Assembly (NCBI RefSeq): GCF_007000325.2
Contig: NZ_CP117267.1
Coordinates: 62,001-126,000, forward strand
Direction of reading: 5' to 3'
Length of the DNA: 64,000 bases
DNA from: Rhizobium rhododendri
GTDB taxonomy: Bacteria > Pseudomonadota > Alphaproteobacteria > Rhizobiales > Rhizobiaceae
Shown: positions 1 to 64,000 of the stretch, in pieces
Numbering within the stretch: position 1 is the stretch's first letter
Layout: each line of letters opens with the position of its first letter
Notes under the pieces: generated by a model
The model's input: only the letters and a program-made list of their open reading frames with translations
What the model was told of the DNA's origin: nothing
Database searches by the model: none
Position numbers and translations under genes: made by a program

Positions 1-826
1 TCGAACGCGTCTGCGCATCGACGCGCTTGACGATGACGGCGCAGTAGAGACCGGGGCCGGGCTGGCCGTTTGCCATCGGCTTGGCTGCCGGCAGCGATCC
101 AGCGACGACGACGGAGTAGGGCGGTACTTCGCCATAGGTGATATCGCCGGTGGCGCGGTCGACGATCTTCGTCGACTTGCCGATGAACACGCCCATGCCG
201 AGAACCGAGCCTTCGCGGACGATGCAGCCCTCGACGACTTCCGAGCGGGCGCCGATGAAGCAATTGTCCTCGATGATCGTCGGGCCGGCCTGCATGGGCT
301 CCAGTACGCCGCCGATGCCGACGCCGCCGGAAAGATGCACATGTTTGCCGATCTGGGCGCAGGAGCCGACTGTCGCCCAGGCGTCGACCATTGTGCCTTC
401 GCCGACATAGGCGCCGAGATTGACGAAGGACGGCATCAGGATGGCATTTGGGGCTATATAGGCCGAGCGCCGTACGACGCAGTTCGGTACGGCGCGGATG
501 CCCGCTTCGCGGAAGCGGTTTTCGCCCCAGCCTTCGAACTTCGAGGGGACCTTGTCCCACCAGGTCGATCCGCCAGCACCGCCCTCGATGATCGTCATGT
601 CGTTGAGGCGGAAGGATAGCAGCACCGCCTTCTTCAGCCACTGATTGACTGTCCAGACGCCATCGGCACCGCGTTCCGCAACACGCACCTTGCCACCGTC
701 GAGCAGGGTCAGCGCCGTGTCGACCGCATCGCGGATTTCGCCTGACGTCGAGAGGTTGACGCTGTCGCGCGCGTCGAACGCCGCTTCGATGGTCTTTTCA
801 AGCGAGGCAAGATCGGTGGCGCTCAT
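1..826 (-). CDS. dapD: 2,3,4,5-tetrahydropyridine-2,6-dicarboxylate N-succinyltransferase, C-terminus cut by window edge
   Basis: DapD transfers a succinyl group from succinyl-CoA to tetrahydrodipicolinate in the lysine/diaminopimelate pathway in the cytoplasm. Translating the minus strand from the ATG at 826 gives [17 protein letters not shown], followed by an uninterrupted frame of about 275 codons to the window start. The N-terminal helical domain contains [17 protein letters not shown], a hallmark of DapD, and the rest reads as the left-handed beta-helix hexapeptide repeats of the family. About ten residues and the stop codon lie outside the window, judging from the usual length near 284. 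It is divergent from the LOG-family gene. Confidence 0.93.
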
Positions 827-1046
827 GACAATTCCTTGAACATCTGTGGATTTCGTCCCGGCCGGTGGATCATTCGCAGATGTGATCGCTTGGCCGGTGA
901 TCTGCTCTACAACAGCCGTCCCGGAAATGGAATGATCTTTCCTGCCGCATTGCATCTGGATTGGGCGCCCGATCGCGGCATATCTGGAGATGCGGAGGCT
1001 GCGCCGATTCGGGCTGCGGTCCCATTGAGTTATGGAAGGCAGGACA

Positions 1047-1907
1047 ATGGCTAAAGGCAGGAACGGCAAGCTGCGGCGCAAGGACGGCGTCTGGGATCCG
1101 CTGAAGACCAGCGGCGCCGACAAGACCCGCGCCGAAGCCATTCCAAAGACCCCGCAGTCGCTGTCGCCATCCTACAGGCTTGCCTATGCCGACGAGGATT
1201 TCCTCTGCCGCGAGGAATTACGGCCAGTCCGGCTGCAGCTGGAGCTGATGAAGACGGAAATGGAGCTCACCGAGCGCGGCATCAAGTCGACTGTGGTGAT
1301 GTTCGGCGGCGCACGCATTCCAGCACCCGGCCAGAGCGCCTGGGCCGCGCGCAACGATGTCCAGCGCGCCAATCTCGAGGCCGCCTCTGTCTATTACGAG
1401 GAAGCCCGCAAGTTCGCCCGGCTCTGCGCTCGCTATTCCGCAGCCTCAGGTTTTCACGAATATGTCGTCGTCACCGGCGGCGGCCCGGGGGTCATGGAAG
1501 CGGGAAACCGTGGCGCTTCGGAGGAGGGTGCGCCGTCGATCGGCCTCAACATCGTCCTGCCGCACGAGCAGGCCCCGAACGCCTATGTCACCCCGGAGCT
1601 GAGCTTCAATTTTCACTACTTTGCGATCCGGAAGATGCATTTCATGCTGCGTGCCAAGGCCATCGCCGTTTTTCCCGGCGGTTTCGGCACGCTCGACGAA
1701 TTTTTCGAATGCCTGACCCTGATCCAGACCGGCCGCATGGCCCGCCTGCCGCTGATCCTTTTCGGCGAAGCCTTCTGGCGCAAGATCATCAATTTCGACG
1801 CACTCGCCGAGTTCGGTACAATCGCCCCCGACGACGTCAACCTGATCAGCTTCGTCGATACAGCCGAAGCCGCATGGAAGATTGTCAGCGATTTCTATGA
1901 GCATTGA
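1047..1907 (+). CDS. LOG family (TIGR00730) nucleotide phosphoribohydrolase-like protein
   Basis: The protein of 286 residues has a Rossmann-like fold region with the two signatures of the LOG / 'lysine decarboxylase-like' family: [14 protein letters not shown] (near residues 144-157) and [10 protein letters not shown] (near 209-218). Members hydrolyse cytokinin riboside 5'-monophosphates or other nucleoside 5'-monophosphates to a free base; they are not lysine decarboxylases despite older annotation. I chose the ATG at 1047 because GGAAGGCAGGA precedes it; an in-frame ATG at 1032 lacks a ribosome site. A basic N-terminal tail of about 40 residues precedes the fold. It is divergent from dapD. 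The substrate cannot be inferred from sequence. Confidence 0.85.
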
Positions 1908-1982
1908 GGAATGCGCGAAAGTCTCAATCGCGTCGTTCCAACCCGGTTGACACGCAATCACCCGTTCGCTTATCACAGCGAA

Positions 1983-2077
1983 CGGTAATGGATTCTGCCG
2001 GACCAGAAAAGGTCGAACCGCTTCCCGGATGAAGCTGATGACTCCTACTCAACGCGCTTATGCGAAGGAGTAGAGTC
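1983..2077 (+). promoter_or_regulatory. Fluoride riboswitch (crcB motif) with SD-sequestering expression platform
   Basis: Seen: a hairpin CGGTA/TGCCG (1983-1987/1996-2000) with an ATGGATTC loop, an extra GACC/GGTC hairpin (2001-2014), the AACCGCTTC...GAAGC stem (2016-2035), and the conserved end TGATGACTCCTAC (2036-2048). This is the order of the crcB aptamer. The loop base GGA (1990-1992) can pair with TCC (2043-2045) as the pseudoknot, with fewer pairs than the usual five. Downstream, GACT-C-CTACTC (2040-2050) can pair with GAGTAGAGTC (2068-2077) in ten base pairs with one bulge, hiding the SD GGAG (2067-2070). Fluoride binding would keep the 3' strand in the aptamer and free the SD. The context, a CLC-F antiporter, supports the call. 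Confidence 0.85.
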
Positions 2078-2134
2078 GTGCCTGATATCCAGAACCAATC
2101 CTCACATGTAGTGCCTGCCGGAGTGACCGCGTGA
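2078..2134 (+). CDS. 18-codon leader ORF overlapping the fluoride antiporter start
   Basis: A GTG at 2078 lies seven bases after the strong SD GAAGGAG (2064-2070) and opens an 18-codon frame reading [18 protein letters not shown], ending in TGA at 2132-2134. The stop overlaps the GTG (2131) and ATG (2134) starts of the antiporter as GTGATG. The good SD is about 60 bases from the antiporter, whose own frame has no start codon further upstream, so the SD can only serve this ORF. This suggests translational coupling: fluoride frees the SD, ribosomes read the leader and terminate at the antiporter start. The peptide has no recognised motif. Whether it is made is untested. Confidence 0.5.
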
Positions 2135-3543
2135 TGGTTTTCTCCGATATTCTTGGCATACGCCTGCAGCTAGCTCGCAGCCTTTTGAAATGGATGGCTG
2201 TTGTCACGCCGATGGCGATCACAATCGGGTCTCTGGTCGCGCTCTTTCTTTGGAGCCTAGACCGGGCGACCGAGGCACGGTTTGCCTATCCATGGCTGAT
2301 CTATGCTCTGCCGGTTGCGGGTTTCGCGATGGTTTTCGCGTATGGTCGCTTCGGCGTTTCTGCCGAGGGTGGAAATAACCTCATCGTCGACCAGATCCAC
2401 GAGCCAGGCGGCGGGGTGCCGTTGCGGATGACGCCTTTCATCCTCGTCTCCACCGTTCTCACGCACTTGGTTGGCGGCTCCGCCGGTCGCGAAGGCACCG
2501 CAGTCCAGATGGGGGGTAGCCTTGCCAGCGCCTTCGGCAGGGCATTCCGGCTGGACCGAGCCGATGTCCGGATCCTGCTGATGGCAGGTATTGCGGCCGG
2601 GTTCGGAGCTGTCTTCGGCACGCCGATTGCCGGAGCCGTCTTCGCGCTGGAGGTCTTGACGATAGGACGGATGCAGTACGAGGCACTGCTGCCAGCACTG
2701 ATGGCGTCGGTCATCGCCGATTGGACATGCCAGGCCTGGGGGATCACGCATGTCCGCTACGCAATTTCCTATCTGTCGGCTTTGGGGACCACGGGTAATT
2801 TCCATCTCGAGCCGCTTCTTCTCCTCAAAGCCGTTGCGGCGAGCGCGGCCTTCGGCATTGTTGCGCATCTCTTCGCTGACGCCTCCCATCGCCTCTCCTC
2901 TCTCCTGAAGCGGCTGATACCCTATGCGCCGCTGCGCCCGGTGCTGGCAGGCCTGGTCATCCTGGGCTTGGTGCACCTGCTTGGCACGCGGGAATACCTT
3001 GGCCTCGGCGTCTGGTCTCCTGATCACGACGACGCGACCATTCTCGGCTTTTTCCGCCCGGATCACATCGACAGCTGGAGTTGGCTCTGGAAAATGGTCT
3101 TCACGATCATAACGTTGAGCGCCGGTTTCAAGGGCGGTGAAGTCACCCCGCTATTTTTCATCGGCGCAGCGTTGGGAAATGCGCTGGCAGGTCTGATGGG
3201 CGCTCCCGTTGACCTGTTCGCCGCTTTGGGCTTCGTTGCCGTATTTGCTGGAGCGACGAACACGCCGCTTGCCTGCATGATCATGGGCATCGAGCTCTTT
3301 GGCGCAACCCATGCTGTTTACATCGCGATTGCCTGCTTCGTCGCCTATCTCTGCAGCGGCCATTCGAGCATCTATCTGTCCCAGCGGATTGCCATCCCTA
3401 AAACCTCGGCCGGCAGCCACATTCCTCCGGGCACGGCGGTTCGGCATCTTCGCGACCTCCAAAAGCGCGCTCCGGTCGGGATGAACGGCGATTCATTACA
3501 TATCCGCGCCTCCGATCATTCAGCCAGGAAGGACCAGCCATGA
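2131..3543 (+). CDS. CLC-F type fluoride/proton antiporter
   Basis: A 470-residue polytopic membrane protein of the CLC family. The chloride-type GSGIP motif is replaced by GGNNLI (residues 80-85), and the gating-glutamate motif reads GREGT (119-123, Glu121) rather than GREGP. Both changes mark the CLC-F clade, which exports fluoride in exchange for protons. A later [16 protein letters not shown] stretch matches the second half of the CLC repeat. A fluoride riboswitch lies directly upstream, and DUF190 overlaps the 3' end by four bases (ATGA at 3540). The start is GTG 2131 with a weak CGGAG, or ATG 2134; both overlap the leader ORF stop. Older annotation would call it a voltage-gated chloride channel. 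Confidence 0.9.
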
Positions 3544-3935
3544 CCCGGCATTCCATCTCACAGAAAGAAATCGGTATGGTGCGCATCTACATGAAGCCTC
3601 GCGAAAAGGTGCCTGGCAAAAGCGGCTGGCTTCGTGGATCCCTGCTCTATCGCGAACTGATCCTGCAGGCGAAGGCTGCGGGCATTCTGAACGCCGTCGC
3701 TCATTCCACCCACTTCGGATACAGCAATGGCGGCAGGGTGGCAGACGACGGATTTGAGATATCCAACCCCGATCTCACCATGTGCGTCGAGCTTATCGGA
3801 GATCGTCACGAACTTGAAAATTTCTGTCGGACACATGGAGGCATGTTGAAGGGCAAAGTCATCATCTACAAGCACATCGAGCACTGGGATATCACTGGGC
3901 ACAGCGTCATCGTTGAAGATGTCCTCAAACCGTAA
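3540..3935 (+). CDS. DUF190 domain protein, partner gene of the fluoride antiporter
   Basis: A 131-residue soluble protein of the DUF190 family, with the typical block [10 protein letters not shown] followed by [14 protein letters not shown] and [16 protein letters not shown]. The fold is related to the PII-like ferredoxin fold, but no biochemical role is established. The ATG overlaps the antiporter stop codon by four bases, so both are translated from one mRNA under the fluoride riboswitch. DUF190 genes often accompany crcB or CLC-F genes, which suggests a role in fluoride resistance; this is context only. A terminator-like hairpin follows at 4028. Confidence 0.85.
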
Positions 3936-4027
3936 ATGCCTTGATAACTGGTTGCGCTGCCTTAGCCGTGTGAGCGTGTGACGGGGCCGATCTCTGCACA
4001 GTTGTTTAAGCTCAGACCCCATTCAAA

Positions 4028-4060
4028 AAGCCCGCCATCGCAAGACTGCGAGGCGGGCTT
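4028..4060. terminator. Hairpin between DUF190 and the EF-hand gene
   Basis: AAGCCCGCC and GGCGGGCTT form a nine-pair stem with the loop ATCGCAAGACTGCGA. The position between two convergent genes fits a bidirectional terminator, although the T-run after the stem is short (CCGTTTG on the plus strand). Confidence 0.75.
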
Positions 4061-4089
4061 CCGTTTGTCCTGCTAGGACGTGCCGTTCC

Positions 4090-4701
4090 TTACAGGAGCG
4101 GCATCTTCGGCATGTCGTCGAGCGCGATGAAGCCGTCGTGGTTGCGGTCCATCCGGTCGAAGAGCTTGGCCATGGCGGCTTCGGCCTCGGCCTTGCTGAT
4201 CTGGCCGTTCTGGTCGGTGTCGATGCGCTTGAACAGCATCTCGCCCATCATGCCGCCGCGCATGCCCTTGCCGTGGCGACCTTCGCCGCGCGGGCCGTCC
4301 TTGCCGTCACGCGGAGGCTTGCCGCCTTCATCGTCGTTCATCGCCTGGTCAGGCTTTGCCTTGTCCTTGTTGTCTTCCATCATCTTCTTGCGCTCTTCCC
4401 ACATCGCCTTCATCTGGGTCTTGCGGTACTCGCGGTATTCACCGGGCGTGATGGAGCCATCCTTGTTGGTGTCGATGGCATCGAACAGCTTGTCGGCGCC
4501 GGCTGTCGCCTCGTCCTTGGAGATCTTCATGTCGCCGTTGGTATCGAACTGCTGCAGCATGCGCACGAAGATGACTTCAGGGGGAATACGAGGGCCGTGA
4601 CGTCCACCCATGTGATGGCCGTTGGCTGCAAAAGTTGCCGCCGCGCCGCCAAGGAGGAGGGTTGCGGACATTGCCGTAATGAGAATTTTCTTCCCGATCA
4701 T
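4090..4701 (-). CDS. Secreted EF-hand calcium-binding protein
   Basis: A 203-residue protein with an N-terminal signal sequence (MIGKKILITA start, hydrophobic core, cleavage near AFA-ANG at residue 26-27). Four EF-hand loops are visible: DTNGDMKISKDE (53-64), DTNKDGSITPGE (77-88), DTDQNGQISKAE (161-172) and DRNHDGFIALDD (185-196). A charged Lys/Asp/Gly-rich linker of about 70 residues separates the two pairs. I chose the ATG at 4701 because AAAGGAA lies eight bases upstream; an in-frame ATG at 4737 has no such site and would bury the signal peptide. It probably binds calcium in the periplasm. No operon partner is evident. Confidence 0.85.
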   Translation of the reverse strand: MIGKKILITAMSATLLLGGAAATFAANGHHMGGRHGPRIPPEVIFVRMLQQFDTNGDMKISKDEATAGADKLFDAIDTNKDGSITPGEYREYRKTQMKAMWEERKKMMEDNKDKAKPDQAMNDDEGGKPPRDGKDGPRGEGRHGKGMRGGMMGEMLFKRIDTDQNGQISKAEAEAAMAKLFDRMDRNHDGFIALDDMPKMPLL

Positions 4702-4815
4702 TGGGTGTTTCCTTTGGTTGCCGTGGTGACTACTCAAAGGTAGGGCGGCGGACCCGAAACACCCAGTTAAACATCGGTAAGATGGATGAAACTTTTGTAA
4801 TTAAAGCAGTTTTCG

Positions 4816-5520
4816 TCAGACGAGCGCCGACAGGAACGCTGTCAGATCGTCTGTGATGTAGTCGATGTGCTGGTCGTCGTCGCTGTGGCGCTCCCACCAT
4901 TCGGTGAAACTGCCTTCGACATTCTGAGGCACCATCAGCACGGTTTTCATGCCCAGTGCCTTAGGTACAGTCAGGTTGCGCGGCAGGTCTTCGAACATGG
5001 CAGCGTTTTGCATGTCGATCTTGTGCAGGCCGGCAAACTTGTCATAGGTGCCGGCAGCCGGTTTCGGCAGATAGTCTGCCGCGACGATATCGAAGATGTC
5101 GTCGAAATGGTCGAGGATGCCAAGCGCTCCGGCCGTATCCTGCGCGTGCTTGACGCTGCCGTTGGTGAAGATGAACTTGCGGCCAGGCAGCGCCTTGATG
5201 GCGGCGGCAAGCGCCGGCTGCGGCGTAAGACCGGTATAGTCGATCGCATGCGCCTTTTCGAGAAAGTCGTCGGGGTCTACGCCGTGATGCAGCATCAGCC
5301 CCTGCAGCGTGGTGCCGTGTTCCAGATAATACTGCTTCTGCAGTTTGCGCGCCGAAGCCCTGTCCGTCTTTAGCAGATCCGCGACATAGCTCGTCATGTT
5401 GACATCGACCTGCGAAAACAGGTCGACATTGTGCGGGTAGAGCGTGTTGTCGAGATCGAATACCCAATCACGGATATCAGCGAAATCGGCGGCGGCGGGC
5501 ATGTTTCTTGGCTGTGTCAT
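4816..5520 (-). CDS. HAD-superfamily pyrimidine 5'-nucleotidase
   Basis: A 234-residue cytoplasmic protein of the HAD subfamily IA pyrimidine 5'-nucleotidase group (TIGR01993). The nucleophile motif FDLDNT is at residues 21-26, the motif II region reads FTNGS, and a lysine plus acidic motif III/IV follows (FEDLPRNL). The family dephosphorylates pyrimidine nucleoside monophosphates. The ATG at 5520 aligns with homologues; a longer frame from 5562 would start ten bases after argB without a clear SD. It lies 52 bases downstream of argB on the same strand and may be cotranscribed with it, though the pathways are unrelated. Confidence 0.85.
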   Translation of the reverse strand: MTQPRNMPAAADFADIRDWVFDLDNTLYPHNVDLFSQVDVNMTSYVADLLKTDRASARKLQKQYYLEHGTTLQGLMLHHGVDPDDFLEKAHAIDYTGLTPQPALAAAIKALPGRKFIFTNGSVKHAQDTAGALGILDHFDDIFDIVAADYLPKPAAGTYDKFAGLHKIDMQNAAMFEDLPRNLTVPKALGMKTVLMVPQNVEGSFTEWWERHSDDDQHIDYITDDLTAFLSALV

Positions 5521-5572
5521 GGCCGCCCTTATGCCATGCGCCAGCCTGCCGGCAAACCGCATTTTATCGTGA

Positions 5573-6460
5573 TCAGGGAATGATCAGCGTGCCCGCGCCA
5601 TGCTCCGTGAAGATTTCGAGCAGCACCGAATGGGCGGTCTTGCCATTGAGGATGACGACACCCTGAACGCCGGCCTGGATTGCCTCGATGCAGGTCTCCA
5701 CCTTGGGAATCATGCCGCCGGAGATGGTGCCGTCCTTGATCAGCGCCTGTGCCTGGGCCACCGTCAGTTCCTTGATCAGTTCCTTGTTCTTGTCCAGCAC
5801 GCCCGGAACGTCAGTCAGGAACAGCAGGCGCGTCGCATTCAGCGCCCCGGCGATAGCGCCGGCAAAGGTATCCGCGTTGATGTTGTAGGTGGCGCCATCG
5901 CGACCGGGGGCGACCGGTGCGATGACCGGGATCATCTCCGACTTGGCGAGCAGGTCGAGCAGCGTACGGTCGACTTCGACGACCTCGCCGACGAAGCCCA
6001 AATCCAGCACCCGCTCGATATGCGAGTCCGGATCGACGATGGTCTTCTTGGCCTTTTCGGCAAACACCATGTTGCCGTCCTTGCCGCAAAGACCGATTGC
6101 CCATTCGCCGGTCTGGTTGATGAGAGCGACGATTTCCTTGTTGATGGAACCGGCGAGTACCATTTCGACGATCTCGACCGTCTTGCGATCGGTCACGCGC
6201 AGGCCGCCTTCGAATTTCGATTCGATGCCCATCTTGGTCAGCATCGCACCGATCTGCGGGCCGCCGCCGTGTACGACGATCGGGTTGACGCCGGACTGCT
6301 TGAGCAGGGCGATATCGGCCGCGAATGCCTTGCCGAGTTCCGCATCGCCCATGGCATGGCCGCCATATTTTACCACGATCGTCTTGTTTTCGTAGCGCTG
6401 CATGAACGGCAGGGCTTTTGCCAGCAGGCGTGCCTGCAGTTCGTTTTCGGATTCGGCCAT
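5573..6460 (-). CDS. argB: Acetylglutamate kinase
   Basis: ArgB phosphorylates N-acetylglutamate with ATP, the second step of arginine synthesis. The 295-residue protein has the amino-acid kinase fold: [11 protein letters not shown] near the N-terminus (phosphate binding, lysine), [14 protein letters not shown] (substrate/phosphate loop), and [15 protein letters not shown] and [10 protein letters not shown] for nucleotide binding. Length and motifs are complete. Its start at 6460 is followed upstream by a 185-base region shared with the divergent sigma-factor gene. The other arginine genes argD and argF lie about 53 kb away at the end of this window. Confidence 0.96.
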
Positions 6461-6645
6461 GACACACCCCGCTGAAATTGTTCGAGGGGTTTTATCTCAA
6501 GTTTTTGACAGAGGGAATAACGTCGAGGCGATAAGTTTTGATCGGGAAATCCACCGCGAGGAAGGTGCCTGAAGTGTTATTCGTCTTGCCCGGCCGCTCA
6601 AACATCCTAATATGACGGTATTGGGAACGGGAGCGGGGATCATGG

Positions 6646-7185
6646 ATGGCCACTGACGATATAGCCACCCTCGTCAGCCGCGTTGCAATGCGTGACCAGA
6701 GTGCGTTTTCCGAACTTTATAAGAAGACAAGCCCGAAACTATTTGCCGTTTGTTTGCGTATCCTGAAAGACAGGACAGATGCGGAAGAAGTTCTTCAGGA
6801 AGTCTTCGTCCGGATATGGCAGCGTGCAGATCGTTTCGTCGCGTCGGAAAACCCGGCAATGGGGTGGCTGACGTCGATCGCCCGCAATCGGTCCATCGAC
6901 GCCATCCGGGCTCGCAAGCCCGTGGCGGACGAGATCGACGCGGTGTATGATCTGGCTGACGACGAGCCCGATCCGGAGACGCAGGCTGTCATCAAGGGCG
7001 AGGGCAGGCGCATCGATCTCTGCATGGAAACCCTGGAGGACGGCCGCGCCCAGGCAGTTCGCAGTGCCTACGTCGAGGGACTGAGCTATCAGGAACTCGC
7101 CGATCAATACGCAGTGCCTTTGAATACCATGCGCACATGGCTGCGCCGAAGCCTGATCAAACTGAGAGAGTGCATGGACCGATGA
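6646..7185 (+). CDS. ECF-type RNA polymerase sigma factor (SigK-like)
   Basis: A 179-residue sigma-70 family protein of the extracytoplasmic function class. Region 2 spans roughly residues 20-85 with LFAVCLRILKDRTDAEEVLQ and the DNA-melting part VRIWQRAD; region 4 spans about 120-175 with LSYQELADQYAVPLNTMRTW as the helix-turn-helix. There is no region 1 or 3. The anti-sigma gene overlaps its stop by four bases (ATGA at 7182), so they are translated together. The fasciclin gene downstream has its own promoter region and may be a target, as is common for SigK/RskA-type systems; that is inference. Confidence 0.92.
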   Translation: MATDDIATLVSRVAMRDQSAFSELYKKTSPKLFAVCLRILKDRTDAEEVLQEVFVRIWQRADRFVASENPAMGWLTSIARNRSIDAIRARKPVADEIDAVYDLADDEPDPETQAVIKGEGRRIDLCMETLEDGRAQAVRSAYVEGLSYQELADQYAVPLNTMRTWLRRSLIKLRECMDR

Positions 7186-7904
7186 GTTCACCCGATCAAA
7201 GCAAGGGAGGCCGCTCCCGCGACGAGGTACTGGCCGGCGAATACGTGCTGGGTGTTCTGTCGCTGGAAGACCGGCAGAAGGTCGAGACGCGCATGCGCAG
7301 CGATCGCCCCTTTGCGGCGATCGTCAACCGCTGGGAACAGAACCTGTCGTCGTTCAACGACGAATACGAAGCGATCTTGCCGCCGGCATCGGTGTTTCCG
7401 AAGGTCGAAAAACGGATTTTCGGCGAACGCCCAAAGCGCCGCGGCGGCGTCTGGAACTCGCTCCCGGTCTGGCGCGGGCTGACGCTTGCCTCGCTCGTGC
7501 TGGCTGCCGGTGCGATTTTCTACGATGCAAACGGTGGTCTGAAGGTCGGGTCCGGCTCCAGGCGGATGGTGGCCGACCTCGCGGTCCCCGCCAGCGTCAA
7601 CGGTGCCCTCAACCTTGTTGCAAGCTACGACACTTCAAGCGGACGCCTGAAGATAACGCCGGTTGCAGCAGCGCAGACCGAAAAGAAATCGCTGGAGCTA
7701 TGGTTGATCAAGGGCAGCGACCCAGCAAAAGCACTGGGCGTTCTGCCCCAGAGCGGCGAGGGCGAAATCGCCGTGCCAGCCAATATGCGCAGCCAGTTTG
7801 GCGAAGGCGCCACCATCGCCATCAGCGTCGAGCCCTTCGGTGGGTCACCATCCGGCGCGCCGACCGGACCCGTTATCGCTGCGGGTAAAACCCGTAGCCT
7901 TTAG
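7182..7904 (+). CDS. Anti-sigma factor, RskA/zinc-free type, membrane anchored
   Basis: A 240-residue protein whose cytoplasmic N-terminal part (DEVLAGEYVLGVLSLEDRQK) matches the anti-sigma domain that clamps ECF factors. One membrane segment is visible near residues 103-120 (LTLASLVLAAGAIFYD), followed by a periplasmic RskA domain ending in ELWLIKGSDPAKALGVL and VSVEPFGGSPSGAPTGPV, typical of the family. No ZAS zinc motif HxxxCxxC is present. The ATG overlaps the sigma stop codon. It should hold the sigma factor inactive until a periplasmic signal triggers release or proteolysis; the signal is unknown. Confidence 0.9.
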   Translation: MSSPDQSKGGRSRDEVLAGEYVLGVLSLEDRQKVETRMRSDRPFAAIVNRWEQNLSSFNDEYEAILPPASVFPKVEKRIFGERPKRRGGVWNSLPVWRGLTLASLVLAAGAIFYDANGGLKVGSGSRRMVADLAVPASVNGALNLVASYDTSSGRLKITPVAAAQTEKKSLELWLIKGSDPAKALGVLPQSGEGEIAVPANMRSQFGEGATIAISVEPFGGSPSGAPTGPVIAAGKTRSL

Positions 7905-7931
7905 TCATTTCCCCAGATTGTCGACACCATG

Positions 7932-7962
7932 CGCCGCGAACTCCAGTGTTTGCGGCGTTTTT
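7932..7962 (+). terminator. Rho-independent terminator after the sigma/anti-sigma operon
   Basis: CGCCGC (7932-7937) pairs with GCGGCG (7952-7957) and is followed directly by TTTTTC. It separates the operon from the fasciclin gene, which must therefore have its own promoter in 7963-8114. Confidence 0.75.
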
Positions 7963-8011
7963 CGTGGTTTTTACGTTTCATTTGAATTCGTTAAAAATCA
8001 GCGAGCAGTTT

Positions 8012-8037
8012 GAAACTGTTTTCAGGAGCGTTCCGTA
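8012..8037 (+). promoter_or_regulatory. Possible ECF promoter for the fasciclin gene
   Basis: GAAAC (8012-8016) and CGTA (8034-8037) are separated by 17 bases, which resembles the GAAC/CGT pattern of many ECF promoters. A weaker GAAGG-16-CGTC pair stands upstream of the sigma gene near 6561-6585. The match is short and could be chance. Confidence 0.25.
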
Positions 8038-8114
8038 CTACCAGTGTCCCCGGCGGATAGGGCACAAGCCCAGGTGAGTTGGATCGGGGATATAAGAGGA
8101 AGAGGAATCAGATC

Positions 8115-8672
8115 ATGATGAAGACCACGCTTCGCATTGCCGCTCTGGCCGTCGCATTGTCCGCAGCCACCGGCGCAGCTTACGCCAAGGACCCTATGGT
8201 CGGCGGCGCAAAGATGTACGCCTCGAAGAACATCATCGAAAACGCCGTCAACTCGAAAGACCACACGACGCTTGTTGCCGCTGTAAAGGCTGCAGGCCTC
8301 GTAGAAACGCTGGAAGGCAAAGGCCCTTTCACCGTATTTGCCCCGACCAATGAAGCATTTGCAAAACTCCCGGCCGGCACGGTCGAAACCCTGCTGAAGC
8401 CTGAAAACAAGGCCAAGCTCGTCAAGATCCTCACCTGCCACGTCGTCTCCGGCGACATCATGGCATCCGCTGTCAAGAAGATGGTCAAGGACGCCGGTGG
8501 CGAATACGACATCAAGACTGTCGGCGGCTGCGTGATCAAGGCCATGACAAAGGGCAGCAAGGTTACGCTGACCGACGAAGCCGGCGGCACGGCCCATGTC
8601 ACCATCGCCGACGTCAAGCAGTCCAACGGCGAAATTCACGTCATCGACGCAGTTCTGCTGCCGAAGATGTAA
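8115..8672 (+). CDS. Secreted fasciclin (FAS1) domain protein
   Basis: A 185-residue protein with a signal peptide ([20 protein letters not shown], cleavage near AYA-KDP) and one FAS1 domain. The H1 and H2 boxes of FAS1 are visible as [15 protein letters not shown] and a C-terminal [16 protein letters not shown]1 proteins mediate adhesion or act as extracytoplasmic stress proteins; a rhizobial relative is Nex18. The ATG at 8115 follows AAGAGGAAGAGG. An in-frame ATG at 8079 would place charged residues before the signal peptide. It lies downstream of an ECF sigma/anti-sigma pair but after a terminator, so it is separately transcribed. Confidence 0.9.
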
Positions 8673-8687
8673 TCAACATCGACTTCG

Positions 8688-8728
8688 AAGGCCGTCGCTC
8701 CGGTAATTCACCGCGCGGCGGCCTTTTT
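8688..8728 (+). terminator. Rho-independent terminator after the fasciclin gene
   Basis: AAGGCCGTCGC (8688-8698) pairs with GCGGCGGCC (8715-8723), with one G-T pair, followed by TTTTT. It lies between the fasciclin gene and the convergent engB. Confidence 0.8.
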
Positions 8729-8741
8729 GCGTTCAGTCACG

Positions 8742-9401
8742 TCAGGCGCCGTAGCCGACAGTTTCGATGATTGCCTGGCGGAGGTCATCCATACCTTCGT
8801 TCTCTTCGGAAGAGGTCGGTATGATGCCGGGGAAGCAGGCCGGGCGCTTGCGGGTCATCTCGGCTGCCTCGGCAACAACCCTCGGCACGCCGGCGTCCTT
8901 GATCTTGTCCGTCTTAGTGAGAACGATCTGGTAGGAAACGGCAGCCTTGTCGAGCAGGGCCATGACGTCTTCGTCGTTCTTCTTGATGCCATGGCGGGAA
9001 TCGATCAGCACGTAGACGCGCTTCAGCGTCGCCCGGCCGCGCAGGTAGTCGAATACCAGCCTTGTCCAGGCATCGACATTGTCCTTCGGCGCCTTCGCAT
9101 AGCCGTAGCCAGGCATGTCCACCAGCGCCATCGGCGGCAGGTCGCCGGCTTCCCCGGAATAGCCGTCGGGCACGAAATAGTTGAGTTCCTGTGTCCGGCC
9201 CGGCGTGTTTGATGTCCGGGCAAGCCCATGGTGGCCGACGAGCGCATTGATCAGCGACGACTTGCCGACATTCGAGCGTCCCGCAAAGGCAATCTCCGGC
9301 GGGCCTTCCGGCGGCAGGAACTTCATCGAGGGCACGCCACGAATGAAAATCCAGGGGCGGCCGAACAACGGCTTTTCGGTGGGTACGGGTGCTTCGGCCA
9401 T
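8742..9401 (-). CDS. engB: Ribosome biogenesis GTP-binding protein EngB (YihA/YsxC)
   Basis: EngB is an essential TRAFAC-class GTPase needed for large ribosomal subunit assembly. The 219-residue protein shows G1 GRSNVGKS (residues 41-48), the switch region SNTPGRTQ, G3 DMPGYGYAK and G4 TKTDK, in family order and spacing. It follows yidC on the same strand, but a strong hairpin at 9498-9525 separates them. The arrangement yidC-engB-(argB) is usual in Rhizobiales; here the sigma-factor and fasciclin genes sit between engB and argB. Confidence 0.95.
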
Positions 9402-9497
9402 GGCTCGCGATCGTTTGTTGATGGTTTGGCTTCACGGTTTTGGCAGCCGATGTCAAGACTTGCCGCTCTTGGGACAAAGGCCCCCCGCGTTGAAAAA

Positions 9498-9525
9498 GAA
9501 AACCCCGGACTAAGCCGGGGTTTTC
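9498..9525 (-). terminator. Rho-independent terminator after yidC
   Basis: GAAAACCCCGG and CCGGGGTTTTC form an 11-pair perfect stem with the loop ACTAA. On the minus strand it is followed by a T-rich tract (TTTTCTTTTTC), five bases after the yidC stop. Confidence 0.85.
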
Positions 9526-9529
9526 AAGG

Positions 9530-11341
9530 CTATTTCGTTTCCGCCGGTTTCTTCCGCTTGAACAACCCGCGCATATTGTCGAACAGCTCGACCTTGGCAC
9601 CGTGGCGCCGCATGATGATCGCCTGCTGAATCACGGACAGCGTGTTGTTCCAGGCCCAGTAGATAACCAGGCCGGCCGGGAAGCTCGACAGCATGAACAT
9701 GAATACCAGCGGCATCCAGTTGAAGATCATTGCCTGCGTCGGATCGGGCGGCGTCGGGTTCATGCGCATCTGCAGGAACATGGTCACGCCCATGATCATC
9801 GGCCAGACGCCAAGATGCAGGATGGTCGGGGCCTCGAACGGCAGCAGGCCGAACAGGTTGACGATAGACGTCGGGTCGGGCGCCGACAGGTCGCGAATCC
9901 AGCCGAAGAACGGTGCATGCCGCATCTCGATGGTGATGTAGATGACCTTGTAGAGCGAGAAGAAGATCGGGATCTGCAGGGCGATCGGCCAGCAGCCGGC
10001 GACCGGGTTGATCTTCTCTTCCTTGTAGAGCTTCATCGTGGCCTGCTGCAGGCCCATCTTGTCGTCGCCGAACTTTTCCTTCAGCTCAGCCATGCGTGGC
10101 TGCATCTTCTTCATGTTGGCCATCGACGCGTATTGCTTGCTGGCCAGCGGGAAGAACAGGAGCTTGACGACGATGGTCGTGCAGAGGATGGCGACGCCGA
10201 AGTTGCCGAAGTAGCGGAAGAAGAAGTCCATCAGCTTGAACATCGGCTTGGTCAGGAAGTAGAACCAGCCCCAGTCGATCAGGCGGTCGAAGCGCGGGAT
10301 CGAGTAGCTTTCCTCGTAGCGGTCGATGACAGGCACTTCCTTGGCGCCGGCAAAGACGAGGTTCTTGAGGTCGACGGACTGTCCGGCAGCGATGCTGATG
10401 GCATCCTGCTTGTAGTCAGCCTGGTAGCGGGGCTGGCCATCGGTAAAATGCGAGAAGCGGGCATCGTAGGGGGTCGTCTGCGGCGGCACGATGGTGGCTG
10501 CCCAGTACTTGTCGGTAAAGCCGAGCCAGCCGGTGGTTGCCTTTGCCGGGGTTGTCGGTTCCTTGTCGACAGCCGTGTACTTGGTTTCCAGCAGGCCGTC
10601 GTCGCCGATTACGCCGATGAAGCCTTCGTGCAGCACGTAGGCAGACGGCGTTGTAGGCAAGCTGTAGCGGATGACGCGACCGTAACTGGCAACCGAGACC
10701 GGCTGCTGGCTGGCATTGGTGATCTTGTCTGCAACCGTGAACATGTAGTGGTCGTCGACGGAGATCGTACGCGAGAAAGTCAGTCCCTTGTCATTGGTGT
10801 AGGTCAGCGTCACCGGCGTCTTGTCGGTGAGCTTTGCACCTTCAGGTGCCGTCCAGACGGTCGAAGGGCCAGGAACAGCGCCGGTCTTGTCGTCACCGAT
10901 GTAGCCGAGTTCGGCGAAGTAGCCGTCCTTTGTTTCGGCCGGACTGAACAGCGTGATGATCGGGCTCATGTTGTCGACCGTCTCATGGTACGACTTGAGA
11001 CGAAGGTCATCCAGGCGCCCGCCGGCCAGATTGATCGAGCCGAGAAGCGATGTGGTCTCGATGGCGACACGCGGCGTTTTTGCCAGCGCCTGCTGCAGCG
11101 TCATGGTGCCGATGGCGGCCTGGCCGGAAACGGGGGCGCCAGCGGTGGTGTTGGTGCCGGGGGTCGGTGCCGCTGCGGTGCCGTTCGGCTGAACCTGCTG
11201 CGTCGTCTGCTGCTGCGCCTTGAGGGCCGCATCGGCCTTGCGCTGCGCTTCGATGCGCGGGTTCATATAGAAGAACTGCCACCCGAGGACGATCACCACC
11301 GACAGGGCGATCGCGATGAAGTAATTGCGGTTCTTTTCCAT
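9530..11341 (-). CDS. yidC: Membrane protein insertase YidC
   Basis: YidC inserts proteins into the inner membrane alone or with SecYEG. The 603-residue protein has an N-terminal membrane segment (YFIAIALSVVIVLGWQFFY), a large periplasmic beta domain to about residue 360, and the conserved Oxa1-type C-terminal domain (ILCTTIVVKLLFFPLASKQY and PVAGCWPIALQIPIFFSLYK), ending in a basic tail. A Gln/Ala/Pro/Thr-rich linker follows the first segment. The start may be 11344 (MMEKN) or 11341; AGGA is better spaced for 11341. The rnpA stop overlaps this start region, so rpmH-rnpA-yidC form one operon. Confidence 0.96.
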   Translation of the reverse strand: MEKNRNYFIAIALSVVIVLGWQFFYMNPRIEAQRKADAALKAQQQTTQQVQPNGTAAAPTPGTNTTAGAPVSGQAAIGTMTLQQALAKTPRVAIETTSLLGSINLAGGRLDDLRLKSYHETVDNMSPIITLFSPAETKDGYFAELGYIGDDKTGAVPGPSTVWTAPEGAKLTDKTPVTLTYTNDKGLTFSRTISVDDHYMFTVADKITNASQQPVSVASYGRVIRYSLPTTPSAYVLHEGFIGVIGDDGLLETKYTAVDKEPTTPAKATTGWLGFTDKYWAATIVPPQTTPYDARFSHFTDGQPRYQADYKQDAISIAAGQSVDLKNLVFAGAKEVPVIDRYEESYSIPRFDRLIDWGWFYFLTKPMFKLMDFFFRYFGNFGVAILCTTIVVKLLFFPLASKQYASMANMKKMQPRMAELKEKFGDDKMGLQQATMKLYKEEKINPVAGCWPIALQIPIFFSLYKVIYITIEMRHAPFFGWIRDLSAPDPTSIVNLFGLLPFEAPTILHLGVWPMIMGVTMFLQMRMNPTPPDPTQAMIFNWMPLVFMFMLSSFPAGLVIYWAWNNTLSVIQQAIIMRRHGAKVELFDNMRGLFKRKKPAETK

Positions 11342-11733
11342 CATTCTTTCCTGGAGCGGTCCGGTTGCGACCGGCGGTGTTTCGGCATGGCTTCAAAGCG
11401 GGCTGACAACTCCCGGGCCAGCGCTTCGAAGGGCGCAGTCAATACATCGCGGCGCGCGACAACCACATAGTCGTGTCCCGGCTGCATTGCAAACCCGGCC
11501 TTCAGCCGTACCGCTTCTTTCAGGCGGCGGCGCATGCGGTTGCGCTCGACGGCATTGCCATGTTTTTTGGTGACAGTGAAACCGACGCGTGGCGGCTCAT
11601 CAGGCAGGGCGCGATCGAGCGCCTCGACCAGAAAGAAATTGCCCCGTCGTTTCTCTCCCACGCGCACGGCAAGAAACTGCGGCCGGCTTTTCAGCCGCCC
11701 GACAGTTTTGGTATTGGGTCGTTTATTCGTCAT
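11341..11733 (-). CDS. rnpA: Ribonuclease P protein component
   Basis: RnpA is the small basic protein that helps the RNase P RNA cleave tRNA 5' leaders. The 130-residue protein carries the RNR signature [15 protein letters not shown] in mid-sequence, and the flanking GFTVTKKHG and [12 protein letters not shown] blocks. It lies 33 bases after rpmH and its stop overlaps the first possible yidC start (ATGATG). The basic N-terminus [17 protein letters not shown] is plausible; an internal start is possible but not better supported. Confidence 0.93.
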
Positions 11734-11766
11734 TCGCCCGCCATCGCGACAGGGCCTATTCGGCGA

Positions 11767-11901
11767 TTAAGCCGAAAGACGCTTGCGACCGCGGCCACGC
11801 CGGGCGATGATGACCTTGCGGCCGCCCTTTGTTGCCATACGAGCACGAAAACCGTGGCGACGAGCGCGAACGAGCTTCGATGGTTGGTAGGTACGCTTCA
11901 T
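11767..11901 (-). CDS. rpmH: 50S ribosomal protein L34
   Basis: A 44-codon gene read on the minus strand from ATG 11901 to TAA 11767. The product begins [18 protein letters not shown] and ends with the expected very basic RRGRKRLSA tail; the length and almost every position match bacterial L34. It is the first gene of the rpmH-rnpA-yidC operon. The start is preceded by an A-rich stretch rather than a strong SD. Confidence 0.97.
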
Positions 11902-12346
11902 TTATTTTAACACCGCGGAGTGCGGCCCTTCTTGGGTTTGCATAGTGCAAGGAGCGTTGTTGGACGCACGGAAGTAGCCCGCTAGGCAGGCTCCGAAACC
12001 GGACGTGCGGCGGCTTATAGGGATGAAGGCCGGAAAAGTCAATTATCGGGCCCGGGATTCACAGTTTGCAGCAACGCATGCCGCCAGTGTCGATTTCGCG
12101 CGCACTCCATACTTTGGAGGCGCCCCGGATTTTCCGCCAATGCTGCGCACGCGAAGAGCTGATATAATCCGTTCGGCGTGAAGCTGATGTATAATGTCTT
12201 AACTTACCAATTGGCGCCAATAGAGGCAAGTTTATCTCGTATTTTATATTTCAATATAGGAAAGGCTACCTTAACGATTGGCCTCGATAATACAAAATGA
12301 ATGGGCTCTCCTGTTTTGAAGCCCATATATTTTGGGGGGTATTTAG
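11902..12346. other. Intergenic region between rpmH and the chemoreceptor gene
   Basis: 445 bases without a convincing gene. It must contain the rpmH promoter (minus strand) and the chemoreceptor promoter. It becomes AT-rich toward the right and holds a perfect palindrome TTGGCGCCAA (12210-12219) and a hairpin ATGGGCT/AGCCCAT (12301-12307/12320-12326) just before the chemoreceptor SD. I recognise no RNA gene in it. Confidence 0.6.
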
Positions 12347-14359
12347 TTGAAAATCCGTGGCAAGATCAATTTGCTCGTTGCTGTCATGGCAGGCGCAGCA
12401 ATGCTTATAGGCGCGACCGCGCTGTTTGCCATAAACCAGTATGACAGCCAACTGAGGATATATGAACGCGCTTCGACCCGCGCTTATCTCGGTGAGCGCC
12501 TCAACCGTTATGTCACGGCGGTCGTCATGGAAAGTCGAGGCATCTACGGCGCCCCCGATATCAAATCCGCCAAGGGCTTTGCCGACGGACTAACTGCCGA
12601 TCTCGTCGAAATCGACAAGATCATCGCCAAGTGGGCGCCGCTGGTGCCGGAAGGCCAGAAGGCCGATTTCGCTAAGCTGCTCGATAAGTCCAAGGAGTTC
12701 AACGGGTTCCGTAGCGAGACCGTGCGGTTGCTTTTGGCGGAGGGGCCGCCTGCAGCCAACAAGCAAGGCAATAACGAAGACAATCGCGCCAATCGCAAAG
12801 CTTTTCAGGCCGACATCGACGCCGTCGTGAAGGCCGACACGCAGGAACTGACCGCTGTCCGTGCCGACATCGATTCGTTTGGCGACATGATTTTCTGGGT
12901 GGTGCTCGCAGCCACCGGCCTTGGTATCGTCAGCGGCATTGGCTTTGGCCTCTATATCGGCACAAACCATCTGACGCGCCCGATCAACAAGGTCACCGAT
13001 ACCATCAAGCAGGTGGCAGGTGGCGATTTCAACGTCGACGTTCCCTATGTCGGTCGCGGCGATGAGATCGGCGACATGGCAGCGGCCGTCGAGGTGTTCA
13101 AGCAGAGCGGCCTTGCGGTCCAGCGCATGCATTCCGACGAGGCAGTGCTGCGCGCCAAGAGCGACGATCTGCAGTCGGGCATGTCGCATGTGGTGGCCTC
13201 GGCTGCTGCGGGGGATTTCAGCCGCCGGATCGAAAAGACCTACAACGACGAAAATCTCGATCGCTTCGCACGCAACGTCAACGAGCTTGTCGCTAGCGTC
13301 GATGCGGGGATCACGGAGACCCGACGCGTCATCGCCGAACTCGCTGCCGGCGACCTGACGCAGACCATGCGCGGCACCTATCAGGGTGCATTTGCCGAAC
13401 TCCAGCAAAACGTCAACGCGACCCTGTCGACACTGCAGGACACCATGCGCGAGGTTCGCGACACGACGAGTTCGATCCATGGCAATGCCAACGAACTGCG
13501 CGTTGCCGGCGACGATCTTGCCAAGCGCACCGAGCAGCAGGCTGCAGCCCTCGAGGAAACTTCGGCGGCGCTCGACGAGATCACTGCCGTGGTGCAGAAC
13601 TCGACCACCCGCGCCCAGGAGGCCAGCATCATGGCCACCGAGGCCAAGGACAACACTGCGAGATCCGGCATTGTCGTGCGCAATGCAGTCGATGCGATGG
13701 GCCGCATCGAGCAGGCATCGCGCGAAATCAGCCAGATCATCAATGTCATCGATGAGATTGCCTTCCAGACCAACCTGCTGGCGCTCAATGCAGGGGTGGA
13801 AGCTGCCCGGGCAGGCGAGGCTGGCAAAGGCTTTGCCGTCGTCGCCCAGGAGGTGCGCGAACTGGCCCAGCGCTCCGCAAAGGCAGCCAAGGACATCAAG
13901 GGGTTGATCACCAAATCGGGCAGCGAGGTGCAGGCCGGCGTCAAGTTGGTGCAGGAAACCGGTGAAGCACTCGGCGACATCGAAACCCGCGTGCTGGCGA
14001 TCAACGACCATATCCATTCGATCGCCACCTCGGCGCGTGAACAGGCAACCGGTCTTGCCGAGGTCAACACCGCCGTCAACCAGATGGACCAGGTGACGCA
14101 GCAGAATGCCGCCATGGTCGAGGAAACGTCGGCGGCAACCCACAAGCTCACCGCCGAAGCCGACAGCCTCGTGCGGCTCGTTGCTGGCTTCAAGGTCACC
14201 GGCGCTCGCAATATCGCTCCGGCCGTTGCGCGTCTGGACACGCGCCGCCCGGCAGCCGCTCCGCCTCGCCAGATGGCTGTATCAGGTTCCCGCATGATGT
14301 CCGGAGGACGCGGCGGTGCGGCGGCCCAGCCCGCTTCTCAGGAATGGGAAGAATTCTGA
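12347..14359 (+). CDS. Methyl-accepting chemotaxis protein
   Basis: A 670-residue transmembrane chemoreceptor. Membrane segments lie near residues 8-30 and 181-206, enclosing a helical periplasmic sensor of about 150 residues. Two HAMP-like segments follow (about 207-260 and 285-345), then a long signalling coiled coil whose hairpin tip reads DEIAFQTNLLALNAGVEAAR. The C-terminus ends in EWEEF, resembling the pentapeptide that tethers the CheR methyltransferase. The start is TTG at 12347, seven bases after GGGGGG; no ATG fits better. A stable hairpin upstream may influence translation. The ligand is unknown. A strong terminator follows. Confidence 0.92.
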   Translation: MKIRGKINLLVAVMAGAAMLIGATALFAINQYDSQLRIYERASTRAYLGERLNRYVTAVVMESRGIYGAPDIKSAKGFADGLTADLVEIDKIIAKWAPLVPEGQKADFAKLLDKSKEFNGFRSETVRLLLAEGPPAANKQGNNEDNRANRKAFQADIDAVVKADTQELTAVRADIDSFGDMIFWVVLAATGLGIVSGIGFGLYIGTNHLTRPINKVTDTIKQVAGGDFNVDVPYVGRGDEIGDMAAAVEVFKQSGLAVQRMHSDEAVLRAKSDDLQSGMSHVVASAAAGDFSRRIEKTYNDENLDRFARNVNELVASVDAGITETRRVIAELAAGDLTQTMRGTYQGAFAELQQNVNATLSTLQDTMREVRDTTSSIHGNANELRVAGDDLAKRTEQQAAALEETSAALDEITAVVQNSTTRAQEASIMATEAKDNTARSGIVVRNAVDAMGRIEQASREISQIINVIDEIAFQTNLLALNAGVEAARAGEAGKGFAVVAQEVRELAQRSAKAAKDIKGLITKSGSEVQAGVKLVQETGEALGDIETRVLAINDHIHSIATSAREQATGLAEVNTAVNQMDQVTQQNAAMVEETSAATHKLTAEADSLVRLVAGFKVTGARNIAPAVARLDTRRPAAAPPRQMAVSGSRMMSGGRGGAAAQPASQEWEEF

Positions 14360-14385
14360 TCGCACGCAGGCTTTAACGTTCGCCC

Positions 14386-14416
14386 AGGCGCGGCACCCGG
14401 TGCCGCGCCTTTTTTC
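14386..14416 (+). terminator. Rho-independent terminator after the chemoreceptor gene
   Basis: AGGCGCGGCACC and GGTGCCGCGCCT form a perfect stem of 12 pairs around CC/CG, followed by TTTTTTC. Confidence 0.9.
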
Positions 14417-14528
14417 ATCGGTCTGCCACCTTCATAAGGACGGCCGCGTTACGATGGCGCATTGAAGACACCGGCAAAAACTCTTATCGTATTGCCTAAT
14501 TGACCAAGGCAATCTGCATTGCCGCTGA

Positions 14529-16043
14529 ATGGGATGGCCGGAAATGAAATTTCCGCTGGGTACCAAAGCCGGCATGGGTAACAGGATATGCGCGTCGCGA
14601 CCGACCGGACTTTTTGGCGGCCTGTCCGGCAAGCTCCTGTCGCTGACCGTCGTTTTCGTCATGGTCGCGGAAATCCTGATCTTCGTGCCCTCTGTCGCTT
14701 ATATGCGGCTGCGTTGGCTGCAGGACCGCCTCAACACAGCTGCGGCTGCGGCGATCGTTATCGACGGCCTGCAGCCCGTCGAGCTGCCGCGCTCGCTGCA
14801 GAAGGAAACTCTGATGGCGACCGGCACCAGGGCCATCATCTTGCGCAAGGACGGCACCTCGCGGTTGCTTGCCACCGCCGATATGCCCACATCCGTCGAC
14901 GACCAGTTCGACCTGACCGACGTTTCGCTGCCGACGGCTGTCCACGATGCGCTGAATACGCTGCTGTTCGGCGGCGAGCGGATCATGCGCGTCTACGGCC
15001 CGGTCGGGGAAACGAAAATGGGCGTCGAGGTCGTGCTCAAGGACGCCAGCCTGCGCAAGGCCATGCTGCGCTATTCGACAAACGTACTGCTTCTTTCGCT
15101 ATTGCTTTCCTTCTTCACCGCAACCCTGATTTTCTTCGCCATCAACCGGATCATGATCAAGCCGATCCGCAAGCTGACCGACAGCATGCAATCCTACTCC
15201 GACGATCCGGAGGATCCTGCGCGGGTTCTGGTGCCGGATGACGGGCGCGACGAACTCGCCGTTGCCGGCCGCCATCTGGCGACGATGCAGGCGCAGCTGC
15301 AGAAGACGCTGAAGCAGCAGAAGAACCTTGCCGCTCTCGGTCTTGCGGTGTCGAAGATCAACCACGACATGCGCAATATTCTCGCCTCCGCCCAGCTGAT
15401 GTCCGACCGGCTTGCTGACATCGACGACCCGATGGTCAAGCGTTTCGCGCCGAAGCTGTTGCGCACCATCGACCGCGCCGTCGGTTATACCAACGAGGTG
15501 CTATCCTATGGCCAGGCATCCGAATCGGCGCCACGCCGCCGTCGCCTTAAGCTCCACGATCTCACCGCCGAGGTGAGGGACATCATGGCGATCGATCCCG
15601 AAAGCGGGATCGAATTTGTCGAGGTGGTGTCCCATGAGCTCGAGGTGGATGCCGACAGCGAGCAACTCTTCCGCGTTATCCACAATCTCTGCCGCAACGC
15701 CCATCAGGCACTCATCGCCTATGGAGAGCAGCAGCCGCAGAGCGTTCGCCGCATCACTGTCGCGGCCCACCGGATCGGCAGTGTCGTCGGCATCACCATC
15801 GACGACACCGGTCCGGGTATGGCTCCGAAGGCGCGGGAAAACCTGTTCACGGCGTTCCGTGGCTCGGCGCGCTCCGGTGGCACCGGTCTCGGCCTGACCA
15901 TCGCCCGCGAGCTGGTGCTTGCCCATGGCGGCACCATCGCTCTTGTCGAAAAGCCGTCCCCTGGGACCCAGTTCCGTATAGAGATCCCGGACCGCCCGAT
16001 TTCCCTCGAGGCCTATCGCGGCCGCAGCGCCACCGAAACCTGA
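14529..16043 (+). CDS. Membrane sensor histidine kinase
   Basis: A 504-residue two-component kinase. Two membrane segments (about 33-58 and 178-203) bracket a periplasmic domain; a HAMP segment (IMIKPIRKLTDSMQ) follows. The phosphoacceptor region reads SKINHDMRNILASAQLM with His279, an unusual H-box in which the residue after His is Asp followed by MRN. The ATPase domain shows HNLCRNAHQAL (N box), DDTGPGMAP (G1) and GGTGLGLTIARELV (G2). No response-regulator gene is adjacent, so it is an orphan kinase. The start could also be 14544 or 14574; no SD is decisive. Confidence 0.88.
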   Translation: MGWPEMKFPLGTKAGMGNRICASRPTGLFGGLSGKLLSLTVVFVMVAEILIFVPSVAYMRLRWLQDRLNTAAAAAIVIDGLQPVELPRSLQKETLMATGTRAIILRKDGTSRLLATADMPTSVDDQFDLTDVSLPTAVHDALNTLLFGGERIMRVYGPVGETKMGVEVVLKDASLRKAMLRYSTNVLLLSLLLSFFTATLIFFAINRIMIKPIRKLTDSMQSYSDDPEDPARVLVPDDGRDELAVAGRHLATMQAQLQKTLKQQKNLAALGLAVSKINHDMRNILASAQLMSDRLADIDDPMVKRFAPKLLRTIDRAVGYTNEVLSYGQASESAPRRRRLKLHDLTAEVRDIMAIDPESGIEFVEVVSHELEVDADSEQLFRVIHNLCRNAHQALIAYGEQQPQSVRRITVAAHRIGSVVGITIDDTGPGMAPKARENLFTAFRGSARSGGTGLGLTIARELVLAHGGTIALVEKPSPGTQFRIEIPDRPISLEAYRGRSATET

Positions 16044-16165
16044 GGAGGCTCGGCGCTTTCCACAGTCGCCAACCGAAAAACAGCAGATTTTCAAGAAATC
16101 CGCTTGCTTTCACTCTGCGGACGTTTTAGAGGATCGCCACGCAAGCGGCTCAGCCACTTGCTTCC

Positions 16166-16242
16166 GCACCCGTAGCTCAGCTGGATAGAGCACCAGACTA
16201 CGAATCTGGGGGTCGGGCGTTCGAATCGCTCCGGGTGCGCCA
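16166..16242 (+). tRNA. tRNA-Arg (anticodon ACG), CCA encoded
   Basis: GCACCCG (16166-16172) pairs with CGGGTGC before G-CCA (16240-16242). The D arm GCTCAGCTGGATAGAGC, the anticodon loop CTACGAA with ACG, and the T arm GGGCGTTCGAATCGCTCC are all present. ACG reads CGN arginine codons after deamination of A34 to inosine. Confidence 0.97.
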
Positions 16243-16470
16243 TTTTCTCCTAATGTTTGTGTATGCAAGTGTCGTGACAGAAGCCGCGTAAGATCGATAT
16301 TTGATCGCCAGGCTCCTGAAACTCTGTCGTTTGTGTCGAACTCCTGCGCATCTCCACGCACGCGACACAGCCGAAAATGAACCGGCTCTCTCTATAGAAC
16401 CATCGCGAAAGCGAGCTCCGGTTGAGCTACTCTCAGGGCTGTAAATGCCACTGTGATCCCGGAGGACGAG

Positions 16471-16866
16471 ATGCTTTTTCGTACGCTTATGACTTCCTGC
16501 ATATTGCTTGCTCTGCCTGCACTGGCGCTCGCCGACCCCACCGGAACGTTCGACGTGACCGGAAGCGGCGATGGGAGCGCTTATTCAGGGACCGTAAAAG
16601 TCAGCCGCACCGGCGGTACCTACGATGTGCAATGGACCATTGCCGGCGAAAAATTTGTCGGAACGGGGATCGGTGCGAAGTTTACCGGCGACCGCTTTGA
16701 GATGGGGCCGGCATCGTCAGACGACACGGCAATCTCGGTCGGATACGCATCGAAGAACAATTTTGGCATCGCCATGTATTTCGAACAGCCCGACGGAACG
16801 TGGCAGGGCGTCTGGACTTATGGTGGCGCTAAAAAGGTCAATATGGAGACCTGGACACGCAGATAG
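16471..16866 (+). CDS. Small secreted protein of unknown function
   Basis: A 131-residue protein with a clear signal peptide (MLFRTLMTSCILLALPALAL, cleavage before DPTG). The mature part is a repeat-like beta sheet with YSGTVKVSRTGGTYDVQWT, a GTGIGAKFTGD turn and QGVWTYGG near the end. I do not recognise a named family. The ATG at 16471 follows GGAGGA with seven bases between; a longer frame from 16453 lacks an SD. It stands alone between tRNA-Arg and a bidirectional terminator. Confidence 0.75.
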   Translation: MLFRTLMTSCILLALPALALADPTGTFDVTGSGDGSAYSGTVKVSRTGGTYDVQWTIAGEKFVGTGIGAKFTGDRFEMGPASSDDTAISVGYASKNNFGIAMYFEQPDGTWQGVWTYGGAKKVNMETWTRR

Positions 16867-16891
16867 CGCCAACGATCGCAACGGCGACCAT

Positions 16892-16931
16892 AAAAAAACG
16901 CCCGTGCTGCGGCGGCAGAACGGGCGTTTTT
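16892..16931. terminator. Bidirectional terminator
   Basis: AAAAAACGCCCG and CGGGCGTTTTT form a long stem with an inner GCTGC/GCAG part, having A-run and T-run on both flanks. It serves the small secreted protein gene and the convergent DUF992 gene. Confidence 0.9.
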
Positions 16932-16944
16932 CGGTATTGAGGAC

Positions 16945-17463
16945 TTAGCTGGCGGATGCGAGCGTCATCGATGTGCCGGTGGCAGCGATGTTGAGGCCGA
17001 GCTGGCCGGTTACGCTGATGGTCTGGAGGTGGATTGCACCCGTTGTGCCGCCGAACAGCATGTTAGCACCGACACCGGCACCGACGGTAGCTTCAGCAGT
17101 GGCACCCTGGTAGAGGCCGGCAAGTGCGCCGTGGTGATAGCCTGCGGTCGGTGCGAAAACAGCCCAGACCAGACGGCTGCGTGTTGTGAAGCCGAGGTCG
17201 ACACCGAACTTGCGGATGGCGCCGGTGTAGTGATCGACGCGGCCGCTACCGTTTGCAGATGTGTAGGTGCAATCGACGCTCTTGGCCGAGCCGAGGACGT
17301 AGCCAACGCCGCCAGCGATATCGCAGGTCAGGTAGCCGATCTTGACGCCGTTGCTGTTGTCCTGGTCTTCGTAGTTGGTGACCATGTCGGCAGCAGACAC
17401 AGCCGGAGCAACGGCGAAGGTCAGCGATGCGGCGGCCAGCGCCATTGCAATTGTCTTTTTCAT
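16945..17463 (-). CDS. DUF992 family secreted protein
   Basis: A 172-residue protein with a signal peptide (MKKTIAMALAAASLTFAVAP, cleavage near VSA-ADM) and a DUF992 domain. Diagnostic blocks are KIGYLTCDIAGGVGYVLGS, YTGAIRKFGVDLGFTT and LAGLYQGATAEATVGAGVGA. The family is common and often multi-copy in Rhizobiales; its role is unknown. AGGAGAG sits at good spacing before the ATG. A terminator follows the stop. Confidence 0.88.
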   Translation of the reverse strand: MKKTIAMALAAASLTFAVAPAVSAADMVTNYEDQDNSNGVKIGYLTCDIAGGVGYVLGSAKSVDCTYTSANGSGRVDHYTGAIRKFGVDLGFTTRSRLVWAVFAPTAGYHHGALAGLYQGATAEATVGAGVGANMLFGGTTGAIHLQTISVTGQLGLNIAATGTSMTLASAS

Positions 17464-17770
17464 TTTTCTCTCCTGTTTATCGTCGTATCGGCGCCAAACG
17501 CCGGATAGTCTTTAATGAATATCGCGATTGCTAACGGATGAGCCGCGAGCAGGTTCCCGATCAGAACGATGAAGCCGGTGTGTTCGCCAAAAATTGATTA
17601 ACGGATCCCATGAGCCCAGGATCAGCGTTCATCCTTCATTAGGACATTTCGAAGGCGGGCGCGTTGCCGCTTCGAAATATTGCCGCCAGCAATTGTGCCA
17701 AGCAAGCGACGCCCTGGAATTTGATGTGCCGCCGGGTTTGCATCTGGCATGCGTGTGGAAAGAGCGGCCG
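17464..17770. other. Intergenic region with a 9-pair hairpin
   Basis: 307 bases with no convincing gene. ATTTCGAAG (17646-17654) and CTTCGAAAT (17670-17678) form a perfect 9-pair stem, 92 bases after the stop of the minus-strand Ser/Thr-rich gene. There is no T-run, so it may be a weak terminator or an mRNA-stabilising loop. The DUF992 promoter must lie at the left end. Confidence 0.5.
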
Positions 17771-18484
17771 TCAGGCGGTAGCAGCGTCTGTCGCGGGAGT
17801 ACCTGTGCTGGAAGTGATGTTGGCGCCTGTCCAGCTCAGATAGTAGAACTGCGTGCCGACCTGGCCGAAATAGGCGGCGTTGCCGGTGGTTTTGTCGATG
17901 AAGCTGTTGTCGGCGGCGCGACTGAGTGTGCCGTCGCCGTTGCGCTGCAGATGCGCCTTCAGATAGTCGTTCCAGTCGCTGGTCGGGATGGTTTTGGCGG
18001 TGTCAGCTGTCGCGGTCGTGTCAGCGCTGCTGTTGGTTTTCGATGTCGGATCCCAGGCAGCGATTGATACTCCCTGCGTCGGATCGGAAACGGTGAGGGT
18101 GCCGCCGCTGAGCGCGTCGAGCATCGCTTTCGCCTGTTTCGCGCCGTCGCTGGTGCCGGCTGCGGTCGCGGTAAGGTTCTGCTTCAGCAGCGCCATGAAC
18201 GAGGTCGTGGTGATGTCGGTGCTCGCCGTGTCCGAGTTATCTGTCGAGGATGTCGTCGCAGTTTCGTCGGACTGGCTGTTCGAGAGGCTGTTGAGCATGC
18301 TGGCAAGCGATGCCTGAGCCGATGACGGCAGGCTCGAGACATTTTTTCCGACGCTCGATCCGTCGAGCAGCGAACTGTCGGACGTGCCGCTGCCGCTGCT
18401 GTCGCTGCTGGTATCTCCGGAGGTCAAAACCTTGAGGGCCAGTTGGGCGGCGATCAGTCGCGTGGAGGAGAGGGCGGTAACCAT
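17771..18484 (-). CDS. Ser/Thr/Asp-rich protein of unknown function
   Basis: A 237-residue protein beginning MVTALSSTRLIAAQLALKVL, then a low-complexity region of Ser, Thr, Asp and Gly (about residues 25-110). The C-terminal part is ordered, with DWNDYLKAHLQRNGDGTLSR and AAYFGQVGTQFYYLSWTG. No signal peptide or membrane segment is clear. I do not recognise the family. The low-complexity composition recalls surface or flagellar hook-associated proteins, but that is a guess. The ATG at 18484 follows AGGAAGG by six bases; longer in-frame starts lack an SD and would add a basic tail. Confidence 0.65.
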   Translation of the reverse strand: MVTALSSTRLIAAQLALKVLTSGDTSSDSSGSGTSDSSLLDGSSVGKNVSSLPSSAQASLASMLNSLSNSQSDETATTSSTDNSDTASTDITTTSFMALLKQNLTATAAGTSDGAKQAKAMLDALSGGTLTVSDPTQGVSIAAWDPTSKTNSSADTTATADTAKTIPTSDWNDYLKAHLQRNGDGTLSRAADNSFIDKTTGNAAYFGQVGTQFYYLSWTGANITSSTGTPATDAATA

Positions 18485-18696
18485 CTGGGGCCTTCCTGGG
18501 CGATGCCAACCCGCCCGTTTGCGTGCTCGGCCTGGCGTGTGAACGCTGCCGCTTGCGAGGAGGTCGTTGTGAAAGGGCCACTGCGTGGCACCCCCGGACA
18601 ACCCTCGCAGCGCCGGCAGCGCGACTGTCCCAAGGCTAGGCGAAAGGGCTTGCCCGGAGCTTGCCCGTCAATCGGCGCAGGTTGACGAGCCTCAGC

Positions 18697-19029
18697 TCAG
18701 CTGTTGTGAAAATCTCTCCGCTGCTCGATCTCGGCGATGAGGCGCTGTTGCACCTCGTCGCCTTGGGCCTTGATGCCATCGACCAGATCGCGAAGCGTGC
18801 CGCGCAGGCCGTGCACCTGATCGACGAGTTCCATCACCACATCGACACCGGCCTCGTTGAGCCCCATCGTCTCGATTAGGTCGAGTATCAGCCTGCCGCG
18901 CGCGACATCGGCTTCGCGGAACGCTCTTCCCCCTTCGGTGGCATCGGGCACAAGCCATCCCTGCTCGATCCAGACGTCAAGAACCGAGACTTCGATATGC
19001 AGCGACTGGCGGAATTCACGATCGTCCAT
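18697..19029 (-). CDS. cbpM: Chaperone modulator CbpM
   Basis: A 110-residue protein with a MerR-like fold, matching CbpM, which binds and inhibits the DnaJ-like protein CbpA. Features are the N-terminal block SLHIEVSVLDVWIEQGWLVP, then FREADVARGRLILDLIETMG, and a C-terminal coiled helix VHGLRGTLRDLVDGIK. It starts three bases after the cbpA stop, with GGGAGG in the end of cbpA as ribosome site, so the two are cotranscribed, the usual arrangement. Confidence 0.9.
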   Translation of the reverse strand: MDDREFRQSLHIEVSVLDVWIEQGWLVPDATEGGRAFREADVARGRLILDLIETMGLNEAGVDVVMELVDQVHGLRGTLRDLVDGIKAQGDEVQQRLIAEIEQRRDFHNS

Positions 19030-19032
19030 GGT

Positions 19033-19947
19033 TCAGCCTCCCATGCTGGCTCTGGGTTCGTGTTTCTCCCCGGCTGCCCAGTCTTTCACGAAGGCCGTCA
19101 GTTCGGCATCCGGTGTCTCGGGCAGCACGATCTTTAATGTGACATAGGCGTCGCCATGTTCGCCGCCACGCTTGGGAACGCCTTTTCCTTTCAGGCGCAT
19201 CACTTTGCCCGTGTTCGAGTTCGGGGCGAGCGTGATGGCGACCGCGCCCGATGGCGTGGGTACTCGCACCTTGCCGCCCAGCACCGCCTCACGCAGGCTG
19301 ATCGGCATGTCGAAGCGGATGTCATCTCCGTCCCGCACATAAAATTTATGCGGCCGGACCTTGATGTCGATCATCGCGTCGCCGGCCGGAGCGCCGTTCA
19401 AGCCCGGATCGCCCTTGCCGCGCAGTCGCAGTGTCTGGCCATCGGCAGTGCCCGGCGGGATCTGCACGTCGAGCGACGGGCCGTTCGGCAATTTGACTTG
19501 CGTCTTGGTGCCGTTGACGGCGTCGAGAAAGTCGACCTCCATCGAAAAGCGTCTATCCTGGCCCTTCATTTGCTGGGCTCCCTGCCCACGGCGCGAAAAG
19601 AAACTGGAGAATATATCGTCAGCACCGCCAAAGTCGGCAAAACCGCCGCTGTTCTGGTAAGGCCCGCCGCGTCCTTCGTTCGAGGCATAGTCGCGGTAAT
19701 ACTGGCGCTGCTGAGCTTTTTCGCTGCCGCCGGCATCGATTTCTCCGCGATCGAAGCGCGCCCGCTGTTCCTCGTCGCCGAGGATCGCATAGGCGGCCGA
19801 AACCTCCTTGAATTTTTCTTCTGCCTGCTTGTTTCCCGGATTGAGGTCCGGATGAAGCTTCTTGGCGAGCTTGCGGTAGGCGCTCTGGATGTCCTTCTGC
19901 GCCGCGTCCCGCTTGACGCCGAGAAGCTGGTAGGGATCACCACTCAT
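19033..19947 (-). CDS. cbpA: Curved DNA-binding / DnaJ-class chaperone CbpA
   Basis: A 304-residue DnaJ homologue. The J domain occupies residues 1-70 with the HPD motif in KLAKKLHPDLNPGN; a Gly/Phe-rich linker follows (about 75-115), then two C-terminal beta domains with PPGTADGQTLRLRGKGDPG and MRLKGKGVPKRGGEHGD. It lacks the zinc-finger Cys motifs of DnaJ, as expected for CbpA. It would stimulate DnaK. GGAGAAATCC precedes the ATG. The inhibitor CbpM is encoded directly downstream. Confidence 0.92.
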   Translation of the reverse strand: MSGDPYQLLGVKRDAAQKDIQSAYRKLAKKLHPDLNPGNKQAEEKFKEVSAAYAILGDEEQRARFDRGEIDAGGSEKAQQRQYYRDYASNEGRGGPYQNSGGFADFGGADDIFSSFFSRRGQGAQQMKGQDRRFSMEVDFLDAVNGTKTQVKLPNGPSLDVQIPPGTADGQTLRLRGKGDPGLNGAPAGDAMIDIKVRPHKFYVRDGDDIRFDMPISLREAVLGGKVRVPTPSGAVAITLAPNSNTGKVMRLKGKGVPKRGGEHGDAYVTLKIVLPETPDAELTAFVKDWAAGEKHEPRASMGG

Positions 19948-20020
19948 GGATTTCTCCGTCTCGTAAAGAATTTAGCCCGGCAGAAACTACCTCGTCGGCG
20001 CGCTTCCCGGGTCTATCGAA

Positions 20021-20242
20021 TCACAGATAGGCATTGATGCCGCCGTTCACACCATTGGAAGCCTTTTTTCCGCAGAAGACCAGCGGCTTGGCATAGAAGC
20101 CCCCGGCCAATTCACACCATCGCTGCCGGTCCGGCAGGGGACGACGGTACTGCATCCGGGGAGCGGTCAGTGACGACGATCGCGGAGGGCCAGAACCAGC
20201 CGTTTCGGCGTCGCTTGTTGTATCTTCGTCCCGCCTACCCAT
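20021..20242 (-). CDS. Doubtful small ORF in the cbpA upstream region
   Basis: A 73-codon frame in the 397-base gap between cbpA (19947) and the aldo/keto reductase gene (20345). It ends in FYAKPLVFCGKKASNGVNGG, has a basic middle, and an AGAGGGAG just before the ATG, closer than an ideal SD. No family is recognised and it could be chance. Nothing else is visible in this gap beyond expected promoters. Confidence 0.2.
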   Translation of the reverse strand: MGRRDEDTTSDAETAGSGPPRSSSLTAPRMQYRRPLPDRQRWCELAGGFYAKPLVFCGKKASNGVNGGINAYL

Positions 20243-20344
20243 CTCCCTCTACGCCGGGCAGCGAATGGCCTTGCGCAGAAAATGCCTCCGGCCTCGAAGA
20301 ATTTCCGAAAGATAGATTGAGAAAGAGACGATCATGACCGAATT

Positions 20345-21214
20345 TTGAATGCATCCAAGTCCGGGACCTTCAAGATTGGCGGCGATCTCACCGTCAACCG
20401 TCTTGGTTTCGGCGCCATGCGCATCACAGGCAAGGGAATCTGGGGCGACCCCGCCGATCGCGAGGAGAGCATCCGCACCCTCAAGCGACTGCCCGAGCTT
20501 GGCGTCAACTTCATCGATACCGCCGATTCCTACGGCCCTGATGTCTCGGAGCAGCTGATCAAGGAGGCATTGCACCCCTACGGAAATATGGTGATCGCCA
20601 CCAAGGGCGGTCTGACGCGCACCGGTCCTGAGGTCTGGATACCCGTCGGTCGCCCCGAATATCTCATCCAGCAAGCCCACAAGAGCCTGCGTAATCTCGG
20701 CGTCGAACAGATCGACCTCTGGCAATTGCACCGCATCGATCCAAAGGTTCCGGCGAAGGAACAGTTCGATGCCATCAAGTCGTTGCTGGACGACAAGATC
20801 ATCCGCCACGCCGGCCTGAGCGAGGTGTCCGTGGCCGAGATCGAAGCCGCCTCGAAGGTCTTCAAGGTATCGACGGTGCAGAACCGCTATAACCTCGTCG
20901 ACCGCACCAGCGAAGACGTGCTCGATTACTGCGAGAAGCACGGAATCGGCTTCATTCCCTGGTACCCGCTCGCCGCCGGCGATCTCGCCAAGCCCGGTTC
21001 GCTGCTGGATACCATCGCCAAGCGCCACAACGCAGCCCCGAGCCAGATCGCGCTTGACTGGGTGTTGAAGCGCAGTCCCGTGATGCTGCCGATCCCCGGG
21101 ACGTCAAAGGTCAAGCATCTGGAAGAGAACGTGGCGGCGGTCAACTTCACCCTGTCCGAGGATGAGTTCAAGGCCCTCGACGCGGAAGGCAGGAAGGTCT
21201 TCAAGGCCGCCTGA
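20345..21214 (+). CDS. Aldo/keto reductase
   Basis: A 289-residue NADPH-dependent aldo/keto reductase. The catalytic tetrad is visible: Asp in [10 protein letters not shown] with Tyr, Lys in MVIATKGG, and His in LWQLHRID. The cofactor site includes MLPIPGTSK near the C-terminus. The start is unclear. A good SD (GAAAGAGA, 20321-20328) precedes ATG 20334, but that frame stops at once (ATG ACC GAA TTT TGA); the main frame begins with TTG 20345, too far from the SD. One extra T in the TTTT run would join them (see findings). The substrate is unknown. Confidence 0.85.
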
Positions 21215-21224
21215 GCCAGAGCGG

Positions 21225-21278
21225 CAGCCGAAAGTGACAACAGCCGAAAGTGACAAAAGCAACGCCGTCACTTTCGGC
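21225..21278. repeat. Perfect 16-bp tandem repeat plus inverted copy after the aldo/keto reductase gene
   Basis: CAGCCGAAAGTGACAA occurs twice in a row (21225-21240 and 21241-21256). GTCACTTTCGGC at 21267-21278 is the exact inverse of 12 bases of either copy, so two alternative 12-pair hairpins are possible. It begins ten bases after the reductase stop and has no T-run. Confidence 0.85.
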
Positions 21279-21506
21279 ATTATCTCACGAAACCCATGGA
21301 CTTACGGTCGCGCGAGCATTTGCCCGTCGCTCTGTCAATATCCCAAACGCTCACTTTCTCGGCTGCTAATTAGGCGAATTGTCGCAGAGGCATGCTCTAA
21401 TGCAGGCGCTGGCTCAATAAGCCTGACTTACTCATGCATCAAACGCATTGCTGCAATGCAATGTCAGTCATTTTAAAAAGCGGGCAGTGACTGTATCTAT
21501 TGTTTC

Positions 21507-21625
21507 GAAGGCAGCGCACTCCTCCTCCCGGCGCTTCCTTCTTCGATCGGCAGCACTCCTCCTCCCAGTTGCCGATCTCTATTAAGAGCCCGACGCATCC
21601 TCCTCCCGCGTCGGGCTCTTTAAGT
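21507..21625 (+). ncRNA. Trans-acting sRNA with three CCUCCUCCC loops (alpha-r14 / suhB 'cuckoo' family)
   Basis: Three consecutive hairpins each expose the anti-Shine-Dalgarno sequence CTCCTCCC in the loop: 21507-21541 (11-position stem with one mismatch), 21545-21577 (GATCGGCA/TGCCGATC) and 21584-21620 (AAGAGCCCGACGC/GCGTCGGGCTCTT, 13 perfect pairs, then TTAAG), the last serving as terminator. This is the architecture of the alphaproteobacterial alpha-r14/suhB RNA family, related in motif to CcsR RNAs of Rhodobacter. The loops can pair with SDs of target mRNAs. The TSS is inferred at about 21500-21507; the promoter is not clear. Confidence 0.85.
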
Positions 21626-21642
21626 TTCCAGCTCAGCCAATA

Positions 21643-22026
21643 TCAGTCTCCAATACGCGCCACGCCTGTCTGGCCGTTGTCGCGCGTCCATTTGACCTTG
21701 CCGGCGCCGTCCCGTTCGAGCACGAAGCACATCGGCGCGCCGTCGTACCAGGTCTTGAATTGCTGGCAGAGCCGGTCGGATTTGATCCACCATTTCCCGA
21801 CGTCGTTCGGCTTGATGAACTTGCCAAGGCCGACCGCCTCGCCATTGCCGTCGACGGTTCCGGACTTGTGGTAGGTAAGGGGCATTTCGCCACCGAGCGG
21901 GGCTGCGAGATAGATCGTGCGGCCAATGATATCGCTGCGGATATCGTTGTCCGTCATAGCTTCGGCCCGGGCGGAGACTGGAAGGAGCGCTGCGAGCGCA
22001 AGGAGTGCAGGGAGCAACGGCTTCAT
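21643..22026 (-). CDS. Small secreted protein of unknown function
   Basis: A 127-residue protein with a signal peptide (MKPLLPALLALAALLPVSARA). The mature part has TDNDIRSDIIGRTIYLAAPL, a WWIKSDRLCQQFKTWYDG core and MCFVLERDG, with two cysteines that could form a disulfide. The pattern (I-x-G-x-T followed by W and paired Cys) recalls small periplasmic DUF proteins of Rhizobiales, but I cannot assign one. It lies 22 bases beyond the sRNA terminator on the opposite strand. Confidence 0.75.
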   Translation of the reverse strand: MKPLLPALLALAALLPVSARAEAMTDNDIRSDIIGRTIYLAAPLGGEMPLTYHKSGTVDGNGEAVGLGKFIKPNDVGKWWIKSDRLCQQFKTWYDGAPMCFVLERDGAGKVKWTRDNGQTGVARIGD

Positions 22027-22250
22027 CTTTGACCTCTGGTCGGTTGATACAAAGCCATCTACGTCGCAGCCGCCAATTTGGTTTCACCATCTCCCGACAA
22101 AGCCATCGTTTCTACCGGCCATTCGCTCCATCGGACGTCTGTGATGGAGAGGTCCAGTCTTTCAAAAATCTATAGGCACCAGGGCAGCGCCTGATATATC
22201 TCTGCGATTGATTTGCTGCGCAGCGCAGCCGTGTTCGGATATGCAGGCCC

Positions 22251-23501
22251 ATGACGGAAGACACCCGGAAAACCACCATCGTCATCGGCGCCGGCATTGT
22301 CGGCGCTGCCATCTCTTTCGAACTGCAACGACGTGGCCACCGGGTGACGCTTGTCGACAAGGGCGAGCCTGGCAGGGGCACGTCGTTTGGCAACATGGCC
22401 AGCATCGCGCTCGATTTTGCCGCCGGCTCCGGCCCCTCGACATGGCGCAAGATGCCGGGGTGGTTGCTCGATCCGGAAGGGCCCGTCTGGCTACGGCCTT
22501 CCTATGCGCCAAAGATATTGCCGTGGTTCCTGCGTTTCCTCGCCGCCGGCCGTCCATCGCGTCTGCGTCAGATCGAGGATGCCGGGATGGCCCTGTCGGC
22601 TCCTGCACTTGCCGATTTTCGCGCCATGCTGGATGCAATAGGCGCACCCGAATTGATGACCGAGGACGGATGCCTTGCCATCTACGAAACCGAGGCTGAA
22701 TTTGCGGGCGATCGCGGCCATCTGGAGATGATGCAACGCAATGGTTTCGAGCATTCGGTCGTCAGCGGTGCCGACCTCCGCGCTCTCGAACCGGCCCTCT
22801 CTACCCACATTGCCAAGGCGGTGCTGCTGCCGAACAACAAGTCCATCCGCAATCCCTATCATCTGGTTCTGAAGCTGGTCGATGCTGCGAAAGCGGCCGG
22901 TACAGGCTTCGTCTCTGGCGAAGCCACCATGATGGAGCGCCGGGCGGGCGGCGGTGTCACAGTCATGCTCGCCGATGGCCGCAGGCTCGATGCCGACGAT
23001 GCGGTGGTTGCTGCCGGCGTGCCGACGCGGGTGATCGCCAAGGCTTTGGGCGAGCCTATCCCGCTCGAGACCGAACGGGGTTATCACACGCAGATCATGG
23101 CCCCCGGCATTTCCATGCGCCACTCGATCATCTGGCCGGCCCGCGCCTTCATGGTGACGCCGACCGCCGGCGGCATCCGCGTCGGCGGCAACGTCGAGCT
23201 TGCAGGCCTCGATGCGCCGCCGGATTATCGCCGTCCCCGCGTCCTCGTCCGCCATGCCCAGAGGGCGCTGCCCGGCCTCAAGGTAGAGGAGGCCACCGAC
23301 TGGATGGGCCATCGCCCCTCGTTGCCGGATACCATCCCCATCATTTCCGCGTCCTCCCGACTACCGGGCGTCTGGTATGCAACCGGTCACGGTCATCTCG
23401 GTCTCACCTATTCCGCCACGACAGCCCGCCTGATGGCGGATATGATCGGTGGCATGAAACCGTCGATCGATATGACGCCGTTCCGCATCAACCGTTATTA
23501 G
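22251..23501 (+). CDS. FAD-dependent D-amino-acid/glycine oxidoreductase (DadA-like)
   Basis: A 416-residue flavoprotein of the DAO family. The dinucleotide site is IVIGAGIVGAAISFELQRRG near residues 10-29, followed by the acidic end VTLVDKG. The C-terminal DWMGHRPSLPDTIPIISAS and GHGHLGLTYSATTARLM complete the fold. Such enzymes oxidise D-amino acids or cyclic imino acids to imines. It is the first gene of an apparent three-gene operon with an SDR (10 bases later) and a proline-racemase family enzyme, so a substrate such as a hydroxyproline or D-proline derivative is plausible. No strong SD is seen. Confidence 0.88.
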   Translation: MTEDTRKTTIVIGAGIVGAAISFELQRRGHRVTLVDKGEPGRGTSFGNMASIALDFAAGSGPSTWRKMPGWLLDPEGPVWLRPSYAPKILPWFLRFLAAGRPSRLRQIEDAGMALSAPALADFRAMLDAIGAPELMTEDGCLAIYETEAEFAGDRGHLEMMQRNGFEHSVVSGADLRALEPALSTHIAKAVLLPNNKSIRNPYHLVLKLVDAAKAAGTGFVSGEATMMERRAGGGVTVMLADGRRLDADDAVVAAGVPTRVIAKALGEPIPLETERGYHTQIMAPGISMRHSIIWPARAFMVTPTAGGIRVGGNVELAGLDAPPDYRRPRVLVRHAQRALPGLKVEEATDWMGHRPSLPDTIPIISASSRLPGVWYATGHGHLGLTYSATTARLMADMIGGMKPSIDMTPFRINRY

Positions 23502-23511
23502 GAGAAAGCCG

Positions 23512-24222
23512 ATGTCCGATACCCAAAAGCCAGTCGCTCTCATTACCGGCGGCGGCCGGGGCATGGGCGAGGCGATCGCCCGCGAACTGGTGGCCACCGG
23601 CTATCGTGTCGCGCTGATGTCGCCCTCCGAAAGCTGCGAGAAGCTGGCTGCCGAACTCGGCGGAGTCGCCTCGCGCGGCGTGGCGGAAAAGGCGGAAGAC
23701 ATCCAGGCAATCTTCGACCTGACCATGAAGACCTATGGTCGCATCGATGCGGTGGTCAACCATACCGGCCATCCGCCGAAGGGCGATCTGCTCGACATTT
23801 CCGACGAAAACTGGACGCTCGGCTCCGACATGATGGTGCTCAGCGTCGTGCGCATGGCGCGGTTGGTCACCCCGGTGATGCTGCGCCAGGGCAAGGGTGC
23901 CTTCGTCAACATCACCACCTTCGCCGCATACGAGCCCTCGCTGGTATTCCCGGTCTCCTGCGCGTACCGTGCAGCCGCCGGTGCCTTCACGAAGCTCTAT
24001 GCCGATCGCTACGCCGCGGACAATATCCGCATGAATTGCCTGTTGCCGGGCTACATCGATAGCCTCGCCCACAAGCCTGAGACGGCCGAGAAGATCCCGA
24101 TGAAGCGCATTGGCCAGATGCAGGAGGTTGCCAAGACCGCAGCCTTCCTGCTGTCCGACGGTGCCGGCTACATCACCGGCCAGAATATCCGCGTCGACGG
24201 CGGCGTCACCCGGCACGTCTGA
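23512..24222 (+). CDS. SDR family protein with atypical active site
   Basis: A 236-residue Rossmann protein. The cofactor loop is ITGGGRGMGEAIA (residues 12-24) and the C-terminal end shows LLSDGAGYITGQNIRVDGG, both standard for classical SDRs. The catalytic YxxxK motif is not intact: the equivalent stretch reads AYRAAAGAFTK, with Ala at the Lys position and Thr/Ala where Ser is usual (NITTFAAYEP). It may have altered chemistry or use the nearby Lys. GGAGAA precedes the ATG, and it lies between the DadA-like and proline-racemase genes in one operon. Confidence 0.85.
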   Translation: MSDTQKPVALITGGGRGMGEAIARELVATGYRVALMSPSESCEKLAAELGGVASRGVAEKAEDIQAIFDLTMKTYGRIDAVVNHTGHPPKGDLLDISDENWTLGSDMMVLSVVRMARLVTPVMLRQGKGAFVNITTFAAYEPSLVFPVSCAYRAAAGAFTKLYADRYAADNIRMNCLLPGYIDSLAHKPETAEKIPMKRIGQMQEVAKTAAFLLSDGAGYITGQNIRVDGGVTRHV

Positions 24223-24236
24223 TTGGAGAAGATGAT

Positions 24237-25286
24237 ATGAGATGGAAGCGGACGATCCAGCTGCTGGATGTTCATTGCGAGGGTGAGATCGGCCGGGTCG
24301 CGATCGGCGGCGTGCCGAAGATCCCCGGCAATACGATAGCCGAGCAATTGCACTGGATGAACACCGATCCGAAAGGCGAAGAGCTCCGGCGCTTCCTGGT
24401 GCTCGAACCGCGCGGCGCGCCGATCGGCTCCGTCAACCTGCTGCTGCCGGCAAAGCACCCGGATGCAGATGCCGGCTTCATCATCCTGCAGCCCGACCAG
24501 GCCCATGCGAGCTCCGGCTCGAACTCGATCTGCGTCACCACGGCGCTGCTGGAATCCGGTATCGTCGAGATGCATGAGCCGGAAACCACAGTCACGCTCG
24601 ACACCGCCGCAGGCCTCGTTCGGGCGGTTGCCACCTGCCGCGATGGCCGCTGCGAGAAAGTGCGGCTGACCATGGTGCCATCTTTCGTCCACGAACTCGA
24701 CGTGCTGCTCGACACGCCGGAATGGGGCGCGATCAGCGTCGACATCTGCTATGGCGGCATTTTCTACGCCCTGGTCGATGTCGGACAGGTAGGCCTCACC
24801 ATCGAGACGTCGAAGGCGGCCGAGCTGGTGAAAGCTGGCATGGTCCTGCGCGATCGTATCAACCGTACGATGGCCATCGTCCATCCGGAAATCCCGGCGA
24901 TCTCGGGCGTTGCCTACGTGATGTTCCGCGATATCGATGCCGACGGTGCCATCCGCACTTGCACCACGATGTGGCCCGGCCGGGTCGACCGCTCGCCCTG
25001 CGGTACCGGCAACTCCGCCAATCTCGCGACGCTGTACGCGCGCGGCAAGGCGAAGGTCGGCGACGTCTTCAAGTCGCGCTCGATCATCGGGTCGGAATTC
25101 GAAGTAGGCCTCTCCGCCGTCACGGAGGTAGCCGGCAAGCCCGCCATCATTCCGACAATCACCGGCCGAGGCTTCACCTTCGGCCTGTCGCAGGTGTCGC
25201 TGGACCCCTTCGATCCTCTCGCAGCCGGTTTCGCGCTGACGGACGTCTGGGGCCCCTCCGCCGGCGAGATCGGCGCAGGTAAATAA
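24237..25286 (+). CDS. Proline racemase family enzyme (hydroxyproline epimerase or trans-3-hydroxyproline dehydratase)
   Basis: A 349-residue protein of the proline racemase superfamily. The two active-site positions are Ser93 in SSGSNSICV (Cys in true proline racemases) and Cys in DRSPCGTGNSA near residue 255. The Ser/Cys pair is found in 4-hydroxyproline 2-epimerases and trans-3-hydroxy-L-proline dehydratases, so the exact reaction is not decided. The clustered FAD oxidoreductase and SDR suggest breakdown of a hydroxyproline-type compound. It starts 14 bases after the SDR stop with GGAGAAG as SD. A short palindrome TCCCCTCGGGGA follows the stop. Confidence 0.87.
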   Translation: MRWKRTIQLLDVHCEGEIGRVAIGGVPKIPGNTIAEQLHWMNTDPKGEELRRFLVLEPRGAPIGSVNLLLPAKHPDADAGFIILQPDQAHASSGSNSICVTTALLESGIVEMHEPETTVTLDTAAGLVRAVATCRDGRCEKVRLTMVPSFVHELDVLLDTPEWGAISVDICYGGIFYALVDVGQVGLTIETSKAAELVKAGMVLRDRINRTMAIVHPEIPAISGVAYVMFRDIDADGAIRTCTTMWPGRVDRSPCGTGNSANLATLYARGKAKVGDVFKSRSIIGSEFEVGLSAVTEVAGKPAIIPTITGRGFTFGLSQVSLDPFDPLAAGFALTDVWGPSAGEIGAGK

Positions 25287-25346
25287 CCTTCCCCTTCTCC
25301 CCTCGGGGAGGAGGTGCCCCAAGGGCCGATGAAGGTATCTAGCCTT

Positions 25347-26273
25347 CTAAAGCCCGATTTCCCGGGCCCATGGCGGATTGGCGCCGGCGCGCGACACCGT
25401 GACGGCCGCAGCCTTGGCACCGAGCCCGAGGGCATCGCGCAACGCCTTCTCGTCGAGCGAGGCGACCTGCGCCTTCGTCAGCAGATTGTTCATCTTCAGC
25501 GATGCGAGGATGCCGGCGTCGAATGTGTCGCCGGCGCCGACTGTATCGACCACAGTGACGCGTTCGCTCGGCACAGAGACCTTCTGCGACTTGGTGTATC
25601 CCGTCGCGCCCTCCGCCCCCTTGGTGATGACAACCAGCCTGGCGCCGTGGTCGAGCCAATGGGAGGCCAGTTGGTCATGGTCGCCGGACATGCCGAACCA
25701 TTCCAGATCCTCGTCCGAGAATTTCAGGATGTCCGACATCGCCGCCATGCGCTTGATGCGCGCCATATGGGCCGGCTTGTCCTTGATGAAGCCCGGCCGG
25801 ATGTTCGGATCGAGCGAGATGACGCGGCGGGCCTGCTCGCGCGCCATCAATGCCTCGTAGGTCTCGCCGCAGGGGCTGGGGATGAGGCTGATGGCGCCGA
25901 AATGCAGCGCCTCGCAGCTGTCGCCGAGGTCCGGCAGATCGGCTTCGGTGATCATCCGGCCGGCGGTGCCTTCGTCGTAGAAGGCATAGGTCGCCTGGCC
26001 GTTGACCAGCTTCACGAAGGCGATGGTGCTGGGCCGCGAAACGATGGCGCAGGGGCTGGAATCGACGTTGCTCGCCTTCAGCGTCTCGATCAGGATTTCG
26101 CCCAGCATATCGTCGGCAAGGCCGGTGAAGAAGGCAGTCTCGACGCCGAGGCGACCGAGCGCGATAGCGGTGTTGAAGATCGCACCGCCGGCATAGGGCG
26201 CAAAGGCCTTTTCACCCAGCGTCGTTTCCCGGGGCAGCATGTCGATCAAAGCTTCGCCGCAGCACAATATCAT
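25347..26273 (-). CDS. PfkB-family sugar kinase, probable fructokinase
   Basis: A 308-residue ribokinase-fold kinase. The N-terminal block ILCCGEALIDMLPRE and GGAIFNTAIALGRLG form the sugar-binding side, and VDTVGAGDTFDAGIL near residue 250 holds the catalytic Asp and anion hole. This pattern fits fructokinase, which makes fructose 6-phosphate with ATP. The fructose transporter frcBCAK lies about 5 kb away and Pgi about 11 kb away, in agreement. It is transcribed alone; pyrE starts its frame 78 bases upstream on the same strand and could share the mRNA. Confidence 0.83.
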   Translation of the reverse strand: MILCCGEALIDMLPRETTLGEKAFAPYAGGAIFNTAIALGRLGVETAFFTGLADDMLGEILIETLKASNVDSSPCAIVSRPSTIAFVKLVNGQATYAFYDEGTAGRMITEADLPDLGDSCEALHFGAISLIPSPCGETYEALMAREQARRVISLDPNIRPGFIKDKPAHMARIKRMAAMSDILKFSDEDLEWFGMSGDHDQLASHWLDHGARLVVITKGAEGATGYTKSQKVSVPSERVTVVDTVGAGDTFDAGILASLKMNNLLTKAQVASLDEKALRDALGLGAKAAAVTVSRAGANPPWAREIGL

Positions 26274-26351
26274 TCCGGCCTCCCAGAGAGCGTGTCTCTA
26301 TCTTGTACACTGTCAAAAACGGTTAGAGCGATTTCGAAGAAATGCAAAGCG

Positions 26352-27047
26352 TCACGTCGCCGAAAGCTGGGTGATGCCGCCGTGCGCGCCCGACCAGGCG
26401 AGCGGTGCATCGAGAAACGCCTCGACGGCGGACAGCGTCTTCTCGTCGAAAAGCTTCTGCGCCTTGGCGACGGCAAGCACGTTGCGCCACGTGGCGATAT
26501 GATGGAAGTGCACCTTGCCGTCGGCAAACCGCAACGCCCCTTCGTCAAAAATGCCGTAGTAAAAAAGAGCAATCGCGTGGTCGACGATGCCGCCGGCAGC
26601 GCGGATCGCGTCGATGAACGTGAACATGCTGCCGCCGGCCGTTGTCAGGTCCTCGATAACCAGCACGCGCGCGCCGGCCGGCATGTCGCCCTCTATCTGG
26701 GCGTTGCGGCCATGGCCCTTGGGCTTCTTGCGGACATAGATCATCGGCAGGCCGAGGCGGTCGGCGAGCAGCGCTGCAAAGGGGATCCCGGCCGTCTCGC
26801 CGCCGGCGATGCAGTCGAACTGCTCGAACCCGGCATCGCGCAACAGCACGCTGGCAGCAAAGTCCATGACCGTCGAGCGGACGCGTGGATAGGAAAGCAG
26901 TTTGCGGCAATCGATATAGACGGGGCTGGCCATGCCCGAGGCAAATTTGTAGGGCGTCTCGGCGTTGAAATGCACAGCCTTGATTTCCCAGAGCATCTTT
27001 GCCAGAAGTTCAGCCATCACGGCGCGGTCGGGAAATGTCGTCTGCAT
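26352..27047 (-). CDS. pyrE: Orotate phosphoribosyltransferase
   Basis: PyrE joins orotate to PRPP to give OMP in pyrimidine synthesis. The 231-residue protein has the PRPP motif [17 protein letters not shown] and the orotate-side block [18 protein letters not shown]; the flexible loop lysines are in [17 protein letters not shown]. The ATG at 27047 follows GAGGAG by nine bases; a longer frame from 27095 has no SD. Another pyrimidine gene, pyrC, lies 2.6 kb away on the same strand. Confidence 0.93.
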
Positions 27048-27407
27048 GATGCGGCTCTCCTCAGGCTTTGAACGTTGCCTGCGGCATAGCAGCAAGGCGC
27101 GGCGGTTTCCAGAAGGCGACCACGTTTACGGGCTTAAATTACGCGGAGCGCCTGTTAAAAATGAGGCCACCAGGGGAGGCTCAGACCTGTTCAAGCCGTG
27201 ATGCGGCGCCATATGGACAGCTTCGCCTCATCCACAGCGAAGTTTGTTATTAAGTAATAACTAATAAGATATATATCCTGGTCGTTTCCTTGCCATTGTG
27301 GGTTGCGGTTGAAAAATTCATTAAAATGGTTGGTATTTGCTTAGGATTGAGGTTTCTAAATTACCCTTAGTTTCCACCCGCCAAATGGGGCATGCAAGGA
27401 GACCGGA
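27048..27407. other. Intergenic region between pyrE and a GGDEF gene, with a palindrome
   Basis: 360 bases with no convincing gene; small frames here are not supported. The right half is AT-rich and holds GTTATTAAGTAATAAC (27247-27262), two 7-base arms around AG, a candidate operator 146 bases before the GGDEF start. It must contain the promoters of the divergent genes. Confidence 0.5.
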
Positions 27408-28310
27408 ATGCGCCTGCCACGATCTGCGGCACTGAAGAAATTTGGTTCGTCGCTTACGCTGAAGATCTTCTCGATCTGCTTCCTGGCGACGCATCTGCCG
27501 CTGCTGGCGCTGATCGCCTATCTGCTGACGGGCTATGAAGCGGCAGCGATGCCGATCCTCGCCACTGCACTGCTGGCGACGTTACTGGGCACGGGGCTCT
27601 GTTTTCTCTCGGTGTGGCTGTTGCTGCGGCCGCTGGAGGCTGTGACCAAAACCGTGCAGGCCTACCGGGAAACCGGTGCGGTATCGACGATCCGCAGCCA
27701 GCGCCGCGATGAAATCGGCGTCGTCGTCAACGCGGTGTCGACGCTGATTGCAGAACTGCATGCGACTCTATCCCAACTACGCCGCCAGGCGACGACCGAT
27801 GTGCTGACCGGCCTCGGCAACCGCCGCTGGCTGCGCGATATCGGCACTTCGGAACTCCAGCGCGCAGAACGCGAAAATGAGCCGGTTTGCGTCATTGTCT
27901 TCGATCTCGATCACTTCAAGACCATCAACGACGAGCATGGGCACGAGGTGGGCGACCAGGTGCTGACCGTGACCGGCGCGATCATCCAGCACAACATGCG
28001 GCCTTACGATATCGCAGCGCGTATCGGCGGCGAAGAGTTCTGCATCCTTTTGCCGCGCACCGACACCGCGCAGGCGATTGCCATTGCCGAACGTTTGCGA
28101 AGGGAGCTGGCAACCCGGGCGGTCGGCCCCGTGCCCGCCGGGCGGATTACCGCTAGCTTCGGCGTCTACTGCGGCGATCCGACCACCGAGACACTGAAAA
28201 CGATGATGATGGCAGCCGACCGCAAATTGTATGCGGCTAAGAACGGCGGACGTAATGCCGTTCACTGGGATACCGCCAGGCCTGTCGCGGAAGTCGCAGT
28301 CAGGCAGTAG
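27408..28310 (+). CDS. Membrane-bound diguanylate cyclase (GGDEF domain)
   Basis: A 300-residue protein with two membrane segments (about residues 19-39 and 47-72), a short HAMP-like linker (RPLEAVTKTVQAYRE), and a GGDEF domain. The active site reads RIGGEEFCILLPRT and the metal/nucleotide site FDLDHFKTINDEHGHEVGD, so cyclic-di-GMP synthesis is expected. No RxxD inhibitory site is seen five residues before GGEEF. There is almost no periplasmic domain, so any signal is sensed in the membrane. GGAGACCGG precedes the ATG. Its 3' end overlaps the next, convergent, GGDEF gene by 11 bases. Confidence 0.92.
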   Translation: MRLPRSAALKKFGSSLTLKIFSICFLATHLPLLALIAYLLTGYEAAAMPILATALLATLLGTGLCFLSVWLLLRPLEAVTKTVQAYRETGAVSTIRSQRRDEIGVVVNAVSTLIAELHATLSQLRRQATTDVLTGLGNRRWLRDIGTSELQRAERENEPVCVIVFDLDHFKTINDEHGHEVGDQVLTVTGAIIQHNMRPYDIAARIGGEEFCILLPRTDTAQAIAIAERLRRELATRAVGPVPAGRITASFGVYCGDPTTETLKTMMMAADRKLYAAKNGGRNAVHWDTARPVAEVAVRQ

Positions 28311-29496
28311 CGGATTCAGTTTCCGGTGGATTTTCCGTCTCGCTCGTGACGACATGAAGATACTCAGCGGTCTCCACGCGGTTTCGGCCGTTACGTTTCG
28401 CGGCATAAAGCGCCCGGTCGGCAGCCTGGAGGACGCCTTCGAAATCGGCTCCCTCGTTTGAGCCGAAGGCGATGCCGGCACTGACGGTACATTTGACGGT
28501 CTTGCCTTCGAAGGAAAAGGAGCGTGCCGCAAAACACTCGCGTATGCGGTCGGCGATCTGTTCGGCCCGGCCGGGCATGACATTGTCGAGCACCAGCGTG
28601 AATTCCTCGCCGCCGAGACGGGCCACGACGTCGTAGGCCCTGAGATTGGTGACGAGTTCTTCGGCGAACAATTTGAGAACGGCATCTCCTGCCGCATGGC
28701 CAAATTCGTCATTGACCGCCTTGAACCGATCGATGTCGAAGATAACAGCGGCCATCACAGTCGAAAAGCTCCTGTTTCCGCAACGATCGAACAGCGCCCT
28801 GCGGTTCATCAGACCCGTCAGCTGGTCCGTCATGGCATCCGACCGGTGACGGGTCGCCTGGCGCCACTGATGGAGGGCCAGCGACAGGGCGCCGATTCCC
28901 GTCATGGCAGCGATGGCAACCGCGATGCTGAGGTTTTCCGCCCAGTTTTGAGGCGCCTTGCCAATCACCATCTTGCCGTCGGAGATGAGGACGGCGGAGC
29001 AGAGCACGAAGGTGAACGCGGTCAGGAGGTAGAGAGTCGTGATACCGTAGATCGGAGCGGGCGCCTCGGCGCGGCCGAGCCAATATTCATAAGCTGTGGC
29101 TGACAGCATCGCAGCGATGACGAGATTGTAGACGATGAAGGCCAGCCCGTCATAACCGAGCAACATCGGCGGCACGCTTATGGCCAGCCCCAGGACAGTA
29201 CCGGCGACGATCCTGACGGGAGACAGGCGATCCTTCCTGAACTGGTAGCCTGCCGCCCAGATGACGGAGAAACCGGAGAGAGCGATGGTGAAGGAGACGA
29301 TCGCGAGGCTCATCGTCGGATGAGCTACATAGAAGCTGTAACAGCAGATCGCTGCGACGACCAACAGCAACCCAATGGCGCAGGTTAGGAGGAATGTTTC
29401 AGGTCGGCGGTTGAGCCAGCTACCCAGCAACGTCACCGCAAGGCAAAACGTCGATGCACCCAGCGCGATCAGAAGAGAATTATAGTCGAGCATCAT
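28300..29496 (-). CDS. Diguanylate cyclase with N-terminal multi-helix membrane domain
   Basis: A 398-residue protein with about six to seven membrane segments in residues 1-225, then a GGDEF domain with FDIDRFKAVNDEFGHAAGD and RLGGEEFTLVLDN. The intact GGEEF predicts cyclic-di-GMP synthesis; again no inhibitory RxxD is apparent. The N-terminal domain resembles the integral-membrane sensor of several rhizobial cyclases. It is convergent with the first cyclase with 11 bases of 3' overlap, and is transcribed away from pyrC's neighbourhood on its own. Confidence 0.9.
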   Translation of the reverse strand: MMLDYNSLLIALGASTFCLAVTLLGSWLNRRPETFLLTCAIGLLLVVAAICCYSFYVAHPTMSLAIVSFTIALSGFSVIWAAGYQFRKDRLSPVRIVAGTVLGLAISVPPMLLGYDGLAFIVYNLVIAAMLSATAYEYWLGRAEAPAPIYGITTLYLLTAFTFVLCSAVLISDGKMVIGKAPQNWAENLSIAVAIAAMTGIGALSLALHQWRQATRHRSDAMTDQLTGLMNRRALFDRCGNRSFSTVMAAVIFDIDRFKAVNDEFGHAAGDAVLKLFAEELVTNLRAYDVVARLGGEEFTLVLDNVMPGRAEQIADRIRECFAARSFSFEGKTVKCTVSAGIAFGSNEGADFEGVLQAADRALYAAKRNGRNRVETAEYLHVVTSETENPPETESATA

Positions 29497-29639
29497 GCCG
29501 TCTCTCTACGGGTTCATTCCGCGATGCATGGTATCAGCGCGAGACTATTCTGACATAGGTATCCAATCGGTTACCATCATGCGCAAAAAGCCTGGTTTTG
29601 TCGCATGAAGGCATGTCCAATGACGGACATTATAGCTGC

Positions 29640-30680
29640 CTAAGGTTCGACGGCCCAATGCAGCGGGAACATCGGGTCGAAAACTGTCACTGGACCCGCT
29701 CCCGTCTCTATTTTCTCCGGAAACGCAATCGATTCGACCCGGCGGACCAGCGTCATCGTCTCCGTATTCGGCTGCAGTCCATACCATGCCGGTCCGTTCA
29801 GCGACACGAAGGCCTCCAGCTTGTCGAGTGCGCCTTCCTGTTCGAAGACATGCGCAAGGCAGCTCATCGTGTTGATCGAGGTGTAGATGCCGGCGCAGCC
29901 GCAGGCACATTCCTTGAGCGGGTCGACATGGGGCGCGGAGTCGGTACCAAGGAAAAACCGATGGTCGCCGCTTGTCGCTGCCGCCCGCAAAGCCAGCCGA
30001 TGGCTCTCGCGCTTGGCGACCGGCAGACAATAATAGTGCGGCCGGATACCGCCGACGAGGATGGCGTTGCGGTTGATGATCAGGTGGTGGGTGGTGATCG
30101 TCCCGGCCAGGTTGGCGGTTGCCGACTTGATATAGTCGATCCCGTCGGAGGTGGTGACATGCTCCATCGTCACCTTCAGTTCGGGCAGGCGCTGGCGCAG
30201 CGGATCGAGAACTGTCTCGATGAACACCGCCTCACGATCGAATATATCGACGTCGGCAGCCGTTACCTCACCGTGGACGCAGAGTGGCAGGCCAATCTTC
30301 GCCATACGCTCCAGCACCGGCATCGCCTTGTTGAAATCGCGCACTCCACCATGCGAGTTTGTCGTGGCGCCCGCCGGGTAAAGTTTTACGGCAGTGATCA
30401 GGCCGCTGTTCTTGCCCTCCTCGACATCGTCGGGGCTGGTGTGTTCGGTGAGATAAAGCGTCATCAGTGGCTGGAAGCTGTCGCCCTCCGGCAACGCCGC
30501 CATGATCCGTTCCCGGTAGGCTATTGCATCGGCAGTGGTCACCACTGGCGGTACGAGATTGGGCATGATGATGGCGCGGGCGAAGTGGCGGCTGCTGTCT
30601 CCGATCACGCCCTCCATCATTGCACCGTCGCGAAGGTGCAGATGCCAGTCGTCGGGGCGGCGGATGGTAAGCTTTTGCAT
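29640..30680 (-). CDS. pyrC: Dihydroorotase (class II, PyrC type)
   Basis: PyrC closes carbamoyl-aspartate to dihydroorotate in pyrimidine synthesis. The 346-residue protein is of the E. coli type. Zinc ligands are seen in [10 protein letters not shown] (residues 11-19), the carbamylated lysine in [12 protein letters not shown], His in LCVHGEVT and VTMEHVTT, and Asp in [20 protein letters not shown] precedes the ATG. It follows frcK on the same strand after about 100 bases, a neighbour order typical of rhizobia. Confidence 0.95.
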
Positions 30681-30777
30681 CGATGTCTCCCGGAGGCGGG
30701 CTTATGGCGTCGCGCCGGGATAACATTCATGCACCGCCGATGACAACTGTCTTCGTCAAGGTGCTGCCAAGTAGGTA

Positions 30778-31404
30778 TCAGGCGATTTCCAGCGTCACGT
30801 CTGCCGGGCGCCTGTTGCCGAGGATCAGCCGGCCGTTCGGCAGGTCGTTGTCGTAGACCTTCGCGTGGGCTTCCTCTTCGCTCAGCTTATAGCCGCGCCA
30901 GCGCGCCCAGAGGCGCTCCTCCAGCACTTCCATCGGCGGCGCCATCAGGATCGAAAAATCGAACATGCCCTCCAGTTCAGCCCATTTTCCCTGGCTGAAC
31001 AGGAGATAGTTGCCCTCGACGATGATGAAGCGATGATCGGGCGAGACAACGCGGGCGGAGGCGATCGCCAGTTCGCGCGACCGGTCGAAGACCGGCACGA
31101 GAACTTCCTGGTCGCCAGGCCGTACGGCCTTGACGATGTCGAGGAAGGCGCGCACGTCGAAAGTTTCCGGCGTGCCTTTGCGGGCAAGCTGGCCCCGGGC
31201 GATCAGGATGGCGTTGTCCATGTGGAAACCGTCCATCGGCAGCACTTCGGCGCTTTCGCCGCGTGCTTTGAGTGCATCGGCCAGGTTATCGGCCAGCGTC
31301 GATTTGCCGGCCCCGGGAGGACCGGCAATCGCCACCATGAACCGCTTGACCGATCCAGCCCTGTCGATGATCTGGCCGGCCATGTCCTCGACAGTCGGGC
31401 TCAT
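30778..31404 (-). CDS. frcK: Fructose transport system kinase FrcK
   Basis: A 208-residue P-loop kinase related to uridine kinase and pantothenate kinase. Walker A reads AGPPGAGKSTLAD near residues 27-39, followed by PMDGFHMDN and a VEGNYLLF block. It overlaps frcA by four bases (ATGA at 31401-31404) as the last gene of frcBCAK. FrcK is the assigned name of this gene in the Sinorhizobium meliloti fructose operon; its substrate has not been settled, and fructose transport itself does not require it. Confidence 0.9.
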   Translation of the reverse strand: MSPTVEDMAGQIIDRAGSVKRFMVAIAGPPGAGKSTLADNLADALKARGESAEVLPMDGFHMDNAILIARGQLARKGTPETFDVRAFLDIVKAVRPGDQEVLVPVFDRSRELAIASARVVSPDHRFIIVEGNYLLFSQGKWAELEGMFDFSILMAPPMEVLEERLWARWRGYKLSEEEAHAKVYDNDLPNGRLILGNRRPADVTLEIA

Positions 31405-32183
31405 GCAGCGACGGTCTCGGCGGGCACGCCCTTGGCGCCTGTCATGAAGGCAACGGCGTCGGACATCGAGTAGTCCTTCGGGTTGATGACCGTCAGGCGC
31501 TTGCCAAGCCTATGGATGTGGATGCGATCGGCCACTTCGAAGACATGCGGCATGTTGTGGGAGATCAGAACGATCGGAATGCCGCGTGACCGCACGTCGA
31601 GGATCAGTTCGAGAACGCGACGACTTTCCTTGACGCCGAGCGCTGCCGTCGGTTCATCGAGGATGATGACCTTTGATCCAAAAGCTGCAGCGCGCGCCAC
31701 GGCCACGCCCTGGCGCTGGCCGCCGGAGAGGGTTTCGACGGTCTGGTTGATATTCTGGATCGTCATGAGCCCGAGTTCCGAAAGCTTGTCGCGGGCCTTG
31801 GTCTCCATGGCCGGCCGGTCAAGCATGCGAAACACGCTGCCGAGAATGCCAGGCTTGCGGATCTCGCGACCGAGGAACATGTTGTCTGCGATCGAAAGCG
31901 CCGGCGAAAGAGCCAGGTTCTGGTAGACCGTCTCGATGCCGGCTTCGCGGGCCTCGAGCGGCGACTTGAACTGAACCACACGGCCTTCCAGCTTGATCTC
32001 GCCTTCGTCGACGATAGTAGCTCCGGAAATGGCCTTGATGAGCGACGACTTGCCGGCGCCGTTATCGCCGATGACCGCCAGGATCTCGCCCGGATAAAGG
32101 TCGAAGTCGGCATGGTCGAGGGCGGTTACGCGGCCGTAGCGCTTGACGAGGCCACGGGCGGTGAGAATGGGTTGAGCGGCCAT
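31401..32183 (-). CDS. frcA: Fructose ABC transporter, ATP-binding protein
   Basis: A 260-residue ATPase with one nucleotide-binding domain, unlike the double-domain RbsA type. Walker A is GDNGAGKSS (39-47), the signature is LSGGQRQGVAVARA near 140-153, and Walker B IILDEPTAALG. It drives uptake of fructose, and of ribose and mannose to lesser extent, in the rhizobial system. The gene is one base after frcC (stop 32185) and overlaps frcK. Confidence 0.93.
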   Translation of the reverse strand: MAAQPILTARGLVKRYGRVTALDHADFDLYPGEILAVIGDNGAGKSSLIKAISGATIVDEGEIKLEGRVVQFKSPLEAREAGIETVYQNLALSPALSIADNMFLGREIRKPGILGSVFRMLDRPAMETKARDKLSELGLMTIQNINQTVETLSGGQRQGVAVARAAAFGSKVIILDEPTAALGVKESRRVLELILDVRSRGIPIVLISHNMPHVFEVADRIHIHRLGKRLTVINPKDYSMSDAVAFMTGAKGVPAETVAA

Positions 32184-32184
32184 G

Positions 32185-33249
32185 TTACACCGAAACCTTT
32201 CTGATCCACTGATCGATGGCGACAGCGGCGATGATGAGAACGCCGGTGAGCAGAACTTTCCATTGCGGATCGGCGCCGAGCATGTTGAGGCCCATCGATA
32301 CGACGCCGACGATCATTGCGCCAAACAGCGTTCCGAGGATGGAACCACGGCCGCCGAACAGCGAGATACCGCCGATAACGGTTGCCGTGATGGCCTGTAG
32401 GTTGAAGTCGGTGACGGCCGAAGACGGGGAAACCGAACCATTGCGGCCGATCGACACCCATGCTGCAAGCCCTGCGATGACGCCGGAGATTGCGTAGACT
32501 GTGAGGAGAACTTTCTTGGTCTGGATGCCGGCAAGCTTCGCAGCCTCGGGATCATCGCCGACCGCATAGACATGGCGGCCCCAGGCCGTGTGGTTCAGCA
32601 CATACCAGAGCAGGATAACCAGCAGCACCATGGCAACAACGCCGAGCGTCAGGACCGCGCTGCCGAGCTTGAAGCTGACGGCAAAGAGATGCAGCAGGGG
32701 CGCCTTGTCCTGGACATCCGTGTCGCGAATGGTCTCGTTGGCCGAATAGATGAAATTCGTCGCCATCACGATGTTCCATGTGCCGAGCGTCACGATAAAC
32801 GGCGGAAGCTTCATGTAGGCGACGAGGAGGCCGTTGAGCAGTCCGCAGACGCCGCCGGCAAACATGCCTGCCACAACCGCAATCGGTGTTGGCAAGCCAT
32901 AGGTAATGGCAAAATTACCCATGATGACTGAAGAGATGACCATGATGACGCCGATCGACAGGTCGATACCCGCCGTCAGGATCACCAGCGTCTGGGCGGC
33001 ACCGAGAATGCCGACGATGGCAATCTGCTGCAGGATGAGCGTCAGAGTGTAGGACGAAAAGAACCGTCCGCCGATCGCCAGTCCGAAAACCACGATGGCA
33101 AGCACGAGAACGATCAGCGGCACGGCCGCAGGCGTCGAATGCAAAAAGTGCTGGGCGCGCTTCAAAAGGGAAAGTTTTTCATTCTCGAAGGAGACGACAT
33201 TCTTGTCGCTGTCGTCGAGAACACGTTCGAATTCCTGTGCTCCGGTCAT
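32185..33249 (-). CDS. frcC: Fructose ABC transporter, permease
   Basis: A 354-residue membrane protein of the CUT2 (RbsC) family with about ten segments. The family blocks ILTAGIDLSIGVIMVISSV and SLFGGRGSILGTLFGAMIVG are present. An N-terminal soluble stretch of about 30 residues (QEFERVLDDSDKN) precedes the first segment. I chose the ATG at 33249 because GAGGAGGAAAT lies directly before it; a longer frame from 33270 has no SD. It is separated from frcB by 143 bases with a strong stem-loop. Confidence 0.93.
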   Translation of the reverse strand: MTGAQEFERVLDDSDKNVVSFENEKLSLLKRAQHFLHSTPAAVPLIVLVLAIVVFGLAIGGRFFSSYTLTLILQQIAIVGILGAAQTLVILTAGIDLSIGVIMVISSVIMGNFAITYGLPTPIAVVAGMFAGGVCGLLNGLLVAYMKLPPFIVTLGTWNIVMATNFIYSANETIRDTDVQDKAPLLHLFAVSFKLGSAVLTLGVVAMVLLVILLWYVLNHTAWGRHVYAVGDDPEAAKLAGIQTKKVLLTVYAISGVIAGLAAWVSIGRNGSVSPSSAVTDFNLQAITATVIGGISLFGGRGSILGTLFGAMIVGVVSMGLNMLGADPQWKVLLTGVLIIAAVAIDQWIRKVSV

Positions 33250-33347
33250 ATTTCCTCCTCTGCGCGCCAAACGGCGCAGAAAGCCTCACCAATGTCTCCG
33301 GGCGTGATGCCGGCAGGCGGCGAACGTTCGTTGGCTAGTTACGAAAT

Positions 33348-33373
33348 TCCGGCCGGGGCTGACCCCGGCCGGA
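33348..33373 (-). promoter_or_regulatory. Intercistronic stem-loop between frcB and frcC
   Basis: TCCGGCCGGGG and CCCCGGCCGGA form 11 perfect pairs with loop CTGA, 20 bases after the frcB stop, with no T-run. Such loops after a binding-protein gene usually stop 3' exonucleases and raise its level relative to the permease. Confidence 0.8.
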
Positions 33374-33392
33374 TGAAGATGTCAGACGAATA

Positions 33393-34418
33393 TCAGCCCC
33401 AGCACTTCGCAGTGCCTTCCTTGACGTCGATCGACGGTACGCCGTTAACCGGCTTGTCCGTGACGAGCGAGACGCCAGTGTCGAAGAATGCCTTGCCAGG
33501 TGTCGGCTTCGGCTTTTCGCCCGTGTCGGCGAACTTCTTGATGGCTTCGACGCCCATGGCTGCCATCATCAGCGGGTACTGCTGCGATGTCGCTCCGATG
33601 ACGCCTTCCTTGACGGACTTGACGCCCGGGCAACCGCCGTCGACGGAGACGATCAGCACGTCTTTTTCCATGCCGACAGCCTTCAGTGCCTGGTAGGCGC
33701 CGACTGCAGCAGGCTCGTTGATCGTGTGGATGACGTTGATCCCTGGATCCTTCTGGAGAAGGTTTTCCATGGCTTTGCGGCCGCCTTCTTCATTGCCGTT
33801 GGTCACGTCGTGACCGACGATGCGCGGATCGGTTTCGTCGCCGATCTTGTTCGGGTCCTTGGGATCGATGCCGAAGCCAATCATGAAGCCCTGGTCGCGC
33901 AGGACGTCGACGGAAGGCTGCGATGGCGTCAGGTCGAGGAAGCCGACCTTTGCGGTCTTGGCCTTGTCGCCCATGGTGCCCTTGGCCCATTCGCCGACGA
34001 GCTTGCCGGCAAGCAGGTTGTCGGTGGCAAAGGTTGCGTCGGCAGCATCGGCTGGCTCAAGCGGAGTGTCGAGCGCGATGACAACGAGCCCGGCGTCGCG
34101 AGCCTTCTTGACCGAGGAAACGATGCCCTTGGTGTCCGATGCAGTGATCAGGATGCCCTTTGCGCCGCTGGCAATGCAGCTCTCGATGGCCGCAACCTGG
34201 CTTTCGCTGTCGCCGTCGATCTTGCCGGCATAAGCCTTCAGGGTAACGCCGAGTTCCTTGGCCTTGGCCGTGGCGCCTTCCTTCATCTTGACGAAGAACG
34301 GATTGGTGTCGGTCTTGGTGATGAGGCAGACAGTCGTGTCGGCGGCATTTGCCGGCATGGCGAAGACGACGCCAAGAGCAAGTCCGGCGAGCGCTGCAGT
34401 GATAACGGATTTCTTCAT
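33393..34418 (-). CDS. frcB: Fructose ABC transporter, periplasmic binding protein
   Basis: A 341-residue protein of the RbsB/XylF-type sugar-binding family. The signal peptide is [20 protein letters not shown] with cleavage near ANA-ADT. The mature part begins [20 protein letters not shown], the standard start of the first lobe; [20 protein letters not shown] and VSVDGGCPG follow. It is the first gene of frcBCAK, served by a TTGACA-17-TTTAAA promoter about 120 bases upstream and divergent from the regulator frcR. Confidence 0.95.
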
Positions 34419-34539
34419 GCGATCCTCCCAGGATGTGAACAGGCCGGCCCAAACAGGGTCCGGGATGCAGTTGCGGCAAATGCTTTAAATTTGATCTGCA
34501 CGCTTCCTCCAAAGCCGTGCCGCGCCTCCATATCGGCGA

Positions 34540-34595
34540 TTTAAAGCGGAAAGGTCGCGCCCTGTCAATAAATAAATCCAATTGAATTATTAATC
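34540..34595 (-). promoter_or_regulatory. frcB promoter with possible FrcR operator
   Basis: On the minus strand TTGACA (34568-34563), 17 bases, then TTTAAA (34545-34540): a near-ideal sigma-70 promoter. Directly upstream of the -35, 34569-34595 is very AT-rich and contains an imperfect inverted repeat centred on CCAATTG, a good place for the ROK regulator FrcR to bind. Promoter elements are seen; the operator is inferred. Confidence 0.6.
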
Positions 34596-34650
34596 GACTG
34601 TGGCATGATGCTGAAAAATGAGGCATGGCCATTACGGGAGGAGTCGGCCG

Positions 34651-35898
34651 ATGTCATCCGTGGAAGATCCGGCAAGCACATTGCCGTCGTCATACAATCT
34701 GGAAGCCAGCGGCGGAGCCAATCAGGTTCGCGTCCGCGCCTACAATGAGCGGCTGGTGCTGTCGCTTGTGCGCCGCCACGGAGCACTTTCGAAGGCCGAC
34801 ATCGCCCGGCGGACAGGTTTGTCGGCCCAGACCGTATCGGTGATCATGCGGGTGCTGGAAAAGGAAGGCTTGCTCTTGCGTGACGAGCCGGTACGCGGCC
34901 GTGTCGGCCAGCCCTCGACGCCGATGCGTCTCAACGCCGATGCCGTCCTCTCCTTCGGCGTCAAGATCGGCCGGCGCAGTGCCGATCTCGTGTTGATGGA
35001 TTTCGTCGGAAACATCCGCAAGCAACTCCACCAGACCTACGCCTATCCGTTGCCGCACGAGATAATCGAGTTCGTCACGCGCGGTATTCGCCAGATCGAA
35101 GGCGAGATGAGTGCCAAAGAACGCGGCAATATTGCCGGGATCGGCATAGCCGCACCCTTTGAACTCTGGAGCTGGGCCGAAGAAGTCGGGGCTCCCGATG
35201 GTGCGATGGAGGTCTGGCGCGGCTTCGACCTGCAGATCGAGGTCGGCGCGCGCGTATCGCATCCGGTCTATCTGCAGAACGATGCCACCAGTGCCTGTGG
35301 AGCGGAACTGGTTTTCGGCGCCGGCGCCCGCTATCCGGATTTCGTCTACATGTTCATCGGCTCGTTCATCGGCGGCGGCATCGTCCTCAATTCGTCGATC
35401 TTCGTCGGTCGTACCGGCACAGCCGGCGCCATCGGACCGCTGCCCGTGCGCGATCGCCACGGTGAGACGCGCCAGCTGCTGAAGATTGCTTCGATCTTCG
35501 TGCTCGAAAATCTCCTGCGCGAGCATGGCATCGATCCGCAGCCGCTGTGGTATTCCGCCAACGACTGGATCGATTTCGGGCCGCCGCTCGAGATCTGGAT
35601 CCAGGATACGGCCGCAGCCCTGGCGCAGGCCATCGTCGCCGCGGCATCGATCATCGATTTCAGTGCTGCGGTGATCGACGGCGGGTTCCCCGATTGGGTC
35701 CGCCAGCGCGTTGTCCAGGCCACCATCAAGGCTGCTGCCGAACTCGACTTGCAGGGCGTCGTGATGCCCGAAATCGTCGAGGGGTCGGTCGGCACCCAGG
35801 CACGCGCCATCGGTGGCGCCAGTCTGCCGATCTTTGCCCGCTATCTCATAGACCAGAACATTCTCTTCAAGGAAATTGACAATGCTGAAGCACATTGA
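34651..35898 (+). CDS. frcR: ROK family transcriptional regulator of the fructose operon
   Basis: A 415-residue protein with an N-terminal winged helix (HGALSKADIARRTGLSAQTV near residues 38-57) and a C-terminal ROK sugar-kinase-like domain (QNDATSACGAELVFGAGARY and IGSFIGGGIVLNSSIF). The ROK zinc cluster Cys residues are not obvious. It is divergent from frcB, the position of FrcR, and should repress frcBCAK until a sugar or sugar phosphate binds. GGGAGGAG lies eight bases before ATG 34651. The next gene overlaps its 3' end. Confidence 0.9.
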   Translation: MSSVEDPASTLPSSYNLEASGGANQVRVRAYNERLVLSLVRRHGALSKADIARRTGLSAQTVSVIMRVLEKEGLLLRDEPVRGRVGQPSTPMRLNADAVLSFGVKIGRRSADLVLMDFVGNIRKQLHQTYAYPLPHEIIEFVTRGIRQIEGEMSAKERGNIAGIGIAAPFELWSWAEEVGAPDGAMEVWRGFDLQIEVGARVSHPVYLQNDATSACGAELVFGAGARYPDFVYMFIGSFIGGGIVLNSSIFVGRTGTAGAIGPLPVRDRHGETRQLLKIASIFVLENLLREHGIDPQPLWYSANDWIDFGPPLEIWIQDTAAALAQAIVAAASIIDFSAAVIDGGFPDWVRQRVVQATIKAAAELDLQGVVMPEIVEGSVGTQARAIGGASLPIFARYLIDQNILFKEIDNAEAH

Positions 35899-36313
35899 CC
35901 CGCTGCTGAGCCCGGAACTTCTCTTCGCCCTCAGGGCCATGGGACATGGCGACGAAATCGCGCTGGTGGACGGGAATTATCCCGGCCTGACCGACGCGCG
36001 CCGCCTCATCCGCCTCGATGGTCATGGCGTGATTGCCGTGCTGAATGCTGTTCTGAGCGTCCTGCCGATAGACGAATTCGTCGACGAAGCCATCTTCCGC
36101 GCCACCGTCAAGCAGGACCGCGACACCCTCGATCCAGTCCACCGGGAGATGGTCGAATGCTGCGCCCGGCACGTGCCGGACATCAAGGTCGTGCCATTGC
36201 TGCCCGCCGATTTCTACGCTCGCGTCAAAGGCGCCCACGCCCTTATCCAGACAAGCGAACCTCGGCTCTACGGCAATATCATCCTGCGCAAGGGTGTTAT
36301 TTACCCGGCTTAA
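35882..36313 (+). CDS. RbsD/FucU family sugar mutarotase
   Basis: A 143-residue protein of the RbsD/FucU family, which interconverts anomers of sugars such as ribose or fucose. Family blocks are LLFALRAMGHGDEIALVDGN and the C-terminal RLYGNIILRKGVIYP; the catalytic His is in GHGDE. The start ATG 35882 lies inside the end of frcR (overlap 17 bases) with AAGGAA as SD, so the two are translationally linked. Its place suggests that it supplies the anomer needed by the fructose system; that is inference. Confidence 0.9.
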   Translation: MLKHIDPLLSPELLFALRAMGHGDEIALVDGNYPGLTDARRLIRLDGHGVIAVLNAVLSVLPIDEFVDEAIFRATVKQDRDTLDPVHREMVECCARHVPDIKVVPLLPADFYARVKGAHALIQTSEPRLYGNIILRKGVIYPA

Positions 36314-36322
36314 GAAATCTCT

Positions 36323-36715
36323 TTATCGGCTCCAGGCGGCCTGTTGCAGAACGACGCGGTAGCCGTCCGGATCCTCGAATGTCTTTCCCTGTACGTCCCA
36401 ATAGTCGTTGTACGACGTGACCGTCGCGCATCCTGCGGCTTCTATGCGGTCCACGGCAGCCCGCCACTCCGCCTCATCCGGCAGGTACAACACCAGCAGG
36501 TTATCCTGCGTCGGAGCCCGGCCGACAGTGTGGCCGCGGTGATGGGTGAATTCCAGGTGATAGGGCCAGTGCGGGTGACCTAGGACCAGCCCGTCAAAGC
36601 CGTTGTGACCCTCGAAGGCAACGAGAACCTCAAATCCCAGCCCCGCCTCGTAGAAGGGGCGGAGCCGGGCGATGTCGTCCGTCGGTCTTGCGACACGCAG
36701 GACAGGGACGGTCAT
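36323..36715 (-). CDS. VOC-superfamily protein (glyoxalase/bleomycin resistance type)
   Basis: A 130-residue protein with one VOC fold: [40 protein letters not shown] and [16 protein letters not shown]. Metal ligands of the family are not all placed with certainty. The ATG at 36715 overlaps the pgi stop (ATGA), which decides the start; a longer frame continues into pgi. It is thus cotranslated with pgi. It ends nine bases from the convergent RbsD/FucU gene, with no room for a terminator. Confidence 0.85.
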
Positions 36716-38340
36716 GACTTGGCGCGAGCTTTCAGCGCGGCGACGAGACCGATGGTCGAGGAATCGTGGCCCTCGGCACTTTCCTTGCCTTCGACGACAG
36801 GTAGCAGGCCGGTCGCCAGTTCCTTGCCGAGTTCGACGCCCCACTGGTCGAAGGAGTTGATGCGGAACAGCACGCCTTCGACGAAGACGCGGTGTTCGTA
36901 GAGGGCAATCAGGCGGCCGAGCGCAAACGGCGTCAGCTGGTCGTAGACGAAGGTGATCGACGGACGATTGCCGGTAAAGACGCGGTGCGGCGCGATGAAG
37001 TCGGCCTTCTTGTCCTCCATGCCTTTGTCGGTCAGCTGCTTCTTGGCTTCCTCGAACGTACGGCCCTTCATCAGCGCTTCCGACTGGGCAAGAACGTTGG
37101 CGATCAGCAGCTGGTGCTGGTGGCGCAGTTCAGGCTCAAAGGAGTTGGCGGCAATCATGAACTCCGCCGGGATGACGCTCGTGCCCTGATGAATCAGCTG
37201 GTAGAAAGCGTGCTGGCCGTTGGTCCCAGGCTCTCCCCAGACGACCGGGCCGGAATTGCCCTCGACCGGGGTGCCGTCGATGGTGACGCCCTTGCCGTTC
37301 GATTCCATGTCAAGCTGCTGCAAGTAGGCCGGAAAACGCGACAGGCGCTGGTCATAGGGCAGGATGGCGCGCGTCGCATAGCCGAGGACGTTGCGGTCGT
37401 AGTAGCCGATGAGGCCCAGCAGCACCGGCAGGTTCTTCTCGATCGGTGCCGTGCGGAAATGGTTGTCCATCGCATGCGCGCCATCCAGGAACTTGCCGAA
37501 ATTTTCAGGACCGACGGCAATCATCAGCGGCAGGCCGATGGCCGACCAGATCGAGTAGCGTCCGCCAACCCAGTCCCAGAAGCCGAAGACGCGGGCGCTG
37601 TCGATGCCGAAGGTCGCGACCTTGTCGAGCGCTGTCGAGACGGCGCAGAAATGATGTTGCACGGCCGCTTCGCCTAGTGCCTTGGAAATGAAGTCGCGCG
37701 CCGTCTGCGCATTGGTCATCGTCTCGATGGTCGTGAACGTCTTCGAGGCGACGATGAACAGGGTGGTTTCCGGCTGCACCAGTTTCAGGATATCGGCGAT
37801 ATGGGCGCTGTCGATATTGGAGACGAAATGCGACTTCGGGCCATCGTGGAAAGGCGCCAGTGCCAGCGTTGCCATAACCGGGCCGAGATCTGAGCCGCCA
37901 ATACCGATGTTTATGACGTCGGTGATCGCCTTGCCCGTGGCGCCCTTGATGGTGCCGGAGCGGATACCATCGGCAAACTTGCCCATCGCTGCCAGCACGC
38001 CGTTGACATCAGGCATGACGTCCTTGCCATCGACCATCACCGGCGTGTTCGAGCGGTTGCGGAGTGCGGTATGGAGCACAGCGCGCCCCTCGGTGAAATT
38101 GATAGGGGCGCCGGAAAACATCTCGTCGCGCTTTTTCTCGACCCCGCCCTCGGTGGCAAGCTTCAGCAGCAGCGCCATGATCTCGTCATTGACCGCCGTC
38201 TTGGAGTAATCCATCAGCAGGTCGTCCAGCGAAGCGGTGTAGCGGGAGAAACGGCCGCTATCGGCGGCGAATGCCGCGCGAATGTCGGTGGCATTGGTGG
38301 CCGCAGCCGTGCTCTTCAATTGTTCGACGATCGCTTGCAT
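36712..38340 (-). CDS. pgi: Glucose-6-phosphate isomerase
   Basis: Pgi interconverts fructose 6-phosphate and glucose 6-phosphate. The 542-residue protein has [13 protein letters not shown], the signature [26 protein letters not shown] and the C-terminal [15 protein letters not shown]; the catalytic Glu is in [17 protein letters not shown] [17 protein letters not shown]. Length is normal. In this fructose-uptake neighbourhood it would feed fructose carbon toward glucose 6-phosphate and the Entner-Doudoroff route. The VOC gene overlaps its stop. Confidence 0.96.
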
Positions 38341-38424
38341 GGGAAGCTCCTTAGGGGTTCGGAGAAGGTCGCGGAAACTATTCGCTTTGTGATGCCTAAA
38401 TCAAGTTGGGTCACAAACTATTCG

Positions 38425-38453
38425 TAAAAAAGCGGAGAGGTGCCGCACCTCCG
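38425..38453 (-). terminator. Rho-independent terminator after fadD
   Basis: On the minus strand CGGAGGTGCGG and GCACCTCTCCG form a GC-rich hairpin (one bulge/mismatch) followed by CTTTTTTACG. It lies about 140 bases after the fadD stop and just upstream of pgi's promoter region. Confidence 0.7.
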
Positions 38454-38590
38454 TTTCAAAAGCAAGGCTCTTGCCAAAGTCGGTGCGGCCCATCCTCACC
38501 GATGGGCCGGCTGGTCGCGGCCCCTACTGCTTCTGCCTTGAAACAGGGTGCTACAATCACTCTTTCTGGTTGCTTTCAATTGAAGTATTT

Positions 38591-40285
38591 CTACCCACGC
38601 AATTCCTTCCGCAAGATCTTGCCGACATTCGATTTCGGCAGTTCGTTGCGGAATTCGATGAAGCGTGGGCGTTTGTAGTTGGTGAGGTACCGGGCGCAGT
38701 GGGCCTTGATGTCAGCCTCGGTGAGTGCGGGATCGCGGCGGACCACGAAGAGCTTGACGGCCTCGCCGGAATGCTCGTCTGCTACGCCGACCGCAGCCGC
38801 CTCGACGATCCCTGCATGCATCGCGGCGACTTCCTCGATCTCGTTGGGATAGACGTTAAAGCCCGAAACGAGGATCATGTCCTTCTTGCGATCGACGATC
38901 TTGGTATAGCCGCGAGTATCCATGAAGCCCATGTCGCCGGAGCGAAAATAGCCGTCCGGCGTCATAGCCCGCGCAGTCTCTTCCGGCTGCATCCAGTAGC
39001 CGGCCATCACCTGCGGTCCGCGGATGCAGATTTCGCCGACGGTGCCGAGCGGCAGCGAATGGCCCTCGTCGTCGCGAATATCGATATCGGTCGACGACAG
39101 CGGCAGGCCTATGGTGCCGGAAAATTCGGTGCTGTCGAAACGGTTGGCGCTGGCCACCGGAGAGGTCTCGGAGAGGCCGTAGCCTTCGGTGATCCAGGCG
39201 CCGGTCAGCGTATGCCAGCGCTCCGCGATCGGCCGCTGCACGGCCATGCCGCCGGCAAGCGTGCTCACCTGTGAAAGGTCCAGCTTGCCGAAATCCGGAT
39301 TGTTCATCAGCGCATTCAGGAGCGTGTTCAACGCCGGGAAGATGTCGACGCGATGCTTGCCCAGTTCCTTGATGAAGCCCGGGATGTCCCTTGGATTGGC
39401 GATCAGCACGTTGTGTGCGCCAAGTGATACGCCCATCAGGCAATTCACCGTCAGCGCGAAGATATGGTAGAGGGGCAGGGCGCAGACGAAGGTCAGGATC
39501 TCCGGCCGTGGCTTGGAAATATACGCCGAGTTCAGCCACAGCTGCAGCTGGAGCTGGTTGGCGAGTAGATTGGCGTGGGTGAGCGTCGCCGCCTTTGCAG
39601 TGCCAGTCGTCCCGCCAGTATATTGCAGGAACGCGGTGTCGCCTTGCGTCAGTGCCACCCGTTCCAGCTTCAGACCTTCGCCTTCGGCCAACACCTTCGA
39701 AAACGCTATGTGAGACGGGATGGACCAGGACGGCACCAGCTTCTTGACATGTCGGACGATGAAATTGACGATGTGGCCCTTGAGGCCGATCATCTCTCCG
39801 AATGAGCTGACGACCACATGGCGAAGCGCGGTGCGATCGAGCACTTGCTCCACAGTGTGGGCGAAATTCTCCAGCACAAAAATGGCCTTGGCGCCGCAGT
39901 CGCGCAGCTGATGCTCGAGTTCTCGAGGTGTGTAGAGTGGGTTGACGTTGACGACGATAAGCCCTGCCCGCAGGATGCCGAACGTCGCGACCGGGTTCTG
40001 CAGCACGTTCGGCATCATCACGGCGACGCGGTCGCCTTTGACAAACCCACGGCTCTGAAGCCAGGCGGCGATCTTGCGTGTCTGCTGCTCCATCTCGCCA
40101 TAGGTCATGGCCCGTCCCATGCTGGTAAAGGCCGGACGGGTGGCGTAGCGGGCGCAGCTATCCTCGAAAAGTTCGCTCAGCGACTGATGCTCAAGTGGCG
40201 GCAGGTCTGCCGGCACGCAATCAGGGTAGGACGAAAGCCAGATCCGATCCTGTGCCGGTCCGGTGTAGGTGGGCGCCTCGCTCAT
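38591..40285 (-). CDS. fadD: Long-chain fatty-acid-CoA ligase
   Basis: A 564-residue adenylate-forming enzyme that activates long-chain fatty acids with ATP and CoA. The AMP-binding loop reads YTGGTTGTAKAATLTH, the second core block ITEGYGLSETSPVA, and the C-terminal domain DRKKDMILVSGFNVYPNEIE with the catalytic Lys in PKSNVGKILRKELR. ATG 40285 follows GGGAGGAG by seven bases; a longer frame from 40381 lacks an SD. fadD beside pgi matches the S. meliloti gene order, where FadD affects swarming and lipid turnover. Confidence 0.93.
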   Translation of the reverse strand: MSEAPTYTGPAQDRIWLSSYPDCVPADLPPLEHQSLSELFEDSCARYATRPAFTSMGRAMTYGEMEQQTRKIAAWLQSRGFVKGDRVAVMMPNVLQNPVATFGILRAGLIVVNVNPLYTPRELEHQLRDCGAKAIFVLENFAHTVEQVLDRTALRHVVVSSFGEMIGLKGHIVNFIVRHVKKLVPSWSIPSHIAFSKVLAEGEGLKLERVALTQGDTAFLQYTGGTTGTAKAATLTHANLLANQLQLQLWLNSAYISKPRPEILTFVCALPLYHIFALTVNCLMGVSLGAHNVLIANPRDIPGFIKELGKHRVDIFPALNTLLNALMNNPDFGKLDLSQVSTLAGGMAVQRPIAERWHTLTGAWITEGYGLSETSPVASANRFDSTEFSGTIGLPLSSTDIDIRDDEGHSLPLGTVGEICIRGPQVMAGYWMQPEETARAMTPDGYFRSGDMGFMDTRGYTKIVDRKKDMILVSGFNVYPNEIEEVAAMHAGIVEAAAVGVADEHSGEAVKLFVVRRDPALTEADIKAHCARYLTNYKRPRFIEFRNELPKSNVGKILRKELRG

Positions 40286-40478
40286 GCCACTCTCCTCCCG
40301 CAGCCCAACCGCTGCAGTGATTTCGCCGGTGGTTGTGGTGGAAGCCTCCCGCTGGCCACCACGCCGACGCATGTCTCGCATGAAACTAGGCCGACTGCAC
40401 GCCGGGGGTCAATCGCTGCCGTCGCATTGGCCGTGAAACGACAGCAGACCGGATCGGTCGGCTGAGGGGCACTTCATT

Positions 40479-40874
40479 TTACTGATACCGGCCATGACGC
40501 TGCAGCACCTCGATCTTGTAGCCGTCTGGATCGGTCACGAAGAAAAACAGCGCGAGCAAGGTTCCGTCGCGGTTGAGCTCGGTGATCTTGCCGGGATTGA
40601 GACCAAGTGCCGTGAAACGTGCATGCTCCTCCTTGATGTCGTCGACCGACACCGCCAGGTGACCGTAGGCCTCGCCGATGGCATAGGGCTCGACGCGCTG
40701 GAGGTTGATTGTCAGCTCCAGCTCGAAGCCGGTCTCGCGATTGCTGAGATAGACCAGCGTGAATGTCTCGAAGGCGATGCGATCGGCCACTTCGAGGCCG
40801 AATGCTTTTTCGTAGAACTCGACCGACCGCGCCTCGTCGAGCACGCGGATCATCGAATGAATCATTTTCGCCAT
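40479..40874 (-). CDS. gloA: Lactoylglutathione lyase-type VOC protein (glyoxalase I)
   Basis: A 131-residue one-domain glyoxalase I candidate. The metal ligands fall at His6, Glu53 (in ELELT), His72 (in YGHLAVSV) and Glu122 (in YKIEVLQ), very close to the E. coli GloA positions 5, 56, 74 and 122. It would convert the hemithioacetal of methylglyoxal and glutathione to lactoylglutathione. The ATG at 40874 follows AAAGGAG by seven bases. It begins 46 bases after the yehW stop on the same strand and may be the last gene of that operon. Confidence 0.87.
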   Translation of the reverse strand: MAKMIHSMIRVLDEARSVEFYEKAFGLEVADRIAFETFTLVYLSNRETGFELELTINLQRVEPYAIGEAYGHLAVSVDDIKEEHARFTALGLNPGKITELNRDGTLLALFFFVTDPDGYKIEVLQRHGRYQ

Positions 40875-40920
40875 GGCGGTCTCCTTTGATGTGCCGAAAT
40901 CTACGAGCGACGGGTAAGCC

Positions 40921-41670
40921 TTATGCTGCACGCAGGCCAGTTCGTCTGGCGAGCAGCCGCTCGACCTGCGCCATCGCATCATAGATCAATACGGCCATCA
41001 ACCCGACGATCAGCCCACCCTGCAGGATAAAGGCGGTGTTGTCGGAAATCAGCCCGGCAATGATCACCTCTCCCAGCCCTTTGGCGGCGACAGTCGAGCC
41101 GATTGTCGCCGTACCGATGTTGATGACGGTCGCGACCTTCAATCCCTCGAGTATGAGAGGCATGGCCAACGGCAGCTCGATCGAAAAAAGCCGTTGGCGC
41201 GGGCTCATGCCCATCCCGTCTGCGGCCTCGAGCAGGGACGCCGGTATTTGCTGCAGCCCGGCTACGGTATTCTCGAAGATCGGCAGCAGGCCGTAAAGAA
41301 AGAGCGCGATCAGTGTCGGCGCCATCCCGAAGCCGGTGGCCGGCACCGCCAGTGCCAGCACGGCCACGGGCGGGAACGTCTGGCCGGCATTGGCGATGGC
41401 CCGGGTCAGCGGCAGGAAATCGGCGCCGCTCGCCCGCGTCACGAATATGCCGCCGAGAACGGCAAGCACCGCGCTGCCGGCTATGGAGATCGCCACAAGC
41501 TCGAGGTGGTTGGCTGCCAGCAGTACCAGACTGTTCTGCGTATAGACCGGCGGCGCACCGTAGTTGGTAAGCGGCGCCAGCAGGAAAGTCAGCCACTCCG
41601 TCCTGAACAAGAGGATGAGAAGAAGCGCCAGCGCGGTAAGCCTGAAGACGTTGGCGACGAAGAGCCTCAT
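40921..41670 (-). CDS. yehW: Osmoprotectant ABC transporter permease (YehW type)
   Basis: A 249-residue inner-membrane permease of the ProW/OpuB family with about six segments. The cytoplasmic coupling loop reads EAADGMGMSPRQRLFSIELP, the EAA motif that docks to the ATPase. It overlaps the ATPase gene by four bases. The order binding protein, long permease, ATPase, short permease is exactly that of E. coli yehZYXW, a glycine-betaine-type system of low affinity. Confidence 0.88.
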   Translation of the reverse strand: MRLFVANVFRLTALALLLILLFRTEWLTFLLAPLTNYGAPPVYTQNSLVLLAANHLELVAISIAGSAVLAVLGGIFVTRASGADFLPLTRAIANAGQTFPPVAVLALAVPATGFGMAPTLIALFLYGLLPIFENTVAGLQQIPASLLEAADGMGMSPRQRLFSIELPLAMPLILEGLKVATVINIGTATIGSTVAAKGLGEVIIAGLISDNTAFILQGGLIVGLMAVLIYDAMAQVERLLARRTGLRAA

Positions 41671-42605
41671 GCGCGCTTGCCCAATTGTAGCAGTCGCTGC
41701 ATCGAGATCGAGCCTACCGGGTTCTCGTTCTCGTCGCGGACGGAGGCCTCGTCTATCCCCTGCCAGATCATTTCCGACAGCGCGTCGCGCAAGTTCAGGG
41801 TTTCGGGAAGGCCGAAGCCAAGACCTGCCTTTGCCGGCTCCATGCCGGCTTTCAACGGCAGCATGGCCATCAGCTTCAACGCCTTATCGGAAGTCCCGGT
41901 GAGTTGCTCCACGAAGCTGTCGGCTGGCTCGGTCAGGATAGTCTCGGGCGAGGCGCACTGCAGCAGCTTGCCCTCGCTCATCACTGCGATGCGGTCGCCA
42001 AGATGGAACGCTTCGTCCATATCGTGGGTGACAAGAATGATGGTCGTGCCGAATTGTTTCTGGATCGCCAGCAGATCGTCCTGGGCCTTGCCGCGGATGA
42101 CGGGGTCGAGAGCTCCGAACGGCTCGTCCATCAGCAGCACCTCCGGTTCTGCCGCAAGAGCCCGGGCGACACCGACACGCTGCTGCTGGCCGCCGGACAA
42201 CTGATGCGGATATTTGCCGGCGAAGGTCGCTGCGTCCAGGCGGAAAAGCGACAGCAGTTCCTCAACCCGTCGATCGATGCGCGGCTTGTCCCAGCCAAGC
42301 AACTGCGGCACGGTCGCGATGTTCTGCGCCACCGTGCGGTGGGGAAACAGACCGTGACCCTGAATGGCGTAGCCGATCCGTCGCCTGAGTTCGGTCACCG
42401 GCACGGAAACGACATCCCTGCCGCCAACCAGGATCTGGCCGCTTGTCATCGGCACCAGCCGGTTCACCATCCGCAGCAGTGTCGATTTGCCTGAGCCGGA
42501 GGTGCCGACGACGACGGTCACCGAGCCCTTGGTGACCGTCATGCTGACGTCGTCGACAACAGTAGCGTCGCCATATCGCTTCGTCACGTTGCGAAATTCG
42601 ATCAT
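41667..42605 (-). CDS. yehX: Osmoprotectant ABC transporter ATPase (YehX/OpuCA type)
   Basis: A 312-residue ATPase. Walker A VVGTSGSGKSTLLRM, signature LSGGQQQRVGVARALA, Walker B VLLMDEPFGALD and the switch His in VTHDMDEAFHLG are intact. A C-terminal extension of about 70 residues carries a partial regulatory domain (PVGSISMQRLLQLG), not a full pair of CBS repeats. ATG 42605 has AGGA at good spacing; an in-frame ATG at 42635 overlaps the yehY stop by four bases and is the alternative, giving 322 residues. Confidence 0.9.
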   Translation of the reverse strand: MIEFRNVTKRYGDATVVDDVSMTVTKGSVTVVVGTSGSGKSTLLRMVNRLVPMTSGQILVGGRDVVSVPVTELRRRIGYAIQGHGLFPHRTVAQNIATVPQLLGWDKPRIDRRVEELLSLFRLDAATFAGKYPHQLSGGQQQRVGVARALAAEPEVLLMDEPFGALDPVIRGKAQDDLLAIQKQFGTTIILVTHDMDEAFHLGDRIAVMSEGKLLQCASPETILTEPADSFVEQLTGTSDKALKLMAMLPLKAGMEPAKAGLGFGLPETLNLRDALSEMIWQGIDEASVRDENENPVGSISMQRLLQLGKRA

Positions 42606-42631
42606 CGTTTCCTGCTGTATCCCGGTCGAAT

Positions 42632-43798
42632 TCATGCGCGGCGTCCCCGGATGGTGTCGATGACGGCGTCGAGAACGACGGCCGATGAAAATGCCAGAAA
42701 GACGGTCGGCACGGCGCCGAGCAGCACCAGATCCATCGCGGTCTGGCCCAGTCCCTGGAAGATGAACAATCCGAAACCGCCGCCGCCGATAAGCGCTGCC
42801 ACGGTCACCAGTCCGATTGCCTGGACCAGAACGATGCGGATGCCGGTGAGGATGACGGGAAAGGCAAGCGGCAGGTCGATGCCGAACAGGATCTGCAGCC
42901 GCGTCAGTCCCATGCCTGCTGCGGCATCGCGCACGGCCGGATCGACTCCCTCGAGGCCAACGACCGTATTGGCGACAACCGGCAGCAACGAATAGAGGAT
43001 CAGCGCGATCAGCGCCGGCGCGGCACCGATACCGCGGATGCCGAGGTCAGCGGCGCCAGGCACGTGGGTTGCGATGTAGCCGAGCGGCAGCATCAGCAAC
43101 CCGAACAGGGCGAGGCTGGGGATGGTCTGTACCATGCTCAGCACCTGCAGCACGATTGCCCTTAGCCTCGGCACCCAGAAGCAGAGGATGCCGAGCGGCA
43201 AGGCGAGGAAGATGGCAATGATGACCGAACCGAAGGCGAGAAAAACATGAATTACTGCCTCGCCCCAGAACTGTTCGGAGCGAATAGCAAATTCCTTCAT
43301 GATCGACAGGCTGTCGAGACTGCCTGAAAAGAGAAATGCCGCGAGGAGCGCCGCATAGAACAGCAGCGATGCCACCCGCATCCAAGGCGTGAGCTGCAGC
43401 TTCACCAGCGCGTCCGAAATAACCAGCCCCACAACGGCGAGAAGCACCCAGAACGTACCGCCGGGCGTCATGCGAGCAGACGCGCTGCCATTAGGCGTGG
43501 AAGCAGTCGACACAAGGCCGATGGCAAGCAGCAGGGTGGCAAGGCAAAGTGTCGCGATGACAAGGCGCAGGGGTGCATTCCGGACAAAGATGGCGGCAAT
43601 TCCGGTGGCCAGCAGCAATGCCATGAGAGCCAGCACAACGGGTTGGCCGAGAAGCTGGGTCAGGGCCAGCGGCTTGCCGGCAGCAATCCGGTTAGCTTTG
43701 GCAATGATAAGCGGCATCGTTGCCGTTGCCAGAAGGCCGACGGTTACAAGTACAATGCCGAGACGATCCGCTCCACGGACCCTGTACCCATCATCCAT
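42632..43798 (-). CDS. yehY: Osmoprotectant ABC transporter permease, long form (YehY type)
   Basis: A 388-residue permease. The C-terminal 220 residues are the usual transport domain with the EAA loop DAAAGMGLTRLQILFGIDLP; the N-terminal 160 residues add about four extra membrane segments, which distinguishes YehY from ordinary ProW proteins. The C-terminal GGGGFGLFIFQGLGQ is typical. It lies 72 bases after the binding-protein gene, with a strong stem-loop between, and overlaps the start region of yehX. Confidence 0.88.
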   Translation of the reverse strand: MDDGYRVRGADRLGIVLVTVGLLATATMPLIIAKANRIAAGKPLALTQLLGQPVVLALMALLLATGIAAIFVRNAPLRLVIATLCLATLLLAIGLVSTASTPNGSASARMTPGGTFWVLLAVVGLVISDALVKLQLTPWMRVASLLFYAALLAAFLFSGSLDSLSIMKEFAIRSEQFWGEAVIHVFLAFGSVIIAIFLALPLGILCFWVPRLRAIVLQVLSMVQTIPSLALFGLLMLPLGYIATHVPGAADLGIRGIGAAPALIALILYSLLPVVANTVVGLEGVDPAVRDAAAGMGLTRLQILFGIDLPLAFPVILTGIRIVLVQAIGLVTVAALIGGGGFGLFIFQGLGQTAMDLVLLGAVPTVFLAFSSAVVLDAVIDTIRGRRA

Positions 43799-43825
43799 CC
43801 ACCGGCTCCAGACGTCGAAAACGAA

Positions 43826-43856
43826 CTATGGCCCCGCACAATGGGCGGGGCCATAG
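43826..43856 (-). promoter_or_regulatory. Intercistronic stem-loop between osmF and yehY
   Basis: CTATGGCCCCGC and GCGGGGCCATAG form 12 perfect pairs with the loop ACAATGG, 15 bases after the osmF stop. Lack of a T-run and the position after a binding-protein gene suggest mRNA protection or partial termination, as seen after frcB. Confidence 0.8.
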
Positions 43857-43870
43857 GAAAATGTCGATTG

Positions 43871-44779
43871 TTATTTCAGGAAGCCCTTGTCCTTCAGGTA
43901 GGACTGGGCAACCGCCTTGGCCGGCTCGCCGTCTACCTGGATACGGCCGTTGAGGGTCCGCAGTTCCTCGGCCGTCAGGCTCTTGAAGATCGGGGCCAGT
44001 ACTTCTTCGATCTTCGGGTTGGCCTTCAAGACTGCCTCGCGGATAATGGGCGTCGGTGCATAGACCGGCTGTACCCCCTTGTCGTCTTCCATGACGGTCA
44101 GTTCGGCAGCCTCGATAGCACCGTCCGTGCCGTAGACCATGGCGGTGTTGACGCCGTTGGTCTGGTCGGCGGCGGCCTTGATGGTGGCCGCTGTATCGCC
44201 TCCGGAGAGAACGATCGTCTGGTCAGGGCTGATCTTGAAGCCGTAGGTCGTCTGGAAGGCTGGAAGCGCTGCGGCCGAATTGACGAACTCAGAAGATGCC
44301 GCCAGCTTTACCTTGCCGCCACCCGAGATCCACTTGCCGAAATCCGACATGGTCTTCAGCTTGTTGGGGCCCGCCACGTCGTTGCGCACGGCTACCGCCC
44401 AGGTGTTATTGGCAGGCGAGGGTGTCAGCCAGACGATCTTGTTGGCGTCGTAGTCGAGCTTCTTGGCAAGAGCGTAACCAGCGTCGCTGCTCTTCCAGGC
44501 CGCGTCATCCGCCTTGTTGAAGAAAAAGCCGGCATTGCCGGTGTATTCGGCATAGATATCGATTTCGCCCGATGTGATCGCCTTGCGCAGAACCGGCGTG
44601 GTGCCGAGCGCGATGCGGTCCTGCGCCTTGATTCCGGCAGCGTTCAGCGACAGCAGGATGATGTTGCCGAGCAGCGTTCCCTCGGTGTCGATCTTCGACG
44701 AGACGACGACATCTGCGGCACTGGCGCCGGTAGCGATGAAGGCCGCAAGCGATGCGGCGACGGTAAGTGTTTTCAGCAT
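43871..44779 (-). CDS. osmF: Osmoprotectant ABC transporter binding protein (OsmF/YehZ type)
   Basis: A 302-residue periplasmic protein of the OpuAC/QAT family. The signal peptide is MLKTLTVAASLAAFIATGAS with cleavage before ADVVV. The mature part starts VSSKIDTEGTLLGNIILLSL, then DIYAEYTGNAGFFF, standard for OsmF/YehZ; the aromatic cage that binds quaternary amines cannot be assigned with certainty. ATG 44779 follows AAGGGAA; a longer frame from 44836 would precede the signal peptide with charged residues. The likely ligand is glycine betaine, choline or a related compound. Confidence 0.88.
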   Translation of the reverse strand: MLKTLTVAASLAAFIATGASAADVVVSSKIDTEGTLLGNIILLSLNAAGIKAQDRIALGTTPVLRKAITSGEIDIYAEYTGNAGFFFNKADDAAWKSSDAGYALAKKLDYDANKIVWLTPSPANNTWAVAVRNDVAGPNKLKTMSDFGKWISGGGKVKLAASSEFVNSAAALPAFQTTYGFKISPDQTIVLSGGDTAATIKAAADQTNGVNTAMVYGTDGAIEAAELTVMEDDKGVQPVYAPTPIIREAVLKANPKIEEVLAPIFKSLTAEELRTLNGRIQVDGEPAKAVAQSYLKDKGFLK

Positions 44780-45211
44780 AGTGTTCCCTTTACCCCAATG
44801 ATCTCTGTCACGCCCCCAACGCTGACCGGATGGCACATGCGTTACTGGCCGTCATTTCGTCCGATAGTCAGTTGCGATGAATTAGCGCTTGTCTACGAAA
44901 TATCGATAGGACTCGCCTGCCAATTGCGACCAGCCAGGCATTATCGCCGATGCTGCGGTAAAGGCGTGGAAAATCATGCTGAATTTTAGTCCGCGCGGCG
45001 TTGTTTTTACCAAACGTGCAAGCAACGTCGCGTCATGGTTTCAATAGACGCCAAAGTTGCAAGCGTGCCGCCGGCGCCTTAACCAGTGATTTTAGCCGAT
45101 TTTTCTGCCGCGAAATGGGGTTGTTTGTGACAGTAGAATGACGAAAGGTAGCTCAGAAGTAATTTTTTATTGGTTCTGCACCTTAAAACGCGCAGTCGGA
45201 GAGCTGAAAAA
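44780..45211. other. Intergenic region between osmF and a conserved hypothetical gene
   Basis: 432 bases with no supported gene, becoming AT-rich toward the right. It must contain both divergent promoters. I see no strong palindrome, terminator or RNA signature in it. Confidence 0.5.
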
Positions 45212-45571
45212 TTGGGCGAGAAGAAAAAAATCTATCATGCATTGGTTGATGGCGCGACCGCTGGTCTCAGCGACAACGCCCTCTATGAATTCGTGCAAAA
45301 GGAATGCGGCAAGACCAGTAGCAAGAAGATCGTGCGTGCTTCGTTGCTTGCACTGAGCGACCCCGATCTGCGCGATGGCAATGTACTGAACACAATCTAC
45401 GCGCTGGCTATCAAGCATCGCCTGGACCAGGTAACGCCTGAGGATTCCGAAGAAACCCATGAAGTAAGCGTCGCTCCGTCGATCGCGACCAAGGACAAGG
45501 CCGAGCCTGCGCCAAAGCGCGTCCGGGCGAAGCGCAAGCCTGCGGCGGCTGAAGCCAGCCCTGAAGCCTGA
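45212..45571 (+). CDS. Conserved hypothetical basic protein
   Basis: A 119-residue soluble protein: an ordered N-terminal helical part (KIYHALVDGATAGLSDNALY, then CGKTSSKKIVRASLLALSDP and NVLNTIYALAIKHRLD), followed by a Lys/Arg/Ala-rich tail with KRVRAKRKPAAAEA that could contact nucleic acid. I do not recognise the family; it appears rhizobial. The TTG at 45212 has CGGAGAG nine bases upstream and gives the best N-terminus. TTG 45170 would extend it without an SD. Confidence 0.7.
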   Translation: MGEKKKIYHALVDGATAGLSDNALYEFVQKECGKTSSKKIVRASLLALSDPDLRDGNVLNTIYALAIKHRLDQVTPEDSEETHEVSVAPSIATKDKAEPAPKRVRAKRKPAAAEASPEA

Positions 45572-45642
45572 GCTACTCGCGCATCTGCTGTTCCAGATGG
45601 CGCCCGGTGAAGGACACTATCTGGAACTTGCTGCGTAAGTCC

Positions 45643-46554
45643 TCAGTAGATTTCCGGCACGTACATTTCCGGGGGCACCGGCGAACGACTGTAGTCTTCG
45701 TGGCGGATACGGCCGGGCAGTTCCACTTCTGCCTTTGGCACATCCTCGTAAGGAATCTGCTTCAGGAGATGGGCGATGCAGTTTAGGCGCGCCCTTTTCT
45801 TGTCCACGGCCTGTACGACCCACCAAGGCGCCGCATCGCTGTGGGTGCGCGCCAGCATGTCTTCCTTGGCCTTTGTATATTCTTCCCAGTGGATGCGGCT
45901 TTCCATGTCCATCGGCGAAAGCTTCCATTGCTTCAGCGGATCGTGGATGCGCATCTTGAACCGGAATTCCTGCTCCTCGTCGGTGATCGAGAACCAGTAT
46001 TTGATGAGGATGATGCCCGAGCGGACCAGCATGCGCTCGAATTCGGGCACGGACCGGAAAAATTCCTCCAGTTCGTCTTCCGTACAAAAGCCCATGACGC
46101 GCTCTACGCCGGCCCGGTTATACCAGCTGCGGTCGAACAACACCATTTCGCCGGCCGTCGGCAGATGCGCGACATAGCGCTGGAAGTACCATTGATTGCG
46201 CTCGCGCTCGGTCGGAGCAGGAAGGGCGACCGTGCGGCAGACGCGCGGGTTTAACCGCTGCGTCACGCGCTTGATGGCGCCGCCCTTGCCGGCAGAATCG
46301 CGCCCTTCGAAGATGACCGCAACCTTCAGCTTCTTGTACTGCACCCAGTCCTGCAGCCGCACCAGTTCGTGCTGCAGCCGGAACAGCTCCCGGAAATAGA
46401 CCTTGCGCTCGAGCGTTGCTTCCGCCGGCTCGACCATGCCTTCGGCGACGAGCTCGTCGAGCCGGTCTTCCTCCATCTGCATCTCCAGCTCTTCGTCGAA
46501 GCTGTCGGCAATTTCATCCTTGATGCGGCGAAGCTGGTCTTCCTGATCGGACAT
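45643..46554 (-). CDS. ppk2: Polyphosphate kinase 2 family protein (first copy)
   Basis: A 303-residue PPK2-class kinase. Walker A is FEGRDSAGKGGAIKRV, Walker B lies in [20 protein letters not shown], and the lid/basic region KKRARLNCIAHLLKQI is present. PPK2 proteins phosphorylate nucleotides with polyphosphate or make polyphosphate from nucleotides. An acidic N-terminal extension of about 55 residues (EELEMQMEEDRLDELV) precedes the core. ATG 46554 has AAGGAAC as SD. It is divergent from the phosphate permease pit, with a candidate PhoB box 43 bases upstream. Confidence 0.92.
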   Translation of the reverse strand: MSDQEDQLRRIKDEIADSFDEELEMQMEEDRLDELVAEGMVEPAEATLERKVYFRELFRLQHELVRLQDWVQYKKLKVAVIFEGRDSAGKGGAIKRVTQRLNPRVCRTVALPAPTERERNQWYFQRYVAHLPTAGEMVLFDRSWYNRAGVERVMGFCTEDELEEFFRSVPEFERMLVRSGIILIKYWFSITDEEQEFRFKMRIHDPLKQWKLSPMDMESRIHWEEYTKAKEDMLARTHSDAAPWWVVQAVDKKRARLNCIAHLLKQIPYEDVPKAEVELPGRIRHEDYSRSPVPPEMYVPEIY

Positions 46555-46596
46555 TGGCGCGTTCCTTCGTTTGCACACAGACAGGAGCAGGAGTTG

Positions 46597-46614
46597 GCGA
46601 CAGGAATGTGACAA
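46597..46614 (-). promoter_or_regulatory. Candidate PhoB box upstream of the first ppk2
   Basis: On the minus strand TTGTCAC (46614-46608), four bases, CTGTCGC (46603-46597): two half-sites 11 bases apart, against the consensus CTGTCAT with the same spacing. It lies between divergent ppk2 and pit and could act on either. Confidence 0.55.
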
Positions 46615-46732
46615 ACCGGCATCCCGCAGCCATCGTTTCCCGTCCCGGCGCCTGCAAATGGCCGGGATGTCACCAGACCTTCACAGAGCCATTTTATTAA
46701 CAATTGATAAGTTTAGATGAGGGAGCGATTAA

Positions 46733-48334
46733 ATGGTCGATATGAGCGCTGAGCGGAGCAACGCCGGGATCGGCCACCCGCTGGATAAAACCGGGGGCTC
46801 CGGCAAGTGGTTCGTACCCCTTCTCGTTCTCGTGCTTCTCGGCGGACTCGGCTATATCGCCTATGCGCTGGACCGTGATCTCACCTCCGCCTCCGCTGTT
46901 CCGTGGATACTCCTCGGCCTTGCGCTTCTGATTGCTCTCGGATTTGAATTCGTCAACGGCTTCCACGACACGGCAAATGCAGTGGCGACTGTCATCTATA
47001 CGCGCTCGATGCCTGCCGAATTCGCCGTCATCTGGTCCGGTTTCTTCAATTTCCTCGGGGTTCTCACCTCGTCGGGTGCCGTGGCTTTCGGCATCTTGGC
47101 CCTGCTTCCGGTAGAACTGATCCTGCAGGTCGGCTCCGGTTCGGGTCTCGCCATGGTCTTCGCGCTGTTGATCGCCGCCATCGTCTGGAACCTCGGGACC
47201 TGGTATCTCGGCCTCCCGTCGTCGAGTTCGCATACGCTGGTCGGCTCGATCATTGGCGTTGGCCTGGCCAACCAGTTCCTAGCCCCCGCCGGCAGCGCCA
47301 CCAGCGGCGTCGACTGGTCGCAGGCGACCAATATCGGCCTTTCGCTGCTGATCTCGCCGTTGATCGGCTTCGGTTTCTCCGCAATCCTGCTTCTGGTCAT
47401 GAAGGTCTTCATCAAGAACAAGGCGCTCTACGAGGAGCCGAAGACCAACGGTCCTCCGCCGCTGTGGATCCGCGGCCTGCTGATCTTCACGTGCACCGGT
47501 GTCAGCTTTGCGCACGGCTCCAACGATGGCCAGAAAGGCATGGGCCTGATCATGCTCATCCTGATCGGTCTCGTGCCGACCGCCTTTGCGCTCAACCGGA
47601 CCCCGGACGTCAATTATCTCGAAGCCTACAAGTCCGCCTCTGCACAGGTCGAGACCGCGCTCGGCAAGTATGTCAAACCGGGCATCGTCGTCGCCGATGC
47701 GAAGGCCGCTGTATCGGATGCGGTCAAGACAAAGACATGGACCGACGCGACCACACCGGCGCTGCAGCAATATATCCACATCACCAGCCAGGAAGTCGCT
47801 GCCTTTCCAACCCTCGAAGCCGTGCCTCCGAACATGGTCGGCAACGTCCGCAACGACATCTATCTGATCGGCGAAGCGCTGAAGCTCATCGACAAGCAGA
47901 AGCTTCTGGCGATGGATGCGAAAGACCTTGCCGCTGTCACCGGCTATCACAAGGCCGTCGACAACGCGACGAAGTTCATCCCGACCTGGGTCAAGGTGGC
48001 CGTTGCGCTGGCACTCGGGCTCGGCACCATGATCGGCTGGAAACGCATCGTCGTCACCGTCGGCGAAAAGATCGGCAAGACACACCTGACCTACGGCCAG
48101 GGTGGCGCTGCCGAAGTCGTGGCGATGATCACCATCGGCGCCGCCGACCATTTCGGCCTGCCGGTTTCCACCACCCACGTGCTCTCGTCCGGCGTCGCCG
48201 GAACTATGGCAGCCAACGGCTCTGGCCTGCAATGGTCGACCATCCGCAACATGCTGACCGCCTGGGTTCTCACCCTGCCAGCCTCGATCGCCATCGCTTT
48301 CGTTCTCTACGTGATCCTGCGCCAGGTCTTCTGA
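46733..48334 (+). CDS. pit: Low-affinity inorganic phosphate transporter (Pit)
   Basis: A 533-residue membrane protein of the PiT family, which imports metal-phosphate with protons. The two family signatures are FEFVNGFHDTANAVATVIYT (first half) and GAADHFGLPVSTTHVLSSGV (second half). A cytoplasmic/periplasmic insert of about 150 residues (around 295-430) with low hydrophobicity separates the halves. GAGGGAG precedes the ATG. It is divergent from ppk2; in S. meliloti the pit operon is repressed by PhoB under phosphate limitation. Confidence 0.93.
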   Translation: MVDMSAERSNAGIGHPLDKTGGSGKWFVPLLVLVLLGGLGYIAYALDRDLTSASAVPWILLGLALLIALGFEFVNGFHDTANAVATVIYTRSMPAEFAVIWSGFFNFLGVLTSSGAVAFGILALLPVELILQVGSGSGLAMVFALLIAAIVWNLGTWYLGLPSSSSHTLVGSIIGVGLANQFLAPAGSATSGVDWSQATNIGLSLLISPLIGFGFSAILLLVMKVFIKNKALYEEPKTNGPPPLWIRGLLIFTCTGVSFAHGSNDGQKGMGLIMLILIGLVPTAFALNRTPDVNYLEAYKSASAQVETALGKYVKPGIVVADAKAAVSDAVKTKTWTDATTPALQQYIHITSQEVAAFPTLEAVPPNMVGNVRNDIYLIGEALKLIDKQKLLAMDAKDLAAVTGYHKAVDNATKFIPTWVKVAVALALGLGTMIGWKRIVVTVGEKIGKTHLTYGQGGAAEVVAMITIGAADHFGLPVSTTHVLSSGVAGTMAANGSGLQWSTIRNMLTAWVLTLPASIAIAFVLYVILRQVF

Positions 48335-48340
48335 TCCGAG

Positions 48341-48378
48341 AGCGGATGCGGGCGCCGCAGACGGCGCCCGCATCCGCT
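48341..48378 (+). terminator. Very stable hairpin after pit
   Basis: AGCGGATGCGGGCGCCG and CGGCGCCCGCATCCGCT form 17 perfect pairs with loop CAGA, seven bases after the pit stop. There is no T-run, so termination is not certain. The rest of the 301-base gap to 48635 shows no gene. Confidence 0.65.
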
Positions 48379-48635
48379 CGACGTCTTCGTATTGCGACCG
48401 TCGCTGCAATCTCGTCGTCTCGCACCCAGCCGCGCGACAGGCACCACCACCCCGAACCATCAGGCCCGGACAAGGTCGCATCTCTATTCCTGCGGGTATT
48501 GCGGGGAGGCGGAGAGGTATTGGACGTTGCGCGTCCATCGCCAAAAGTTTTCGCTGCAGACGGCTTCCGCCAGATGGGTGTCCTACCCATCTTTTCGTCG
48601 GTGCCGGAGATTTCCGTTAAATGCAGGAACAGACC

Positions 48636-49832
48636 ATGGCGCATCAGTTCGACGATTTTTCCCTCGAAATTCTGATGAAGAACAAAGCTTGGAGTTTCGG
48701 CAACGTTGATACGAAAGCGGTGGTCTCGCCAAGGCTCAGCCTGCAATCCGGCGGCCATCTGCAGGACTACTCGCACCCAAACGAGAACGCCTGGAGAGTG
48801 AAGGCGGGCGCTATCGAGTTTCTCAATCAGGACGGTGCTGTTTCCACCCGGTTCGATCGCATAATCGAGAACGACGGCAAGTATACGATGGAAGGACGAT
48901 TTCGCCTCGGCGGTACAGGAGAAATCCACTATCTGCAGGAGTGCGGAGAAATCGCACGGCCTTTGAACCGGACAGCACTCGTCGTTCCCATCCACGACGC
49001 CTATTTCATCTATGGCATCAACCTTCTCTACCAGAGCGTCGATTCCGACTACGACATCGTCTTTGTGTTCTCGACCGATGCTGACCGTCGGGCTTTTGCA
49101 ACGATGCACCAGCCATCGGCGTCCCTTTATTACCATGCGATCGTCCTCGATGATCATTTAACCGGCAGCGCGATCTCTGTCGTGGCCGATCGCAAGACTT
49201 GGCCGACGGTCAAGAAGTTTCTCGCGCTCTCGCTGGTCCACAAGTCCTACGACTATATTCTCTGCGTCGATGCCGAGACCTTCATTCTCCGGCCGACCGG
49301 ATGGACGGCGGCGGCGGAGCAGGTCGTTTCGCAGGCCCGTTGGTATGCCGGATTGCTGACGCAAAAACACGCGGCTGAACGCAACATCATGCACGCCTCG
49401 TCGATGGCGCTATCGCCGCATGCAGAGCACGCCGATATCCAGGCGATATCGCGCAACTGGGGATTCTATAGCTGGTGGTGGGATATTCCGGTCTACGCAG
49501 CCGGAAGCGTTCCCGGATTTCTGAACTGGATAGAGTGGGACACCAGCCTGCAATTCGTCGAAAGGTTTGCCCATAACCTCTACGATCACATCACCTACCA
49601 GTTCTACATGGGGCTGCACGGCGGCTTCTCGTTCGTCCCGGTGGAAGGGATCGCCCATTCGCTCGAGTTCAAGCCGGCTGCCATGGTTGGCAGGGTTCAC
49701 CGCGAAATCAATCCCGTGCGGTGGGCAAATGCCTTTGCCTACGCGCAGGACGCGGATTTCTTCAGGGAAAACGACTATCTCGCGATCTACCACATTGATC
49801 GCAAATCCTTCCCGCAGTTCGAGCTGGCCTGA
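48636..49832 (+). CDS. Glycosyltransferase-like protein (GT-A fold) with N-terminal beta domain
   Basis: A 398-residue protein of two parts. Residues 1-95 form a beta-rich domain (WSFGNVDTKAVVSPRLSL, RVKAGAIEFLNQDGAVSTRF). The rest looks like a GT-A nucleotide-sugar transferase: LVVPIHDAYFIYGINLLYQS at the start, YDYILCVDAETFIL as a DxD-like metal site, and many Trp/Tyr residues later (GFYSWWWDIPVY). No signal peptide or membrane segment is seen. The role may be in surface polysaccharide; no other polysaccharide gene is adjacent. ATG 48636 has AGGA at good spacing; ATG 48621 is the alternative. Confidence 0.6.
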   Translation: MAHQFDDFSLEILMKNKAWSFGNVDTKAVVSPRLSLQSGGHLQDYSHPNENAWRVKAGAIEFLNQDGAVSTRFDRIIENDGKYTMEGRFRLGGTGEIHYLQECGEIARPLNRTALVVPIHDAYFIYGINLLYQSVDSDYDIVFVFSTDADRRAFATMHQPSASLYYHAIVLDDHLTGSAISVVADRKTWPTVKKFLALSLVHKSYDYILCVDAETFILRPTGWTAAAEQVVSQARWYAGLLTQKHAAERNIMHASSMALSPHAEHADIQAISRNWGFYSWWWDIPVYAAGSVPGFLNWIEWDTSLQFVERFAHNLYDHITYQFYMGLHGGFSFVPVEGIAHSLEFKPAAMVGRVHREINPVRWANAFAYAQDADFFRENDYLAIYHIDRKSFPQFELA

Positions 49833-49876
49833 ACGGCGGCTGGCTATCATGCCTGATCGGAGCCGGTTTGGTATGT

Positions 49877-50545
49877 TCACCCCATCCCGGGAGCGGTTCT
49901 GAGTGCCATCAGTCGCGACCGGAGGCTGCCGTATTGGTAGACTGCGCGCAAAAGCTGCCTTGCCAGGTAGATGGCGAGTTCGCTTTCTTCCCGGTTGGCG
50001 CTAAAGGGCTCCCGCGCTTGTATCTCCGCATCATCGTTGATCACGATGCGAGCGCCGCCCGCGATGCCGGGGTGCTCTCCGGTCATGGGCGTGAATGTGT
50101 TGAGGGCAGCGATGCGGCTCTGCAGGCCTTCTCCGTCGGCGTCGATATCGTTGCAGAGATGCTCGAGCATGTGGCGGACCAGCACTGCCGAGGCCACGTA
50201 GAGCCCCACCGCATGACACTGGACCGCCTCCTCGATTGTCCCCATGAGGCTGGGCGGAAGGGTGTTCCCGGAGAACACGAGGACTTCCGGCCGGTGAACG
50301 GAACGGCCTCCCTCGCTGTCCGAAAACGCCGAGATGACAGCATGGCACTCGGGGTTGGGGCACTGTCGAAGTCCGGCATAATAGATGACGGCCCCAGGCT
50401 GCGAACCGCTGCTCTCGCCGTAGGACCACTGAAGATCCGGCACCCGGGAAAATCCGAGCATCACATTTCGATGGCCGCACGCAGGGCAGCATATGTCCGC
50501 AAGCCAGCTCCCGACCGGGGCTTGGACGCCTTCAACGAAATGCAT
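49877..50545 (-). CDS. DUF4145-like protein with N-terminal zinc ribbon
   Basis: A 222-residue soluble protein. Two CxxC-like pairs (CCPACGH near residue 19 and CPNPEC near 62) suggest a zinc ribbon. The C-terminal half is helical: VGLYVASAVLVRHMLEHLCN and LQSRIAALNTF, the pattern of DUF4145, a domain linked to HEPN-like and restriction or defence proteins. I cannot test for the HEPN RxxxxH motif, which is not obvious. It stands alone between a glycosyltransferase-like gene and tRNA-Thr. No SD is convincing. Confidence 0.5.
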   Translation of the reverse strand: MHFVEGVQAPVGSWLADICCPACGHRNVMLGFSRVPDLQWSYGESSGSQPGAVIYYAGLRQCPNPECHAVISAFSDSEGGRSVHRPEVLVFSGNTLPPSLMGTIEEAVQCHAVGLYVASAVLVRHMLEHLCNDIDADGEGLQSRIAALNTFTPMTGEHPGIAGGARIVINDDAEIQAREPFSANREESELAIYLARQLLRAVYQYGSLRSRLMALRTAPGMG

Positions 50546-50584
50546 GGGTGAACGATCTTTGTGTAGTTTTAAAGACTGAGAAAA

Positions 50585-50660
50585 TGGTGCCGCTTAGAGG
50601 ACTCGAACCTCTGACCCCATCATTACGAATGATGTGCTCTACCACCTGAGCTAAAGCGGC
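50585..50660 (-). tRNA. tRNA-Thr (anticodon CGT), CCA encoded
   Basis: Read on the minus strand: acceptor GCCGCTT (50660-50654) pairs with AAGCGGC, then A-CCA (50588-50585). D arm GCTCAGGTGGTAGAGC, anticodon loop TTCGTAA with CGT, and T arm AGAGGTTCGAGTCCTCT are intact. CGT reads the ACG codon. Confidence 0.97.
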
Positions 50661-50769
50661 AATCGCGGCGTCTGGGACAGCCTTCGATGTGCATGGGGCT
50701 GATACAGTCTCTCGGACAAGATTTCAAGCGCTCTGTTGGCAGATCGCCAAAAAACCGTCGCAGGCCGTT

Positions 50770-51726
50770 TCACCGCAGCAGTCGGGCGCGCGCCTGCCGG
50801 TATTCCCGCTCCAGACGGTCGACGAGATCCCGCACGGGGACGACGGCATCGATGGCGCCGATGCCCTGTCCCGATCCCCAGATGTCCTTCCATGCCTTGG
50901 CGCCCGAGCTTGCCTGTTCGAAGTCCATTGTCGCAGAATCCTCGGGCAGGCTGTCGGGATCAAGCCCGGCGGCGAGGATCGAGGCTTTTAGATAGTTGCC
51001 GCTGACCCCCGTAAAGTAGCTGGACGTGACGATGTCGGCGGCCTTGCCGTCGACGATTGCCTGCTTGTAGGCGCTGCTCGCCCGGGCCTCCTCGGTCGCG
51101 ATGAAAGGCGAGCCGATATAGGCCATGTCGGCGCCCATCGCCTCGGCCGCCAGAATGCCGCCGCCTGTGGAAATGGCGCCGCCGAGAAGCAGCGGGCCGT
51201 TAAACCATTGCCGGATTTCCTGGACGAGCGCAAAGGGCGACAGCGACCCCGCGTGGCCGCCGGCACCCGCTGCCACCGCGATCAGGCCATCCGCACCCTT
51301 GGCGATAGCCGAGCGGGCGTGGCGCAGGGTCGTGACATCGTGCAACACGATGCCGCCATAGGAGTGGACGGCCGCATTGACCTCCGGCACCGCCCCCAGC
51401 GATGAGATGACGATGGGTGTCTTGTATTTCACGCAGAGCGAGAGGTCGTGCTCCAGCCGCCGGTTGGACTTGTGGACGATCTGGTTGACGGCGTAGGGCG
51501 CGGCTGGCTGATCGGGATGGGCAGCGTCGTGTGCAGCCAGCGTCTCGGTGATTTCAGCCAGCCATTCGTCCAGAAGACTTTCCGGGCGAGCATTGAGGGC
51601 CGGAAAGCTGCCGACGACGCCTGCCTTGCACTGCGCAAGTGTCATCGTCGGGTGGGAAATGATAAAAAGCGGCGATGCTACGACCGGCAGGCGCAGGCCG
51701 CGCGTCAGGATCGGTGGAAGCGCCAT
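50770..51726 (-). CDS. Nitronate monooxygenase (2-nitropropane dioxygenase family)
   Basis: A 318-residue TIM-barrel flavoprotein. It shows the family start LPPILTRGLRLPVVASPLFI, the FMN-binding ADGLIAVAAGAGGHAG with the catalytic His, and LLLGGAISTGGGILAAEAMG. Members oxidise alkyl nitronates such as propionate 3-nitronate, a plant defence toxin, to the aldehyde or keto acid and nitrite. ATG 51726 follows AGGAG by eight bases; a TTG two codons earlier is less likely. It is monocistronic, downstream of nothing recognisable. Confidence 0.9.
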   Translation of the reverse strand: MALPPILTRGLRLPVVASPLFIISHPTMTLAQCKAGVVGSFPALNARPESLLDEWLAEITETLAAHDAAHPDQPAAPYAVNQIVHKSNRRLEHDLSLCVKYKTPIVISSLGAVPEVNAAVHSYGGIVLHDVTTLRHARSAIAKGADGLIAVAAGAGGHAGSLSPFALVQEIRQWFNGPLLLGGAISTGGGILAAEAMGADMAYIGSPFIATEEARASSAYKQAIVDGKAADIVTSSYFTGVSGNYLKASILAAGLDPDSLPEDSATMDFEQASSGAKAWKDIWGSGQGIGAIDAVVPVRDLVDRLEREYRQARARLLR

Positions 51727-52017
51727 TGGCAAGCTCCTGTGCTCACTGGCGCCGATAAATGCGCCACGTTTTTGCTATCAGGTTCGGATCGGCGGGAAAA
51801 GTCGCTTTTCGATCAGGGCGGCGATGCTGCCGCTGCCCTTGATGGTGGCTGAAGCGCCGCTATCTTTGAGCAAATACCGTGGTAACCTGTCTTATCCCCG
51901 GTCTAATGGCATCTGCATGGTACCGACCCTTGCGTATCGCCGGACAGGGCATTACCGATTCCTGCCAGTCATTTGTCAGGATTGCATGGCGTCGCCAGTC
52001 AGAGTGAAGGACCGGAT

Positions 52018-53352
52018 GTGAGCGGATTAGAAACGGCCATCAGAAGCGCCCTGGAGCGATCCGAGCGCGACAACCCCGAGGTTCGGGCTCGCGTTTACCA
52101 GTCCGCCCGCCAGGCACTGGAAGCTGGCTTGCGCAAGCAGGACATCACCGACGTCGAAACGGTTGCCGCCCAGCGCCAGCGTCTGGAACTGACGATCCGA
52201 GCGATCGAGGGCGAGGAGCGGGCGAGGCTTCGCGATGCTGCCGTTGTCCAGCCAGCTGCCGAGCCCGTCCCGTCTCCCACGCGACCCTCCGAGCCTGTGC
52301 CGGAGCCTGCAAGGCCGGTGGTGCAGCCGGCTTCACGGCCGGTCGCTGCCCAGTCCATGGCAGCTCCCCGGCCTGCGCCTATTTCGCCCGCCGCAGCGCC
52401 ACCGCTCGGCGCCGCAGTGCGGCCAGAGGCGACACAGCAGCCGGGACGCATGGAGCCCGGAATGGAGTTGCGCGGCGAGACGCGCGGTGCCGATACGTCT
52501 TCTTCCGGCCACACGGATGAAGGTGACCTCGGCGGCATCCATGCAGGTCCCGGCGATCACCTGGCAGCCGAACCCGGCGCCTACGAGGAGCCGGCGATGG
52601 CGGCGCCGTCGCGCAGCATGGATTTCAAGCCGGAGCGGGCGGTCAGCCGTCGCAAGCCGCGCAAGTTCTTTTCCCGCCTGCTGGTGTTTTGCATCGTCGT
52701 CGCCTTTCTCGGCATCGGTGCCTGGTGGGTTAAGACCTCGGGCGTGCTTCTGACAGCAGCGCAGCGCGACACCAGTGTCCGGAACCAGCCGGCGCAGATC
52801 ACTCCCGAAGGCGAAGACGCCAACGACAACAACGCCGATCTCGACTCCGGCAGCAACGCCGGTCTGGCGACGATCGACCCGCAGGACCGGTTCTCGGCCG
52901 ACTGGATCCAGATCTTCGGGCCGACCGATGCCGCAAAGGCTGTCAGCGGCACCCAGGCGAAGATCGAAAACGCCTCGGAAAATGAAGGTCCGACAGTCCG
53001 TCTGACCTCGCAGTCGCCCGACACCACCGGCAATGTCGCGATCCCTGTTCCATCGGCTACCCTGCAGAAGCTCTCGGGCAAGCCGGCAACGGTTGCCATG
53101 ACGCTGCAGGCGATCTCGGATGCACCGACACAGATTACCGTCGAATGCAGTTTCGGTACCTATGGCGGTTGCGGCCGTCACCGGTTCGATGTGACGCGCC
53201 AGAAGTCCGATGCGCTGTTCCAGCTGCGTTTCAACAAGCCGCTGCCGGCTGATGCTTCCGGCAACCTCGTGTTCAATACGGATGTCGACGGCAAGTCGAC
53301 CGGCGTCAATATCTACGCCATCCGCGTGCTTCCCGGAAACGAGGCGCCCTGA
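52018..53352 (+). CDS. Membrane-anchored protein of unknown function
   Basis: A 444-residue protein. The N-terminal 75 residues are helical and charged (AIRSALERSERDNPEVRARV); residues 80-170 are Pro/Ala-rich and disordered; one membrane segment (LLVFCIVVAFLGIGAWWV) lies near 220-238. The periplasmic part ends in a beta domain with PTQITVECSFGTYGGCGRHR and GVNIYAIRVLP, with two Cys. I do not recognise the family; it appears to be rhizobial. GTG 52018 follows AAGGA by six bases; the overlapping ATG at 52016 stops at once. It is convergent with the second ppk2. Confidence 0.7.
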   Translation: MSGLETAIRSALERSERDNPEVRARVYQSARQALEAGLRKQDITDVETVAAQRQRLELTIRAIEGEERARLRDAAVVQPAAEPVPSPTRPSEPVPEPARPVVQPASRPVAAQSMAAPRPAPISPAAAPPLGAAVRPEATQQPGRMEPGMELRGETRGADTSSSGHTDEGDLGGIHAGPGDHLAAEPGAYEEPAMAAPSRSMDFKPERAVSRRKPRKFFSRLLVFCIVVAFLGIGAWWVKTSGVLLTAAQRDTSVRNQPAQITPEGEDANDNNADLDSGSNAGLATIDPQDRFSADWIQIFGPTDAAKAVSGTQAKIENASENEGPTVRLTSQSPDTTGNVAIPVPSATLQKLSGKPATVAMTLQAISDAPTQITVECSFGTYGGCGRHRFDVTRQKSDALFQLRFNKPLPADASGNLVFNTDVDGKSTGVNIYAIRVLPGNEAP

Positions 53353-53368
53353 GGCGCACTCTTAGTCA

Positions 53369-54250
53369 TCATTTGAGAAACCCCGGTCCCGAGCCGAGGA
53401 TCTTTCCATCGATCTCGCCGATAGCGTCGTTATCCTTGCCGGGATAGTCCAGCGTCGAAAGTATGTGCCGGATCAGGTTGAGGCGGGCGCGCCGCTTGTC
53501 GTTGGCGTGGAGAACGGTCCACGGCGAATAGTCCGTGTGGGTTTCCTTCAGCATCCGGTCGCGCTTTTCGCTGTAGTCGTCCCACTTGTCGAGGGCGGCG
53601 ATATCCATGGATGACAGCTTCCAGACCTTGCGCGGATCGTGGCGCCGGTCGTGAAAGCGTTTCAGCTGCATTTCCCGGCCGATGTCGAGGTAGAACTTGA
53701 AGAACATGATGCCCTCATGCTCGACGATTTTCTCCATCTGCGGCGCCTGGTGAAGGAACTGCTCGTACTGCTCCGGCGTGCAAAACCCCATCACCGGCTC
53801 GACCCCGGCGCGGTTGTACCAGGAGCGGTCGAACAGGACGAATTCGCCCGATGTCGGGAATTGGTCCACGTAACGCTGGAAATACCATTGCCCGGCTTCG
53901 CGGTCGTTCGGCTTGCTGAGTGCCACGACCCGCGCGAGGCGTGGGTTCATGTGGGCGGAGGTCGCAAAGATCGCACCGCCCTTGCCGGCAGCATCCCGGC
54001 CCTCGAAAATGGCCATGATCCGCTTGCCCGTCGCCTGCAGCCAGAACTGGACCTTCACGAGTTCGATCTGAAGCGCTTTCAGATCGTCCATGTATTCGCT
54101 GCTTTTCAGCTTTTTCTTATAAGGAAAGTGGCCGGACGACAGCGCCTTGTCTGCGACCCAGTCGGGCAGAACGGGGTCGTCGACGTCGAAGATACGCCGT
54201 TTGCCGTGCAGCTCCAGCTCGACCATGCGGCTTTCGACTTCGTCTCCCAT
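53369..54250 (-). CDS. ppk2: Polyphosphate kinase 2 family protein (second copy)
   Basis: A 293-residue PPK2 kinase with Walker [38 protein letters not shown], and [19 protein letters not shown]. It is closer to the single-domain class that uses ADP/GDP and polyphosphate, but the class cannot be proved by reading. Ala or Asn choice in the lid was not tested. ATG 54250 follows GAGGAGGATCT. It is divergent from phoR, the arrangement of ppk2 and phoR in S. meliloti. Its upstream region has GACACA-7-TGTGTC (54325-54343), a possible regulator site. Confidence 0.92.
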
Positions 54251-54483
54251 AGATCCTCCTCGGGCCATTGGCCTGTATTTGCCATCAGGGGCTCAGTTCG
54301 TAAAAATTATAAACCGGCTCAGAAGACACATATTTACTGTGTCATTTCAAGCCTTCCGCCGACTATGACTGGCGAGGGAGCCCAAGGGTTCCACGACTGT
54401 GGATAGTGCTGAAAACTTCTGTCATGAATTTGCTATATCAGTCCGAGTCTTAGACGTGTGGACGTAGAATCGGACCGGCGGCG

Positions 54484-55740
54484 TTGGAAGAGAATACATC
54501 AATTTTAAATCGGCTCGGGCAGCGCTTGAAGCAGGAAAGAGCGATCCTGATTCTGGCCGTGCTGGTTGCCATTCTGGCCATGGCGGAGGGTACCGACGTG
54601 GTGGCCATCCTCGCCGTGCTGCTGGTCGTGGTTGCCGTTGCCCTGCTGCGCGCACCCCTGGTGGCGCGCAGGGCGCAGCCGGCGAAAGTCGAGCCGGCCC
54701 CGGTAGATCTGGCGGCAGTCCTGAGGCCGATGACCGCAGGCCTGGCTGGTCTCGACATGCCAGTTCTGGTGCTGGATCGCGAGGCGTCGGTGTTCTATCA
54801 GAACCCTGCAGCAGAGAGGGCGCTCGACCTCTTCCCGATTGGCGCCCACCTGTCGGCAAAGCTGCGCTCGCCCGGCATTCTCGACATGGTGCGGGAAACG
54901 ATTGCCACCGGCGTGCCCAACCAGATCGAGCATTCCGAGCGTCTGCCGTCGGAGCGTGTCTTCATAGTGCGGATTGCGCCTGTCGAGCTGGCGCTCTCCG
55001 ATCTCGGCAACCAGACATTCTTCCTGCTGTCGTTTCGCGACGTCTCGGAGTTGCGTCATATCGACCGCATGCGGTCGGATTTCGTCGCCAACGCCAGCCA
55101 TGAGTTGCGCACGCCACTGGCCTCGCTGCGCGGCTTCATCGAGACCATCCAGGGGCCAGCGCGCAACGATCCCAAGGCGCAGGAGCGCTTTCTGGCGATC
55201 ATGTTCGATCAGGCGACCCGCATGAGCCGGCTGGTCGACGATCTCCTGTCGCTGTCGCGGCTCGAGTTGAAGTCCCATCTGGCGCCGGACCAGAAGGTCG
55301 ATCTCGTGCCGCTGCTTGGCCATGTGCGCGATGCGCTGGTGCCGCTGGCGATGGATCTCGATGTCACTATCAATTTGCATATGCCGTCAGGCAAGGCGGA
55401 GGTGACCGGTGATCGCGACGAACTGGTGCAGGTGTTCGAAAACCTGATCGAGAATGCCTGCAAGTACGGTCAGGAGGGCAAGCGCGTCGACGTGACGTTG
55501 CGCAACAAGCCCGGCGAGCCTGTGGAGGTCACCGTGTCCGACAGCGGCGGCGGAATTCCGGCCGAACACGTGCCGCGCCTGACCGAGCGGTTTTATCGCG
55601 TCAGCGTCGAAAACAGCCGGTCCAAGAAGGGCACAGGCCTCGGGCTCGCCATCGTCAAGCACATCCTGACCCGTCACCGGGCCAGGCTGATCGTCAAATC
55701 CGAAGTCGGCCGCGGCACGGATTTCACGGTGCGCTTCTGA
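54484..55740 (+). CDS. phoR: Phosphate regulon sensor histidine kinase
   Basis: A 418-residue kinase with two N-terminal membrane segments (about 20-34 and 39-55), a PAS domain (LDMPVLVLDREASVFYQNPA), the H-box SDFVANASHELRTPLASL with His206, and ATPase boxes NLIENACKYG, VSDSGGGIP and KKGTGLGLAIVKH. It phosphorylates PhoB when phosphate is scarce. The start is TTG 54484 (MEENTS); no strong SD is seen. In related genomes pstSCAB follows; here phoU follows after 202 bases. Confidence 0.93.
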   Translation: MEENTSILNRLGQRLKQERAILILAVLVAILAMAEGTDVVAILAVLLVVVAVALLRAPLVARRAQPAKVEPAPVDLAAVLRPMTAGLAGLDMPVLVLDREASVFYQNPAAERALDLFPIGAHLSAKLRSPGILDMVRETIATGVPNQIEHSERLPSERVFIVRIAPVELALSDLGNQTFFLLSFRDVSELRHIDRMRSDFVANASHELRTPLASLRGFIETIQGPARNDPKAQERFLAIMFDQATRMSRLVDDLLSLSRLELKSHLAPDQKVDLVPLLGHVRDALVPLAMDLDVTINLHMPSGKAEVTGDRDELVQVFENLIENACKYGQEGKRVDVTLRNKPGEPVEVTVSDSGGGIPAEHVPRLTERFYRVSVENSRSKKGTGLGLAIVKHILTRHRARLIVKSEVGRGTDFTVRF

Positions 55741-55798
55741 ATAACCCGGTGACACCTTATTCGAGGCTGCGAAAATTGAATTAATTCAATGATTTCGA

Positions 55799-55827
55799 TT
55801 GTCATAATTGTTTCATTGGGCTGACAT
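55799..55827 (+). promoter_or_regulatory. PhoB box with three half-sites upstream of phoU
   Basis: TTGTCAT (55799-55805), GTTTCAT (55810-55816) and CTGACAT (55821-55827) are direct repeats at exact 11-base periodicity, each close to the PhoB half-site CTGTCAT. The phoU start is 115 bases downstream. This is the type of box that normally precedes pstS. Confidence 0.75.
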
Positions 55828-55942
55828 AAAAGGGCGAGCATTAGGCCGATATCAAAAAGGGCCTCGAAAAGGCGAAACCCGTTGCCGTCGCCGCGCCGAG
55901 CAGACCTACGTTCCGTGACGCCTTTCAATTTGAGGATAGAAA

Positions 55943-56656
55943 ATGGTTTCGACACACATTCATTCCGCCTACGACGAAGATTTGAAATTCCTGACGCGGC
56001 GCATCTCCGAGATGGGCGGCCTTGCCGAGCAGATGGTCGGTGAATCCGTCCGCGCGCTGGTCAATGGCGATGTCGGGCTGGCTCAGAAGGTCATCTCTGA
56101 CGATACGATCCTCGATCATGCCGAGCGCGAAGTCGGCGACAAGGCGATCCTGACGATTGCCCGCCGCCAGCCGATGGCTGCCGACCTGCGCGAAATCATG
56201 GGCTCGATCCGGATCGCCGCCGATCTGGAACGCGTCGGCGACCTCGGCAAGAACACGGCCAAGCGCGTTATCGCCGTGCAGGGCACCGGCGTACCGCGCA
56301 GCCTGGCACGCGGCATCGAGCATCTGTCCGAACTGGCGCTCGTCCAGTTGAAGGAAGTTCTCGACGTCTACACGACCCGCTCGCCCGACAAGGCGGTCTC
56401 CATCCGCGAGCGCGACGAGGAAATCGACGCGATGTATACCTCGCTGTTCCGCGAGATGCTGACCTACATGATGGAAGATCCGCGCAACATCACCACCTGC
56501 ACGCATCTGCTGTTCTGCGCCAAGAACATCGAGCGCATCGGCGACCACGCCACCAACATCGCCGAGACGATTTTCTACATGGCGACCGGTGCATTGCCTG
56601 AGGGCGACCGCCCGAAGGACGATACTGCCAATACCGTCGGCGCCATGACGGAATAG
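55943..56656 (+). CDS. phoU: Phosphate signalling accessory protein
   Basis: A 237-residue protein made of two three-helix PhoU repeats, each with the metal-binding ExxxD type motif (EVGDKAILTIARRQPMAADL and the later DLERVGDLGKNTAK; then NIERIGDHATNIAE). PhoU restrains PhoR when phosphate is ample and affects Pst and Pit activity. GAGGATAGAAA precedes the ATG. phoB follows after 32 bases. A three-half-site PhoB box lies upstream, implying induction under phosphate limitation. Confidence 0.95.
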   Translation: MVSTHIHSAYDEDLKFLTRRISEMGGLAEQMVGESVRALVNGDVGLAQKVISDDTILDHAEREVGDKAILTIARRQPMAADLREIMGSIRIAADLERVGDLGKNTAKRVIAVQGTGVPRSLARGIEHLSELALVQLKEVLDVYTTRSPDKAVSIRERDEEIDAMYTSLFREMLTYMMEDPRNITTCTHLLFCAKNIERIGDHATNIAETIFYMATGALPEGDRPKDDTANTVGAMTE

Positions 56657-56688
56657 GCCTGAAGGGTTTTTGAAGGAGAGCGGGCCCC

Positions 56689-57372
56689 ATGGTTCCGAGA
56701 GTTGCCGTCGTAGAAGATGAAGAAGCGCTGAGCGTGCTGCTGCGCTATAACCTTGAAGCAGAAGGTTTCGAAGTCGATACGATCCTGAGGGGCGATGAAG
56801 CCGAGATGCGCTTGCAGGAGCGCATTCCGGATCTCCTGATCCTCGACTGGATGCTGCCGGGTGTTTCCGGCATCGAACTTTGCCGCCGCCTGCGCATGAA
56901 GCCGGAGACCGAACGTCTGCCGATCATCATGCTGACGGCGCGTGGCGAAGAAAGTGAGCGCGTCCGTGGCCTTTCCACCGGTGCAGACGACTATGTCGTC
57001 AAGCCGTTCTCGACGCCGGAACTGATGGCCCGTGTCCGCGCCATGCTGCGCCGCGCCCGCCCGGAGGTGCTGTCCAGCGTCCTTCGTTGCGGCGACATCG
57101 AACTCGACCGCGAGACGCACCGGGTACATCGCAAGAGCCGCGAGGTTCGCCTCGGCCCGACGGAGTTCCGCCTGCTGGAATTCCTGATGGCATCGCCAAG
57201 CCGGGTGTTTTCCCGCTCGCAGCTGCTCGACGGCGTCTGGGGCCATGACATCTACGTCGACGAACGCACCGTTGACGTGCATGTCGGCCGGCTGCGCAAG
57301 GCCCTGAATTTTTCCAACATGCAGGACGTCATCCGCACCGTGCGCGGCGCCGGCTATTCCATGGAAGTCTGA
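56689..57372 (+). CDS. phoB: Phosphate regulon response regulator
   Basis: A 227-residue OmpR-class regulator. The receiver domain holds the acidic pair Glu9/Asp10 region (VVEDEE), phosphoacceptor Asp53 in LLILDWMLPG, Thr/Ser in IIMLTARGEE and Lys in DYVVKPFSTPE. The winged helix at 130-225 ends RTVDVHVGRLRKALN and IRTVRGAGYSME. It binds repeated CTGTCAT sites such as those at 55799 and 46597. GAAGGAGAG precedes the ATG. Confidence 0.95.
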   Translation: MVPRVAVVEDEEALSVLLRYNLEAEGFEVDTILRGDEAEMRLQERIPDLLILDWMLPGVSGIELCRRLRMKPETERLPIIMLTARGEESERVRGLSTGADDYVVKPFSTPELMARVRAMLRRARPEVLSSVLRCGDIELDRETHRVHRKSREVRLGPTEFRLLEFLMASPSRVFSRSQLLDGVWGHDIYVDERTVDVHVGRLRKALNFSNMQDVIRTVRGAGYSMEV

Positions 57373-57440
57373 GGCTGGAGTGCAGGCGCCGATGATGGTG
57401 CCGGTGCCATCCAGTCGGTGCATTTAGCGGGCTGACACTA

Positions 57441-58319
57441 CTAGGGTTGGCAATCATGCATTGCCAGCCATCTGCCCGGGGTCATACCGAAGGCGGCCCG
57501 GAAATGGCGGGTAAAATGTGCCTGATCGGCAAACCCCGCTTCTGCAGCGGCTCCGGCAAGGCCATAGCCGGCACCTAGCAGCCGCTTGGCTCGGTCAAGA
57601 CGACGCATCACGAGATAACGGTGCGGACTGGTGCCGAAGGCCCGCCGGAACTGCCGCGACAGTTCGTAACGGTCCAGACCGCTGATCGCCTCCAACGTTT
57701 CGGAACTGACACCCTCTTCGCAATGCTCGGTCAAAAAATCACGCGCCAGCAGGACAGCTGGGCGATCGATTCTCGTGGGTGCTTTCCTCGGGTCGTCGGC
57801 CTGTCGGAAGAGTCCCGCCGTCAGCCGCGCAACCGCGTCGTCCATCGCCAGATCGTTCGGCGCATGGTCGAGATCCGAAAGGACGTCCGCCAGCGCAGAC
57901 AATAGGCCAGCGTCAGTCACGACGGGATCGCGGACGAAGGGCAGGGCCCGATTGCCCACCTCGAGGAGGCCGACCACCGCGGGCGGCAAATAGAGCATCC
58001 GGTAGATCAGTCCGTCGTCGGTGCCTGCCGCGCCATCGTGGACTTCATCGGGATGCAGAACGATCACGTTGCCGGGACGGCTAAAGCGCTCCGCGCCGCG
58101 ATAGCGGAACGTCTGGACACCACGGAGGGTCAGACCCAGTGCATATGTGTCATGTCTGTGCGGCGAAAAGCCGTTGCCGTGAAAGCGCGCTTCCATGCGC
58201 TCGATGCCGTGGCTGGACGCGGCGATGCTCAATCCGTCGCGAAAACCGCTCTTGCACGAACGTTCAAGACCGAGGGCATGGGCAGGCGCTATTCGATCGG
58301 TTCTTTCGATGCCTTCCAT
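57441..58319 (-). CDS. AraC family transcriptional regulator
   Basis: A 292-residue regulator. The N-terminal cupin domain includes FSPHRHDTYALGLTLRGVQT and GNVIVLHPDEVHDG; the C-terminal double helix-turn-helix is LEAISGLDRYELSRQFRRAF and AAEAGFADQAHFTRHFRAAF. The likely ATG is 58319, which leaves only 13 bases to the divergent DUF2000 gene; ATG 58334 would overlap it. Both promoters must lie within each other's coding region or be shared. The two genes are probably linked in function. The ligand is unknown. Confidence 0.87.
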   Translation of the reverse strand: MEGIERTDRIAPAHALGLERSCKSGFRDGLSIAASSHGIERMEARFHGNGFSPHRHDTYALGLTLRGVQTFRYRGAERFSRPGNVIVLHPDEVHDGAAGTDDGLIYRMLYLPPAVVGLLEVGNRALPFVRDPVVTDAGLLSALADVLSDLDHAPNDLAMDDAVARLTAGLFRQADDPRKAPTRIDRPAVLLARDFLTEHCEEGVSSETLEAISGLDRYELSRQFRRAFGTSPHRYLVMRRLDRAKRLLGAGYGLAGAAAEAGFADQAHFTRHFRAAFGMTPGRWLAMHDCQP

Positions 58320-58332
58320 GGAGTTCTTGTAC

Positions 58333-58740
58333 ATGTTCGATACCAAAATCGCGATTGTCATCCGCCATGACCTCGCTACCTGGCAGAAGCTCAACGTCAC
58401 GGCCTTCCTTGTGAGCGGGATCACTGCCCAGTCGCCGGAAATCATCGGCGAAGCATACCGGGATGCTCTCGGCCATGTCTACAGTCCCATGAGCGTTCAG
58501 CCGATGGTCGTGCTTGTGGCGGATCAGGACGTGCTAAGGACTATCCACAAGCGCGCGCTGGAACGCCAGGCGCGAGTATCGGCCTATATCGAAGAAATGT
58601 TCGCGACAGGTCACGATGCCGCCAACCGGGCCGTATTCCTCGAGTTCGGTCCCGACACCGCCAGGCTGGTCGGCATCGCGCTGCGGGCCGAAAAGAAGCT
58701 CGTGGACAAGATCGTCAAAGGTGCGAGTTTGCATCCCTGA
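58333..58740 (+). CDS. DUF2000 family protein
   Basis: A 135-residue protein with MFDTKIAIVIRHDLATWQKL, LVSGITAQSPEIIGEAYRDA and the later QPMVVLVADQDVLRTIHKRA, matching the DUF2000 family, whose fold resembles peptidyl-tRNA hydrolase II. The ATG at 58333 follows GGAG by nine bases. It is divergent from an AraC regulator with a 13-base gap, so the regulator likely controls it. Its function is unknown. Confidence 0.85.
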   Translation: MFDTKIAIVIRHDLATWQKLNVTAFLVSGITAQSPEIIGEAYRDALGHVYSPMSVQPMVVLVADQDVLRTIHKRALERQARVSAYIEEMFATGHDAANRAVFLEFGPDTARLVGIALRAEKKLVDKIVKGASLHP

Positions 58741-58771
58741 CACGTTTCTGGGCCATCAAAACCTGAAACGC

Positions 58772-58793
58772 AAAACGGGCCTCGCGGCCCGTT
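58772..58793. terminator. Terminator between DUF2000 and gcrA
   Basis: AAAACGGGCC and GGCCCGTT form a GC-rich stem with loop TCGC, T-rich on one side (CTCTGTTGTCGTTTTT) and A-rich on the other, in a convergent gap. It can serve both genes. Confidence 0.7.
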
Positions 58794-58816
58794 CTCTGTT
58801 GTCGTTTTTACCCGGC

Positions 58817-59344
58817 TTAGCGGGCGGCGCGACGGCGCTCGTGAACTGGCTGGTACGCCAACTTCTGGTGGTATGTGCAGTAGGGAGACTGATCTGGCGA
58901 TTCATGACCGCAGAAGTGAAAGTCGTCCTTCAGCGGATCGCCGACCGGCCACTTGCAGGTGCGTTCCGTCAGGTCCGTCAGACCAATGCGGCGGGCAACC
59001 GGCGCGATGGCATTGGAGGATGGGCGGAACTGCACGGGTGCCGTTGCGTCTAGCTCGGCATCTTCCTTGACCATGGTTGCGCCTTCGGCACGAACCGTCG
59101 AGCGCGGGGCGGCAGGGCGGGCGCCAAAGGTGGTCGGCCGGGCGGGAGCAACGTTACGCTTGGTGGAGCGCGCCGTCGACGATGTGCCGCCGGCCTTTGC
59201 TCGGCCTGGCAGGCAAAGTCGATGCACCTTGCCGATGACAGCGTTACGGCTGACGCCGCCGAGCTGCGCCGCGATCTGGCTGGCGCTCAATCCTTCGGCC
59301 CATAATTTCGTGAGCCTTTCGACGCGCTCGTCCGTCCAATTCAT
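58817..59344 (-). CDS. gcrA: GcrA cell cycle regulator
   Basis: A 175-residue alphaproteobacterial regulator. The N-terminal DNA-binding domain reads MNWTDERVERLTKLWAEGLS and SQIAAQLGGVSRNAVIGKVH; a basic Ala/Pro-rich linker (about 50-115) follows; the C-terminal part has CKWPVGDPLKDDFHFCGHES, the region that contacts sigma-70. GcrA activates promoters carrying CcrM-methylated GANTC sites during S phase. GGAGACAAGC precedes the ATG. GANTC sites lie at 59374 and in a cluster at 59487-59523 upstream, which suggests methylation-linked control. Confidence 0.95.
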   Translation of the reverse strand: MNWTDERVERLTKLWAEGLSASQIAAQLGGVSRNAVIGKVHRLCLPGRAKAGGTSSTARSTKRNVAPARPTTFGARPAAPRSTVRAEGATMVKEDAELDATAPVQFRPSSNAIAPVARRIGLTDLTERTCKWPVGDPLKDDFHFCGHESPDQSPYCTYHQKLAYQPVHERRRAAR

Positions 59345-59486
59345 GCTTGTCTCCGACTGCGTTCATGATGGCGGAATCCTTCGCCATTGCCTCGAATGCT
59401 ATCGAGGCACAAAACGCTCTTAAATTGTGGTGACTAGGTCCGCCGCATTGCAGTCTAGTAATCAAGATTTAACCTAGTGTGAGGCT

Positions 59487-59523
59487 GACTCCGTGACAAG
59501 AGTCGCGGGAATCGCGGAGAATC
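59487..59523. promoter_or_regulatory. Cluster of four GANTC (CcrM) sites between gcrA and argD
   Basis: GACTC (59487), GAGTC (59500), GAATC (59509) and GAATC (59519) fall within 37 bases, with a fifth at 59374. One site per 256 bases is expected by chance. They lie in the 436-base gap 59345-59780, which otherwise contains the argD promoter and hairpin listed next and no gene. Confidence 0.6.
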
Positions 59524-59658
59524 GATTTCCAAGTTTTCCCCAACTTGCTGCCTACTGTGGTATTTCTGCAATAGCCTTAATGCCCGTCTCCAGACCCTCA
59601 CGATATGGCTTTTGCCGCAAGGTTAAAATCAACTATTCGTTGACTAATCCACTGTTTG

Positions 59659-59687
59659 TTGACATGGTTCCGCGGAACGACAATAGT
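59659..59687 (+). promoter_or_regulatory. Sigma-70 type promoter with palindrome in the spacer, upstream of argD
   Basis: TTGACA (59659-59664), 17 bases, AATAGT (59682-59687). The spacer holds a perfect 12-base palindrome GTTCCGCGGAAC (59667-59678), a likely repressor site. The expected start of transcription is about 59694, 87 bases before the argD ATG. Confidence 0.55.
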
Positions 59688-59693
59688 GCCCAA

Positions 59694-59715
59694 GCCGCCG
59701 CAAGGCGGCATTTTT
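59694..59715 (+). terminator. Terminator-like hairpin in the argD leader
   Basis: GCCGCC and GGCGGC pair around GCAA, followed by ATTTTT. It lies at the predicted argD transcript start and 66 bases before its ATG, so it ends an upstream transcript or forms the 5' end of the argD mRNA. Confidence 0.65.
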
Positions 59716-59780
59716 CATTGCCGACGGCGGCGTTGCAGGACAACAGCCGTCACGTCCTGATCGATCGAAGGAATTGCGCC

Positions 59781-60980
59781 ATGGCCGAAGCCGCGCCACT
59801 CTACGACACCTATATGCGCGCGCCCCTGCGGTTCGAGCGAGGCGAGGGCGTATGGCTGATCACGGAAACGGGCGAGCGCTATCTGGATTTCGGCGCCGGC
59901 GTCGCCGTGTCGTCGCTCGGTCATGGACATCCGCACCTTGTCGAAGCGCTGAAGACGCAGGCTGAAAAAGTCTGGCACCTGTCGAACCTCTATGAGGTCC
60001 CGGGCCAGGAAATGCTTGCCAGGCGGCTGACCGATGCGACCTTCGCCGACAAGGTGTTTTTCACCAATTCCGGTGCCGAGGCGCTCGAATGCGCCATCAA
60101 GACGGCCCGCCGCTACCAGTATTCGAAGGGCCATCTGGAAAAATTCCACATCATCACCTTCGAAGGCGCCTTCCACGGCCGGACGTTGGCGACGATCGCT
60201 GCCGGCGGCCAGGAAAAATACCTCGAAGGCTTCGGCCCGAAGGCCCCCGGCTTCGATCAGGTTCCGTTCGGCGACCTCGAGGCCGTCAAGGCGGCGATCT
60301 CGGATGCGACCGCAGCGATCCTCATCGAGCCGGTGCAAGGCGAGGGCGGCGTTCGCCCGGTTGCCAAGGAGTTCATGCGTTCGCTTCGCGAACTCTGCGA
60401 CGAGCACGGCCTGCTGCTGATCCTCGACGAGGTCCAGTCCGGCGTCGGTCGCTCCGGCAAATTCTTCTCCCACGAATGGTCTGGCATCACGCCTGACATA
60501 ATGGCCGTGGCCAAGGGCATCGGTGGCGGCTTTCCGCTCGGTGCGTGCCTCGCCACTGCAGAAGCTGCCTCCGGTATGAAGGCCGGCACCCACGGCTCGA
60601 CCTATGGCGGCAATCCGCTGGCCATGGCCGTCGGCGGCGCGGTGCTGGACGTCATTCTTGCCGAAGGCTTTCTCCAGCATGTCAACGACGTATCCCTGGT
60701 CTTCCGCCAGGGGCTGGCATCGCTCAAGGACCGTTATCCCGACATCATCGAAGAGGTGCGCGGCCAGGGGCTGCTGCTCGGTATCAAGGCGGCGATCCCG
60801 GCTGGCGAACTGCTGCATGCCATACGTGCCGAACACCTGCTGGGCGTTCCCGCCGGCGACAACGTCATTCGCCTGCTGCCGCCTCTCATCGCTACTGCCG
60901 AAGACGCCCGCGAAGGTCTCGCCCGCATCGAGCGTGCCGCAGAAGCATTGCGCGCCCAGAAATCCCGCAAATCGGCTTGA
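59781..60980 (+). CDS. argD: Acetylornithine aminotransferase
   Basis: ArgD converts N-acetylglutamate semialdehyde to acetylornithine with glutamate and PLP. The 399-residue protein has [36 protein letters not shown] and the PLP lysine Lys245 in [13 protein letters not shown]; the N-terminus is [23 protein letters not shown] 59781 has AAGGA nine bases upstream. An open frame runs 96 codons further up but without SD, through the promoter and hairpin, so I reject it. argF follows on the same strand. Confidence 0.96.
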
Positions 60981-60989
60981 ATTCTACGT

Positions 60990-61029
60990 CCGTGGGTTCC
61001 GGGCTTCGTGCCCGCCACGGGCGTTTTCA
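60990..61029 (+). terminator. Terminator-like structure between argD and argF
   Basis: CCGTGG (60990-60995) pairs with CCACGG (61015-61020), with an inner GGGC/GCCC stem, followed by GCGTTTTCATTTTT. It probably reduces read-through from argD to argF. Confidence 0.6.
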
Positions 61030-61049
61030 TTTTTGGAGCACAGCTAGAC

Positions 61050-61967
61050 ATGGCCTCCCCGAAACACTTCCTCGATCTCTCGACTGTTGCGTCAGGCGAC
61101 CTGCGCAAGATCCTCGATGACGCAATCCTCCGCAAGAAGGCGACAAAGGCTGGTACTGCCGGCCGGCCGCTGGAAGGCAAGATGCTGGCGATGATCTTTG
61201 AAAAGCCCTCGACCCGCACCCGCGTCTCATTCGATGTCGGCATGCGCCAGCTCGGCGGCGAAACGCTGTTCCTCTCCGGTACCGAGATGCAGCTCGGTCG
61301 CGCCGAGACCATCGGCGATACCGCCAAGGTCCTGTCACGTTACGTCGATGCGATCATGATCCGTACCACCCAGCACTCGCGCATGCTGGAAATGGCGGAG
61401 CACGCAACGGTGCCGGTCATCAACGCGCTCACCGACGACACGCATCCTTGCCAGGTGATGGCTGATATCATGACCTTCGAGGAGCACCGTGGTCCGATCA
61501 AGGGCAAGACGGTCGCCTGGTCCGGCGATGGCAACAATGTGCTGCATTCGCTGATCGAGGGATCGGCGCGTTTCGGCTATCGCATGAATATGGCGGTCCC
61601 CCTTGGCTCCGAGCCGAAGGATCACTATTTGAACTGGGCCCGCAATCAGGGCGCCGAGATCATGCTCAGCCATGATGCCGACCGTGCGGTCGCCGGCGCC
61701 GATTGCGTGGTGACCGATACCTGGGTTTCCATGAATCAGGAGCATCGGGCCCGTGGTCACAATGTCTTCCAGCCCTACCAGGTCAATGCGGCTCTGATGG
61801 CAGAGGCAGGAAAAGACGCTTTGTTCATGCATTGCCTGCCCGCCCATCGCGGCGAAGAGGTGACTGACGAGGTGATCGACGGCCCGCAATCCGTTGTATT
61901 CGACGAGGCGGAAAATCGCCTCCATGCGCAGAAGTCTATTCTTGCATGGTGCCTGGGCGCGATCTGA
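61050..61967 (+). CDS. argF: Ornithine carbamoyltransferase
   Basis: ArgF makes citrulline from ornithine and carbamoyl phosphate. The 305-residue protein shows the carbamoyl-phosphate site STRTR (54-58), the HPCQ-type block [15 protein letters not shown], and [17 protein letters not shown] for ornithine. ATG 61050 gives the standard N-terminus [10 protein letters not shown]; the longer frame from 61008 runs through a hairpin. GGAG lies 11 bases upstream. hslO starts 70 bases after the stop. Confidence 0.95.
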
Positions 61968-62037
61968 GATCAACCAAGCCGCCGTTGTAAACGGTGGCTG
62001 CCTGGGCGGCCATCCGCCGGCAGCAAGGAGTAGACCC

Positions 62038-63030
62038 ATGCCAGACAGTGCAGCAGCGCTGGGAGAGTTCGGTTATGCCGGCGACGATCATGTTGTGCCC
62101 TTCCAGGTCGCGAGCCTCGATGTGCGCGGCCGTGCCGTCCAGCTCGGCCCGATGCTCGACACAATCCTCGAGCGCCACCATTATCCGGCACCGGTGGCAA
62201 GGCTGCTGGCCGAAACCATCGTACTCACCGTGTTGCTCGGCACGTCGCTGAAGTTCGAAGGCAAGTTCACTGTCCAGACCAAGGGCGACGGACCGGTCGA
62301 CCTGCTGGTGGCTGATTTCTCGACACCGGAAAACGTCCGCGCCTATGCCCGTTTCGATGAGGAAGCACTGGCCTCCGCCATCAAGGCCGGACAAACCGAG
62401 CCCGAGCAACTGCTCGGCAAGGGCATCCTCGCCTTTACCATCGACCAGGGCCAATATTCGCAGCCCTACCAGGGCATCGTGCCGCTCGACGGATCGTCGC
62501 TGGAAGATATAGCCGGCGTCTATTTCCGCCAGTCGGAGCAGATCCCGACCCGGGTTCGTCTCGGTGCCGCCGAGTTGTTCGACCGCGACGAGGCCGGCAA
62601 GCCGCGCCATCGCTGGCGGGCAGGCGGCGTCATTGCACAGTTTCTGCCGGACGCGCCGGAGCGCATGCGCCTGCCGGATCTCCACGGCGGCGACGGCGAC
62701 GAGAACGCCATCGACCACACGGACGACGACGCCTGGGCCGAGGCCCGCTCGCTGCTGGAAACGGTCGATGCCGATGAACTGACCGATCCATTGGTCGGGA
62801 CCGAGCGCCTGCTCTATCGGCTGTTCCACGAGCGCGGTGCCCGCGTCTACGCCCCGCAACCGGTCTTCGACCGTTGCAGCTGTTCACGCGACAAGATCAA
62901 GGGCGTACTGCAGGGATTTTCTGCGGAGGAGATGGCGGAGAGCGAGGAAGACGGGCTGATTTCCGTCACTTGCGAATTCTGCTCGACAACCTACCGCTAC
63001 GAGGCAGCGGAGATACTGGTCAAAAGCTGA
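62038..63030 (+). CDS. hslO: Redox-regulated chaperone Hsp33
   Basis: Hsp33 is an ATP-independent chaperone activated by oxidation of zinc-bound cysteines. The 330-residue protein has the N-terminal beta/alpha core (RLLAETIVLTVLLGTSLKFE) and the C-terminal switch with RCSCSRDKIKGVL and VTCEFCSTTY, giving the CxC and CxxC zinc pairs. ATG 62038 follows AAGGAG; a longer frame runs back into argF. It follows argF on the same strand; apaG is convergent. Confidence 0.93.
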   Translation: MPDSAAALGEFGYAGDDHVVPFQVASLDVRGRAVQLGPMLDTILERHHYPAPVARLLAETIVLTVLLGTSLKFEGKFTVQTKGDGPVDLLVADFSTPENVRAYARFDEEALASAIKAGQTEPEQLLGKGILAFTIDQGQYSQPYQGIVPLDGSSLEDIAGVYFRQSEQIPTRVRLGAAELFDRDEAGKPRHRWRAGGVIAQFLPDAPERMRLPDLHGGDGDENAIDHTDDDAWAEARSLLETVDADELTDPLVGTERLLYRLFHERGARVYAPQPVFDRCSCSRDKIKGVLQGFSAEEMAESEEDGLISVTCEFCSTTYRYEAAEILVKS

Positions 63031-63057
63031 TAGAACAGGCGCCGTTTTCGGGCGGCG

Positions 63058-63450
63058 TCAGTTCAGCGTCCGCATCAGGCCGGGCGAATCCAGCGAGAAA
63101 GCCGGGATTTCGACCTCGAACGTTTCGCCTCGGTCGTTTTCCATGGAGTAATGGCCGAACATCATGCCCGAAGGCGTATCCAGCGGGCAGCCGGACGAAT
63201 ATTCATAGGTATCCCCGGGGTTCAACTGCGGCTGTTCGCCGACGACGCCGGGACCGGTGACTTCGTCGACCTGGCCGTTCTGGTCGGTGATATGCCAGTA
63301 GCGCGTAACCAGCCGGACTGCCGATGTCGAGTGGTTTGAGATGACGATCCGATAGCCCCAGACATAGCGGCTGTCTTCCGGATCGGATTGCTCCTCCAGA
63401 TAGAACGGCTCGACGATGACTTCGATATCTCGTGTAAGGGCGCGGTACAT
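63058..63450 (-). CDS. apaG: Co2+/Mg2+ efflux protein ApaG
   Basis: A 130-residue protein of the ApaG family, an immunoglobulin-like fold. Family blocks are [50 protein letters not shown] and MFGHYSM. The role is uncertain; the name derives from cobalt resistance in Salmonella. ATG 63450 is preceded by AAGGTGG; a TTG five codons upstream is unlikely. It is convergent with hslO. Confidence 0.93.
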
Positions 63451-63603
63451 CCCAGCCACCTTCAATGAATTTGGTTACGATATCCTCTAGCCTTCAACCT
63501 TCGTCAAGGAAGGGAAGCCTAATTAAGGCCAAATGCGATGGCTGACGCGGCCTTTTGAATATTAAGGATAATGTGCGGGGTTAACACGGACCCGGCGTGT
63601 CGC

Positions 63604-63621
63604 CGCCCGGCAAGGCCGGGC
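63604..63621 (-). terminator. Hairpin after metZ
   Basis: GCCCGGC and GCCGGGC pair around AAG, 18 bases after the metZ stop on the minus strand, with no T-run. A weak terminator is likely. Confidence 0.5.
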
Positions 63622-63639
63622 AGCCTGTTTGGTATCCGA

Positions 63640-64000
63640 TCAGGCCGAGACCTTCTCCAGCGCCTGGGCGAAATCCTCGATGAGATCGTCCGTGTCCTCG
63701 ATGCCGGCCGAAAACCGTACAGTGCCGGGGGAAATTCCGAGCTCGGCGCGATCCTCGTCGGTCAGGTTCTTGTGGGTGGTGGTGGCTGGATGGGTGATCA
63801 GGCTCTTGGCGTCGCCGAGATTGTTGGAGATCTTGACGATTTCCAGCGCATTCTGCAGCGCGAACGCCGCTTCCTTGCCGCCCTTGAGTTCCATGCAGAC
63901 CAGCGTAGAGCCGCCGGTCATCTGCTTGGCGATGATATCGGCCTGCGGATGGTCTTTGCGGCCGGGATAGATCACCTTGGCCACCTTGCCGCTGTCGGCA
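63640..64000 (-). CDS. metZ: O-succinylhomoserine sulfhydrylase, C-terminal part (cut by window edge)
   Basis: The last 119 codons of a Cys/Met-metabolism PLP enzyme, running out of the window. Visible are GGKEAAFALQNALEIVKISN, LGDAKSLITHPATTTHKNL and the end GISPGTVRFSAGIEDTDDLI, as in MetZ, which joins sulfide to O-succinylhomoserine to form homocysteine. The catalytic lysine is outside the window. An in-frame GTG at 63984 is not a true start. MetB/MetC relatives are possible, but the end fits MetZ best. Confidence 0.85.
   Translation of the reverse strand, partial: ADSGKVAKVIYPGRKDHPQADIIAKQMTGGSTLVCMELKGGKEAAFALQNALEIVKISNNLGDAKSLITHPATTTHKNLTDEDRAELGISPGTVRFSAGIEDTDDLIEDFAQALEKVSA

Follow-up and report, generated by a model that had tools for sequence, protein, structure and literature searches.

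At this Rhizobium rhododendri locus a fluoride ON riboswitch probably controls the CLC-F antiporter gene indirectly: translation of a short relay open reading frame (ORF) is its immediate target, and the antiporter itself is reached via a stop/start overlap. All positions refer to the window, i.e. the whole 64,000-nucleotide stretch that was analysed.

Layout of the locus and the SD-masking hairpin

A covariance search with cmscan placed a fluoride riboswitch (RF01734) at 1975–2054 on the plus strand, at 44.5 bits (E 4.4e-9), well clear of the gathering score of 34. This bears out the fluoride aptamer claimed in a preliminary description of the DNA, and RF01734 also scored over its cut-off in 14 of 14 orthologous loci from the same genus. 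The antiporter belongs to PF00654 (E 2.5e-70), and its best solved relative is 6d0j, a CLC-type fluoride/proton antiporter (E 4.5e-64, 220.4 bits); the first other CLC among solved structures, 3nd0, follows at E 4.3e-7 and 32.5 bits. Judged by these matches, the gene is a CLC-F antiporter downstream of RF01734. The features of the locus are as follows.

1975..2054, plus strand: aptamer of the fluoride riboswitch RF01734 (cmscan, full model 1–64/64)
2040..2050, plus strand: 5' arm of the masking helix, which is also the aptamer 3' strand, GACTCCTACTC, with C2045 bulged
2055..2064, plus strand: inner stem-loop of the masking hairpin (CGC/GCG; predicted fold)
2064..2070, plus strand: GAAGGAG, the SD that serves the leader ORF, some of its bases paired within the masking hairpin (sequence, alignment of relatives)
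2068..2077, plus strand: 3' arm of the masking helix, GAGTAGAGTC (fold, alignment)
2078..2134, plus strand: leader (relay) ORF, GTG 2078–2080, 18 codons, TGA 2132–2134
2120..2123, plus strand: antiporter SD, GGAG, within the leader ORF (sequence)
2131..2136, plus strand: stop/start overlap GTGATG, comprising antiporter GTG 2131–2133 or ATG 2134–2136 and leader TGA 2132–2134
2131..3543, plus strand: CLC-F fluoride/proton antiporter gene (PF00654, 6d0j match)
3540..3935, plus strand: DUF190 protein gene, its ATG overlapping the antiporter TGA as ATGA (PF02641, E 3.4e-6)

The 18-codon GTG leader of the preliminary description, with its TGA overlapping the antiporter GTG/ATG, was recovered, as was the ten-pair hairpin (2040–2050 with 2068–2077) over the leader SD, in which GACTC 2040–2044 and TACTC 2046–2050 pair with GAGTAGAGTC around the bulged C2045. 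The antiporter frame had been said to have no start near the masked SD; it is closed by a TGA at 2083–2085, so the masked SD cannot start the antiporter directly. GAAGGAG lies where it had been placed but, contrary to what had been stated, is not the only usable SD: GGAG at 2120–2123, which had been overlooked, is a plausible SD for the antiporter, with spacings of 7 nt to GTG 2131 and 10 nt to ATG 2134.

The identical stretch of another locus (L031) folds, in prediction, into the same ten-pair hairpin. Conservation of the hairpin was assessed in 38 distinct sequences, a set that omits 18 loci that are in frame, non-rhizobial or odd (e.g. L062, L080, L082); L081, L088 and L109, which are without the 5' motif, were also dropped, and duplicates were merged. 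The outer helix was paired in 97.1% of 379 cells, as compared with 33–52% when slid by 1–3 columns, and the complementarity of the aptamer strand to the controlled SD/start region is kept across the 38 platforms. Two-sided covariation on the outer helix was not found in these 38 sequences, in which the aptamer arm is nearly invariant. The inner stem is predicted in 38/38 sequences with differing letters. Its mean is -5.6 kcal/mol, whereas shuffles gave -1.8 (sd 0.25) and none of 200 was as low.

In the fluoride riboswitch class the aptamer 3' strand serves as an anti-SD, and the bound aptamer holds this strand in a pseudoknot. We mimicked the bound state by folding with the aptamer strand withheld. 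When the whole leader was folded, mean access of the SD went from 0.36 to 0.35 (higher in 25/49 loci) and that of the start codon from 0.27 to 0.41 (higher in 33/49). A local fold, shorter, with a narrower SD core and chosen after the whole-leader result was known, raised SD-core and start access each from 0.24 to 0.43, in 39/47 loci. We infer release of the leader SD by fluoride from the known behaviour of the class and the conserved complementarity, not from folding energies. No T-run of an intrinsic terminator lies 3' of the hairpin in the window; across the relatives, four Ts occur within the first 15 nt of the leader in 11/54 loci. Elsewhere in the window, 21501–21623 strongly matches the alphaproteobacterial sRNA ar14 (108.4 bits) and has repeated CUCCUCC loops.

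Occurrence of the leader among relatives

Sixty-one near genomes yielded a close antiporter in 14 apart from the window's own, and a class-wide antiporter search at E <= 1e-60 found one in 4/385 genomes including the window's own, too few to add lineages. The main set came from a scan of genome contigs, from which the best 80 of 95 loci encoding a relative were taken; one of them, L031 from Rhizobium sp. L51/94, is identical in sequence to the window, and there is some duplication of the near-genome set. A single definition of aptamer end, SD and ATG/GTG start was applied to all 80. By this rule the aptamer pattern was present in 75 loci and absent from L056, L087, L094, L096 and L102. An SD with ATG/GTG followed the aptamer in 70/80, including every Rhizobiaceae locus with an aptamer; the loci with an aptamer and no such start were L083, L085, L093, L097 and L110, all of which except L093 have an in-frame start after the aptamer under a looser rule.

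The ORF directly after the masked SD has a stop overlapping the antiporter start in 54/80 loci. Of the 70 loci with both aptamer and start, five (L062, L092, L098, L099, L109) have a leader that shares the antiporter's frame, seven, all Komagataeibacter, have a start codon with a stop directly behind it, and four belong to none of these groups (L054, L080, L082, L095); the leader stop of L054 lies 23 nt past the CLC start. The 50 distinct overlap-selected leaders measure 14–29 codons, start with GTG (32) or ATG (18) and stop with TGA (47) or TAA (3), and their junctions read ATGA in 20, CTGATG in 18, GTGATG in 6, ATGATG in 3, CTAATG in 2 and GTAATG in 1. The constant frame, the openness of the leader and the restriction to ATG/GTG starts are in part products of the selection rule itself and do not count as evidence here.

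As a control, an identical rule (an SD-led ORF of 12–50 codons whose end falls on an ATG/GTG in frame with the gene) was applied to all genes, with L085 and L095 left unscored. It found such an ORF at 55/78 CLC genes, as compared with 10/231 flanking genes of the same loci and 1/42 other genes of the window. An uneven rule, which allowed more start choices for CLC, had given 48/61 CLC genes against 2/229 flanking genes; the enrichment at CLC genes falls under the identical rule but stands. Most of the 54 coupled loci are related, so they are not independent of one another. The single positive among the 42 other window genes lies on the minus strand at about 33393–34418.

Copies on plasmids, new to the analysis, were examined by the rule used for the 80 loci, in 15 regions from 52 matching records. 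The leader overlapped the antiporter in 11/13 Rhizobiaceae loci (6 new leaders, 5 identical to earlier ones) and was in frame in the other two (L163, L164), as it was in both Sphingomonadaceae loci. L164 lacks an 11-nt segment of L161 that contains the stop and the ATG of the antiporter, and its leader continues in frame into the antiporter. The preliminary description had made its reading depend on homologues sharing the leader frame, and overlap was found in 54/80 contig loci, in 11/13 plasmid loci of Rhizobiaceae and, under the identical rule, at 55/78 CLC genes. It had also called a leader between aptamer and gene an uncommon design; most Rhizobiaceae loci seen have one, which is thus not a peculiarity of this genome. 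The relay from riboswitch through leader to antiporter stands as the best reading. The leader ORF is listed in none of the plasmid gene tables, which are incomplete (L163 is without annotation). The annotated antiporter start of L165 lies 69 nt downstream of the overlap ATG, hiding the leader, and that of L164, where the overlap ATG is absent, lies inside the fused frame, so that the leader is likewise hidden. The plasmid copies of the unit comprise L160–L172, several of the plasmids being typed conjugative, and near-identical antiporters occur across Rhizobiaceae genera (L046, L047, L049, L053, L091); this distribution suggests that the riboswitch-relay-antiporter unit moves horizontally.

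The loci were placed on a quick CLC protein tree of 79 rows, from which the short L099 was left out and in which L083, L085, L097 and L110 were labelled in-frame by hand. The Rhizobiaceae/Phyllobacteriaceae clade is coupled in 49/51 rows, the exceptions being L062 (in frame) and L054. The coupled form is also seen in an Ochrobactrum pair (2/2) and in Azospirillaceae (3/4). In Nitrospirillum, L088 and L089 are coupled and L092 is in frame. On this tree the coupled form occupies three places, with the number of origins unsure given the many long branches. In seven Komagataeibacter loci (L101, L103–L108) the masked SD is followed in 7/7 by GTG and an immediate stop (TAG in six, TAA in one), and in 6/7 an in-frame antiporter ATG lies 81–83 nt after that stop; the start-stop is possibly a minimal ORF in the relay position.

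A model of aptamer, platform and start matched 15/297 Rhizobiaceae genomes. Nine of its 15 loci are antiporters with the overlap, including the window, one is an antiporter whose leader frame extends far into the CLC (L158), and five lie before crcB-like genes. Of the latter, L154 joins its leader to crcB by ATGA, the leader stop of L155 lies 12 nt before the crcB start, and in L156 and L157 the stop begins inside crcB, at a distance of 10 and 8 nt, respectively, from the first base of its start; no leader was found in L159, a weak match of 37.9 bits. The CrcB proteins of L154, L156 and L157 belong to PF02537, while L155 and L159 were assigned by eye. The four crcB relays (L154–L157) belong to two genera, and since the same cassette precedes crcB in both, it is not bound to one gene. 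We lean towards the view that aptamer, masked SD and start form a portable fluoride-gated ribosome loader, joined to CLC-F or CrcB genes by a sequence-neutral relay. Selection would then act only on the start, openness and stop position of the relay, the switch and the N-terminus of the target could evolve separately, and loss of the relay stop would give an N-terminal extension with control kept.

One further Rhizobiaceae genome (G189) has ten fluoride riboswitch matches on contigs C17 and C13. Nine of them, one under the cut-off, cluster on one contig in a span of about 30 kb, which may be an island for fluoride or organofluorine.

Proposed mechanism and alternative explanations

The steps of fluoride release, leader translation and dependence of the antiporter on the leader, which we infer, would run as follows. 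Without fluoride, the aptamer 3' strand GACTCC would pair with the SD/start region and mask the SD and start of the leader; with fluoride, this strand would be held in the aptamer pseudoknot and the leader SD freed. Ribosomes would then translate the leader, terminate at the TGA overlapping the antiporter start and reinitiate there, aided by the local SD within the leader, while the leader peptide itself would be disposable. The ATGA overlap may hand ribosomes on to DUF190 in this genome. A second coupled step from antiporter to DUF190, also proposed in the preliminary description, is plausible here from the ATGA by which the two ORFs overlap, but it looks genome-specific and is not conserved as such: of the 80 loci, 24 have DUF190 as a C-terminal domain of the antiporter, joined to it in frame, 7 (including the window's sequence) have it as a separate ORF, and in 49 it was not found. 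The loci that do not fit the relay are L054, L080, L082, L095, L158 and the seven of Komagataeibacter.

The main rival, which we consider unlikely, is independent initiation: the leader is translated, the antiporter is made mostly from its own SD (GGAG 2120–2123), the riboswitch acts mainly via mRNA stability or Rho, and the overlap is only compact packing. With an SD to itself within the leader, the antiporter could be started independently, and an SD-like tract lies 7–10 nt before the antiporter start in 47/49 distinct loci, some of these tracts being weak, e.g. CGGG. Nor is this SD hidden by structure in excess of shuffles. It is unpaired at 0.21, as compared with 0.18 for shuffles, and lower than they are in 17/47 loci, so structure gives no support for obligate coupling. 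A second hairpin hiding the antiporter SD, which would make coupling obligate, was considered and rejected as a general feature: the window sequence is suggestive (in L031 the SD is unpaired at 0.00 against 0.25 for shuffles), but there is no general effect across the 47 loci. What argues against packing is that it is uncommon for the neighbouring genes, at 10/231 compared with 55/78 for CLC, and that the overlap is retained while the peptide drifts. The loci with leader and antiporter in one frame, moreover, most simply begin at the riboswitch SD, though other in-frame starts exist.

A second alternative is that the leader encodes a functional or stalling peptide, acting as an attenuator or second sensor. 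The leader does resemble such elements in being a short 5'-leader ORF, with an interior that is 67% pyrimidine and peptides rich in S, P, L, F and I. We compared 114 pairs of related leaders, which are not independent of one another, with the start codon and the final eight codons trimmed off. Differences were spread evenly over the three codon positions (589/534/548). In the leader frame pN/pS came to 0.77; the two alternative frames gave 0.70 and 0.82. No conserved peptide was detected in these 114 pairs, pN/pS being about equal across the three frames, and leader length varies from 14 to 29 codons. A functional peptide was rejected on the near-equal pN/pS and the even codon-position differences, and we regard it as very improbable; what the leaders keep is the start, an open frame and a well-placed stop. 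Programmed frameshifting that joins leader and antiporter into one protein appears just as improbable. It draws on the in-frame forms of relatives (L062, L092, L109, L163, L164) and on a Mycobacterium tuberculosis precedent in which, in the available part of the report, a fusion product is a minor outcome (PMC11260477), but the feature common to the loci is a stop overlapping the start codon. That the ORF arose by chance, with the riboswitch controlling the antiporter and the leader playing no role, is scarcely credible. Eighteen codons is short, dinucleotide-shuffled leader interiors remain open 58% of the time, and a like ORF occurs at 10/231 flanking genes; set against this are the 55/78 CLC genes, the three places in the tree and the 11/13 further plasmid loci. 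Within the limits set by relatedness, these comparative data contradict chance.

Comparison with known systems

The locus resembles translational fluoride riboswitches for crcB or eriC/CLC-F in having the same aptamer, RF01734, and the same kinds of target. In the usual translational fluoride riboswitch the controlled SD lies directly before the transporter gene; here, by contrast, that SD belongs to a short ORF, to which the transporter is linked by overlap. The fetched loci also include direct versions that are in frame (L083, L109). A riboswitch is usually taken to control the gene immediately downstream. Here what it controls directly is probably a relay ORF missing from the annotation, both in most of the Rhizobiaceae loci seen and at two further places in the antiporter tree. 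The pattern provides a comparative signature for relay ORFs, in which start, open frame and stop position are kept and the peptide is not, and hints that a similar arrangement may lie behind 'misplaced' SDs at other riboswitches. The natural variants (coupled, in-frame and crcB) make coupling testable.

A relay leader with a fluoride riboswitch was not reported among the matches listed in the open-licence literature, and the available parts of PMC5756330, PMC9495176, PMC13273304 and PMC7266159 make no mention of such a leader. The leader is like the coupling short ORFs described in the available part of a review (PMC12548453), which only bring ribosomes to the next gene. It differs from them in being, by prediction, ligand-gated by a riboswitch, a word that does not occur in the main text of that review as available (PMC12548453).

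The closest system is ppe2 of M. tuberculosis, besides which no other precedent combining riboswitch, uORF and overlap was recognised among the matches listed in the open-licence literature. According to the available part of the report, a B12 riboswitch there controls a uORF, uPPE2, which shares an AUGA overlap with PPE2, and production of PPE2 relies on uPPE2, mainly by termination-reinitiation, as judged from reporter fusions and tagged proteins (PMC11260477). The two designs share a riboswitch that masks the SD of the uORF and an out-of-frame uORF whose stop overlaps the gene start. They differ in that ppe2 is a B12 OFF switch, whereas the rhizobial locus is predicted to be a fluoride ON switch. 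The region before ppe2 is said, in the same part of that report, to be without an obvious SD, whereas the rhizobial leader contains the antiporter SD (PMC11260477). The ppe2 design, moreover, was described from one operon, while the putative fluoride relay recurs in dozens of loci, where its peptide drifts, and serves other genes than ppe2. The riboswitch-uORF relay design is thus known at least once, from what is available of PMC11260477. What is new is its predicted use in a fluoride ON switch, its occurrence across many species while the peptide evolves neutrally, and its pairing with two exporter families.
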